Shown: positions 1 through 64,000 of the stretch, one piece after another
Layout of the letters: each line of letters starts with the position of its first letter
How positions within the stretch are numbered: the first letter of the stretch is position 1
Origin: Caenorhabditis elegans
Taxonomy: Eukaryota > Nematoda > Chromadorea > Rhabditida > Rhabditidae
NCBI RefSeq assembly: GCF_000002985.6
Contig: NC_003279.8
Coordinates: forward strand, 5,270,001 to 5,334,000
Length of the DNA: 64,000 nt
Reading direction: 5' to 3'
Program-made: the position numbers and the translations under genes
The notes under the pieces: generated by a model
Database searches by the model: none
The model's input: the letters and a program-made list of their open reading frames with translations, nothing else
What the model was told of the DNA's origin: nothing

Positions 1-934
1 GACTTTCGGAATATCTGGGACTGGTGATGCAGCTGCCGGTGGAAGGGTAACATCTGATGCTCGCTTTTCCAGGTCTTTGTGAGAAGTTTTCTTCTCTTCT
101 TTCTTCGATGATGGTTCGCTGTCTTTGTTACTACCTTTAAACTTGGCCAGTATATCTTGGAAACAGTTCTGAACAAAATAATTGATTTTTGTAAACGGAG
201 AACACTAACCAAGGAAAGACCGGCGAGCTTTTTAACATAGACATCGCTTTCTGTACGACAGTTATCAACTGTATTTTTCAGGTCCACGAGCATTTTCTTT
301 CTTTTCACGAATTCGGTGCAACTGTTGGCATTATCAAGATACGAAGCCACATCAGCCTGCAACCAAGAGTATGGTAACGGTAATAAATGTTCAAGTACTA
401 ACCACTGGAAGATGTGGAATACCGAAGTCGTTGGTGATCATGAAATCAGTTGATTCGTCAATATCAAGAAATGCAAGTGTCTGGTAAATCAGTCCCATAT
501 CTTCACCAGTAGAAGCCGATTTAATCTGAAATGTTTCTTGAGAATTGATTTCATACTCACTGTAACTCTACCGCTAATTTGTAGGCTCCCTCCGCCTGAT
601 CAGAATGATTCTTGTGGCTGCCCGTGAAGATGCATGCCGAGCAAAATACTTTTTCATGTAAATAAAAGTCGAACGGCGAAGCATATTTCTTGTTTCCTTT
701 GAAAACTCCAGCGCACTTTTCATGTCGGCAGACAAAGAGAAGTTTGTGTGGCACGAGGTCCTTGCATTTGTAGCATCTTGCGGCGTTTTCAGTCCATCTT
801 GAACGGTTGACCGCACCCGAAGACTGATCTGGATCCGCTTCTGAATTTTCGTCCCCATTGCTAGAAGCAGTCTTTTCCAGAGAAAGTTGGACCGAATGAT
901 CGCGACTGCTGTGTACACTATCAACACAGCTCAT
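1..934 (-). CDS. Cys/His zinc-binding protein, 3' end cut by window
   Basis: Four exons can be read on the minus strand: 572-934, 403-525, 210-356 and 1-168, all in phase 0, and the gene runs out of the window. The start ATG at 934 is the first in a frame opening MSCVDSVHSS. Residues about 54-110 carry C54-x2-C57, C69-x4-C74, H93-x4-C98-x2-C101 and H107-x2-H110. This spacing resembles a B-box or related zinc-binding module, probably binding two zinc ions. The following exons are hydrophilic, with a likely helical stretch (residues about 165-210), then a Lys/Glu/Ser-rich tail. The first donor is read as GCG|GTAGAG because the nearby better GTGAGT breaks the frame; this is the weakest junction. 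A TRIM-like or ubiquitin-related adaptor is possible, but no RING finger is visible, so I assign no function. Confidence 0.72.
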
Positions 935-1372
935 TTTATCTGAAAAAATTGGGATAATGAACTATAATGTTTAGATATTAAGGTAGAAAATTATAAGCTC
1001 GAAAAATATTAATGGTTCCTCCAAAGTATCCTTCGTTTACTAAAAATTGCGATTATTTTAATATTAAATTGAAATAAAAAAGAAAATATAGCGTTGCGAA
1101 AATGATGAGAGAAACTTTAAGAGAAAAATCCTAAAAACTATTTCGATAGAGCATCATTGCAATGTACGCAATTTTCCTAACAGTGTTTGCGGACTTTGCC
1201 ATTGTCTACCGTAGTATGGTTTTATTATTAAATATTACTGTATTATTAATAATATGTTAATTTATTAGCTAAAATTCAAGTTTATAATATTTTATTTTGT
1301 CACATATTTTGAAAAAAATTTTAAAAATTAAAATTTAATGGCGTTGATAAAAAATAAGTTAATAAATTCAAT
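935..1372. other. intergenic, AT-rich
   Basis: This gap lies between two minus-strand genes. It should hold the 5' leader and promoter of the zinc-binding gene and the 3' UTR of the acidic-protein gene. I see no further coding pattern, repeat or RNA gene in it. Confidence 0.5.
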
Positions 1373-2031
1373 TTATGCAATGATTTCTGGTTGAGTGGAT
1401 TGGATTGAAGTCAGAAGCCCGTTTGAAAATACGTCGACTCTTTCCTCTGCTTCGTTGAGATCAAAATTGGAAGTGGTATCGTTCGTTTCAACGTTTTCTT
1501 GCTGCTCATTTGTATTGTTGGCTGAAAAAGCAACATTAGGAAAAATCGAAAAATCAATTTCAAATTAACGAACTCACATTCCGTTTCCTTCTCAAAAAGA
1601 TTCTCCAAAGTGTCTTCTTGATCCACTTGTGCCTCCTTTTCAGGTATTGGAAGCTCCTCGTCTTTTTCAGTAGACTTCTCGAGAGCAACAATTTCGTTTT
1701 TCTTTTCATCACTATCCTTCAAGTTTTGGTCGTTTTCAGATTGTTCATGAACAATTTCGTCTTGCTCCTCAATCTCTTCCTCGTCAATTTCATGCTCAAA
1801 CTCGATATTTTCTTCTTCCGCCTCTTCATCCTGGACCTCACAAGTTCGCTGAACTTTTACTTCTGGTTCAAAATCATCTTGGAGCTCGACGGCTGGTCTT
1901 TTGCGTTGAGAAAGAAATCCTGAATCACCAGTTTTTGTAAAATCGTAAAAATATTAAAGTACAGATGATAACTCACCAATGGCTTTTCCGATAGGATTAG
2001 ATCCCTCTGGTGTGGATAGAAGGCTTCCCAT
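1373..2031 (-). CDS. Acidic Glu-rich protein, 181 aa
   Basis: Three exons (1977-2031, 1578-1919, 1373-1521) join in phase to give 181 aa ending in TAA. The start is chosen because a TTTCAG acceptor lies only four bases upstream (2035-2040), typical of spliced-leader addition. The N-terminus is MGSLLSTPEGSNPIGKAI. The rest is dominated by Glu, Asp and Lys with several EEEE-like runs and is probably disordered. MG followed by S/T-rich residues is compatible with N-myristoylation, but this is only a motif. I do not recognise a domain. It sits 980 bp upstream of the next minus-strand gene's stop codon, so a shared operon is not evident. Confidence 0.78.
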
Positions 2032-2127
2032 AGTTCTGAAATTGAAATACTTGTTTCTTATTATTCATCTGATGAAGGCTTAGAAGAATTTAGAGCGAGG
2101 AGAACTGCTATGTATCAAACACCGTAA

Positions 2128-2365
2128 TTTTTGCGCCAAAAATACGGTAGCCGGTCTCGACATGATCGACCTTTATTGAATGCAGAAATGGTGTGCGCCT
2201 TTAAAGAGTACTGTAACTTCAAACGTTAGTTGCTGCGGAACTTTCATAAATTTTTCTCACGATTTTTTATGAATGGTATTACGGTACTCTTTAAATGTGA
2301 ACTTTTTGCAATTCACGAAAATTTGTCGTGTCGAGATCGTGCACCGTACTTTTTGGGCAAGATTT
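2128..2365. repeat. Foldback repeat, GTCGAGA family
   Basis: The left arm (about 2133-2215: GCGCCAAAAATACGG, then GGTCTCGAC, then CCTTTAAAGAGTACTGT) and the right arm (about 2281-2365, reverse complement) pair imperfectly over roughly 80 bases. A second copy of the family lies at about 16,915-17,240. The core with a reversed GTGTCGAGACCG is typical of a widespread C. elegans palindromic repeat. No coding capacity is visible. Confidence 0.7.
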
Positions 2366-3011
2366 CGCATCTTGGTACTTCAAACTTTTTAGACTTTAAA
2401 AAACACGTATACGTATAGACATAAGGCAGACACGTACGACTGAAGAAGTGCCTGCCTACTATGGAATGCCTAAAATTAATAAAAATTATCGTTGATCAGC
2501 TGCACTTTTGAACATTTTTGGATAGTTTTTAAGAGTCAGGAATGTTTTTGGCTCATAAAATTTCCAAAAGAATATAAAATTTAGGATTGAAGACTTGACA
2601 TACGACGGACGACGAAAACAAAGACACTGAGGGAGATCGAGAGAATTAGAAGTGGAAAAAAGATTGAGAGGATGAAAAGAGAAAAAGAAAATGGACGACT
2701 GCAGCAGCGGCCAGCACACGAGGACAAATGTTCACCCGGTGTGAACGAGAAAAAGGATAAAAATTAGAGAAAGAGGAGGAAAGGAGAATGATTATGGGTG
2801 CAAAAAAGAAGACTGAGGTTTATATTTGCATTGCAAGACTTGTTTGACAGGAAACTGATTTCATTTCAAACTTTAAATTCATCGTCAAAATATATGTAGG
2901 AATGCGTAAATAGTTGTTAGGAGATTGAGTAGTTTTAGGGGGAATATTTTACAAAATCATGGGGGAAACTCAATAATATACAATCGTGCAGTAAAAATAT
3001 ATAAAACTGGT
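2366..3011. other. intergenic; short GCCTGCC-type repeat and GA-rich tract
   Basis: Around 2420-2470 there is a small inverted pair (AAGGCAGACACGT and GTGCCTGCCTACT), the same flavour as the repeat in the cln-3.2 intron near 8.3 kb. A purine-rich GA tract follows (about 2610-2815). The end nearest 3011 should be the 3' UTR of the next gene. Confidence 0.45.
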
Positions 3012-4208
3012 TTAATATCCACAGCTGCGAAGATGCTTGTTCTCTGGACTGCGCATCATCACTTCATGCGATTCATTGAGATACCGAGCAACCGAATTGT
3101 TCTTCGAATCGTCAAATTCATCATTTCCACTGAGCATTGACTCATCATTGGCTGGTGGTGGAAGCTCTCTCAGCATTGGTGGAAGACGAGCAGTTGAGAC
3201 TTGGAATGGAGGAGCAGAAGTTTTCAATAAGCCGTCAAGCTCGGCGTTGAGCTGGAAATAATTATAATAGAACGATATGGGGATATATCAATATATCAGT
3301 ATACCTGCTTCATTCCAGCAACTTCTTCCGATTTCTCATCTCGCTTATCCGGCAGTATCAGCTTGACATCAGCCATATACGTCAACGATGAGTTGGAAAC
3401 CGGGTTAGATTTCGTCGAGATTGGTAGTGGCTCAGTAGCAGTTGGAATGTCACAATCGACTGGAAGTTCACGACTCTTCGCATCACACGTATTTTGAGAA
3501 TCCTGAAGATATTTCAATTATTTTAGTTTCGTTTCATAACTAGAATATCCTTACCACTTCTTGACAGAATTCAGCCGAGTAAACTGAATTGGTGAGTGAA
3601 TCCACGTGTTGAAGCACCGAGCTTGTCCCGTCAATAGTCATAGACTCCAAACGAGATTTAATCGAATCTGAACCGACGAGGCTGCGAGTGCTACTGCTGC
3701 TCTCAGGAGCTTGCGGAACAGTGCTTGGTGGTGATCCCATGTAAACTTCTGAAATTTTCTCAATAACATTCAATAATTTTTTTTCTAAACTAACTGTCAC
3801 TGGGCTCTCGGTAAGGAAGCGAGTCGGTGATAACTGTCCGACGATCAATCTCAGAACCTTGGCCTACAGTCGATCCTTCTCCTTCAGTGACGATATCGGC
3901 TGGCGCAGTAGGAACTGAAAATTCGTCATTAAAATTTTATTTGTATCATGGTTTCAGACAACTAACCATGGAAGATAGCCGGGGCGGATGTATCAGCCAG
4001 TTGACTCCGTTTCTTTTCCTTTTTCGCAGCTTTTCGTTCCGATTTCGTCGATTTTCGGCTCATTGTGGAGATCAAACTTCCGTCGGCAGTGGGTGCCACT
4101 TCATTGTTTGGAAAGTAAGCATGAGTCTGAAAATTATTAAAAATCGATAAAATAGTAAACATAAAACCTTACCGATAATCCGAGAAAACGCTTGATACGA
4201 CGCAGCAT
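3012..4208 (-). CDS. Ser/Pro-rich protein of unknown function, 315 aa
   Basis: Six exons (4173-4208, 3967-4126, 3795-3914, 3555-3748, 3305-3502, 3012-3251) keep phase throughout and end in TAA. The first exon encodes MLRRIKRFLGLS, a short basic amphipathic start. It is followed by a Lys-rich stretch (SKRKSTKSERKAAKKEKKR-like, residues about 35-53) that could be a nuclear localisation signal. The remainder is rich in Ser, Pro, Asp and Glu with no transmembrane segment and looks largely disordered. No known domain is recognised. By position next to cln-3.2 I believe this is the gene named C01G8.1 in C. elegans, but I give no symbol. Confidence 0.75.
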
Positions 4209-4769
4209 TTTTCGATGGGATTGTGAAGGTTCGAAGTTTGCAAATGAGAGAATTTTCAATCGAAAGATTAAAACTCAATTGAAAGGAAAAACTGTTTACA
4301 TTTTTTCCCGCGTTTTATTTACGAAATTCAAAAAATGGCGGCGATAATGTTCTTACACTTTTGCAATGCAGAAACTGTCAACTACAGTAGCCAGAAAAAT
4401 TAAAATTTACATACCTAGTTTTGAGTTTGAATTTAATTGTTTTTTCTTTACTTTGGATAAATATAAAATAATTCAGCGATTAAAAAAGGATTCAAAAAAA
4501 TCTCAACTTCTTTAATTTAAATTTGTTTAATAAAAAATATCGTTCTTTCGCAGAAAATTCCGGTTTTCTCTGTTCATTTAATAAGCTGAAAAAGCCTGAA
4601 AACTGAAACGTTAAAGTTTCGTTGAGCTTTTTTACATTAAAAAGTTTATGAAAACCCAATTATTTAACTTTTAAAATAACAAAATGGGAAATATCGTTTG
4701 GCAGTTTACGATTCTGAATTTTATTTATGTACATGTAAATTTACAAGAAAAAATTTAAAAATAATTATA
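4209..4769. other. intergenic, AT-rich
   Basis: This gap holds the 3' UTR of cln-3.2 and the upstream region of the next gene. No coding pattern or repeat stands out apart from the polyadenylation signal listed separately. Confidence 0.5.
4720..4725 (-). terminator. AATAAA polyadenylation signal of cln-3.2
   Basis: The minus strand reads AATAAA about 45 nt after the cln-3.2 stop codon (4770-4772). The distance suits cleavage just downstream. Confidence 0.65.
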
Positions 4770-7700
4770 TCACATTGGCATTGAACAAATACGATTATGA
4801 ACCGGCATGGCAAGAAAACCAGCAAAAACGATTCCAATCGTGTCTGAAATCGAGACAACGCCCATCGAAAATTCTCGGGAATCGGCGGGAATCTGCAATT
4901 TTGAATCCAATTTTCAGAAAACAAAAGTTTCCAAGAAAACCTCTTTATGAACAGCACGGAACGTGTTAACATAACTGGCTCCTCCAAGTAATCCTTCAAA
5001 AAGAATTACAAGAAATGCGATCAAAATATGAGGAAGAAATGAGTAGATTGCAGTTATAGTGAAGAATCCAGCATTGAAAATCTGAAATCAAAATATTTTA
5101 ATTCAATTTTTCGGACAAAAACTAAATACCTGAAGAACAGCTAGACTTTTAAGATATTGTGTTGGAATTGTGACGTAGTTTGATGAAGATCTAGATATAA
5201 ATACTCCAAGTTGATAGGTAACTTGAAACCATCTATATTGGCTCTCTGAGCTCATTGAAAAACCATGGCTACAGTCGAATTCCAGCAATTCCAACTGCAA
5301 ACGAATGAGAAAATTCATTTAATTTAAGATTTTGTTTCAAAATAAACCTAAATTCTCTAGGCAAATACTGTTTTACTACTTGATATTTTACTACGTATCT
5401 CTTTTACTACAACATCTCTTTTACTACGGAATCTCTTTTACTACGAATTCCGCATCTAGATCTTTTACTACAGTTAGCTCTTTTACTACGTGATATCTTT
5501 TACTACGATTTGACCACATAGATCTTTTACTACGGAAAATACTTTTTTACTACCTCATCTTTTACTACGTGGATGTTTTACTACGTTTTACTCTTTTGCT
5601 ACTGACGTATTTTTACTACGTGGAGGGACACTGTTGGGTTACTGTAGTTGTATCGTGTGAGTAACAGTTTTCAGATTATATAGTATAGTTTTTTATTAAT
5701 TTCTAGAAATTTATTCACTATGAAAAATTTTTTTACTACAATGGCAGGGATTTTATTTTTCACTATTTTTCGTATCTTTTGCTACGAATTGCTAGTGGAG
5801 AAATCCTGTTGGGTTACTGTAGTGGTACTGTGGGAGTAATTAACTTTTTTCGCGTAACCAACAAATTAGTTCCATATCCGTTGATTTATAAGTTTTTAAA
5901 ATGTAATAAACAACATTCGGGTTCGGTCAGTTATCGGCCAGATGTTTGAAATTTAGACTTCAACTGAAATTTAGAAACTTTTGATCAAAAACTTCAAAAA
6001 TGTTTATTTTGCATTTATCAAATCTTGTATAGAATAAGCTGTTTATTGTTTTCGATCAACTTGAATGTTTATATCACGATTTTAGATTAAAACAACGGAG
6101 ATATGGTTTCAAAAGTGTGTTCACAAAACTCTTTGACTCCGAGTACCGATAACTCCGCGAAAAAAAATTGGTTAAAAATGTTCAACTGACAAATTGTAGA
6201 CCGTGCTATTCAACAACTTTGTAGTTGAAATCTTTTTGACAAATAAATTGACGACCGAGATAGGAGTGTTAAAAGCGAGACTGCATTCTCATATGTACCG
6301 GACCTACATTTTTCAGAAAATCTTTTGAGAAACATTTATAGAAGATTTTTCAAATGTAATAAATGTTTCTGGAAATTTTACAAGTTTTACAAGAAAGCAA
6401 GAGATCATGCCGTTTTTTTTTAAATTTCTAGATCCAAATGGCCATAATAAGTTCTGCTCATTTCATAGTGAATAAATTTCTAGAAATTAATAAAAAAACT
6501 ATACTATATAATCTGAAAATTGTTACTTACACAATACAACTACAGTAACCCAACAGTGTCCCTCCACGTAGTAAAAATACGTCCGTAGCAAAAGAGTAAA
6601 ACGTAGTAAAACATCCACGTAGTAAAAGATGAGGTAGTAAAAAAGTATTTTCCGTAGTAAAAGATCTATGTGGTCAAATCGTAGTAAAAGATCTATGTGG
6701 TTAAATCGTAGTAAAAGATATCACGTAGTAAAAGAGCTAACTGTAGTAAAAGATCTAGATGCGGAATTCGTAGTAAAAGAGATTCCGTAGTAAAAGAGAT
6801 GTTGTAGTAAAAGAGATACGTAGTAAAAGATCAAGTAGTAAAACAGTATTTGCCAATTCTCTAAAATGATAACTGCGACTAATCAGGAACTCGCTCCACC
6901 CACTTTTGAACCAATCAAATAGAGTGGGGCGGAGTTCAAATACGCTGATTGGTTCCAAAATGAGCTTGGCTTCTCATTTTAGAGGGAATTCAAACAGGGT
7001 ATTTAGCCCAAAATGAATCTATCTTTTATTCTGTATTGATTTTTTCGTTTTTCGTGGTATTATTAAACAAAGCATTTTTTGGATTTTTTTCAAAGTATAA
7101 CTTACCAATCCCTGATTAATATAGTACTCTGCTAGATAAACTGATATCAATGGAATCATAAATTTGAGCAACGGGAGCACTCGTTCCAATGTAGTAGAAG
7201 TTTGACGTCTTCTTGAAGTCACATCAACGCTATTTTCCCGATCTTCCCGTATTCCTAAAAGTCCTTCTTCTTCCTCAACTTCTTCTCTTCTCATATCATC
7301 TGCCGGAATGAAATCTCCGGTGACTAGCCACGTGGATGGTTGAAGAAAGTGTGCTCGTTGGACACTGTGTGGAATTTTGAGAATCGACCAATAAGAAACC
7401 GAAAAGAGTGCCGGAAGTGTGAGCATTATGAACATTGTGTGTTTTGGTGAAATTGCGAGAAGTTTCGAATCGGTGAGCAAAGCATATGCAGATGCTCCGA
7501 TAAGACCTGCTCCGCCAGTTCCAGAAGACCACGACGCGACGACAGTTCTAAAAAAAATGTAATTTTTATCCTTCTGCTATATAATTTTGTGATTTTATGA
7601 GGAATGAGCCGCACAAAACATTAAGCGTCTTGAAACAGTACAGTAACCAGGACAGATTTTTAAAACAGCTATTTATTTTTTGTTATTTTTATTTTAAAAC

Positions 7701-8698
7701 GGAGTGTTTTCAAAGTTTTTAATTTTATTTTTCGAGGCCAAAAAACCGAAAAAACCTATTAAACTTTAAATGTTTTTGTGTTTTGCTTTTTTTTTGTTGC
7801 AAACATCCGGGAAGCGGCTACTGTACTGCTTAAAGACGCAGCCCATTTTGCACTGTTTCAATTTTAAAATTTTTCGTTCGTGGTGAGAGACTCACGATGG
7901 GTAATTTGAACTCAATGCCAGATATGAAATCTCTCCGAGACCACTACCGAAACTTGCCAGCACAACTCCTGAAAATCTAATTTTCCCCAGTATTACTGTA
8001 ATAAACAAACCGAAAAGTGCCAAAGCTGTTGAATCACTAATTCCAACAATCAGAAAACTTGATGCTTGAAGTAATACGACGATTGAGTGACGAATTCTTT
8101 AAGAAATGTTTTTTAATAGAAGATAAAACGTTACAAACCCAAACGGTACCCGATGAATGAACATGGGAGCTGTGATTTTGATCAAAAGTGCTGGAATTAT
8201 GTCAGCAAGAAGAACAGATCCAGTTGACATCATTTGACATTCTCGTGTTGTTACATGTTCCTGTTAAAATGGGTGTTTGTAGTGTGAGACTTATGGGTTT
8301 TCATGCCTGCCTGCCTACCTGCCTACCAACTTTTAATTTATTGTATAAAATTGCAACTCCGATTTTTTACAAAAATTATTCCAAAGTTCATGGCAATTAT
8401 TTAAAAAATCTCTAAAATTATGTTTGCTAAAATATTCGTTTGTATTTTGCCAGTAGGCACAAGGCAGGCAGGCGTCTCCATATCAAACCTACTCGACACG
8501 GTTTTTCGATATGTTTTGCATCTTTTTCGAGAATATCTTTGGCAGCACTGAGCATTACTACGTAGGCGAAGTTATTGCATAATCCGAGAAGCCTGAAGTT
8601 ATATTTTCTTCCAGATTCAGAATATTTATTCCTAAAACCAACCAAAATGCCACCGAATTCCTGGGTGGCCGCCTTCCTCCTCCGCTTGCCACATCCAT
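4770..8698 (-). CDS. cln-3.2: CLN3/battenin family lysosomal membrane protein, 435 aa
   Basis: Nine exons (8643-8698, 8493-8592, 8139-8260, 8011-8096, 7896-7968, 7106-7547, 5130-5294, 4941-5081, 4770-4892) join in phase to 435 aa, close to human CLN3 (438). Family hallmarks are visible: WLLGLCNNFAYVVMLSAA near the N-terminus, STGSVLLADIIPALLIK, SWSSGTGGAGLIG, VYLAEYYINQGL, QYRWFQVTYQLGVF and FEGLLGGASYVNTF. It is a multi-pass protein of lysosomes and endosomes; loss of human CLN3 causes juvenile neuronal ceroid lipofuscinosis. An acidic loop with an EEVEEEEGLLGI stretch could act as a dileucine sorting signal (inference). The start is supported by a TTTCAG acceptor at 8709. The 1.8-kb intron 5295-7105 carries a long-TIR element, and intron 8261-8492 carries a small inverted repeat. 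The C. elegans genome has three cln-3 genes; the choice of cln-3.2 rests on the neighbours. Confidence 0.95.
5360..6854. mobile_element. Long-TIR foldback element with 9-bp target duplication
   Basis: The element starts GGCAAATACTG (5360) and ends CAGTATTTGCC (6854). It is flanked on both sides by the same 9 bases, AATTCTCTA (5351-5359 and 6855-6863). The arms, about 5360-5722 and 6458-6854, are nearly perfect inverted repeats. The outer part of each arm is built from irregularly spaced copies of TTTTACTACG: I count about 13 on the left and 14 on the right. The right arm has one extra unit of about 27 bp. The middle (about 5723-6457) has no ORF of 60 codons or more, so the element is non-autonomous. 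Long TIRs with a 9-bp duplication fit Mutator-like elements; the exact family is not established here. It sits inside an intron of cln-3.2. Confidence 0.88.
8303..8475. repeat. Small inverted repeat, GCCTGCCTGCCT type
   Basis: Left arm 8305-8327 (GCCTGCCTGCCTACC...) pairs with right arm 8450-8473 (...GGCAGGCAGGC) across about 120 bases of AT-rich sequence. It lies inside intron 2 of cln-3.2 (8261-8492) and occupies most of it, as a MITE-like insertion would. Confidence 0.65.
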
Positions 8699-9051
8699 TC
8701 TGGAATTTCTGAAATTGTCTCAAATTAAACCAATAATTATATTTTGAAAAATATCTCATCGTTCGTTTCGTTTTTATGAATTCGCAACAAAAAAAAAAGA
8801 TTGTTTTGAAAGCAGTTTACATTTTCTCAAATTCAATTATAATATTGAAAGAACAAACAATCTAAAAGACACGTAGGGATTCAATTTTCGCAGAATTGCA
8901 TATCTGTGTGCGGGATTCAATAATTACAACTTATGTCACGTGAAGAAAATGAAATATGGGCTTGAAGTGAACGGGGAATGGGTGGTTGTCAAAAACCGGA
9001 ACAATTTAATATATACAACAAAGAAAAAATGAAAATATTTTTCAGCAATAT
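8699..9051 (-). other. intercistronic gap between dhs-1 and cln-3.2
   Basis: Only 353 bases separate the dhs-1 stop from the cln-3.2 start, and a spliced-leader-type acceptor (TTTCAG at 8709-8714) precedes cln-3.2. This spacing is compatible with an operon but is at the long end of the usual range. Otherwise the stretch is AT-rich without recognisable features. Confidence 0.45.
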
Positions 9052-11516
9052 TTAAACAATTAATGATTCATTGAGCAGTTCTCTAACCATTTCTCCATGA
9101 TTTCTCTGTTCATCAGTCATTTGAGTATTCCGTTTCCAAACTGTGTCTTCTAGGTGTCGAAGAATTGCCCAAACTTGGCGGATCGACGTCTGCAAATATA
9201 TATTTTTTTAATTTTAAAGATTTGTATATAATATCGTCATAAATTTGAGATAAAGAAGTTTCCAAAATTTCTGTACCAGGGATTGAAATTTTATTAAATT
9301 TTTTTTAACAAAAAATTCAATTTTTAGCTTTTTTTACAAAAAAACGCTTTAAGAGTTTTTTGCATAAAAAATATATTTAGCAAATTTTTTCGTGCTGAAT
9401 GTGGCATTTATAGGCTTTAATTCGTTTTCCCGAATATGTAGTTTTTTCACCAATTATGCTTGGGTATACTGTAGATCCAAGCACCCTAATTTTTCATAAC
9501 TCATAAATTTTTTTCCGATAAAAACAGATCATGGCTACCTTTTTCTCTGTTTTTGGGGGATTTTGGCAAAACTTTTTTTTATTTTTTCAGATTAAAAAAC
9601 GAAAAAAAAAACTGATTCAGATATGTTACTTTAAGACGAGAAAATTAAAATTCAATTCAAATTTTTTGTTCAGTTTTGGAATTTGCAAAGAAGTTAATTT
9701 TATTTTTTTCAGTTAATTTCATTTTTTGTGAAAGCCCAGAAAAATTGCAATTTTTCGATTCCACGAAAACCGAATTGTTTGTTTTTGAAAAACACCAGAA
9801 TCACATTTTTCAGAAAAAAAAACTGGAAAATTGGAAAATAAACTTTGATCGCTGGTATTTAAAAAAAAACGAAAATTTTGGAAAAAAACGTATGGTTATG
9901 AATGTACAATATTTTTATATTTTCATAAAAGTGGCACACTCCTTTGCACAAAAAAATTTCGGTTGGCCAAAATTCCGTTATAAATATCAATTTTCATAAC
10001 AAACTCTTACCACTTCAACCATCTCATTATATGCTTCTTCTTTCCTCTCATAGTACATCGAACCATTTTTCAGCTGATTTCCCGATGTCTCTGCCAGATA
10101 TACAATTGTTTCGCAGCCCTGAAGCAATATTTTCGTAATTTTAGATATTTTTCAAATCCTGACCTGTTCCAGCGTTTTTGCAATGAACCAAATAATTGGT
10201 GCAGCGAGAGCACGAAGAATCCAATGAGTTTCCCGGCCCAACTCGGTTCCATTCACAAAACCCGGACGAACACAATAGACACCGACGTTGTGTGGTTCAA
10301 GCATTCTGAATTTATGTAAAAATGATTGGATTTTTAACAAAAAACCATACTTTGAAAGTGCGCCGGTATACAGGCAATTGGCAAGTTTACTGAAAGCATA
10401 CGCCTGTTTTGGACTGTAATCATACGTCTTTTGACCCAATAATTTCGAAACTTGTGGAATTGCTTCTGCCTGAAAAAAAATTTTTTTAATTGGCTTTTGC
10501 ACTACTTCAAACACTTTTTTTGCAAAATTTATTTTTCAATTTTTTAAAATAAAATATTTATCTTTGATATACTTGTATTTGCATTTTATGTGTTCAGCTA
10601 AAAAAATGTTCGAATTTCAGAAAAAAAAATCGTTTTTTTTCCATCAATTTCAATTTTTTTGCCCCGGTTCCGTAACATTTTCTTGAAAATAATATTTTTT
10701 TTAAAACGAGCAAAATTCTCACATTTCGATAAAGACCACTTGAAACTACAATGACGCGTGATTTGAAATCAGGTCGATCAGTTTTCAGAAGAAGTGGGAG
10801 AAGACGTTCAACGACAACATAATGCCCAAACACATTTGTTGCAAAATGCATTTCGATTCCATCCACTGAGAGCTGAAAATTAATAAGAATAATGGAAATT
10901 GTTCTAACAATCTCGAAGCATTTTTTATGGTTACAGTTGTTATCGTGGCTGAAGCCGAAACATTTTTGGACGTTTTTTCTTTAAAAATTTAAAAATTGTT
11001 TAGCATACTCGAATTTCTATTTATAAATCAAAGTGGATTTTTTTTAAATTCCGGTATTTTCGGACACTTTCTTCGACAAAGTTGCGATAAATCTATAAAC
11101 CATATTGTACCTCAAAGGGCATTCCCATAATTCCTGCATTGTTAATTATCACATGCAAATACTTGAACATTCTTGAAATTTCATCGGTAAAATTGCAGAT
11201 TGAGTTGTAGTTTGTCACGTCCAGCTGAAATTGTTTTTTTTTAATTCAAATCTTCAAAAAGTTAATGTTACCGTGAAAAGATGGATCCGTTCTGCCTCTT
11301 TTTGAGATTGTTCCTGTGATACACCGCTCAGCAGACTCTCAACAGCATGACGACCGCGAATCTGTATTTTAACATGAATTATAATCAAACTATCGCAATT
11401 GATACCTCATCCCTGCACGTCAATATCACATTAGCTCCCTTTTTGAAGAGTATTTTGGCAGTGTGAAGTCCCAGGCCACATGTGGATCCGGTTACCAGAA
11501 CATTGAGTCCTTCCAT
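9052..11516 (-). CDS. dhs-1: Short-chain dehydrogenase/reductase, 323 aa
   Basis: Eight exons (11406-11516, 11272-11361, 11111-11224, 10723-10872, 10351-10469, 10164-10305, 10011-10118, 9052-9189) keep phase to 323 aa. The classical SDR signature is complete: the nucleotide-binding TGSTCGLG at about residues 9-16, NAG at 96-98, the catalytic serine in VVSSG at 149-150, and YAFSK with Y179 and K183. Residues after the YxxxK (VYCVRPGFVNGTELGRE) give the usual PG motif. It probably reduces or oxidises a small lipophilic or retinoid-like substrate with NAD(P)(H); the substrate cannot be told from sequence. The layout resembles the WWOX/retinol-dehydrogenase branch. The hydrophobic stretch around residues 220-240 (WILRALAAPIIWFIAK) may touch a membrane. 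A TTCCAG acceptor lies about 10 nt upstream of the ATG. The last intron (9190-10010) is 821 bp. Confidence 0.93.
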
Positions 11517-12262
11517 GTGAAGAACTGGAAATATTTATTTATTTTTAACAGAACGCTCCATAATAAAACAGAAATAAAGTGAATAGCTTCAATCCGTATT
11601 ATAATATTTATACAACTGAATATTTAGCTGGAAAAAATATCACTTTTCTAGTAGCGTTTTTGCTTCTATTTCTGAAGAAAATAGTCTTTTCAGATAAATA
11701 TAAAAATTAAATAACATAAATTTTCTAAAAAATCTAATCCATGTGATAAGAAAATAATTTTATTTAAGAAGTTTGATAGAGAAAAAACTTTGTTTATTTT
11801 CTCTTTAAAAATTTCAGCGTTAAGATGGAAGAACGAATTTCTCGGCCACGGCCATCAGTTATTTGCGCGCCAATTTTGAAATTTATAAGGAGTTTCAGGA
11901 ATTTTCTGCTTTTAACGTTTCTCCCTTGTGTAATAATAGTATTTTTGCCAACAAAGGCTCCGTCAGCGTATTTATACGACAAAAAAACTAATTAAGCTTC
12001 TTCTTTTCTAAAATTAATTTAAAAATAGTCATCAATTTCCGATGTTTACGTATTTCAACAAGATCTTCGACATACATACAAGTTAAATTTGCAATCTTTA
12101 TTTCTCGCTAATTCTAAAACCCGTCGAAATAATAAATTTTGCATCTAAATTTGTACAGAATGAGAATGAATGGTATATTGGCATACAAAAAAAAATACAT
12201 TTTCACAGGGAGGTCATACATCGAGTAACAATCTATGTCTAGTTAATGTTCTAATAAATTAT
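11517..12262. other. intergenic, AT-rich
   Basis: This gap lies between dnj-4 and dhs-1, both on the minus strand. It should contain the dnj-4 3' UTR and the dhs-1 promoter. I see no repeat or additional gene. Confidence 0.5.
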
Positions 12263-13926
12263 CTATTCTTCGTCGTTGCTTCTCCATTTATTCCGCTCTT
12301 TCTGCTTTTGCTCCATTCGTTTCTCTTTGAGACTACGAATATGATCTGCGTCTTGGAGAGCTCGGAACCACCTGAAAATACAATTTCGTGGAATTCAATT
12401 TAATTTTAATTTCAATGCTGCCTGATTTGTTTTTCAAACCAACTTTCAAAATGATCAAATCATTTTGAAACGTATGAAAAAAAAATTGTAATGTAAAATT
12501 TGGGTGGCTGAGAGGAAAGAAACGAGGAAAATTTTTAAAAAAAGCGAAAAATTCGAATACAGTAGTTTTGAAAGACTTTGAAAGAAAAACTCCTTTCGTG
12601 GCGAGACCGTATTTTGTAGCGAAAAATCTCATAATTTCGAAACACCTTCCGTACCGATATTCTTCTCGAATCTCATTTTCATTTCTTTGGGTTTTCGTCT
12701 TCCAAATCTCATCAACGTCAGCTTTTAATATTCTTCCAATTTCAGCAACCTGAAAATGGTATCGTTTGTAAATGAAATCTTAAAATTCTAACCTCCGAGC
12801 TTTCAAAGTTAGCATTTCGGAACTCTTTTTGCCGCAAAAAGCATTTTGCAATCTCATCTTCATCGATTAATTTGTCTAGTTGCTTTTGATTATAAGCCAG
12901 AAGATATCTGCAATTTTTTAAAACTCTGACAATAATTTTTCGATTTACGGAGCTCGTGAACTCCCCGAGGAGAAGCACACATGTTTTTGACTGAAACTCT
13001 TGAATTTACTGTTAAAAAACTCCATATAATGTTATCTCTAATTTTTTTTTGCCAAAAATTGTAGACTGCTCTGCAAAATTATCACTTTTCCGCGGGGAGT
13101 ACACGAGCTCAGAATGGCCGTGTTATACGAGAAGCTTGTTTAAAAACGCATGCAGCTTTCGTGAAATTGCAATTTTCAATAAAACATACAAATATCCTCC
13201 ATTATATCCAGCAACAAGTACTAAACCAATGGCAGTCCATTTAACAATTGATTTCATAAATTCTCTTGAAGATTTATCTCGTTCTTCACGACTCGACCGG
13301 GAGTTATCCGGATTCTGACTCCAATACGTGGACCAGTCTCTGAGAATATTTGAAATTCAGAAAGAATATTTATATTTTATTACGAACCGACTAAAATCAT
13401 ATTGTGGAGCTGTATTCGGATATTGATATCGTTGTCCTCCATTCGGATATCTTCCACCACCACCTCTCAATTGATAATCATAAAGTCGACGATCAGCTGG
13501 TCTTCTGAAATATATCAGTTTAATCTAAAAATCCGAATTTTAAAAACCTGAGCACATCATATGCATTTTTGAGTTCCAAGAAGCTAGCTGTTGCAGATTC
13601 TTCGGATGAGTTGTCAGGATGGACCTGGAAGAAAACTTCGACAAATTTTCACGAAAAATTGATTAAAAATGTTTGTTTTTTGGTTATTTTCGGAAATTCC
13701 TCACTTTTTTCGATTGTGCATAAAATGCAGATTTAATTTCAGAAAGTGTCGCCGTGCTTTCAACACCGAGCACTTCGTAATGTGTTCGCTGACGGATTTT
13801 TTTGTTGAAGAACCTGGAAATTTTACTATTTTTTATTTCTGTGAAATTAAATTCTCAATTATTCAAAAATCACCTTGCTTGGCAAACCCAAAAACCGTGA
13901 GGGCTCCATCGAAACCCTTGGAGCAT
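12263..13926 (-). CDS. dnj-4: Membrane-anchored DnaJ-domain protein, 274 aa
   Basis: Eight exons (13874-13926, 13705-13813, 13548-13624, 13388-13504, 13190-13339, 12793-12907, 12655-12749, 12263-12371) keep phase to 274 aa. The J domain runs from about residue 29 (HYEVLGV) and contains the invariant HPD at 56-58 plus AYDVLRRPADRRLYD. A single hydrophobic segment follows at about 150-173 (WTAIGLVLVAGYNGGYLYLL), then a charged C-terminal tail rich in Lys, Arg, Glu and Trp. The N-terminus (MLQGFRWSPHGFWVCQARFF) is basic and hydrophobic, like a mitochondrial presequence. Of three possible ATGs in exon 1, only the one at 13926 gives the phase (two leftover bases) that exon 2 requires. It should stimulate an Hsp70 partner; the layout resembles human DNAJC4. 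Localisation is inferred. Confidence 0.92.
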
Positions 13927-14597
13927 TTGAAAACTCTTCTACTTCTAAAATGATTATCATTTTCTAGCAATTAAAAATATGCAATATAATTTAATTTTTT
14001 TTTGTTTCATATATCCCCATTGTTCCAACAATTAATCCTTTTAGTCTTTTCTTTCACATGTCACGTATTCATATTTATCATAATATCATGAGTCATAGTT
14101 GAATAACTGTGTTTAAACAACGCATAAATGGGAAAATAGAAGAGTCGAATATTTAGATTTGAATAATATCATAATTAATAAAATAAAATAGATAAACATT
14201 TTCAGGGGGATGTCGAGAGTTTGATGGGGAGAGAGAGGGGAAAAGCGTAGAATTTGAAGTCTTTGCGCGAGAAATTCGGGGTTTTTTGGCGGCGGATTTA
14301 ACAAGTTACTTGAAAAATTGGATATGACGAATACAAGAAGAGGGGAATAGAGAAACCGAGCATTTTTTGGAAGAAAACAAATTTCGGATAATATTGTAAA
14401 AGGCACTGATGGGGTGAACAAGGAAGTGAATCGGAACAAACCAATAAATTTTCAAATTAATAATAATAATAATTGTTGTCCTATAAAAAAAACGAGAAAG
14501 GGAGAAAAGAGCCAAGATGATGAGCATTTGGAAGTTGGTGGGAGACAATTGAGAATATTGTTTAAAAAAATAAAAGGAAATACGATAGAACAAATAA
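13927..14597. other. erm-1 3' UTR and dnj-4 upstream region
   Basis: This is non-coding between two minus-strand genes and is rich in T/A with a GA-rich patch near 14,210-14,240. No clear polyadenylation hexamer is visible close to the erm-1 stop. Confidence 0.45.
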
Positions 14598-17500
14598 TTA
14601 CATATTTTCGTATTGATCGATTCTTCGTTTTGTGTTTCCTCCACGGATTTGACGGAGAGTCTTGTACTTGTCGCGTCCGGCCTTTTTGTTCTGAAAATTT
14701 AAAAATTTGGAATCGGGCCGGCAGGTTTTTCGGTTTTTCGATATTTCGGTTTCGCTCAAAAAATCTAAAAAATTTAGGGTCAAACTTGTTCAAAAATAAG
14801 TAAAATTTATGTTGCTTGTTTCCGTAAAGGAAATACCGAGTTTGGAATGTTTTCAGAAATGTTTTCGGTTTGTCTGCAAACAGAAAACACCGAAAAAACT
14901 CAATTTCTGTACTTCAAACAATTTTAATATCATAAAATTATTTTTAAGCAAAATTTGTTTTTAATGGCTTTTTAATGATTTTTAATGATTTTTTTTATTT
15001 TAAAATAATCCGGAACTCGATATTTTTTAAAGATTTTTGCGTTCTTCTGTTTTTTTCCAAATTTAATTTTTAAAAAATTGTATTTTGATCGCAGTCCGGA
15101 AATATTTTTTAAAACTTGAATTTATGAAAAAAATGCAGGTTCTAGAAAATTACTGTAAATTTTGAATGCTAAATTCTCTAAAACCATCCATTAAAACGAG
15201 TTTTTTTAAAATACGAACCTCCATATGCAGAACGTCGTAGTCAGTGACAGCGTTCTGATCTTTAACACTGTCAAGCTCGCGAGTCAACATATCCAGCTTA
15301 TTCTTGATCTGAATGTTCTTCTCGGCTGCTGTGACACGCTCCAACTCGTGTTGTGGCACATTCTGATCAGCGTCATTTGTGAGTTCTGGAAGATAAAATT
15401 TGAAGATGATATTTTTTCTCATAATCTCTCCCAATTATTTTAAATAAATAAAAAAGGCATACCAGTTGCTCCATTATCTTCATCATCAGTGGCAGTCTCA
15501 TCGTGAGCGTGTCCATTGGAAACGTGATGACTGTTTGAGTAGTGTTGAGTGTGTTGTTGCGAGTGAATCTGAATTTAAGAAAAAATAATTTTGAAATAAA
15601 ATAAATCCAGAGTTACAATCAGGGATTCCGTTTTTTTTGGTTTTTTCGGACAAGAAAACATTTAAAAAAATGTTTATCAAAAATTTTATGTTTTAGTTGG
15701 TATGACGAAAAATGAACATTTTTGTTTTTTTTTGTTGGTTTTTTGGAGAAATTTTAAACAAAATTTGTTTGTTTTTTGGCCGAAATTTTTGTTGCAACAT
15801 CACTGCGTACAATTAAAAAATCTCGCTTTTAAAGATCGGATTTTTTATTCTTTCACAATTTTTTTTAGTTTTTTCTTTTTGTATCTCTTTTATTGTTGCA
15901 AATTTTTTTTTTAAATTAAGCTTTTTTGTTACAGTAATCAACTAATTTCAGGAATTACTGCATACTTTTTTTCATTTTAAAATTTTAAAACAGTAATTTC
16001 AGACTGAAAATTACTGCTCGATAATTGTTAATACGGTATTTAAAATAATTTTTTTAAAGAGAATTTTTTGTTTCTATTTTAGTTTCAAAAATAAAAAATA
16101 CCTGTGTCTGAAGTTGTCTTGTAACAGTAGTCTGTCTCTCGACTTCTTCTCTCATCGAAAAAACTTCACGTTCACGAGCATCAACTTGGTCTCTCAAATG
16201 ACGTCTCTCACCATCACTCATTGCTTTTTCGGATTGAAGTTGAGCAGTGAGCTCACGAAGTTCGTATTCCTTCTGTTCCAATGCTTGTTTAGCCAATTGC
16301 AATTGCTTGAGTTGAGCCTCCAATGAGTGAATTGTATTGTGTGCTTCAGCCAATTCAAGACGAGCTCTCTCCATATCTTCCTGCATTTGAGCCATACGCT
16401 TTTCGGCGTCACGTTGACGCTGTTCGGCTTCTTCGCGAGCAGACATCTCCTGTACGATCAAAACAGATTTGAGTGAAAGTTTTTTTAGAAATTATTTGTA
16501 AAAACATGTTTCAAAAATTTCCGCAACTTACTCTGGTGAGCTTCTCCTGCTCGGCAATCTTAAGAGCACGATCCTCTCTGGCTTGTTGCTTCATTTGTTG
16601 AACTTCAATGGTATCTGGCTTTCTTCTACGCATGTAAAGCTCGTGATTTCCCATACACAAAGCAAGAATACGTTTGTTGATACGGAGTCGTGGAGCGTAG
16701 AAGACAAAGTCCTGAAAATTAATGATAAAAATGAAGACGAATAATGAAAAACATTTTTTCGATTTTTTTTTCAGCGAAAATAAGAATTTTTTTTCGATTT
16801 TTCTAAAATCAAAAAATCGGGGAAAAAATGTTCAGAAAAATTACAACAAACTCAATTTCCACAAAATGTTCCATCCATCTCGAAATTTGCGATTTTTGAT
16901 ACAAAAACACATTACTCGATATCGAGGCGATCGAATAAATTTAAATGAAAAAGGATGTGCGCATTTAAAAAGTACAGTAGTTACCGTTGAGCTGATTTGA
17001 AATTTTCATAGATTTTTTCTAAATATTTTTATTGTAAAAACCTTTTATTTTACTTTTGTTAGTGAAACTAATTTTTATTAATTAATAAACTAGAAAAATC
17101 TAACGAAGTTGGAAATCAGAAAGGCCTGGAGCTACTCTACTTTTTAAAGGTGCACACCATTTTGGTAAATAAATTTATTCGGTCGTGTCGAGACCGAGAC
17201 CGGGCACCATACTTTTGCCTCAAAATCGCAACATTCCGCATCTGGTCAATGATTGTGATATTTTCACACCCCAAAAATAAGAAAAACCAACAAAAAAATT
17301 TTAAATCAAAATTCAATGTTCCATCGATTGCTTCTTATCACCACCACTTCCAACTACTATCACACAATTTTTCCGTTTTTTCCGCAGAAATTTTGCCAAC
17401 AAATAGAAGCTTGATGCCACGACAAACTGTGTGTGACAGTAATCACTTACATGAGCCTTCTTATCAATTGGTTTGATGACAAATTTCTTGTCGTTGAATG

Positions 17501-20500
17501 ATATATTACGAATCTCCGACCATGGGAATCCGACTTTCGGCGAAAGACGATCAGCTTTATCGTAAATATTCAATCCAAGAGCATCGACACCAAGATAGAG
17601 ATCAGTTCCCTTTTTGTTGCGGATTTCAAAGTACTGAAATTAGCTTTTTTTAAAACTCGACAGAAAAATGAGAAACAGTACATTGACTCCATACATCTCG
17701 AGATCTTGTGCAATTTTCAAATATTCAAGCATAGCTTGTTCACGTGTAGTTGCACGATGATCTGCCCACCATGTCATAATACGGCGTTCCCATTCCTCAC
17801 TGTTCAATTTGAATTGTCCGAGAACGCGTTGAGGAAGCAGACTGGAATGAAATAATTAATTATTTTTGGCATTTAATATAAAAAGTTTACTTTTTTTTAA
17901 CTACTTCTTATTATATACTTTTTTATTGATCATCTAGATCTGGAACTTTCCCTTCTTTATTCTAATCTCATTTTCATGTGATAATTATGAATTGTATGAG
18001 TACTGTGATACTGTGAAATTTCACTACATAATTAAAAATGAATTATCGCAGAAAATTATTATTTTTCTTATTTTAGTAATCTTGATTGGAATTTTGAACC
18101 GCAAAGATATTTTTTAATAGTTATTAATAATTTTTTTAAAAGCTAATTTCAAGAAAAACTCACCGATCAGCAGTAAGACATCCGGCGACATGTGTCTCTG
18201 GAACATAGTCTCCATATTTAGCTTGCATCGCGTAAGAGGCAAGAAGAACAGAGGTTTCCGGTGGACAATAAATCTCATCTGACAGAATTCCATCTTTCAC
18301 TTGGAGATAGAACAAACGCTGAAAATATTTTCATTTAATTAAGGCTTAATTTCAGTTAAAAAACTTCATAATTTTTTAACTGTATGTTCTGTACATTGAG
18401 ATTGTTTTCTGACATTTTAAAAAACCATACTCCATTTTCAACTAATGATTCTGAAACCCAATTGTTCCCTCTTCCAAACAAAAAATTCTGCAAATTTTGC
18501 AAAAAGTTCAATTTATATTCTCTTCCCCTCATATTTATCGTTTTGAATCATTTTTTGATTATTCACACATGCCATTCTCCTCTTCCTCTTTATGTCAGTT
18601 ATGAACATGAATATAAAAAGAGCAAAGAGACAGCAACAAACTGAGAGTTTTTTCATTGTTTCCATTGATATGAGTCATCGGAACAGAATTTAAGTCAGTC
18701 TATCTATTCAAATTCAAATGCGAAATATTATTGGAAATCTAAAAAAAAGAGAAAAAATCAATTTACTTAACCGGAAGTGATATTTATATTTTTGAATCAT
18801 TTGAGAAAGTGCTCAAAAAAGGTTTTTTTGTGAATTAGAAACTTTCAGACCATTTTTGTGCATTTTCTCAAATGTTTCAACTGAAAAATGTTATTTTCAT
18901 AGAAATAAAAGTATTTTTCTATATTTAAAAAAAAAAGAAATTTTTACATTAATTTTAACAACTGATCTAAATTTGCATATAGGTACTAAATCAATTTGCA
19001 TATAGGTACTAAATAGCTATTCTACTGAAATCTTCAACTGATCTTGTGATCCTATTCAAACAAAACAGACCACCCAGATCAGAGATTTCCTGTTCGCAGT
19101 CGGAGGTTCTAATAGGATGCTCATTTCTCCTCTCAAAAAAAGAGTCTCGCACACACAGTGTCTTCCCATCGATGTTTACAAACCATTAAACAATCTCTTT
19201 TTGTGTGAGACAAAAAAGTGGCTCGGAGGTAATCGGAAACCACACTCTCAATGGGAGAACCTTTTTTTGAAACGGAAGGGAGAAAATGCCCATGTTTACA
19301 CTTGTCACCATCAAAATATTTTGTTTTTAGGCAGTTTATTGAGGACCTTGTGAGCACATGAGCCGTGGAAATTTTTGAGCAGAAGAGTTTTTTTTGCTCA
19401 AATAAAACTGGTTTAAAAAATTCAAAAATTCTTTATAGCGAGCCAAAATTCTCAAAAAAGAGCCAAATTTTCCTAAATCGGAATGCCATTTTATTGAATT
19501 ATCACTGGCATAAAAAACTTTATTCTAATTTTAGCAAAAATATCGGATTTTTTTAACAGAAAAAATATCGGATTTTTTTCAGAATTTTCACTGCTTTAAT
19601 TCATTTTCGGGCATTTTTTGAGAAATTTCATTTTGAAATTTGGTCGTTTTGGGGTCTTTTTAAGCAGGCCAGCTTGTAAGAAGGTACTCTAAAACCACAG
19701 AAATGTATTCCTTACCAAAATTTTCCCCTTTTTTTCTATTCTTGAATATACTCCAAAGTTATTTCCTATTGCTTGCCAACATTGCATTACATGCATAAAT
19801 GGCACGGGCATTCTCTACTTATCAGTTACAAATCAGAAATAGCACAGGAAATCAAGAGAGTCGCCAGAGAATGTCAGAAAAGCGAAAAGTGAGAATTACA
19901 ACTAAAAATCAAATATTGGCCAGAGGTAATGGAAAATTTACAGTTTTTTTTTTCCAAAAAATTAAATATTTAAAAAAAGGTGTCAAACATACCATAGTGA
20001 CATCCTGGATAATCTCCTCGGCCACATCTTCCGGATAGAATTTGGCGCGGAATTTGAAAACAAGAGTCGGGTCCTTCTTAACGTCCTGAGACAAGACTTT
20101 CTTGTTCAATTTCAGCCATGTTGGGAATCCCTTGTTGTCAGTGTACTGAAGTCCAAAATACCAGATCTCGCGGAGACCAATGGTTTTGACAACCTGCAAA
20201 AATTAAAATGAAGGAATTAATATTGCTGGAAAATTCGAAACTCAATTTCAAGAGCTGGAAATTTTGGATTATTTTTTTCAAATTTAAATCGTTTTGATTT
20301 AAAATTTCTAATGGTTAGTGAAAATTTAATGTTTCAGAAAATTCTGATTTTTTTTTTGAATTATTAAAATTTATCCATTCTCCAATTTAATAAAAAAAGT
20401 ACTTTTTAAATATAATAAAACAAAATCATCTAACCTGATCAAAAAGTTGCTTTCCTGTGGTGCTCGACTGAATAGCGAACTCGAGCTCCGAGTCCATCGA

Positions 20501-21508
20501 GGTGACACGCACATTGATCTGAAACAAGAAATAGTTGGATTAGGCAAAAATAAAATCGATTTTTCGTTATATTTTTTCTTAAATTTCTAAAAAAAATTTT
20601 TTCAATTAACAATTTACATCGCCGGCCGCAACCATTTTTCTATTTTGTGTTCCACAAGTTTGAACTGCTGGACCAATTGATATGAAGAGGTTAGCTTAAA
20701 ATTTTTCAGTAAAATGATATAAGAAATCTTGCATGAAAATCAGAAATTCAAAATAAAAAAAAGAGTGAAACTTGAGAATTTAAAATTCTTATCTAAAACT
20801 AAATGATATGAGTTGTCACTCTCTCTCCCTGTATACAGCACAAAAACGGAGTGAGAAGAACTATAGACCGCCCGTTTTTGTACAGGCTCCGCCTATTTGT
20901 CGGTTTGCACACATACATGTGCGCATTTCTTCATAGAAGTTTCGGCAGAAAAAAAAAGAATGAAATGATATTTCAAATATCATCAATTTTGAGTTTATTT
21001 CGAGTTCAAAATTGTTCGCGGCTCTACTTCGTAAGCGTAAAAATCTGAATTGTTTTCTAAAATTTTTTAAATTAATTTTGTAAAAAATATATGTTTTGTA
21101 TTTTATTTCCCACTTATATGTTTAAAAAGAGGCGCATTTATGCAAAATGGTATTGAAACCCTCTATTTTCGAAAATTTCAACAAAACCTCAAAAATGAGT
21201 CCATTTTGCAGAAATATGCCTCTTTATAGTCTTATAAGTGAAAAATAAAATACAGAGTATATTTTTAGATCGATAGATTCTTATTTTTTAAAAAAATCGG
21301 CAGAAGTCGTGCTGAACAGAACATAATTTCCGAAATATTCAACATTTCACAGTTTCAAATTTTTTCCATTTGTTTTTAATTAATGGCGGCATTTTTTCCG
21401 AAAGAAATAAGAAAATCGCAAATTTAAACAGTGTTTTTTTTTATTTGGCCGTAAAAGTTTTAAATTATTTGAAGCTACATTTTTCAAACTTACCGCTTTT
21501 TTCGACAT
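14598..21508 (-). CDS. erm-1: Ezrin/radixin/moesin orthologue ERM-1, 563 aa (isoform a)
   Basis: Eleven exons (21494-21508, 20435-20518, 19993-20193, 18164-18318, 17682-17841, 17451-17633, 16532-16711, 16102-16449, 15463-15568, 15219-15385, 14598-14690) sum to exactly 564 codons. The FERM domain fills about residues 1-298, a Glu/Arg/Gln-rich coiled coil follows, and the C-terminal actin-binding tail ends [20 protein letters not shown]. The regulatory threonine in KYKTLRQ is T544 by count. ERM proteins link membrane proteins and PIP2 to cortical actin; in worms ERM-1 is at apical membranes of intestine and excretory canal. An alternative first exon, 20618-20635, encodes MVAAGD with a phase-0 donor and can replace MSKKA. 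Introns 16,712-17,450 and 18,319-19,992 hold repeats listed separately. Confidence 0.97.
16915..17240. repeat. Foldback repeat, second copy of GTCGAGA family
   Basis: Left arm about 16,915-16,995 (CGAGGCGATCGAATAAATTT then TTTAAAAAGTACAGTAG) and right arm about 17,120-17,235 (CTACTTTTTAAAGGTGCACACC then GTGTCGAGACCGAGACCGGG) pair imperfectly. The sequence matches the element at about 2,128-2,365. It lies in the 739-bp erm-1 intron 16,712-17,450 and accounts for much of its length. Confidence 0.7.
18770..18930. repeat. Degenerate foldback repeat in erm-1 intron
   Basis: TTTGAGAAAGTGCTCAAAAA near 18,800 pairs with GCATTTTCTCAAATG near 18,860. The right side (CAACTGAAAAATG then TTATTTTCATAG) resembles the right arm of the element at 24,041-24,252, suggesting an old copy of the same family. 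Confidence 0.5.
18970..19014. repeat. Tandem duplication of a 23-bp unit
   Basis: AATTTGCATATAGGTACTAAATC is present twice head to tail (18,970-18,992 and 18,993-19,014) inside the largest erm-1 intron, with no mismatch over the shared 22 bases. Confidence 0.8.
20618..20635 (-). CDS. erm-1: Alternative first coding exon of erm-1 (MVAAGD)
   Basis: The minus strand reads ATG GTT GCG GCC GGC GAT followed by GTAAAT, a usable donor. Joined to exon 20,435-20,518 in phase 0, it gives [15 protein letters not shown] instead of [14 protein letters not shown]. The short stretch is GC-rich within AT-rich flanks. I believe a second isoform of this kind is annotated in C. elegans, but transcript support cannot be checked here. 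Confidence 0.6.
21096..21253. repeat. Short foldback element upstream of/inside erm-1 5' region
   Basis: Terminal inverted repeats of about 21 bases (GTATTTTATTTCCCACTTATA at 21,098 and its near-complement ending 21,253) enclose inner arms GAGGCGCATTTATGCAAAATGG and CCATTTTGCAGAAATATGCC. The element lies in the intron after the long first exon of erm-1. Confidence 0.7.
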
Positions 21509-22179
21509 TATTTTAGCTCTTTTTGATGTCCGAGTCGAAGATGGATTGGGGTGAGCGGTGAGAATTCACGAAACTTTTCCACCGAAAATCTTCGTCACTT
21601 TTTTCTGCAAGAAAGTAAAATAAGATGTGAAAATAGAATTCGAATGAACAGAGATTTCAAAAATTCATGAGAAATCAGAAAACGGAGCGAAGAAAACGAA
21701 ACAAATGAGTTCAAGGTTATGAATTTTAAATTTTGAATAGAGAAATCTAATTTTTCAATCATTTATCCGAAAATTCAAAGTGACACATGGAAAATTGTGT
21801 ATATTTTAGGGGGATTTATACATTTGGCGATTAAAAAAAATCAATAAAACTCGAAAAACAATAAAAAATGAGTCATCGTCTGATTCAAACCCGTTCGGAT
21901 CCGTTTTTGGCGCGTTCTGCGATTTGCCACTGCACGAGAATCGCGCCAGCAGGGCGTTGGCGCGATTCTCGGGTGCCTGGACAGTTTCTTGGGAGTTTTG
22001 GCGAGTTTGAGTTTTTTTTAATGCTTTAATTATTTTAAAGAAAAAGTTTCATGAATCAAAAAATTATTCAGAAAAATATGTGTCACAGGTGGGAATATTG
22101 ATTTTGATTTACAGGTACAGGGCTATTATTTCCGGCAATTCTACAAAATTATTGGGCTATGTTGTTCCAACGTTTTTCA
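21509..22179. promoter_or_regulatory. erm-1 upstream region with GC-rich hairpin
   Basis: This is the presumed erm-1 promoter. A 14-bp perfect inverted repeat, CGAGAATCGCGCCA (21,935-21,948) and TGGCGCGATTCTCG (21,958-21,971), with a 9-base spacer lies about 430 bp upstream of the start codon. A related GGCGCG occurs at 21,909. The local GC content is unlike the flanking AT-rich DNA, so this may be a protein-binding site or promoter core; that is inference. Confidence 0.4.
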
Positions 22180-22440
22180 CTAAAAATTAGTGTCAAAATA
22201 TCGAAAATCACTCGATTTATCTGGAAATGAAACATATTTTTAGCTGAAACATTTGAAGAAATGCTCAAAATCGGTGGGAAAGTTGCAAATTGTTAGACAA
22301 AAAATCTGATAATTCGATAATCGGATACTGGCAATTTTCAGGCCATTTTTAAAAGCTTTCTTAAATGTTTTAGCTAAATTGAAGTTTATTTTCAGACGAA
22401 TCAAGTAATTTTTCGATATTTTAACACTAATTTTGAAAAA
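22180..22440. repeat. Foldback element, TTAGTG family, copy 1
   Basis: The left arm (about 22,185-22,262: TTAGTGTCAAAATATCGAAA ... GATTTATCTGGAAATG) and right arm (about 22,350-22,437) are imperfect inverted repeats. The same terminal sequence occurs at 24,041-24,252. No coding capacity is visible. Confidence 0.7.
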
Positions 22441-24040
22441 TGTTGAGATAACATGACAACAAAAAATTTGATGGAAAAAGCCAATAAAGCACACAAACTG
22501 GCTTAAATTTTCAGCTGGATACCGTATTAGAACAGTACGGAAAAAATTCCAAGAAGTTCGAGACAATTCGCTAAATTTTTGATAATTTTGAAAAATTAAC
22601 TGGAAAAATAAGGAAAGTAAAGATTCAATATAAAAACTTCCGTAAGGAGAATGAAAACAGCAAAAAAACACCTATTGGAAAATACTTGTTCACAGAAAAA
22701 AGCGGTTCGATCAAAATGATCTGAAACTACGAACCGAGTACAACAAGAAGAAATGAAAGGTTTATTCTCTATTCTCAACTGCATTTGAATATATATAAAA
22801 TATGAATACAGTACTATGTAAATAAGTTTGAATGTGTCGTTTGTATGTGTCAGTGAGACACCTTTCTCTCTCACACATTGACAGAGTATTATTGCAAAGT
22901 GATAGGAAGAAATATGCAAATGTGAAAGAATAACGTTTTACAGACGGAGCACAACAATTCTGAGGTTATGGAAAGCTTTCAGGATCTCAGTTGAGCAAAA
23001 GAGGAATAGTTGACTTGATTCAAAAGTCAATTGACTTTCATGAAAAAGTAAGATTTTACAGAATTTTCTCAGTCTGTGTAGCATTAAAGAAGAAAAAAGA
23101 ATGTTCAACAAGTTCTAAGAGATTTAACTCAACTTTGTAAACTGCTAAAAACAGACAACACAGTACGATTCAGGTTTGATTTCTGAAGAAACGAACGAAA
23201 CGAACGTTGTAATAAAAGTTTGGAAATGTTTGCTGTATGACTAGGTGACGATGGATTGTGTGTAGTAGGCGGAAGATGACACTTCAGATATTTTCAGAAA
23301 AGAAGAACATCAATAGAATCTAACTTATTAGTTTTATGCATTGCAGATAATCTACTAATCTATAAATTAATAGATCAGCTGCAATACAGAAAATATAATT
23401 TAAAAAATATATTTTAAAGCAGAAATATTGAAAAATAGTTATCAATTCTGGGCTGTTTTTTTTGTCAAAAAAACTTTTTTCCCTGGGCTTTGGAGAAATT
23501 AAATTGTTATGTTTTTAGTTCCAAAATTTCCAGAAAACCTCGCATATTTCCATATTCTCCAGCTGCAATAAATTAAAAATCTCGAAAGCCAGGTGCGAGA
23601 AAATATAAACTGTCTAAATTTGGCAGATGTGTCTTTAGAGTGATTGCTGACACTCGAATTTGATTTTCTTGAAGTTTCAAAAATAATTTGGCACGTCCCC
23701 TATGCCTATATAACGTATCAAACAGAAAATACAGCAGGCTTCCTTACCTTAAAACTAAAACAAGTTATAAGGTTAGGTGTAGGTGTATTTTGGAATGCGA
23801 AAATAATAATAAAAAAACAGAGAAAAAACTCTATATCTATATGATTCATTATGCATATATGTTTGTTTAGTTATGTGGGAGGTTATGGTGTTTTTGCATT
23901 GCACAATTGTATATTATGAGAGAATGAATAATAACGGGTAGTAGAAGTTCTGAATGTGAGAACTCAAGCAAATAAATTATTTTTCTACAAAATGAGACAA
24001 TGTTACATATTGTCACAATATTTTTAACTAAACATTTTAG
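22441..24040. other. intergenic, AT-rich, no gene seen
   Basis: This is non-coding upstream sequence of erm-1. There are scattered short ORFs with no codon pattern, no splice-supported exon chain and no RNA gene that I can identify. Confidence 0.45.
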
Positions 24041-24252
24041 TGATAGAATATAGAAGAAATACGATTTATCTGGAAATAGCCTTTTATTTTAGTGAAAAAA
24101 ATTGGAAAAAACGGCGGAAAAACCGACAAATTATTATTTCGTTTTCAGTAATTTTAAACTATTATATAATTTTTGAGCATTTTTTTCAATTGTTCTAACT
24201 GAAAAAAGCTATTTTCAGATAAAGCGATTAATTTTTTATATTCTATCACTAA
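24041..24252. repeat. Foldback element, TTAGTG family, copy 2
   Basis: TTTTAGTGATAGAATATAGA at the left and TATATTCTATCACTAAA at the right form the termini. The inner GATTTATCTGGAAATAGC and GCTATTTTCAGATAAAGC also pair. The arms match copy 1 at 22,180-22,440. Confidence 0.75.
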
Positions 24253-27200
24253 ATTTTGATGAAAAAAATTGAGGAGCAATTGCCTGCCCAAAAATTCAGA
24301 ATGTAACAATTTGAGATATTTTGAAATGTCTTCGGAAAATTTTAAAATATACCACTGACTTTTTGGCTGGCAGCATTTATTATTTATCTCAATAATTTGA
24401 AATTTGGATGATAAATAAATTAACCATTGCAAAAAAATCTAGAAACGCTGAAACAAAACAAATTAAATTTTTTGATACAATTCCTAACGATCATCTGGCC
24501 AAAGAGACTACCAGAGGAAAAGATGACCCCAATGAGTGAAGATAGTGTGGTAAACCGGGAGATTAAGTGAGAAAAATACAGAAATTGTGTTTTTTTTGTT
24601 CGTGTTGTCTCACACGGGACGAGCGGAGGGGGCAGGGCGTCTCCGGTAGAACGAAGGAACCACAGGGGGATGAAGAGAGAGAGAGAAAGACGGAAATGTT
24701 TGTGTGGTGATCGTCAGTTTGTGGACTGAACTGACATGTCGAAATACGAAAGCACCATACGCAAAAATGCGCAGAAATAGGAACTAAGAGAGAGATCCAT
24801 GGACGGAAGAAAGGTGCACAACATTTACACACTTTTTAAAAAGAAAAAATGGGATTGTTAATTTGTTTTCTTTTTTTTTTGAATATAGAGTAAAACCACA
24901 AACAAATTTGGCTAAGAAAATTCTGTATTTATCTAGTTCCCAAAAACCCAAAAATATATTTTCCTTTTTTTCCAATGGAAATGGTAAGTTTATCAGATTT
25001 TTGTTGCATTTTAGAGCGGTTACGGCTACAACAAAAATGGCGAGAAGTCCATTTTTTTAGCCAAGAAATGGGCGGGGCCTAGACAAGAAAATAACAAAAT
25101 AGACTCCACCCATATCGTGGCAGTTTTGCGTTTTTGTCTGCTAATTGATAATTTTAACGGATTTTTTTTGAGTTGGTTAAACTCGCGATTTGAGATCATA
25201 TCTAGGTTCCTACTGTAGCTGATCGGGAATTTCACCCGATCAAATTCTGTTGAAACTATGCTCGTACTAACTCTAATCGCAAACAAGTTTCAGAAGGGGA
25301 TAGTGTGAATGAATTGTTATAACAAAAATCAGAAGAACACGAAGAAAACGGAACGAAAAGATGACTAGACATGACGGGAAGAAAGTAGTGAAATTGGAAA
25401 TCGGTGAGAGGAACGAACGATGAAAGAAAAACAGTGAAAGGAAAACGAAATTGGCTGTTATCGTCGGAAGACGTTTAGTTTTCTATTGGAAATTCGGGAA
25501 TGACAATTTTCGAAATTGTGCCAAAACCGTCATTACACCAATGGAGCCTTGCTCACTATGAGTTTTAAATTATTAGTCAACGAATGAATTACTAAATTAG
25601 ATATTTCACTGACAATGTCATTTATCAAAACCAGTCCACCAACTTGATTTTCCATTTTGAATACGAAAAATAGTGTTTGTGGCGGTTTCACACCAGAAAA
25701 GGGAACGGTCACTTATTCAGAGGAAGAGAGCATGCGTATCAGCACATCGGAACATGGAGACGGAGAGACTTCACGAGAAGTGTGCACTTTGGATAATCCC
25801 TTCTTCCAACCCGAACCTTTCGGTGGTGCCTGTACGATGCGGGAAAACGAACAGAAAACATGGAACATGAAAATGAAATAGTGACATAGAAAACTCGGGA
25901 ATATCAGAATTTACTATTTTTAATTAGTGTGTATCGTTTTAGCTAAAATGGATCCAACTTTGGAACGAAAAAAATTAATAAATATCCAGCCTTTTAGAAA
26001 TTACCTATGCGCAGATTTTCACAGAAAAACTCAAAGTTTCAACCATTTTCAGAAATTTTTCGATTTTGTTTTAAAAAATTGCTTTGAAATGCTCCGAAAT
26101 AGTATAAAATTCAGAAACACCATAAAAGAAAAAAGGAAAAAATCAAGGAAGAAGGAAAAAAAAATTAATTCGAAACGATTTTTCAATTTTGGCTTATTTG
26201 AATTTTCCCGTTTTGAAGAAATTTCTTCTTTAATTTAAATTCAAATTAACCCAAATTTGAAAATTTCGTTTGTAGGTGCAAAAGTAGGGTTATTTTTCTT
26301 CTTCAATTTTTTTTTCGATTTTCTTTTTTATTTTTTTCACTTCTGGATTTACTTTATCAATATATAAATGGTAAAAAATTGGAAAATTAGTTGAAATCGT
26401 GTTGTCTTCAAAGAAAAGGTGTACGTGTCAGAAAGAGTAACCCGTTGACACACAAGAAGAATAAGAAGAAGAAGAATCGGAAGAAAGATGATACTGATAT
26501 TCTTTCCTTTTCCCGACTTCTTCTCCTTGTTACCTCCGCCATTCGGAGATTTGCCGGCCGGATAACACGGAAAATGAAACGGAGGAAAACGATGAATTGA
26601 CGGGTTGGAGAATACAAGGAATATGCCGAGGGGGAAAGTGGATGAGAGGGAGAAGAATGAGAAGACGACTAATTCCATAAACCGTTATTCTTATTGACAG
26701 CGTCGCTTTTAAAGATGACACAAGAACGGAAGTTAGAAAGAAACTAGACGGTTTTCAGTTAATATTGAAAATTGGTTCGAAACATGGATGTATTAAACCT
26801 CATCTTTCAACATGGTAATCCAAAATTTTAATTTAAAAATTAATACAGAACTGTAGAAACAGGTTCGTTCGACCTTTTTAAGCTTTCAAGAAAAACAAAT
26901 TTTCAGATCAGGGGTGCGCGGCAACTCTGCAAATTCAGCCGTTTCCTACATTTCTGTAGACTTTTGAATTAAAAATAAGAAATATCATTCTGAAATAAGC
27001 AGTTATGTACGTTTGCCGAACATCCCTAGTTCGAAACACTTCAGCAGATCTGCCAAGCAGCCTCTAATAAATGCCGAGTGTACAGACTCCGCCCCTTTTT
27101 CGCGTTTTTTTTGGCTTGCGAAAAAATGTCACACTGCATTTACATTCACAACTCCAGAGCCGTTTGACTGAATTTTATAATATTTGACAGCTTACTAGAA

Positions 27201-28244
27201 ATATTTTGCCCCACGGTGGAGCAAAAAACTGCACAAAGTTTGGAGCAAAACTGAGCTCAGGGCGGCTTTCCCCAGTTTGAAAAAAATTTTTGTTGTTCTT
27301 TTTACCCCCAAAAAACCATGTTTTAATTGAATTAAAATTCGGGTTTTGCTCGGTTTTGTTCCAAATTTATGTGCAAGATACTACTCAGAGAGGTGGATTT
27401 TTTGAAAGAAAGTTTGAGTTCATAAGTGCAAAAGGCAAAAAGTTGTGATAAAACAAAAGGCCAAAAAATGCCATTTTGCCAAAAAAAAATTTTTTTCCGA
27501 AAAAGTAATTTTTCGTCTTTATCTCAAGTTCTACTTCATCTTTTTCGATACTTTTTTTTCTACCCCACGTAAAAAAGTACGCTGAACACGATTTTCAACC
27601 CAGAATTAAGAAAAGTTTTATGAGTCGGCCGAGCAAGACGAATAAGTGCCACATTTTGCACACTTTTCTATTTTCGTGAATCTACTTTTTCAATCATAAC
27701 TCGGTCAGTTTTCAAGTTTTCTTAGTTTTCTAAAAATTGACGTGTAGGTCTCATCAAGACGCATCGAGACATATAAAATGTGTAAAAAGTTCAGTGGGAA
27801 AATTTTTCAAGAATAAAATAATTCAAAAATTTAGTACTGGGGGGAGTGGTTTCCTGGGTCTCCTGAACATTTTTTCCACTAAAGTTTTGCGGAATGTATT
27901 TTTGATTCATAGTTTTTGATTTTATTTAATGGAAGATAAAGTTTCGTCGCATTAGAAATACTCTGCCAAGAGATATTATTTTTATTAATTTTCAGGCCAA
28001 AACTTGTTTTTTTCTACAAATCGACCGGTTTACGAGGTATAGCCCTCAATTGTACGTCTCCTTTTTGGGAAATCAATAATGAGTACAATCCTGTAATAAA
28101 ATTTTCAACAATTCGTTTTCCCGCTGACATATCAGTAATAAACGGTTTTCGAACGCCTTTTCTCAAAATGTAATTATTGAAGAAAGCGGAGTCGAAAAAC
28201 GACTCCCTCCAGAAAATTCCCTTCTCTACATCCCAGTTTGAGGT

Positions 28245-28318
28245 GTCTCCCGCATGGCCGAGTGGTTATTGCGTATGTCTCAGAAATTTTGGTAGTTGGT
28301 TCAATTCTGCCAACTGAC
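28245..28318 (+). pseudogene. tRNA-like remnant with A-box and B-box
   Basis: TGGCCGAGTGG (28,255-28,265) matches the internal A-box of tRNA genes, and GGTTCAATTCT (28,298-28,308) is close to the B-box. The 5' end (GTCTCCC) does not pair with the 3' end, and D- and T-stems do not close properly, so this is probably a decayed tRNA or tRNA-derived repeat rather than a working tRNA. Confidence 0.5.
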
Positions 28319-28696
28319 AAACTTTTTTGTTTTTTGTGAGTAATCGGGATTCGAATAGAAATACTCGATTTTATACAAAATATGGGTACGTCTCCCCTAA
28401 TACAAAGCCTCCTCAAACTTCAATCAATCAAAACTCAGCTTTAACTGATTTATCGGGTGCTTCTGTTTTTGGTCAAACCGAACTCAAAAACTAAGAAGAC
28501 TCCCATTGACCTACTGAAATTTTCACAAACCCTCTAACAGGTTCGAGGCGAAGCCGAGAACCTACGCCCGGCAAGGGGACTCGCCTTACACCCCCTACAA
28601 CTGGCGGGCCCGCTAGTCAAAAATTGAGAAAAATCAAGTTCATGGAGCAGGAAGTTATTTAAACTCGGGTATTCTTGGCAGTTTTAAAATATAAAA

Positions 28697-28716
28697 ATAT
28701 ATATATATATATATAT
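28697..28716. repeat. (AT)n microsatellite
   Basis: About ten consecutive AT dinucleotides lie in non-coding DNA about 260 bp from the hpo-32 stop codon. Confidence 0.9.
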
Positions 28717-28971
28717 CAAAGAAAAATAACATTTAGTACAAAGCAAACATAACTGGGGCCTTTAAAATTTTTATCCAAATTTTTATGGGGAATTGAACAG
28801 AACATAGCAATAAAAAAAGAACAAAACGAACGATAAAGATTGAGAAGAATTTCAACTATTTTCAAACTGAAAACTTCTAGTGAATCAATAAGATTCAGTC
28901 AATCTGGCCAGTCCAGCTGGTAGGATAAAAAGTAACAAAAACACAGGGATTCAATGATTTCATGATTATGA

Positions 28972-30306
28972 TTAAAACATCTTGCTGACGTTGATTTTGT
29001 CGGAATTTCCGAGAAGACCATTGATAGACCAGGACTCCGACGAGTTTGAGTTCGAGAAATGAACACTGAAAAACATTTTTAATCTAAAATTTTAATTTCT
29101 CATCAAAAACGTACCTCATTTTTCCATTCGAGTCAGTGGTGATGGTCATCTTCATGTTCAGCTTAGCAACAGCCACTGGTGGTGGTGGTTGAGAAGGATT
29201 TGGAGAGTAAGAAGCAACGCTGAAAAGCCATTATTTTTACTTAGATCTTTAAAAACTTTCAAAACCTCGGAGAAGCTGTAACTGTGGATGCATATGATCC
29301 GTTGGATGAATTGCAGCGGCTTGGTGGAAAAGGGTGGAACAGCTGTGGAGAGTTGTTGTAAACCTGCCGATTTGCCAACGACGGGATACGCGATTTGGAG
29401 CCGCTGGATGGAGCAGACCTACAATAAACAGTAAATTATTATTTATTTTTAAGTGATATTTGATTATTACCCCTGGACAGATGTAGCTCTCGTATTAAGT
29501 TGAGGCTTTGAAGCAACATGTGTCGAGTTTGGAGTTCGGCGTGAAGCAGAAGTTATACTGAAAGTAGGTTACGACATGATTCGGTTCAATATTTAAATTT
29601 AAAAGTACCCATGATCAGTAGTGGTTCCATTGTTGGAAAGAGTTTTCTTGGTTGAACTTTGCGAGGGAGCCACACTTTGTGGCTTTTTCGCAGCTCTCCA
29701 GTTGACGACTTCAGTCCAGCCGCCGTATCTTTCCTTGTTCACCTGTTCGTAGGACTTCATTCTCACTTCTCGTTTCTCTTCCATCTTCTCCATTGGCTTA
29801 CTCTCCTTCAGCCCAGACGCAGAAGTGACAGTTTCTTGAGAAGAGGTTGTCTTGATCGACATTTCAGACACTTCGGAGACACATGACGCGAATGAAGCAT
29901 CGGAATTACTATTAGTATCGTCGTCGCAGACAAGTGGAGTCGAGCAGCGCAGATTGAGATCTTCAAAGTCGGAAATTGAACTGAATGTGACGGATGACTC
30001 TGTAGAAATCGACGGTGCGCGTCTTCTAAGTCCAGCTTTCAGCATTTCGGACTCTTTAGTTGTATCGAGTGATTCACAAGGAGTCACACTGGAAGAAATG
30101 AATGATAATAATATATATTCAACTTTATTAAATATTTACCTCTCAGAATTCACAGAAGAATCCGTAGCATTTGTCTTGTGGGAGCCGTCGTAGATAACAC
30201 TGGAAGCTTAGAAATTATTTGCGAGTGATTTGTTCAATCTGAGTGCTCACTTAATCTTTCCGCCTCCATCGGTGGAAATCGTGAAAGTGACTGATGATTC
30301 TGCCAT
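28972..30306 (-). CDS. hpo-32: HPO-32-like protein of unknown biochemistry, 344 aa
   Basis: Seven exons (30251-30306, 30140-30199, 29609-30088, 29471-29557, 29266-29418, 29115-29219, 28972-29065) keep phase to 344 aa. The N-terminus MAESSVTFTISTDGGGKI and the C-terminal KMTITTDSNGKMSVHFSN look like copies of one short beta-type motif; ESSVTFSSIS inside exon 3 echoes the first. The middle is Ser/Thr-rich with a charged helix (MEKMEEKREVRMKSYEQV) followed by YGGWTEVVNWRAAKK, which looks conserved-core-like. No enzyme motif is visible. A spliced-leader-type acceptor (TTTTCAG near 30,332) precedes the ATG. The symbol rests on gene order next to erm-1 (I recall C01G8.6 as hpo-32), not on a domain, so treat it as tentative. 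Confidence 0.75.
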
Positions 30307-31767
30307 TATTGTCTCAGATTCGGTAAATTTACTGAAAATTTTGAAGAAACCTGTTCGACAAATTTGTAGGATCATGAAAGCTATATTAAACCGATATACA
30401 TAGGAAAACAACGTTGAAAGTTGAGTAAATCATGTAAAATTCGAATTAAAATTTAAAGATGTTCTATAATACACTCGGTCCACTAAGGTGAATAGAAAAA
30501 AGAAAACAAATATAACAAAAAAAAGTTTGGGCAAACTTTCGAAATTTGATTTCGTGCATTTTGTCGTAGTGTTGGATGTACTGTACGCAAACACATGACA
30601 ACGCCCGCGCGTTTAAAAACATTTACAAAAAAAATTCATCAGCGCCTAAATCGGTGGGTTTCGCTGATATTTCAGTTATTTAAATAATTATTTATAGTAT
30701 TTTAAAATCAGAAATAACAAGATTGCCAATTGTGCATTCAGAAAGGGCAGAAAAATACGCCTGTAATCACCACCCACCCAGTAGTTTTTGTGATATTTCC
30801 GGAATATTTCGTCAATTTGTCGTAATTTCCTCATTTGCATCCCTAAATATATGACAAATCAATATATTTTATTTATTATTTATATATTCCATATCTTTTC
30901 GCATTTTTCCAAACTTTCTCTTATAAACGTTTCGTAGCGCTCTGAAGTTCTTAAAATCGATTCATAAAACAACAAGTGATAAATAGTACCGAATGAGATT
31001 CATTCATTCTTCTCGAATGAGAAATAAAATGTATATATCGTGATGATAACCAAACATAAAAGGGTTCAGTGAAGGGGGGTGTGGATCAATAAGGAGCATA
31101 AAAGTCAATCAATAACCGAAATTTTAATGATTTTTTTGTAGAATGAGGAGTGGAAATTTAAAGAAAAAGAAACGTTTGTGGATAACATAGAGGTGGTTTT
31201 CAAAAAGTTTGTGTTATACATATATTTGATGGATCTTCAAATCACGGGAAGAGAACATTTTGAGGTTGTTGATTTGGGGGAGGGGAAGAACGAAAATAAA
31301 TAAATTAATGGTTCAGATGGGCGACATTTCACATAAATTTCTTTGAAACAGATGATGATGATGATGGGGAAGATAAAACATTTTGGGGGAGAGATGATAG
31401 GCAAAACAAAAATAATTACATCGCCTCCAAAATTGGATAAAATTTTAAGGAAAAATCGACACAAAAACGACTTCCATTTCGTTGAATATACACGCATTTC
31501 ACTGAAAACAAGAACTGACCCGCATTATCACACAGAAAAAAAAACAATTGAGATAGGTCATAGGATTTAAAATGGAACAAAACACTGGATAAGAGGCAAA
31601 TGAGCTCACGAGTTTTCTAAAGCAGAATGGGCTCACTTGCTTCTTGATAAAAATTAAAATGAAATGAAAAAGATCACAAAAGTGTTGGAGTTAGATCGAA
31701 ATATGGAGATGGATGGAGCAACAAGGCGAGAGGTATGATTAGAAATGATATAAAAAAGGAACTACGA
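30307..31767. other. intergenic between let-526 and hpo-32
   Basis: This gap contains the let-526 3' UTR and the hpo-32 promoter. Near 30,600 there is a GC-rich patch (ACAACGCCCGCGCG). No additional gene is supported. Confidence 0.45.
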
Positions 31768-34700
31768 TCATGCAACGGCTGTCGTCAGAGCACCATCATT
31801 TTGAGAAGCATCACCCAGTGTTCCGTTCGTTGAAACTGAAGATTTTGATTTATCGAATCCGTTGGAAAGATGGGCTCTTTTCGCTGGTGGCGGAGAACGG
31901 GATTGCTGAAATTATTTGATATATTAAAAACATTTCTAAAAAATATTGAAAACGCATTTCTAATTCCAGATCAAATTTATGGACCAAAAATGCGCGGCAA
32001 ATCTCTGCACAAAACTGCTTATTTTAATATAATCCATGACCTAACTTCTTTTTTAATAAAAATTGATACAGAAATGTAGAAAAATATTTATTTTTGTCGA
32101 AATGGTTGAAAAAGACCTCAAATAACCCATGAAAGTTGACATTTGCAGAAAAACTTTAAAAGGAAAACGATAACCTATTCTTTATATATTTTCATGGATT
32201 TAGCTTCAAAATGTCGATCTTTTGAATAAAATATTCTGATTAGATTCAAAAAATTATTTAGAATGGTTTTTTTCTGATAAATTTTTAAATTAAAACAAAC
32301 CTCATCAATAAGTGCAGCAGCAGACCGTTTTTGCGATAATCGAATAGCTTCTGTATCATATCCATCACACGATTCCCCTTCGTCAATTTCCTTTTTCAAA
32401 TCCTCTTCTTCTTCATTTTTATGATGATTTTCATATGGAGTAATGACGGCCGCTGCAGCTTCTGACGACAATGGTCTACTACTTGTTTCGCATTCCAATG
32501 TACCATTCCCGTGAACATTTACCGAAGTTGTCGCTGCTGATTCTTCGACTGGCTTGGGCGAAGAACTCGTCGATTTTTGTGGTGGTGCTGCAGCATCCGA
32601 GTTTGTAGATGTCGATTCCTTGTCGTCCGTCTGGCTCGGTTGATATCCTGGAAATAACTTGACGAGAGTGTTAAAATTGTCAAATAAACAACGAACCTTC
32701 AGAATATGTGATTTTCAGTGGTTCTGGAACGTCTTCGCCAAACTCTTTGACAAATTCTTGAATTTCGTAAAGTGTGTCGGCAATCATTCCAGCCACTCGG
32801 GAATCCATCTGAAAAAAAATCAAAAATAAATTTTTCTAGAATATATTTTTTAACCCACCAATTGGCTCATTGTGAATTGTAGAAGGCGAGTTTGATGTTT
32901 CATGTAAATCTTGTACGCCTTCGGCACTTTCACCAACAAACGGAGCATCGAAGCCGCTCTTCGGAGCATTCCAACAGATGTTCCCATGAGTTCTGGATTG
33001 TCACGAAGGGCAGCCATTCCATGAGCTTGCATTACTTGATGCATATTCTGATCGGCTGAATCGATGAATAGAATGAGATGGGCTATGGCAGAAGTTTCCA
33101 TTGCACATATGTAACATACAGCTTCAGAAGCGATGCAAAGAGCATTCAGTATCACAATTGCGAATTCTCTGAAAAAGATATATTTTGGAAACATTTTTTA
33201 AATAATATTTTGAAAAAAGTTGAAATTTTTAATTCAAAAAACGTGATCTTATTTCAACTCTTGCTAATTGAAAAGAAAACAAACCTATAATGAGTTTCCT
33301 CATTCATTGTGAGCAATCTCGTCAGTATATGCACAAATTGTTCGACACGTGACCAGCTTCCCGTGGAGAGGAACATGTCGACATTTCGTTCAATCACAAC
33401 CATTTTGCACATAATTTCCAACGAGTAATCTCTCGGCGACACCGGACATGGAATCGACGAGTCTGTCGCTTCGGGAACTCTTGACACGGACCATCTCAGT
33501 AATCCATCATAAATCGGGTATGCAATCGCATCAGGCAAATCAACAAGATTCAACGAGACACTCATATGAGTAAGCATCACGAATGCATCATCTCTCAATT
33601 GATTCGCCGTTTCCACCATCTGAGCAGTCGTTGCATCGACTTCATCGAGTACAGACTTCTCCTTGGCGCGTTTTTCATCTGCTGACAGTTGTTTTGGTGC
33701 AGTTTTCAATTCTTCAGCACTCATAACTATTCCAGGTCGCTTTGATGAAATCTTGTGCTCCTTGACATTTAGCTTTAAAAGCCGTCCAATAATAAACAAC
33801 AGGGCCTCATTTCTAGCCATCAGAACATCACTTCCAGCAACAAACGAGAAACCTCGTAGAATATTCGACAGAGCAAGTGCTCTATGAGCAAGTTCTTCCA
33901 TTGCTTGACTTTTAGGTGATAGTGCAGTGGGCCTGGGCCACGCGAGCTCAACCTCATGCTTACAATCAGATAACTCGTCTGGACGAGCTCCACGCATCAG
34001 AAGAACATCCTTTTTCTCCTCAGCTACCTCATCTTCAATTTCTTTCTTCACCTCCACAGTATCAATCGTTTCTGTTGATTCTGTTTCGAGATCATCCAAA
34101 TATTTGGAGAAGACAGGTCGTGGACGAGTCTTTTCGTGAAGAAGTTTGTCTCGAAGACGTGTAGCAATTCGTTCAGCGAGTCCACCTCCTAATCCAACAG
34201 AATTTCGATCTTCTACATAAGCGGAACTGATCGAATGATCAACCATCGCATCAGAGTTCTTCTCACCGCTTTCTCGAGAAAATCGTTTTCGAAGAGCAGT
34301 TGGAATGGATTCATCACGGAAATGCACTTGAAGACCATTTCTTGACATCTAAAAATTAATTTTGTTGAAAAGTTTTTCCCACAATTTAAAATCTATTTTT
34401 TCCATAAATTTTGAAAAAAAAAAGTTTTTAAAAAACTCACCATAGTGAAAGTTGCAGTTTTATCACTGCCTTTCCTTGGAACCACAGGCATTTTCTCGAT
34501 AATCGATTTAATTCCTCCATCTTTTTCGGCTTTCATCATTTTTTCCACAGTCTCTTTCGACTCATCCATAATAATCGGTTTTCCAGGTTCGGTAAGTTGA
34601 AATTCGGCCGGATACATAATGGAAAGTGTTGCGTAAAGATGCTCAACAATAACATTAACTAGTCCTGGCATTTGTTGAAGTGTTGGATGAGGATTTGTAT

Positions 34701-37700
34701 CATCATAGAGCAACACATTTAAAGCATTTATCGCCCAAATAGCTTCAGCATCAAGTCCCGAACGAAGTGACATAATCAATCGTCGTGGTGTCGCGTTGAT
34801 CAGTTCTCGTGCGTAAACTTTCCGCCGTTTCACTTGATTCTGTGATGTTGCAGTGGCTTCAATGCATCCTGGAGGATACTGATGCTGTTGCTGACTGATT
34901 ACGTGATGCGCATGGGACATTGATGAAGATGGTGCATGTGCTGGCCCTGGAGTCGCCAACGTGTTCGCAAGATAACTTCCTGTCGTGGGAGTCGGCTGAG
35001 TTGATGTAGATGGTGCAACAACGGGCATTGTAGAAGAGAGCGGTTGCGGAGTTGGCGCTGATGCTCGAGACGGTGGAGCCGCTGGAATACAGAAATAAAT
35101 TTTCCAACAAATTTATTAAACGCGTAAATATTTAATTTTCACGTTTTTTACTTTTTTTTTTATCAATAAAAATATTTTGAACTTTACATTCAACTTTACT
35201 TATAAACATTATTTTATTTCTCAATTTCTAAACTTCAAAAAACAACTTACGAGTTCCATATCTCGGTTGCTTCCCATTGGATCCTGCAGCACCAGATGGA
35301 GACGGTGCTCCCTGAGCCGGTGGCGGCGGTGGCATACGATTTTGTGGGGGACCTGGTGGCACTGGTCCACCTGGATATGGATATGGTGGTCGTGGTCCTC
35401 CAGGAGCTCCTTGCTGCTGTTGTTGCTGATGTTGTTGTTGTTGATGATACCGTTGTTGTTGCCATGCGAGATATTGTGCATGTTGAGGATGTTGAGGATG
35501 ACTCGGATGGAATCCAGCAGGTGGTGGTGCTCCTGGCGGATACCCGTACGGTGCTCCTGGGGGTGGAGCAAACCCTGCTGGTGGTCTCATAGCACCCGGT
35601 GGCCCATATCCAGGATATCCTGGATAAGGACCTGGATGTTGTTGAGGTCCTGGTGGTCCTGGCGGTCCTTGTGGAGGCTGTTGAGGTTGAGGTGGCTGCA
35701 CAGAAGTTGGTGGAGGTACACTTGTCGACGGAGCAGGCGTATCGGACGGAGTACTAGAAGTTGGTTCTCCAGGTGTTGATGTTTCACTACTTGTCGTTGT
35801 TTGAGCATCAGCAGCAGCAGAAGCACTTGGAATAGTTGAACTATCCGGTGTTGCACTCGGTCCGGGGCCAGCACTGGGAGCTCGACTGCCTGCTTGACTT
35901 CCTCCGGCGACTGATGCTGGTTCGACGTGCAATGTTGTTGAGGCTGACGCAGAAGCAGGCGTCGGTGGTTGATTTGAAGCTGATGGAGTTGCTGGTTGAG
36001 TATTGGCGCCACTGGTTGGTGCAGCTTGCGACGAAGATGCTGCCTGAGGAGCTGGTGTCGTTGATGGAGCCGGAGTAGATGCTTGTTGAGCTTGAGCAGC
36101 TTGAGCCTGAGCAGCAGCTTGTTGCTGAGCATGATGATGTGCGGCAGCGGCTTGTTGATGAGCATACCACTGTCTTTGATGTTCATCCATTTCTTGCATA
36201 TGCTGTGGCATTGGTGCTCTCATAGCTTGAGGTCCCGGTGGAGGACCCCCAGGTCCACCTGGAGGCCTCTGATGTCCTGGATATTGACCAGGGGAGAAAG
36301 CATTCATATGTTGTGGTGGGTATCCAGGATGACCAGGATGTGGTGGCATCATACCATGTTGCTGGTAATAGTGATAATTCGGATCCATTCCAGGATGTCC
36401 AGGGAACTGAGGTGGCCCTCCTGGTGGTCCACCTGGTGCTCCATTTCCTGAAAAATTGAAAATATTAGATATGAGATTTTACAAATTATTTTTTTTTAAT
36501 ACTGAAATCTGATCTACCTAATGGGTGATACCCTGGTGGAAAGAATCCACGACCACGATAAAATTGTTCACTACGAGAAATATGTCCATGTGATGGTCCT
36601 GGTTGTGGCGGATAAACTGGCGGATAGCCTGGCATAGGATAATTTGAAGGAGATCTTTGAGGAGTGGCTCCGGGAGAGGGTTGACCGGAGCCGTGTGGGA
36701 CTTGTAAGTAACCATTCTGATGTGGTCCATTAGCCGATTGAGGTGGTGGCATTGGCCACCAAGTCGCTGATACATGCGCCATTCTCATCAAATCCTGATG
36801 CTGATTGAGCTGTGTCGGCGGAGGAACAATATCAAGTTGTGATTGAATATGTGGCGGTAATTGATGAGACGTTTGAGAAGTGGATGGGGTGGTGGATCGT
36901 GTTGTTGACTTCGACGAACGTCCACCACCACCTCCGCCTCGTTTGCCTCTCGTCGACACTTTGAGAAGCACGAAACTGAGCACTAGGTGCTATGAACCCT
37001 GATGAGTAATTTTTTGTAGATCAAAAATTTAAAGAAAAGATGCGATTAATTCAATAATGAGTAGAAAACACCAAAAAAATCTCAAAATGCACCCAAACGG
37101 TAGATGAGCGATAGATGAAAGAAAGAGAGGGTGAGAGAGTGCGAACCATAATAAATGGGCGGAGCCATCACAGATACAGAAAGCCTTAGCACAGAAAGCG
37201 ACTGACAAAGGAACGTGAGAGACTGAGCGTAGGAGATTTCAGACAAGCAGACACATCAAAACATCGACGAAAATGCTGAAGAAAAATAGGAAAAAAGAGA
37301 AGGAAAAAAGATAGAGGAGAGGAAGGAATATCGGCTGGAGGCGTGGCTTGTTGTTGTAGAAGAGCGACAGCACCTCGAGAAAGAAACTGACAGGCAAGCG
37401 TCATCTTAGTAGCAACCAGTAGTAGTAGTGCATCTCGTTGACACAAAAATGAGTGATTTAGTGCGAAAATATTGGAGAATAAAAGAAGCGAGGGCGCAGA
37501 AAAATGTTAAATTGGTAGTTGAAGAAACTATCCCCCTCCAAGGTGATAGGTATGTGATAAGCGAAACAACAACACGAAGAAGGAAAGAGTGTGAGTTAGA
37601 AAGAGAGCGATGGTGAGAAAAGGACATATCAGTAGCGTAACAGATTTTCACGACAGATATGAAATCTTTACTCCAATTCCCAATTCTCAATTCTCAATTC

Positions 37701-40700
37701 CACTTTGTTGCTATCAGCTAATCAGCTAAATTCTTCGAACAAATTTCCGTAAGTTATTCTAGATTCTAATAGAATGGATAAACTTTACAAACTGAAAAAT
37801 AAACAAAATAAATTGTTTTTCATAAAAAATCGCTTGAATCTTTTTTTGGATCAAAGACATCAAAAATGCAAAAGAAATACAAAACTCCATCAGTAACATT
37901 CGTAAGGGACCAGTGAATCACCGACGGCGCTACAGTAACCTAGGTAGTAATACAAATATTACAAACCCTAACAGTTTCTTGCTAGAAATGAGACAAACGA
38001 CAAAAGAGATAGATGAAAATGTCATGGTATCATCACATCATTATTGTCGACGTAAGATAGAGAAAGAGAAGAAAAAGGAAAATATATCTTTCTCAAAACT
38101 ACCTATATCCTACCATCATCACCATTATCCGCTGTGACGGAACAAGAAGAAGAAGAAAAAAACCGAGAAGAAGGCAACGCCGACTGCTGAGTCGCTGATA
38201 AGAGGTGGAATAGAGAGGGGAAGAGAGGGAGTAAGAGCTCTCAGTTTTCCTCCACAAAAGAGCCCCCATACATATACACACCATGCATATACACAACTAC
38301 TGATAACAAGAAAGAAGGGAGGAAAAGGTGATGACGACGAGACGAGAAGCAAAGTGTGTGAGAGAGAGAGAAAGGAAAAGAGAAAGAAGTCGATATGCAT
38401 ATTCATATGATGATGGTTGCCAAGTGAGCCGCCAAGAGCAGCAGCAGCAAAAGCAGCAGGTGGAGAAGCAGCACATCGATGAAAAGGGAGCTGATTGGGA
38501 AAGGAAAAAGAAACGATGCGACAACCATCCACCATCGCCTCTCTACTCGTATACACAATAGATGGATGGACATACACGGCGAGAAGAGAAGAAGAAGAGG
38601 TGAGTGCTCTCGGAGCCTAGGAGCGAAGCTTAGAACTGGGCGGAGTCATAACCGAGTTGATAGTCACGGAAGAAAGGAGACTCGCTGCGTGGTTGACGAC
38701 GACGTATATGAGGGAGTCGGGAGGCGGGCGCCTATACCTCATTATTATATACAGCTAGCCATGAGGCTCTCACCGGAGAGCCGCGCTTCTCGACAACGGT
38801 GATGGAAGAAGAAGAAGAAGAAGGCACGAAGAGGACATCGACGATGCGACAATAGCGATGTCATAGAAACCGAATTCGGTGGCTGCTACGAATTTTGCAT
38901 GCAACCAGGTTTGTAGTAGTTCTACATGGATCATTTCATATACTAATTTTAATTGGCACTTATATCTATATCTCACTTTGGTATTCGGAAGAGGACAAGA
39001 AAAAGGTACGTCTCTTTTAGAAAAAGTGCACATAGAATAGTCACCCATTTGGTAGATCAAATAATATATTTTGAAAATTAAAACTAACCTGGATAAGCTC
39101 CTGGTGGTCCAGGTGGTGGTGCTCCACTACCTCCCGGAGCTCCATGTTGCGACTTCTGATCTCCTTGTTGAGCCGCGGCAACTGCTGCTGCAGCTGCAGC
39201 GTTTCCACCGGCCGGTTCTCGTTTCCTTTGTCGTTTCATTTTATCCGCAAAAGCAACCTCATCCTCCGGATTTCTCCCGGTTTCTCGACATTCTAGCATT
39301 AGTAAATGCCGTTGATAGTGCTTTCTAAGCTGATATCCTGCGGCTGACGATTCAGCGAGATCAGGATTCGCTTCGGTGCACAAATTCTTCCAATATTTGT
39401 CTTTTGTAACTTGCTGAAACCCTCCTTTCGCTCTGACACCAATGTATAGTCGATGAAGATCGATACTTTGTTTTGAAACTTGTGGAACCTGTAATAAGTA
39501 TATATTTCATTAAATTCTCATCCCATTCTCTTTTTCTCATTCTCGTTACCATAGTAAGGGGCTCTCCGTTATGCTCGCAGAACTCTATCAGTCGCTCGAA
39601 AAATCCCCTTCTCTCCGCCATCACTTTCATCGGATTGTGAAGAGTTATCGGTCCGACAAGCTTCTCAAACAGCTCCGCCTTGCTCAGAACCTTTCCAGAC
39701 ACTTTTGGCGTATCGGGAGCAGCCACAGAAGCTGCTGACGCTGAAAACAGAGAGCATTTATATTTTGTTATCTATTCGTTGTTGATAAGCCGCGTTGGCG
39801 TCTTGCCAAAAACATCTTTTCGAGGTCAGAGAACGAGAGACATAGACGTCATGCGAAAAATAATATAGAGCAACGTGTTATTTACACATATATATTCTTT
39901 TTCTGATCGACTCTCAATAAATTGGCCTCACTAGTGAGTACAAGCCTCTTAACATTTCAATCCTAATGAGATTTTTCGTAGATCAAAGCAACTTTGAGAA
40001 GTATACAACTTTTAGTTTTTTCCGCAAAATGTTTCAATCTAATATCTAACATAAAAACTTACAACTAGGTGTTGCCTGTTGCGATGGTGGAGCTTGTGGA
40101 GGCATCGGTGACATAATTTGTTGTGGCTGTGGTGGTGGTGGATGTTGTTGTGGTGGTGGCTGAGCAGGCATTTTTGTACCACTTGGCTTATCATCTAATG
40201 ATTCTTCAGCAATTGAGGATGCCGAAGGAGACGGTATCGGCTGAGAAGATGAAGAAGGTGTAGCTGGATTTCCGTTCGGACCTTCTTTTGGTGGCACACT
40301 ACGCGATGCTGCTTGTGCTTGTTGCTGAGCGGCCCATTCCGTTGGCGTTGGACCAGGTGGCATTCTGACCATATCTCCTGGAGCCATCATTGGTGGCCTC
40401 ATCATTTGAGGAGGATATCCATATGGAGCACCAGGCGGCGGGTATCCATATGCAGGATGTGGATAACCAGGATGATGTCGTGGAGGCATTCCGTACGGAG
40501 GATATCCTGCTGGATAACCTGGTGGCATTTGATATTCTGCTCCTGGAGGTCTCCATTCCATTGGTGGCATACCGGGATGTTGCGGATGATGCTGTCCCGG
40601 TGGTGGTGCAAAACTGTTCGGAGGTACACTATGATGCTGTGGAGGGTGTTGCTGCGCTGGATGCTCATATGGTTGTTGAGGTGGAGGTAAATTTGGTTGT

Positions 40701-43700
40701 TGTTGCTGCTGTTGAGGAGTAGGCATGGAAGCATCAGGAGCAGGGGGTACTTGATCATCTTTCTTTGGTCCACCACCACCATGTGCAACTTCAGCTACCG
40801 AAGCGGCGTATTTATCAGCATCTTCGCCCTGTAAATTGAAAAGTATTTAGATATGTTTTATTTAATTCTCTAATCATGATTCTTTTCGTGTACATCCAAA
40901 ATCACATTCCTCATATTGTCACATTTTATCCGCTATTCAGTTCAGCAAACACATTTCGTTTCTCCTGTCAACATCCCATATCTCATTAGCAAGCTCCCTT
41001 ATCACATTCCAATTAGAATATTATGCTAGAATGCTTCTCCACTAACCTAAAAAAATCGGTCGACTCGAATAATAGAGTATGTGTAGCAGTCATGAGATCG
41101 CAGATTATGAACATGCATGCACAGGACCGGATTAGTCTATATATTCTCCGCGTGGTGGGCTATTTTCCCTCAAAGATTTTCATCAGAAATATGCATTTAG
41201 ACGGATTCGTCAAAGTGCACGAGCGCATAGAGGTGATTATAGTATTATGGAGAAAAGGGGCTCAGGATGGAGACGGAATAAGAATAACGTAGATTTCACC
41301 AAACCCGTGTGATATTCAAATGTATTAGGGATCAGAAAGTAGAATCTCGTGGAGTTTATATATCAGTGAGTAATGATAGGGTACACATTTATATCATACT
41401 ATACTCAACTTTTCAAATCCCTAGGGAATTATATATATCTAGTGATAGTCTATAAATAATGACTCATCTTCTCTAATGTCACTTTATTCATTCTAAAGTC
41501 GCCAATTTCCAAATTTTAAAGCTATTTTCTGCATGCCTCTAACTCTAACCAATAAACAATCTCTCCTGCCATCCAAGTACAGCCGACCGGAGAGACTCGT
41601 CATCATCATCGGTCATTACAAAAACAAACAAATAAATGTGAGACGAGTCCGAGAGAGTGTGAGACGTAGCATATTAATCACTATTCAGTTTCCACGTGCC
41701 GTCTATTTCTCCAATCGGCATTTCCGTCTCTTATTTCATTCCATCGGAACGAGTGAGAGTGATGGGCTTGTTTATTTCATATGCCTCCTTCTTCAACTTT
41801 TCATCATCATGTGTATCTTGTAATCTTCGGTCACTCGTCACTTTCCCAGGCCTCCCCTTTTCATTTTTCTCCTCCAATCGTCGGAGAGAGGGGGAACGAG
41901 ACTGGACACCGAATCGAAAGGGACTCCTCTCCGAGACAGAAACCAAAATGACGTCACGAATGTTTCGTTTCCGATGTGATCGTCGGTCTTTCACTATTTT
42001 CCGCTTCTGAGAGTGAGAGTGAAGAGAATTAGTTGGCAAAGTGAAATATGCTTATTGACAGATGTGCAACCTACTTCTACGTTCTATGCACTGAAAATAG
42101 TGCAACGACTAATACGGATATGAGTACAACGTCATCAGCGACGGCGTCCCGTGCTTCTCAAAACACAATCAAGACGTGTAGTGTCTCTTTGTATGTGTGC
42201 GTATGTGCTTGACGATGGGAAGCAAGCACATAAAAAAGGAAAAAAAAACGAAAAAAGGAGAAGGCAAAGGAGAGGTCTCCTTTTTCAGTCTTTCCCGATT
42301 TTTCGTGCAATGCCTGTGTTTCTTTTCACTTCTCCACATTTTATTCGTAGGTTTGTAAGTTGAGCTGTCAAATTGGATGGCTGATTTTCCAATCTCACTA
42401 TCTGAATCTGAATCCATTTGTAGATCTGGAAACTATGTCTGGTGGCAATAATCCTAGTGAAATTTTTCGTACTAAATATTATCTATTATCAGATTTTTCA
42501 AACTTTTTTGAAATCATTTTTCCCTATTCATCACTAACAAAGAAAACTTCAAACGAAATTCTTAGAATTTTTGGATGATTATGTAACCTATACATTGGTG
42601 GCATCTTCTAGATAATATTCAAAAACATTATATTAATGTTATAAATTGGTATTTAGAATCTATGGAAAAATGTTCGAAAAGTTGCTATTCAACAATTATC
42701 ATTATTATTGCTTATTGAACATGATATAATATGTTCAAACCATTGTAATTAAAAATGAACTACACTATGTGATGATGGCTTCTGTCTCTAAACTCTCTAT
42801 TCTTTTACATGTTATTTTCGTCCCTTCCGTCTTTTTTCGCGCCCCGTTCGTTCATTTTTACCCCCTACCCTCCCTCCAGTGTGTGTGTGTCCGTCCGTCA
42901 TGCGGCTTGCGTCGCCTTCGTCTTTTTGAAAACCGAACGATAGGAGACACGGTGGAAATAGTTCTACAAGTTGAGAGTCCGCAGTGAAATTGCGCTGTGT
43001 GTGTGTATAGAATGTAGAGAAGAGAAAGAGCGACGACTGCGACCCCGCGTCCCGCCGTCCATTCTCTCCGCAAACCGAATCGCATAGAGTGTGCGTATCG
43101 CAGAGATTCCATACAGATCAGACGGCGAGATAGTACTAGAAAAGTGGAGACACCCGCTTCGCGAAGGCCATAGCCTGCTTAGACAACTAACCATAGAGCG
43201 TGCAAATCGGAGAGACACAGCGCTTCTTTGACAACTAAACGAAAGGGGGAGACAGATGGCCTAGTCACAAGCGAATCGAGACGGAGAGAAAAAGTATTCA
43301 AACGCAGCCCCTCACCAACAGCCCCAACAGCGACCTTCTCTTTCTACCCCCCTTTTTGCTTCCCTCGATCATCATCATCCCCGCCTCCCAATTTCATTCG
43401 AGTGGTTAGACAAGCGAGGAAATAGTAGGCGAAGATGAAGAGACATAGAGGAATGAGTGATTTTCGGATTTTGTTGCAGAAAAGAACACGAAGGAAGTGA
43501 TGATGTCCTGGTTTTACCCTTTTCTGTTGCTGCTGCGGTTGTTGTTGCTGTTGCTGCGACTCATCACCTCTCGACGGATTTTCTGCGGTGACTGCATTTG
43601 ATGTAGTTGGCTGAAAATTAAACAAAAAATGAAAATATTCTCCAACAAATAATTTCAGATTAAAAAAAAAGTTACCTTATCTTCATTTGTCTCCGTTCCA

Positions 43701-43723
43701 ACTGCATTGTCGTCACCTGGCAT
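31768..43723 (-). CDS. let-526: ARID-domain SWI/SNF (BAF250/ARID1-type) subunit, about 1,923 aa
   Basis: Thirteen coding exons (43676-43723, 43518-43610, 40063-40828, 39550-39740, 39089-39488, 36518-36982, 35251-36447, 34441-35081, 33285-34348, 32859-33168, 32697-32808, 32301-32647, 31768-31905) give 1,924 codons. The ARID DNA-binding domain lies near residues 330-440 (ERRGFFERLIEFCEHNGEPL ... VPQVSKQSIDLHRLYIGVRAKGGF ... YQRHLLMLECRE). Long Pro/Gly/Gln/Tyr-rich stretches flank it. The C-terminal third matches the BAF250_C domain (ILRGFSFVAGSDVLMARNEA). This defines the BAF-type remodelling complex. The acceptor of exon 36518-36982 (CCTAG) is weak and chosen only because it preserves phase. 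Start support: a TTTTCAG acceptor at 43,751-43,757 gives a 27-nt leader before the ATG. Confidence 0.93.
36983..39088. other. 2.1-kb let-526 intron with GA/GAA-rich tracts
   Basis: This intron is far longer than its neighbours. It contains purine-rich blocks (37,100-37,150; 37,270-37,330; 38,130-38,170; 38,340-38,390; 38,800-38,825), many GAGAG runs and GC-rich patches. Such composition is seen at C. elegans promoters and open-chromatin regions, so an internal promoter for a shorter let-526 product is possible. I found no spliced first exon that proves it. Confidence 0.4.
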
Positions 43724-43800
43724 GTTCTCTCTGTTTCAGTGTTCTCCTTCCTGAAAAAAAAAAAAATAATGAAAATAAATCTAGCTTCCAAAAAACTTAC

Positions 43801-43924
43801 AATTTCCGTCGACACAACCATTAACTGAATTTATACCGTAAATTTCCACGAAAAATTCCTTCGCCCTCGTTTTCCGTGCGCTGAACAAGTTCCAGAGACA
43901 CAGCACGGCAGGGGATTGTTTTGT
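43801..43924 (-). other. let-526: Non-coding 5' leader exon of let-526 with short uORF
   Basis: The stretch is bounded by TTTCAG (43,925 side) and a GTAAGT donor at 43,795-43,800, like an internal exon. Spliced to the coding exon at 43,750, it creates an 11-codon upstream ORF (MVVSTEIEGEH) that stops 12 bases before the main ATG. This could lower translation of the main frame if this leader is used. Confidence 0.55.
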
Positions 43925-46900
43925 CTGAAAGAAAAAAAAATGGTTTTAGATATTTAAAGTCAAGTTACACAAGAAAATATTGCAGAAAATATTTGTTTCG
44001 TTTGGATAAATGATAATTTAAATAAAAAACTTTCGAGGATAAAAACAGTTTTTTTCTATCGTATTTTCACTAGAAGACGCACTGATTAATTCAGATAGGT
44101 CTCGAAGCGCGAACAAGTTTATGGTAGTTTTTTTTGAATTTTTTGGCTGCTTCACTGAAAAGTTTATGGTGACATTTTTAAAGTGTATTTTTCATAGGGA
44201 ATAATTACCTTTTAGCGAATTAATTCGAAAGAAAAATGCAACGAAAACAACCACAAAAGTTTGAAATGGCTACCATAAACTTTTTCGCGCGCCGAGACCC
44301 ATCTTAATAAATCCGTGCGTGCGCCTTAAAAAATGCATCTCAAAATTTATAGGAAAATTACTATAATTTTAAACACTTTCAAAGCAGTTTGTATTGGTAA
44401 AATGGAGAAAAAATAATTTTGTATTTTTTACGCCTCATATTTGAAAATAAAATGTTAAAATTTCAGATATTTCTATATTTGGATTATATTTAACTTCTAA
44501 AGGCCGTCTTTTTTTTGAAAATAAAATCAATAATTCTGAGAATTTAAGTGAAAATTCAAAATTGGCGGTTCTGGGATCAAAATTGATGGAGCACTGTACT
44601 TCCTGAAATAGAGAACTCTTATCACCTACTATTCTCTATCACCCAATTGATGATCATAACCATGAACCTCTTATTATCAAACATAGTCATAATACGGCGC
44701 AACAAAAATACAAAAGGGGAGGCTGAACAACAACAAAAAAACGAGAACGACCCTGGTGATGAGTGATCACAAGACAGTGAAGAGACGCAGAGGCGGAAGA
44801 AAGAAAAATGAATATGAACTTGAAACAGACACACAATGCTTATGGTGTGGGAAAATGAACGGAAAGGAAAAAAAAAGAAATGATGAAGAAAGAAAGAAAA
44901 ACTTTTTGTTTATCACTCTGCGTTTCGTCTATGATTTTTTGGGTGGCACTTTTTGATTTGATTTTAGAAATTGAAAGAGCTTAATAGAGTTGCTAGGAAA
45001 CTACCGTATGACTTCCATATTAATAATTATTTATTCATTTTTAGGTATACCGGATTTGAATAGTTTTTGAACATTCTATTTTTAAAAAAGTAAAGAAAAT
45101 GTTCGATTGAAATATAAAATGTTATACAGCTTTTTTTCTAACTTAAAATTTTTTATTTTTTCGAAATGAATTTTAAACTTAATTTTAAGGTACAGCGAAT
45201 TTAGTATTCGAACATTTATTTCAAAAATTTTTTTAACGTTAGATTTTTATATAAATTTTTGGTTTCTATACAAAATATAATTTTTGACTGAACTTAAAAT
45301 TCCTCTATTCAATTTTTTTACATTCAACAAATTTGTTTTATTCGAATATTTCAGCGGGAAACTATAATTTTAATGATTTTTCGAAAAATAGGAAACAAGT
45401 TATTTGAAATGTGAAAAGTGTATGGTATATAATTGTTAGATGAGCGAATCAACTGAATAGTATCGCAAAAATTTCGAATTTCGCTCGTTTTTACAGAATT
45501 TGAGTGAGAAAATATATTATTTCTTCGAATTTCCTCGACTATTTAAATATTGAATAAAGCATTTTGTTTTTTGTTATAGTTTTCTTACAACCACCAAAAA
45601 ATTTATTCGCAGAAATAATGAAGATTTGAAAATCGATTAATAATTTTAAAAAAAAACTCAGAACAATTCTAAGAAAAAGAGCGAAACAAAAAAAAAGAAA
45701 AAAATGTTCGTTTTGTTCAACATAAGGGTGTCAGGTTTCAAGAGTTGACGTTGGGTTTACAGATATTTTGACTGCATACAAAATATGATTTCATACACTT
45801 TTTTCTAATTAACTATCAAAGTGATGAAAGAAAATGAGAGACAAAAATACGGAGAGATATAGGCAGAAAAAAAGAAAGGAAAACGATGTTGAACCCCTTT
45901 CCTCCGTTTTTTTCTGCTCTTTCCCATCATCACCCCATTTTTGATTGGCCACTGGTCAAGAGAAAAAGAGCGCGTCACATTGCATACATGCACATAGAGC
46001 TCCGCATCAACCAAAAAAAAAAGAGAAGGAGAGTCGACAACGACTACGACGGTGTAGACGACGACGACGACGTTGTCGTTGGTGGTGTGGACCAGAAGAG
46101 AGAGAAATAGTAGGGAGAGAGCTTGGTTTGCAACGAGAGAAAAAGGGAAGCGCGCAGTCTCTCCATCTCCATCTCTCTCTCTCTCTATACCATTCCCTTC
46201 TATGTGCCCTATTATGGTGGGGAGGTTTGTGTGTATGTATGTATGTGCGGGATGATGGACGTGAGTGTGCTTGGGGGCCTATGTGATGGCGGTCTCTAGG
46301 CCATCAGATCCTTCTCTCTCTCTCTTTCATTCCACTCTGTCCATTCAAATGACGGGAAGGGGCGGGCGCGAGGCGCGCCACGACGACGACGACGACGATT
46401 GAAGGGAAGAAGAAAGAAGAGATGGGATAGGGGGAAAATAGTCGCCGCGGGCCTTTCTTTTGCACACACATACACATACTAGGGAAGAGAGTCAGAGATA
46501 ACTAAAGGCCTAAATAGAGACTACAGAGGACGAAGAGACGGCCTAAACACTGAGTGAGACACACACGCGAATAGAAAAGACCGGGCGGGATGGTGTGTCA
46601 CTCACACACACATTGTGAAATAGTGTGAACAGTGAAGAGAGACGGTGCTCTACCAACCATCGGTGGCCTCACCTCGCTTGCCTCGCTACACACACACACA
46701 GGGAGTCGATCGATTAGAAACGGAGAAGAAGAAGGAAGACTAAGAAGGAGGAGGAGGAGACGATGGGGGTTCTTCCCTCTATTCTGATGAAGAAGAAGAA
46801 GACGTCGGCAACAGCAGCAGCATCGGAGAAGAAGACTTTTCTAGTTCCTTTGGCGCTGCGCGGGCACTCATCTTGTTTCTTTCTTTCTTCGAGGAAGAGG

Positions 46901-47636
46901 ATGAACGATCAAAGTGGAATGGGCGGTGCTAACTGATCGAGGAAGAGGGTACTGTATCTATCGGTGAATTAGGGATGGTTAATGATTTTCTGGGAACAAT
47001 TGAATAGAAACATCGGAAGAGAGAATTCGAATTAGGGTTGGGTTAGAAGATGAGCAGAGACGAGTTTTGTGCTCTGTATCGTATACAGTAGGACCGAATC
47101 CGATATTTTTTTTCGAAAACGAGAACCGAAAAGGTTTTGTTTGTCAAAAAAAAACAGTAAAAATTTTTCCAAGTTTGAAGCTTTTTTTTCGAGAAAATTT
47201 AAAGATTATGAGCATATTCGTACTCTAGTTACAATTAAAAGTATATTTTTTCGAAAAAAAGTAGTTTTTCAGTTAACAACAAGAATATAATTTTTTCCTC
47301 CAGCTTTTGTTCAAAAAATTTCTTTAAAAAAGCGAATACCTTTCAAATCCCTATGAAATTTCCAAAGAAATGTCGTTGCGCGATTGTGGCTCCTGAAATT
47401 AAATTTTTGTTAATTAATAAAATGATTATGCTGAAATAAATTTAATGGCTCGAGTAACCATTCGCAATAAAAATAATTTAAACAATAAACCAAAATCATA
47501 TAAAATTTAATATTGCAATTTTGATCACATTGTGGAGTAGGAAAACGTTACGAATTTAAAGCGAAATCGAATGTACAAATAAGAAAAATACCGGTAAAAA
47601 TGAGGAATTATGAAGAAAAAAAAAGAGAAAAACTAA
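43925..47636. promoter_or_regulatory. let-526 upstream region with simple repeats
   Basis: No gene is supported. The block 45,880-46,900 is rich in simple repeats and CpG: (TC)n near 46,172-46,186, TATG repeats near 46,235, (GAC)n near 46,378-46,398, (CA)n near 46,682-46,700 and GAA runs near 46,710-46,800. It is GC-richer than its surroundings. A distal promoter or 5' leader for let-526 is plausible; the rest (43,925-45,800) is AT-rich. Confidence 0.4.
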
Positions 47637-48110
47637 TTATATGTCCTGTTGATTTCGTTGCTTCTTCCGTGAGGATGATTGTTGTGATGATGTTGATGGC
47701 TGATTGGCATCCTCGAGTTGATCATCGGATTCGGACGTTGAATGTTCTCGCTTCACACCTCCAGCTTCGCCTGCTCGACGTTTTTTCGTAGTTTCTTTTG
47801 GCTGAAAATTCGATGAAATTAAAAATTTTTATAATAAACTTAATAATTACCTTCGGAATATAATTCTTCTCTAAATGATTGATAATGAATGGAGTTTTTG
47901 GTGCCTTTATTTTGTAGCATTCTCCATTATTCTCGCCTTCAACATTCCGACAGACCACTTCGACAGGTTCAGTTTTCCGTACTGTCTGAAATTTATTATT
48001 TAAATATATCCAGAAACTAACTAAACCTGACTTACATCTTTTTTTGCGGACAACTTCGTAAAACTCTCAGGATTCTTGCACGGTAAAGGTCCAATCGTGA
48101 ATTTTGACAT
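47637..48110 (-). CDS. Small basic protein of unknown function, 124 aa
   Basis: Three exons (48036-48110, 47851-47985, 47637-47801), each a whole number of codons, give 124 aa. The N-terminal half is ordered-looking (MSKFTIGPLPCKNPESFTKL ... EVVCRNVEGE ... IINHLEKNYIPK). The C-terminal half is a disordered basic tail with KKRRAGEAGG and SSSRKKQRNQQDI, probably nuclear localisation signals. An acceptor (TTTTCAG near 48,125) lies about 15 nt upstream of the ATG. The OCIA-domain gene ends only 222 bases upstream on the same strand, so the two may be co-transcribed. I do not recognise the family. Confidence 0.82.
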
Positions 48111-48332
48111 TTTCAGATCAAAATCTGAAAATAAATATTTTGGAAATTAAAAAAATCTTCAATATATTCTCAAAAGGTATATTTTTGGAATTAACCAAAA
48201 AATTTCTAATAAAAAAATGTTTAAAAAAAATCAAAATAATTTATGATACAAAACAAGAAAAATGTAACCGGCGATGTGTGTACTTCACTAAATAAAATCT
48301 ATGTAAGCAATTCCATTGAAAATGAATTAAAT

Positions 48333-49271
48333 CTACGAAAAAGTGTATCCTTGTCCCTGATTGCTGTCTGACGACGGTCCAGAAGGTGTTCCAGACATGA
48401 ATCCTGAATCTTCAACACCGTATGGCGAAGGAATTGGTGGAGATGGGCGGCGAGCTCGTGGAGATTGTTGGAATTCTGATGTCTCTCCTATTTCTGTCTT
48501 GTATGAAGAGAATGAACCGTCGTAGGAAGAATTATCGCCAGAAGAAGGAACACTGTACGTGTAATCATATGAATTTGGTTTCGGATTCTGAAAATTTTAC
48601 GTTTGATTATTAGAATTTCTTTTTTTCAGCTTTCAGTAATATGTTTTACCTCAACTCTCTGAGCTGCTGCTTCGCCATCAATTCGCACTAAAGGAACTAC
48701 GCCGGCTCCTCTATTTTGGCGGCGAATATCTTCGTAGTTTGTCGATGACTTGGCGAGGTCGTACTGAAATTGGCCATTGATCAGATATATTAACAATTGA
48801 ATTTACTTTTTTCCATAGTTGATCAATTCTTGGCTTGATACGATCTCGGCATGTGCCCATGAACATCAAATTTGAAGCAGTGAGAGAACTGAAAAATCAA
48901 TAAATTATTTCAGCAACAAAATGTTTAAAAAACATACGCAATCCCCATTATAGCATAAAATGGCCATCCTTTGGGACCAAAATGATATTGAGCGGGAAGG
49001 CGAGTACGAGCTAAATACAAACTGCCGAGAATTGCTCCAGTTATCGGCAATCCACGTGTCATTGTAACCTAGAAAAAGAAAAAGAATTAAAATACATGAA
49101 ACTGAGATGAAATACCTCCGTGGTGCAAGTTCTCATCATTTCGGTCAATTCCTTTTGTTCGTCACTGGAGAGTTTGTTGAGCAAAGCATGAATCTGTTCG
49201 TTGTTGAGCTCAACCTTTTGAGAAGAATCTCCTGTCGGTTGAGAATACATAAAACCGTCGGATGAAGACAT
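48333..49271 (-). CDS. OCIA-domain protein, 245 aa
   Basis: Five exons (49116-49271, 48938-49068, 48807-48888, 48650-48763, 48333-48587) keep phase to 245 aa. Residues about 27-107 match the OCIA domain: LNKLSSDEQKELTEMMRTC, then a first hydrophobic segment (TRGLPITGAILGSLYLA), HFGPKGWPFYAIMGIA, a second hydrophobic segment ending FMGTCRDRIK, the family's conserved Cys-Arg-Arg/Asp pattern. OCIA proteins sit in mitochondrial or endosomal membranes; human OCIAD1/2 affect respiratory-chain and prohibitin complexes. The C-terminal 120 residues are Ser/Tyr/Pro-rich and probably disordered. It is the upstream member of a tight minus-strand pair and is divergent from the F-box gene at 49,731. Confidence 0.88.
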
Positions 49272-49730
49272 TTCTGCAATCAAAAGTAATAAAATTGGTT
49301 TGAGAAAACAAAACAGAAACATTAAAAAGAGTGAAAGTTCGCTCTATCGCGGAAACATTTGTTAGAGGGTGTTTTAAAAGCAGTTCTGTGACAAATTTCG
49401 TAATAATATAACAAGTGAATAAGTCAATACAGCATTAAAACAAATAAATAAAAGCAACACTTTAATTTTAATTGAAAAAAAGTAAAATCGAAACAAAAAA
49501 TTTCGAGAAAAAACAAATTGACAAATTCTGCAAACATCGTCACGTAACAAATGCAGACGAGTTGCTGCGTCTCTCTTATCCCCACAGTCTCTCTCCTTCA
49601 GACCAAATTGGCTACCGTACCCACCAAATATTTTAATCGAAAGTTTGTTCGAAAATTGAAATTGAAGTATTTTATTTTTAATTCGATCGTTAAAGAAAAT
49701 TGTTAAAAAATAGTTTTCCAGAAATATATA
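49272..49730. promoter_or_regulatory. Divergent promoter between OCIA gene and F-box gene
   Basis: A 459-bp gap between genes reading away from each other. It carries a GC-richer patch near 49,535-49,620 in otherwise AT-rich DNA. A TTTTCCAG acceptor at about 49,714-49,721 precedes the F-box gene start. Confidence 0.45.
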
Positions 49731-51067
49731 ATGGGAAACTGTTCTGGCACTGCAAAAGTCGAGCTGCTTGAGTCCTTCGAGAACTGGAACAAGCTTCCAC
49801 CTGAGATAAAGCTGGAATGCATGAAACATCTAGATTTTAAGACAAGGTAATTGACATGATTGAAAAAATAATAATTAAAAATACATTTCAGATTCATAAT
49901 GCGTAGTGTTTCACGCACCGAGAGGATCCTCGTCGATTCACACAATTTCAAACTCGACTCGGTTCGAATCGAAGGTCTTTTGCCGTATCCTATGAATACA
50001 ATTATTCAATCAAGTTTCGACACTCAAAAAATCACGATTAAATCTGGAAATCATGAACAATGTGTGGTCCATATGAGAAACCGTCTTCGATTTAATGAAA
50101 CAATCGTCCCACTGCTTGTCTTCATTCTCAAAAATGCAACTATCAATGATTTTTCGATTGAAACAATTTTGAATATTGATTGGAGCAAAGTTCTACAAGA
50201 TGCTCTCAATTCGAAGTCATTGAGCATCAGAAGCTTCAGTGGAGTATTGCTGAAATTTCAAGAAGCATTTTTCTTTGTCAATAAGCTCAATTACACTTCA
50301 AAGTCGATTTATCTTGACGGACATGGATGTAAAAATTTCCCAATAGATCAACTGATAAGTATAGAATCGGTATGCTCACTCGAACAAAAACTCAATTATA
50401 CCATCCTAGATTTCAGGTTTCCAACGCATCATTGTTGCAAATTCGCGATGTTCAGAGTAAAGATATTATCTGGAAAATTGCAAATGTACATATTTCGAAA
50501 TTCCATAAATGTGTTTAAAAATGTGTTGAATTTTAGAAATGGATCGAGACAGATGCTGCAATTGGAACGAGATTTCAGCTAACTTCAATGAGCAAGGAAA
50601 TTATTACCCAATTCTCATCTCATTTCAAGAACAGAATCATGTAAGAATTAAAATGATAAATAATATCAAACAGCACAAAAAAATATTTTAGGGCAATTAA
50701 AGCAAAATTCCATAAAAATGTGAATAATACAACATTTATTTCCAGTTCCGCGTCTGACGTCGAGATTCTCATCAGGACTGATAACCCGATGAAGCATATT
50801 CTTCTCAAATTGGCAAGAACTTGGAGAGTTGCAAGACCATTTACTTGTATTGTAATTTCCGCTGAAACCGAACAATCCGAATTCGTCAACTTTGGAATGT
50901 GGGTCTCTAAAAAAGTGATACCACTTTGGGAATACATCTCTTTGTTCCTGGCTGATGAATTCAACGACGACGATGGTCTGAATTTGTCGAGTTTCCTTAT
51001 TCTGCTCTTACACTGCATCTGGCTCATTTTCAGCATGCTGTTCAAGCGTACTTTCTACGGTCAATAA
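49731..51067 (+). CDS. F-box/DUF38-like protein with lipidation motif and C-terminal hydrophobic segment, 362 aa
   Basis: Five exons (49731-49846, 49892-50369, 50417-50485, 50537-50640, 50746-51067) keep phase to 362 aa. Residues about 17-50 form an F-box (WNKLPPEIKLECMKHLDFKT), which binds Skp1 in SCF ubiquitin ligases. The following 230 residues resemble the DUF38/FTH region of nematode F-box A proteins, a fast-evolving substrate-binding family. Two oddities are seen: the protein starts MGNCSGT, fitting the N-myristoylation pattern with Cys4 available for palmitoylation, and it ends in a hydrophobic stretch (SFLILLLHCIWLIFSMLF) followed by KRTFYGQ. Together these suggest membrane attachment. 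The start is fixed by an acceptor about 10 nt upstream. Confidence 0.85.
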
Positions 51068-51121
51068 CTCATATTTCTCTCAATTTGTTTTGTTATTTTG
51101 TTGAATTTTCTTATTGTTGAA

Positions 51122-51127
51122 AATAAA
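51122..51127 (+). terminator. AATAAA polyadenylation signal of F-box gene
   Basis: AATAAA lies 54 nt after the stop codon at 51,065-51,067; a second overlapping copy follows at once. Confidence 0.7.
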
Positions 51128-51786
51128 AAAAATAAAAAAAATCTACAAAAAGTGCAAATATTTTCAATGTTTGTCTTCGTCTCACAAAAAGTTCAACAGG
51201 AGTTTATACATTTTTTGCAGAAATTGTTATGATTTTCTTTTGAAGCCATAGTTCTTTTCGTCTGAGATCTCTGCATTTTCTCTTAATATCAACAGGAAAT
51301 TGCACAAATCGGATGTATCATGATGTTCAGTCCAGAACACAGTGTTGTCTATATATATCATTTTATAATTTAAATAAATTCAATGTTTTTCTTGAAAGGT
51401 CCAGCTTCTGAAATGCAAAAAAATCATAATTGTAGGTTACCAAATATCACTATAAAACTTTCCAAAAAATTTTAATACGATATTTTGGTCATTTTAGAAC
51501 CATTACTTGCAGTCCAAAAGGCGCAATTACTCACTTTTCATCTATCCCAGATTTTCTGACAAAAAATTTATGTTGTCCTACGAGTTTAAATTTTTTTAAA
51601 CGTTATAATAATTATTACTTGAACACTCTAGGGTTCCAACCTGCAGAAATGCTCACAATTAATCAAATATTACAATTTTTTTGTTGATAATTTGGCAATT
51701 TACCAAAACTTTTGATTTTTATTGTAGGAAATCTACACACGAATTGACTTTTTCTAGTTTCAATTATAATGGTCCAAAATACATGA

Positions 51787-51843
51787 CTAGATATAATTTT
51801 AAAGATTTTTAATTATTTAAAAAATCTTTAAAATGATATCTAG
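51787..51843. repeat. Near-perfect palindrome of about 57 bp
   Basis: CTAGATATAATTTTAAAGAT and its near-complement ATCTTTAAAATGATATCTAG form arms of about 25 bases with a very short loop. Weaker pairing continues outward (GGTCCAA with TTGGAC), so it may be the centre of a foldback element. Confidence 0.75.
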
Positions 51844-54800
51844 TGTTGGACTTATCTAATTGAAAATCTTAAATTTCGATTTAAAAAATTTTCAGCCAAA
51901 GTTCTGATGGGGAAAACCTAAATATATAATGCTCGAATACAAACAGTTAATAAAATCAGAAACTGAGGAAAAAATATTGTGAAAAGGAAAACTGAGTTTC
52001 CGGCATCTATCTAATTATAAAAATATATTCAGAAGTTTTTTTGAAATGATATTTTTTGCACCATATGACGTCTTATGTTAGCACCATGGTGTTAAAAAAT
52101 TGGGAAAGCTCCACCTGTAAAAAAACTTTCTAAAAAAAGGAATAAAAATTTCCCGAATTGCATGAGAAAGTATAAACTTGTGCTTATTCATTCCTCTTTT
52201 ATCTCATTCTGCTCATTTCCTTTCTGTGCCACTTTTTAGTTGTTATGGAGACCTCTCCACGGACGAATGCTTCGAAAGTTTGGCATTATTCGTCTCACTT
52301 GCTCATTCACACATGCTTCTTATTTTCTTTCTTTTTTTCTAGTTGGCTTGGAAAAATCACACAGCAAACACTCAATTTTTAATAGTGCACAAAAGTATGA
52401 TTTCACCGTCCCCTTGTTATCAACAAAAAAGGGCGTTTCAAGTGATAACCAGAGCAAAGTATCATGTATTTCCAACAATTTCAAGATGATTCAGAAGTAA
52501 CGAGCATATCATATTCCTAAATTTCTGTTTCGTGATTTCTGCTTTACAAAAGCATCCAAAAAACCTTACTTTCTATTGATTTCGAATCAGATGCTGGCAC
52601 TTTAATTGGTTTTTAATTTAAAAAAAACCACTATTTTTCAGAATTTGTGTATTAAAAAAAAACAGTAAAATTTACCAAAATATGGGCGGAGTATTTGACC
52701 ATATTATTTTCAATCGGTTTGAGATTATTTTCCACGAAAAGTTCGATGATAGGTTTATCTTGGCTTCTAGAGTTGAAAATTTGAACAAGTGTGCACAAAA
52801 ATACCACTGAGACACTTCATTAGAACGTTATCGAATATAGGGTTTTTTTTTGTGTTTTTCAATGAATGTCTAGACATGTCTCCTACAGTCTGTTTTGTTA
52901 TCTATAATTAAAGTGCTCAGAAATGCACTTTATACACTTTATACTTTTTGATAGCTCATTTTGATAGATTCGATTACAATCTGAACATTAAATTGTGAAG
53001 TAACTACTGACAATTTATCCAGCGAAACTCTGACTTTGAGTTTTCGGTATCCAAAATTTTTTTAATTTTTTATATAGCGTCACTACCAATTTTAAAAAAT
53101 TAAAAAATAATTTTTCAATATATACTTCACTGTAAATAATGACAGTTTTCACTATCAGCCAATTTTTTTTTGGAAAGTCGGCAAAAACCCAAAATTCTAA
53201 AAATAAACTTTTTAGTGAATCAAAATTATTCTAAATTTTAGCAATTTCTCTAGACTTTGGTGAATTTTTTTTTGAAAAACCAAGGCATTTAGAAAGGTTT
53301 ATTATTATATTATGTTATGTGAGAATTACAAGAAAACATATATGTAGATACTATAAACTTTCGACCATGTGATCTCCGTTTCAAAATATATAATTCATTT
53401 TTTGTAAGAAAGACCCCAGAACATCCTCGACATCTTTTTGTCTGTTGCTAGGCTTCCAAATGTTTTTTTGTTCTTCGAATGTGAAAGTTCAATATCCAAT
53501 GGAAAATTATTATTCACAACAATATATTTAATCCCTTTTCTCTTTTTCATCCCTTTTTTCTCTGTGCATCGTGTTTTCCAATTTCCCCGTTTTTTTGGCT
53601 TGTAGCAACCAGGTCAAATAAGAACAAAAGTGCTAGTTCAAATCGTAAATCCCGTAATTAGTTATTCGCATTTAATTGTTTCTCTATATATTTGTCTTAT
53701 TCACAAAATAAAATTTATATTGTTAATATTACTAAAAGTTGATTTTTTAAAATTTTTGTTGAAAAAACTCATGAATGTGTTGATGAGATTCAAATGAGTA
53801 CATGCCGAAAAAATTGTTTTCTAAGTACAGTATTTAATATTCTTTTTAAAAGTTGTAAGATGGAACATTGATACATGTTTGGTAGATTTGCCAATTTACT
53901 AAAACTGGCAAATTTTTTTTTGAAAATCTAAAAATTTTTGGAGCGATTAGGATGGCATTTAGTTGTCAGATTATTAGAAACGTATTTATTTTAAATATTC
54001 AGTGACAATCATTAGAAAAATCCACTAAAATTGGTAACAGTGATTTTGTTCGACATTTCGAAGCTACATACGTCCGCTTGTGTTTCGCTTATACATTTTT
54101 TTTTGTCAAAACATATATCATGTTTTAAAACATAGCCTCAATTTCGTCTACACCACCTTTCAAAACTTTCTGCTAACAAAAGTGTATTAAATTTTAAGTT
54201 ATTCTCTATTTGGGTATTCAGAAAAATTACCGACCCCTTTGGTTTTTTTGCTTCCGGCGTTCTTTCAAATTGAAAGGAAAAATTCATGAATTTTTGATTT
54301 GTGCTACTTCTATGTAATTGATTGAAACATTTTGCAAAATATCTTCTATTAAAAAAATATTTATTAATTTTGTCGCTGATTAAAAACGAGGAATTGATTA
54401 TAATATTTCCATAATTAATTTGTGTTATATAAACTTTAACAAATTAACTTACAAAAAAACTTCCAAAACCAATAATCCACCATATATCATATTTAAAAAG
54501 TTCACAAAAAATGACGAACCGTCTCGCTTTCACAGCTAAAAATTCAAAGGCAATGTGAGTGTATATTTCTCTTCTCTCCATTCGTTTCCATCTATTATAT
54601 TTCCAATAAAATGCATCACTGTATGAAAGCATTATCGGAATTTTACATTTCATAAAAATCTGTGTGCCACGAAACTTTTTGGTGTGCTTTGTATATTCGT
54701 TTTATTTTGGGAAGCTGGTTTGCTTTTTTTTCATAGCAAAATTTGATTTTTCGGGATTTTCACTTCAGATGACTCCGATTTGCCCAAACTTGGAGAGAAC

Positions 54801-55565
54801 TTGAATCCGATGGTCAAAAACTCCAAAGAAATATTTCAAATTATTTTGAAAATTATTCCTGAACCATTTTTCTCATCAAAATCCGCTGCAAGTTTTTTTT
54901 CTCAATATTTTATCAACTGCAAAACTGAACAAATTCCTTTTATTGGTATTTTTTAATTCTATTTTCTACTATTTTCTATTTTCTATTTTTTCTATTTTTA
55001 TAACTATTTTCAAACGTAACTTAATTTTGAAAATTAAAAAATTAAACTTGGCATAATTTAGTAATTTTGAGCTTAAAAATTGAACTATTTGTGATAAACT
55101 CGGTTAAAATTGTCAAAAATCAAATTGCCAAAACTGATATCAACTGATTACAATTTGAATATAAAATTCTTATAACTTAAAAAAATATATAGTTTGCTAA
55201 AACTAAAAAAAGTTTTTAAACATAAAAAACGAGAACAAAAATTGGGCAAAAATAAATTCACGTTCAATCCCATGGAGATTTTTTTGCAGCAGCTATTTCT
55301 GCGTTAAAACCGCCCGTGAGTTGGCATTCTTTTACTACTCATAAAATGTTCCTAAAACAACCATATCCTATAATTTTATGTGTCCTCTTCAATGCACACA
55401 CTTTTTCACCTCCTTTTCCCCATTTCAGCTGTTCAAACCAAACGCTACCTCCTTTTGTATTTCAATCCTATTAAATTTCCCACATAATTTGTGGAATGCT
55501 TTCTCTTTTCAAAACAACTATATTCTTTCTAGAACTATATTGGTTTTTTTTTCAGCATACAAAAA

Positions 55566-58500
55566 ATGCACCGACTTGCGTTATCAGCCAAACGGAAAGT
55601 ACTACTCAATCCGAAAACTGTTTCTATTTATTTTTTTGCTATTCTCTTCACATTTTTATTGGCATATCATCAAAGATTAGGACAGGTTTGTGAACAATTT
55701 TTCAAATGAGCAAGAATCTGTAATATATTTTGTTTCAGCATAATAATGAGCTTCACATTTCACGAGTTGTCAACATGCGATCTTTTGTAAAAGAAGCCAA
55801 TAATCTATCAAACAGTCAAAAGAATCCAAATATTTTCGAACCAAAAAATGAAGTCTGCCAACGACCACTCACAGAGTCTTCTACCAATTTTAATGTGAGT
55901 ATCAGAAAAATTATCGAAAAAACTACTTTTTAATTTTTACAGACTTTTGACCTATTTGAGTCAGTTGTTGCCAAAGGAAATACACTTCCACCGGCTTCAA
56001 AGAAATCAAGAACTGAGAAGTTGAAAGTTTATGTGCTTCCATTTACACATGTAGATCCTGGTAGGTTTTTTTGTTGATAATTATTAAATTATGATTAATT
56101 TTGCAACCAGGATGGCTCGAAACATTCGAAAGATATACAAAAAGTACGAATCAAATTTTGGACAATATGCATCAGTTTATGATGAAAAATGAGAAAATGA
56201 GATTTATGTGGGCGGAATTTGTGTTTTTTGAACGATGGTGGTCGTTGCAAAACGAGCAAGTTAAGGAAGACGTCAAGAAGTAAGTTCGTGCCTACTACAA
56301 AAATTGAAACTTTTTAAAAACTAACATTATTGATTGGAATCAGATAATGTAAATATGTAAATCTACCTTGTAGACATCGAGCGAGTTTAACTTCCAAAAA
56401 TTCCGAAAATTTCAGATTAGTTACGGAAGGTCGTCTTGAACTGGCAACAGGCTCATGGGTTATGACGGATGAAGCAAATCCGTATTTCCCAGTTTCCGTC
56501 GATAATATTGTTGAAGGATTTCAATTCATCCATAAGAATTTTGGTATACCATATGATCCTCCGGATTCTTAAACTTCCAAATTTCTATTTTTCAGGTATC
56601 AAACCCCAAACAATGTGGTCAAATGATCCATTTGGGTACTCGAATTCCGTTCCATATTTATTCAAAAAATCAGGTTTGAACATCTATAAATTTACTGATA
56701 ATTGTTTTTTACTTCAGGCGTTCATAGAACTGTAATAAACCGAATTCATCACAAGTTGAAGCAAACATTGCAAAGTCAAAAGGCAATTCCATTCAAATGG
56801 CGGCAATATTTTGATGCAACTGGAGAAGATGACGTATTAACCCAAATCCTACCATATACACATTATGACATTCTCAATTCGTGTGGTTCCGATGCTTCGG
56901 TCTGCTGTGAATTTGATTTTAAGAGAATGACACATTGGTCGTGTCCTGGGCCGAAGCCTGAAAAAATTACGAATGCTAATGTGGCTGCAAAGTAAGTATT
57001 CAGCTGCAAGTACGCTTTTCGATCGTTAATTTTTAGTGCAAATAGGGAAAATACGGTATGTATAATAGAGGATACGTAACACAAACCTTATTTCAGGGCT
57101 GAAAAACTCGTCAACCAACTTGAAAAAATGTCCGAAATGTACAAGGCGCCGGTGATTCTTATGATGCATGGTGATGACTTCCGGTAACTATTTATATGCT
57201 TCTAAAAAAGATTAAATGAATTCAGATTTGATATGATTGAAGAGTGGAACCAACAACACGATAACTTTATTCCAGTTTTTGATGAGATCAACAAAGGGTC
57301 TCGAGTGGAAATTAGGTAAGATGTCTGCCTAAATTCTAGCCTCAAGACTGCGCCTGCTTAGAAAATACCCTTTTGAGACTTCCTTTGAGACTTGAAGTTT
57401 TCAGATTTGGTACCTTTACCGATTACTTTAACGACCTTGAAAAGTGGTATTCGAATAACAAAGACTCTGAGCCACCAACTGTTTCCGGTGACTTCTTCCC
57501 TTATATGTGTGCTCTTGGAGACTATTGGACTGGATATTATACTACAAGACCGTTTTTCAAACGTCAAGGAAGACTTCTTCATGTTGGTTTTTAAATTATT
57601 GATTTTAAAGAATCAAACAATATTTCAGTCTCTGATTAGAAATGGAGATATCATGCTCTCAATGCTACGTGTAAATTTGAAGCAGAGAAAAATCGGCGAA
57701 AATGTTAAAAGACTCGAGGCAGCGAGACGGAACTTGGCACTTTTCCAGCATCACGATGCAATTACAGGTTAGACTTTGATAATAATGAATTAGACCCTTT
57801 CCAGCTAACAGTTAATCTAAAACTAAACCATTGAAACTTTTCCTATATTGAAAATTCCAGGAACTTCAAAAGTGAGCGTAATGGACAATTACTCGGAACT
57901 CCTACACGCTTCTATTGTTTCTACAAACATTGTGCTGGAAAATTTGACAAAAAGCGATATCGATCTCTACCCCAGAATTCACGATGGAATCGAACTTCAG
58001 ACAATTGTTGATTTGGAATCCAGTGAAAAGGAAATTCGAATTTTCAATAGTCATTTGTTTGAAATAACTGATGTGTTTAAAATCCGGGTCAAGGAACGAG
58101 AAGTTATAGTTTCGATTGATGGAAAAATTATTGAAGCTCAATTGGAACCTTTCTTCCAAAAGTCGAAAGTGGAGAAGGATTCATTTTTGGTGAGTTTGAT
58201 TTCAGCAGCTTAGTTTTCACTAGGCCACAATTTTTAAATAATATTTTTGAATTCTCAGCTTCTGTTCCAAGCAACTGTTCTTCCATTGAGTATGATGAAA
58301 GTGAAAGTACAAAGAGGAGACTCTGGAGGTTTGACGAAAATGGCTAAAATTGAAGCAAAGGATACTAATGCATGGGATTTGGGAAGGTTGGGTAAAAACA
58401 CTACTAGAAAATTATTTGAGTACTTTCAGCAGCTGGACAATTGCGTCTTCAACATCGGCTCCAAACTTAGAAACACCATACTTTAAAGTGTCAAATGATC

Positions 58501-60100
58501 CAATAACTGGAGCAATTCAGGTAGTTCATGATCGAATGACACAGGGATTAGAATCTAAATTATTTCAGAGCGTGAATAAACTCAGCGATAATTCAAAATT
58601 CCATTGTCAGCAATCGTTCTACAACTATAAGGAAGCTGGTGGAGGTGCATATCTCATGAGATTACACACTAATCCAAAGGTAAGGGTTTTAATTCTAATC
58701 GTTTTAAAACATAACTCTTTTCAGGAAATAATTGAGTATCAATGGTTAAAAGTATCAGGCCCTCTGCGACAATCGATCTATCAAAAATCTACAAATGTTT
58801 TACAACGACTGAGTATTCATAATGTTGAAGGTATCCCTACGACTTGAAACTTTTTAATATTGAAATCTTTAGGTCCATCTGGTGAGGAAGTCGATATTTC
58901 CATGTCAATTGATATTACAAAAGAGAGAAATACGGAATTAATGACACGATTCTCTACAAAATGGGACAAACCATTAACTTATACAGACAGTGTTGGAATG
59001 CAATTATTAAGAAGAGATTTCTATAAGTTGCCAGTTCAAAGTAATTACTATCCAATGCCAACTGCAGCTGTTTTGCAGAGTGGGAAACAGAGGTAAGAGC
59101 TCGGGGACTGGATCCTGGATTTAGTTTCATAGTACAAAAATCAATAGTTCGTATTATAGTATCTGTAGTTTGAAGTTTATGACGTCCCAATTTGAATGAG
59201 GCACTGAAGGATTACTGTAGCAAGACTGAAACTATAAATTTGATATTTTTTATCTTTCATAACTGAAAGATCTTAATACATCTAGGAATGTTTTGTTCAT
59301 CTTTATTATTTCGTAGAGAATTGAAAATTTAAATTTTGCAGATCACCTTAGATTTTTTTTTCTCCAAATTTTGAAGAATATCTAGCTTATAAAATTCGTT
59401 TCAGGTTGTCTATAGTATCTAATGTGGAGCATGGAGCAAGATTCTTGGAAAGCGGAACTGTTGAAATTAATATTGATCGAATTTTGAATCAAGATGATGG
59501 AAAAGGTCTTGGAACTGGTCCGGATGCAATTCCAATTGACATGAAACCAGTTGATATGAAATTTAAATTAATTTTCGATAGCCTTGAATCGGATCCAACT
59601 GAGAATTCCCGTTATTCAACACACAGTTTCCGTGCTCAACAAGCAGTTCAAACAATCATTTATCCACCGATGATGTTCAATAGGCCACCGAAAAAAGAAG
59701 AGGATATTGAAGAAATCGAGGAAATTTCGAATTTGAAATTTCCGTGTGATATTCAACTATTGACTGTGAGACCTTTGGAAGATAATAAACAATTATTGAT
59801 TTTATATCGACATGCAACCGTGTGCTCTAGTCAAAAAGTTGGAAACTGTGGTGGTGAATTGAAGGTATGTTTAATTTTAATTTTATTGAAGCAGTTTGTT
59901 GCAAAAAATAAATTTTCACAAAGTAATCGTTTTTTTTTCAGAGTTCTCTCATGGATCTTCTCATCAAACTGGGTGCAAAACAGGTTCAAAAAACGGATTT
60001 AAGTGGAGTTACACGAGTTGGAGGAATTATTAAAGTTGAATATTTACCGGATTATGAGCTCAAAACTTTTGATTTCTTGACTTTGATTCTTTATCGATGA
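55566..60100 (+). CDS. aman-3: Golgi-type GH38 alpha-mannosidase, about 1,046-1,062 aa
   Basis: Eighteen exons, from 55566-55685 to 59942-60100, join in phase to a TGA at 60,098-60,100. Others include 55739-55894, 55943-56060, 56111-56279, 56416-56543, 56596-56673, 56718-56991, 57861-58189 and 59405-59864. The N-terminus is a type II anchor (VSIYFFAILFTFLLAY). GH38 residues are complete: THVDPGWL (H128, D130) and H507 in FQHHDAITG for zinc, SNDPFGYS with nucleophile D241, and HGDDFRF near 375 for the acid/base region. The enzyme trims mannose from N-glycans in the Golgi lumen. The segment 58,521-58,568 (GTAGTT...TTTCAG, 48 nt, no stop) can be read as exon or intron. The start lies 12 nt after a TTTTTTCAG acceptor. 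Confidence 0.95.
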
Positions 60101-60202
60101 CTTGTTTCTCTTTTCACTTTTTAGGGATATTTTATTATGGGTATTGTACAAATCTCAATGTTTTTGTTTTGTTCCTTTTTTTTTAAGTTTTTTCTGTGAT
60201 AT

Positions 60203-60208
60203 AATAAA
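60203..60208 (+). terminator. AATAAA polyadenylation signal of aman-3
   Basis: AATAAA lies about 100 nt downstream of the aman-3 stop codon. Confidence 0.7.
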
Positions 60209-60754
60209 GGATTCAACTCTTGGTTTAAAACATTTTGAAAGATTCGAAATGAAAAAAAAGCTCCAAAGAACCTCAGAACGCCCGGCTAGGACCAAATTGA
60301 AGCGCATTTTCGGAATAGGAATCAAATTTGGGATGAATTTATGTGCAACATGCTCGTACAGAGCCGGCCAGTCTACGTTGTGCCTAAAAGGCGTCGTGTG
60401 ATCGATGGCAAACTTGTTGCACATTATCACTGTTTCAAATCTCTAGTTAATTCTGAATTTGCACTCGATATCGATCAACAATAAAAATTGAGGAGTAGAT
60501 AGAAAAAAAGGTGACTTTATATGTATATTGAAATATTGATTGTTGAAATGCATTTGGTTTAGAATAATATTGTAAGTATTCGAATAAGCTTTATTGCTCT
60601 TTCTATAGTTCAATATTTCACGAGTAAGCTAATCATCACGAGTCACTTCTTCGGCTCACGCATCTTTCTATAAAACTTTTGAACGTTTCTCACAACACTT
60701 TTCAATGATTTTCTGAAATTTTTAATGTTAAACATTTTCATCATTTCTCCAAAC
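60209..60754. other. Convergent 3' region with small unexplained ORF
   Basis: Between aman-3 and a convergent minus-strand gene. A 64-codon plus-strand open stretch (60,290-60,483) with less AT-rich codons ends in TAA followed by AATAAA. No promoter or clear splice acceptor is visible, so it may be a gene fragment. Confidence 0.35.
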
Positions 60755-62157
60755 TCACTTATTGGAAAAAGCGTCCTCATCGAGACACTTGAGATCCAAC
60801 TGATATGCATTGAATTTGTGAGTAACCTTATTCTCATCCATCTTCTTTTCAAGCCACTATAATAAAACATTACAACAGTGTATAGTATTTCAAAGTTAAA
60901 CCTTTTTGTAATGCTTTTCTCCAATCTTCAATTCTTTTCCAAGCTCCTCCATCTCTTGACAGTACTCGTCCCAAGGTACATACTTTGCATCGTCCTCCTG
61001 TAATTTTGAAATTTAAATGGAAATTTGTAGATAGTATATCATACACGCTCATCCATCGCAGCATCATAAGCTCTTGAAGCTAACTTTCTCTGTTCACGTT
61101 GTCGTTCCCATTCGGCTTCAGCACGAGCTTCATCTTCATCCAAATCATCCGTCATCATCTGCTCCATTGTCGGGTTACCTGCTTTCTTCATTGCGGTTTC
61201 TGAAAAATTTTTTTGCATATTCACTGGGGAAATTCGGTTTAGGACTCTTCTAGACATTTTTTGTTATGGCATCGAATTTAGCAGATCCACAAATCCGATC
61301 CTCCATTTAACGTTAGTTTTGTCTTACTAGCAATTGCACTTTTGACGTTATTCACCAGAGATTACACTTACCAACAGTAGCTACAAACTTCTTTGCTCCC
61401 TTCTTTGAAACATTTTTATCATTATAACGAATATTCATAGCCGCTCCTTTCCCGCAGTTGAAGAATCCCTCATTAACCTCATCCAGGCCATCAAGTACTG
61501 AAAATGGTTTAAAATTTCCATTAACTATTTAATTATTAACTCACTGTCCATGCGAGCTTTTGAATTGTACTCTTTGTGCTCCTTTCTTCCTTTCAAAAAC
61601 TCTGAATCGGAAACCAACGGCAAGTGGCCTTGAGTCATATCCCACTTGGATCTCAAATATCGTTTCCATTCAGCTTTATCTTTTTTTCGTTCTTTTTCTT
61701 TCCATTCGTCCCATTCTTTTGCGTTATCCGATTTGGCCATCGGTGTTCCAATGGCTCCAAATACTGATGGATAGACAATCTCACGTTCCTCTGGACTTTC
61801 ATAACCTTCTTGCGAGTTGGAGTTTCTTTTGAGCTGAAAAAATGTTTCAATGTAATTTGCAATCGTGTTGATGGCGGATTGTATCAGGAAGCAGGAGCGA
61901 GGCAATCAGGTAGGCGGCACCAAATTTAATACTTTTCCGAATATGAGGTTTCGTTCATGCTATAATCAATCATAAGTGAGATATCGGCCAAGCAATAGGA
62001 TCTTCTCCAACAAAGTTGACTAAGTTGTCATATCCATTGTCAGAAATGATGTCAACCTCTGCCGAGACGACTACTTCTGATCTTTGCTTACCGATTTCTT
62101 CTTTGGTGTAGTCTTGTTGTTGAGAGCAGTACTGATGTCAATTTCTTCGTCGGACAT
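60755..62157 (-). CDS. Charged protein of unknown function, 277 aa
   Basis: Six exons (62092-62157, 61545-61833, 61372-61497, 61045-61199, 60902-60997, 60755-60856) keep phase to 277 aa ending in TGA. It starts MSDEEIDISTALNNKTTPKK. A conserved-looking region includes PSVFGAIGTPMAKSDNAKEW and KSKWDMTQGHLPLVSD-like text. Next comes a short Gly/Asn-rich patch (NEGFFNCGKGAAMNIRYNDK), then an acidic-basic helical stretch (DDLDEDEARAEAEWERQREQ) that may form a coiled coil. Composition (rich in Lys, Glu, Trp, Asp; no membrane segment) fits a nuclear or RNA-linked protein, but no domain is recognised. The small secreted-peptide gene ends 183 bases upstream on the same strand. Confidence 0.82.
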
Positions 62158-62339
62158 TTTATCTAGTCGGTTTGCGAAATAATCAAAATATTTCAATTCT
62201 CCCCCCTCCCCCTACTTTTTATAATAAAATATGAACTTTAAGTTCATAAGGGTGTCACGTTGTTTTATTACAAAAACATTAAATTGAACATTTTTTATTG
62301 ATAATATTCTTTCGTGAACAAAATAATCGTCCAAATAGT

Positions 62340-62760
62340 CTACTTTCTCTTCTTTCCTTGATAATAATTGTATCCAGGATAACTGTAATAGTAGTTATTT
62401 GCCGGTTGACGGAAAAATGTTCTGTCGACCACTGCTCCACCAAGAGCTGTAAGCCCGACTTTTGCAGCTGTACTGGAATATAGAAAAGTGTTATTTTTCT
62501 TGATCCTATAAAAATTTTGCCTAAATTGCAATATGTGTTTCACATGTGAGACGTGCTAAAATTCGGGATTTGCAAACTAAAATTTAAAAAATTATTTGGA
62601 AATTAGATGTTTTGATGAGTTTTGGCATTTGAAAATAGTGATATAACATTCACAAACATCACAACAATTATTCAATTTACCTTAATTGGGCTTGAGCTAC
62701 ATTGAAAGTAATAGCAACAGCGAGAAGAATTAGGAAAAAGGTAGAAATTGAAGCTCTCAT
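62340..62760 (-). CDS. Small secreted Tyr-rich peptide precursor, 70 aa
   Basis: Two exons (62681-62760, 62340-62472) join in phase (AG|T) to 70 aa. Residues 1-25 form a clear signal peptide (MRASISTFFLILLAVAITFN, then VAQAQ with cleavage likely after AQA). The mature part has TAAKVGLTALGGAVVDRTFF and ends with YYYSYPGYNYYQGKKRK, a Tyr/Gly tail with a basic end. There are no Cys residues. Small Gly/Tyr-rich secreted peptides in nematodes include epidermal immune and cuticle proteins; this is a resemblance, not an assignment. Confidence 0.82.
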
Positions 62761-63915
62761 GTTTGTTGAAGATCTGATCTGATTCCGTAATTATGTCCAG
62801 AGTTTAAGTACTCATCTTCCCGCTTGAATTTGGCAAACGAACAAATAAATAAGTTTGTAGCCTTGTATGTTTCTACTGATCTTCTAAAAGCGTCTAGGAT
62901 ATCAAACCGCCTATTCTCTGGGTACAAAGTATAAGAAGACAGTCGAAAAAAGAAAAAAAACTGGAACAAACTGTTTCTCAACTTTTCAGTTTAATTTTAA
63001 TCTGCACTGTTTTTTTTTTGTATGAGTTACCTAGAACTTATGTAGTTTGAAAGAATCAAAAATTAAGTAAATTCACTATAATAGTTGCCAGTAATTTTGA
63101 AAATTTGTCTGAAAAACTTTTGCTAATTTAAGAGGTAAAGATTATTTTTCAGATTTCATTTCCTATATTTAATGTCAAATTTTATCGTGTTGCATTGATA
63201 CAAATCTGAAAATTGAATATTTGATAGACGGTCATTGTGCAAGTTTTAGATGATTTTTACAGATGTGCCCCGGCCCGAGAAATTGTCTTTGATAGCAATT
63301 TTGAAAAAATAAAGTTTTTTTTCAATATGTTAATTCTTTCGTACAACGTTAATTAGTTAACCTTTAAAACTATCCATGAACTTTTTATATTTTCTGTTTT
63401 GATCTAATACAAAGTAGTCTCAAGACTCTTCGTCTCTTCATCACACATACTGCCTTCATATTATTTTGTTAAATGTTATTCTAGGCTACAAACGTCCAAA
63501 AGTTCGAAGAAAATTTGTTAGATATTGTGTTCCATATCTGTAGAGAATCAAAAATCATTTAATTTGAAAGTGAAGACTATGGAAACACATCTGGACAACT
63601 TTTCGAAGTAAGGCCAATTGCCAGAGTACAGTAAATTCTTAAATGGACTTTATGGAATGTGGAGTGATCTGGGGGAAAACTGTGGAAAATGTTTAAAAAT
63701 ACGTCCAATAAAAACTTCGCCCGAAAGTGCGATTTTGTCATGGTTAACGGGAAATATTCATAAAAAATACCCACTAACGATGTTTTTTTTTAATATTTAT
63801 TTTGAAAAATAATAAATTTACAAATATACATTTTTATATTATTATTAAATAATTGTTAAGTCATTTCAGCAACAAAAAATATTGGCATCACGTCATAATT
63901 TGATTAGCTCTTAAA
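62761..63915. other. intergenic, AT-rich
   Basis: Upstream region of the small peptide gene and 3' region of the next minus-strand gene. ORFs here lack splice or codon support; no repeat of note is seen. Confidence 0.45.
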
Positions 63916-64000
63916 TTATTTCTTTCCATAGGAAACAGCCATTGGGGTACACTGATTCCATTGATAATTTGGTGCATATGGTGGACAATCACAGTAGTAA
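63916..64000 (-). CDS. 3' end of a Cys-containing, probably secreted protein (partial)
   Basis: The minus strand from the window edge reads YYCDCPPYAPNYQWNQC and ends AVSYGKK followed by TAA at 63,916-63,918. Only 27 codons are visible. Closely spaced Cys with Pro/Tyr/Trp suggests an extracellular peptide, perhaps related in role to the Tyr-rich neighbour at 62.3 kb. The frame could in principle be chance, but the codon choice and lack of low-complexity favour a real gene. Confidence 0.5.
   Translation of the reverse strand, partial: YYCDCPPYAPNYQWNQCTPMAVSYGKK

Follow-up and report, generated by a model that had tools for sequence, protein, structure and literature searches.

A long palindrome lying within an intron of a Caenorhabditis elegans gene of the CLN3 family is, very probably, a Foldback-type DNA transposon that is non-autonomous and is moved in trans by a MULE transposase. 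We read it as a non-autonomous Foldback-type MULE derivative because its 9-bp target-site duplications and its architecture are shared with Tm1 of root-knot nematodes and Muta1 of Aedes aegypti. The element belongs to a family dispersed over the genome, and each of its arms is an inward-pointing array of one short word, TTTTACTAC.

Structure and position of the element

The window examined here is the whole 64-kb stretch of DNA that was analysed, C1:5270001-5334000, in a 100.3-Mb genome of 7 contigs; the features discussed below are collected in Table 1. The inverted ends of the element, GGCAAATACTG and CAGTATTTGCC, are exact, and the 9-bp duplication AATTCTCTA is perfect on both flanks, which confirms what the first-pass annotation of this DNA had reported. 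Both arms are composed of three ungapped blocks with 98-100% arm-to-arm complementarity. When the outer 335 bp of the left arm are aligned with the outer 362 bp of the right arm, 5 substitutions are found over 335 aligned bases, and the right arm carries one additional 27-bp unit. All stop-to-stop frames of the element (5360-6854) are shorter than 90 aa.

Minus-strand exons matching PF02487 flank the element, which is therefore intronic within a gene of the CLN3 family. This agrees with the intron position given by the first-pass annotation, whose name for the gene, cln-3.2, is probably correct. A short imperfect inverted repeat (window 7625-7839, with 24-bp arms that are 88% complementary) lies a short distance upstream, in minus-strand terms, of the 7107-7546 CLN3 exon.

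Table 1. Features of the palindromic element and its host gene, in window coordinates
Feature	Position	Strand	Description
Whole element	5360..6854	.	1495 bp
Left target-site duplication copy AATTCTCTA	5351..5359	.	9 bp
Right target-site duplication copy AATTCTCTA	6855..6863	.	9 bp
Terminal motif GGCAAATACTG	5360..5370	+	
Terminal motif CAGTATTTGCC	6844..6854	-	reverse complement of GGCAAATACTG
Left arm	5360..5725	+	366 bp; 14 inward-pointing TTTTACTAC units in outer 335 bp
Right arm	6461..6854	-	394 bp; 15 units in outer 362 bp
Interior between arms	5726..6460	.	
Upstream CLN3 exon	7107..7546	-	PF02487 profile 114-255, E 4.1e-31
Downstream CLN3 exon	5130..5297	-	PF02487 profile 258-309, E 9.4e-13

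A dispersed family with common ends

The terminal motif GGCAAATACTG occurs 77+70 times on the two strands of the genome, against 8+10 for its reversed control; the terminal 20-mer, with two mismatches allowed, occurs 56+54 times, against 2+0. A longer end pattern, GGCAAATRCTNNNNTACTAC, is found at 49+49 places and its reversed control at 0+0. On the strength of such reversed-pattern controls, these and the one given below for the array motif, chance occurrence was rejected. Of the 98 GGCAAATRCTNNNNTACTAC ends, 74 form 37 inward-facing pairs less than 6 kb apart, which delimit copies of 194-5499 bp, and 24 are single; among neighbouring pairs of ends within 6 kb, none faces outward and one is on the same strand. 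A search of the genome with the whole element returned at least 161 matching pieces, the best relative being a 1431-bp copy on C3 with 94% identity over the full length of the element.

The claim of the first-pass annotation, put to the test of other copies with different ends or duplication length, stands unrefuted among the copies examined. The same check also brought out some decayed duplications and a subfamily with the same ends and another array: L091 and L092 lack the 9-mer TTTTACTAC, have exact 9-bp duplications, and keep a TACTAC core in a different unit, roughly TTGCTAGAATACTACC.

The copies vary widely in size. The smallest, at positions 401-594 of L071 (C1:4313256-4313449), is a minimal 194-bp copy that is nearly all arm and has the exact 9-bp duplication ATTTGTATT. 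L089 and L090 (C2:1812713-1815941 and C5:15427982-15431214) form a subfamily of 3.2-kb copies. Their arms measure about 970 bp, the two arms of one copy being 99.6-99.8% identical, and their exact 9-bp duplications differ from one another; these two are perhaps among the more recent of the insertions examined. L074 (C1:12465876-12470440) is a 4565-bp relative with an exact 9-bp duplication. In one of its arms (positions 3440-4708) a 62-bp unit, built from the same motif units, is repeated in tandem 20.5 times with 98% matching; its other arm holds 2.5 copies of the 62-bp unit.

Homogenisation of the two arms within an element is unsupported by our data: over the outer 250 bp, an element's own arms resemble each other more than they do the nearest foreign arm in only 6 of 17 elements, the window element being one of the six. 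In a tree of the arms (36 rows, 18 elements), 5 of 31 inner branches are well supported.

Target-site duplications

MULEs duplicate 8-10 bp of their target, most often 9. We found an exact 9-bp duplication in 17 of the 23 candidate end-pairs examined, a count with a small bias since the best-matching right end was kept wherever several were possible. All 17 differ in sequence; their A+T content is 78%, and 14 of them have A at position 2. Of the 37 exact-ended pairs, 18 are represented among the real elements examined, and 15 of those 18 have an exact 9-bp duplication; three further real elements have one imperfect end, and in two of these the duplication is exact. The remaining four real elements match at 8/9, 7/9 (inside an A run), 6/9 and 0/9 positions. 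The pairing of the other two candidates is doubtful: L075, with 3/9, extends across two elements, and in L077, with 1/9, a good end is joined to a degenerate one.

A conserved, polar array in the arms

According to the first-pass annotation, the arms were made of a repeated 10-mer. The array itself is upheld: at one mismatch or fewer, the outer 335 bp of the left arm hold 14 units and the outer 362 bp of the right arm 15. The near-invariant word, however, is not a 10-mer but the 9-mer TTTTACTAC, which is followed by G in 9 of the 14 left and 11 of the 15 right units. TTTTGCTAC accounts for one unit per arm. The units point inward and are spaced 15-20 or 27 bp apart. On both strands of the 64-kb window, TTTTACTAC occurs 29 times, 28 of them inside the element, with 1.48 copies expected from base composition. 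Genome-wide, the spaced pair TTTTACTACN{4,9}TTTTACTAC is found at 220+293 places, against 0+0 for its reversed control.

An initial motif logo was dropped as circular, given that its units had been anchored on exact matches, and was therefore replaced by a mismatch-tolerant count and by a conservation test whose mask came from the window copy alone. In one arm of each of 19 elements, the count gave 195 units at 0, 24 at 1, 15 at 2 and 11 at 3 mismatches, against shuffled means of 0.2, 3.9, 29 and 107. For the conservation test, 17 of the 19 elements were aligned with MAFFT, the motif mask was taken from the window copy, and diversity was measured in the 16 others. Mean pairwise difference was 0.12 in motif columns and 0.30 in spacer columns, so that the word is 2.5 times less variable, in an alignment that is itself guided by the repeated word and may somewhat favour motif columns. 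Circularly shifting the mask never reached this difference: 0 of 295 shifts did so, 0 of 294 when the closest copy was removed, and 0 of 284 within six copies of two other subfamilies. Subject to the caveat on the alignment, these results support constraint on the 9-mer. The first-pass annotation had gone on to suggest that the array was selected as a set of binding sites; the statistically greater conservation of the word relative to its spacers favours that suggestion, and we infer from it that the TTTTACTAC array is a candidate set of transposase binding sites.

The array also has a polarity. In the elements that contain TTTTACTAC, forward copies are confined to the first half and reverse copies to the second; the exceptions are the 194-bp element, whose array crosses the midpoint, and the doubtful pairing L075. 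Tandem periods of 17, 27 and 62 bp were among those found in the elements. Two features of Foldback elements are thus present: long inverted termini made of short repeated units (the 366-bp arm has 14 units and the 394-bp arm 15) and copies that differ in repeat-unit number and interior (lengths from 194 to 5499 bp, a 27-bp difference between the arms of the window element, and the 20.5-copy array of L074).

Search for a transposase

None of the 19 family copies checked contains a transposase-sized frame; the longest stop-to-stop frame has 135 aa, and the longest in the 3.2-kb copies has 100 aa. A profile search of the genome with PF10551, PF00872 and PF03108 (MULE, Transposase_mut and DBD_Tnp_Mut) gave no match. 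PF21056 gave two weak places, with E values of 0.057 and 0.35, both below the cut-off. Within 4 kb around the former (C3:2967703-2967855) there are no GGCAAATACT ends at one mismatch or fewer and no TTTTACTAC; an adjoining exon resembles PF10551 at E 0.11, also below the cut-off. These weakly MULE-like exons (L093 1537-1956, minus strand, corresponding to C3:2967436-2967855), all below Pfam cut-offs, have a relative at C4:2898883-2899275, in two pieces of 72% and 96% identity, one with two stops, and further relatives at C2:1932952-1933336 and C4:15517610-15517950. None of the weakly MULE-like exons lies less than 100 kb from the 98 listed exact ends, a comparison that ends diverged from GGCAAATRCTNNNNTACTAC would escape.

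Subclasses of MULEs can carry additional domains: according to the available excerpts, Phantom combines a FLYWCH zinc finger with the MULE domain (PMC3169594), and Rehavkus has a PHD finger (PMC6446971). FLYWCH was found at three places in the genome, none within 40 kb of the listed family ends. A transposase with the ends of this family was thus not found, either by profiles and by exons compared with the exact ends or as a frame in the 19 copies. Such negative profile searches are no proof that a transposase is absent, because CEMUDR1 and CEMUDR2 are cited, in the excerpt available of PMC2725143, as autonomous C. elegans MuDR consensus entries in Repbase. Among the exact-ended pairs, the one of greatest length, 5499 bp at C5:14901805-14907303, is a natural candidate for an autonomous partner.

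Relationship to known elements

The repeats of C. elegans are well catalogued, and the family is therefore expected to carry a library name already. Among the open-licence matches listed, as judged by title and the start of the abstract, there was no paper on this family in C. elegans, repeat libraries lying outside the scope of that search; nor was there a nematode title among the matches listed for the motif strings. The available part of PMC6446971 has no occurrence of Caenorhabditis, elegans or nematod, and those of PMC6873666 and PMC1431705 contain nothing bearing on the CLN3-intron element. CEMUDR1 and CEMUDR2 resemble the family as Mutator-type consensus elements of C. elegans, a comparison by description only (excerpt of PMC2725143).

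Three described systems come closer in plan. Muta1, which its authors assign to the type 2 Foldback elements and which transposes in yeast, has 8-9 bp duplications, a TIR made of a 10-bp terminal motif and 9 copies of a 12-bp subterminal unit with 3-4 bp spacers, and many non-autonomous derivatives of variable repeat number and interior (excerpt of PMC5225508). Its TIR has 145 bp, whereas the worm arms have 366 and 394 bp with wider, irregular spacing, and it encodes a transposase, of which none was found in the worm family; the comparison drawn here concerns the plan of the two elements (PMC5225508). Tm1, a Mutator/Foldback element of Meloidogyne, shares with our family a nematode host, non-autonomous copies, composite TIRs that vary in length and have units of 13-15 bp, and duplications that are mostly of 9 bp (excerpt of PMC3169594). 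According to the same excerpt, it differs in its repeat motif, in outer motifs that are asymmetric, unlike the exact inverted ends of the worm element, and in that one Tm1 element encodes a transposase of the Phantom subclass of MULEs (PMC3169594). Finally, Tetris of Drosophila virilis, likewise of Foldback type, makes 8-10 bp duplications, and the repeats of its TIRs build satellite-like arrays as well, comparable to the 62-bp array of L074; its units are of about 220 bp, in contrast to 17, 27 and 62 bp in the worm family (excerpt of PMC4079207).

The family is, then, of a recognisable Foldback/Mutator-like kind and not a new one, and is possibly catalogued already. The idea, put forward by the first-pass annotation, of a Mutator-like relative without its own transposase is favoured, short of proof, by the 17 of 23 duplications and by the Tm1/Muta1 architecture; the profile, exon and frame searches described above found no transposase with these ends.

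Alternative explanations

A local inverted duplication without transposition, its matching flanks being a coincidence, would account for the inverted structure itself, and we found nothing else in its favour. It is contradicted by dispersed copies with the same ends (49+49) and by 17 distinct exact 9-bp flanks, and we rejected it on these grounds as next to impossible. A less remote, if still unlikely, explanation is a Foldback-type element moved by a transposase other than that of a MULE. Foldback structure arises independently in several superfamilies, an example being Galileo, with its P-type transposase. As to duplication length, hAT elements make 8 bp, piggyBac TTAA, and Tc4/Tc5 3 bp, none of which fits 9 bp. 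Consistent with a non-MULE enzyme, different transposase classes reside in Foldback termini (excerpt of PMC3169594), and neither the genome profiles nor the exons compared with the 98 ends revealed a MULE transposase with the ends of this family; against it, 17 of 23 candidate pairs show an exact duplication of 9 bp, a length that the available excerpts describe as typical of MULEs (PMC3169594, PMC5225508).

Might the host itself keep these arrays, either because one of its proteins binds them or because they yield double-stranded RNA regulating CLN3, and so maintain the word? The lower variability of TTTTACTAC relative to the spacers and the long hairpin predicted for the intron RNA would both agree with such a role. 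Long palindromes are also what LONGPAL elements are. In the excerpt available of PMC9683057, LONGPAL names are listed as transposons, and LONGPAL1, LONGPAL3 and others are among those targeted by the C. elegans piRNA pathway, names not linked there to this element; as a guess, one LONGPAL entry may be this very family. Opposed to a host role is the conservation of the word across copies and subfamilies at unrelated loci, for which a host function at the CLN3 locus is unneeded, and we regard such a role as very improbable. The reading that we prefer remains a non-autonomous Foldback-type element moved by a MULE transposase.

Proposed mobilisation and arm growth, and age

For a MULE-mobilised Foldback element, the following course seems plausible. 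A MULE-type transposase acting in trans would bind the terminal motif GGCAAATACT together with the many TTTTACTAC sites of each arm, cut at the ends, and insert the element with a 9-bp stagger. Arm length would shift by slippage or unequal exchange of the 17-, 27- and 62-bp array units, which would account for both the extra 27-bp unit of the right arm and the 20.5-copy array of 62-bp units in L074; growth of the arms by these routes is suggested by the sequences compared. A bolder proposal, which we consider rather doubtful, is that these are selfish, multi-site landing arrays: a MULE lineage missed by the profiles would read TTTTACTAC at 12 or more inward sites in each end, and selection for the number of sites would make the arms grow to the point where they can tip into satellite DNA, of which the L074 array would be an instance.

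The insertion had been described in the first-pass annotation as fairly young, for which the evidence is weak. An undamaged 9-bp flank is a poor clock and tells little of when the element arrived. Between the two arms there are 5 substitutions and one unpaired 27-bp unit; 5 substitutions over 335 bp of arm would date the insertion only if the arms were identical when it occurred.

The annotation's expectation of a hairpin agrees with our folding prediction: folded as single-stranded RNA, the element is predicted to give a long stem in which the two arms pair, bulged where the extra unit lies, with a minimum free energy of -737.6 kcal/mol, a value that carries no shuffled comparison. Of the small-RNA or A-to-I editing role that the annotation also proposed for the arms, this predicted hairpin is the only part shown here. 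Upon CLN3 transcription, the intron would fold as such a hairpin, and any effect would be a by-product.

Implications

Our analysis assigns an intronic worm palindrome to the Foldback/Mutator-like elements and provides, as a candidate for binding, a conserved word. For the CLN3 gene, the predicted long hairpin in the intron RNA matters when small-RNA or editing data are read at this locus. The conserved, polar array and its satellite-like expansion are the parts that deserve specialist attention. Within one genome, the gradation between a palindrome of 194 bp and a satellite-like array of 62-bp units is useful for asking how Foldback arms grow, and if the arrays are indeed selfish landing sites, the family would be a natural record of transposon ends turning into satellites.
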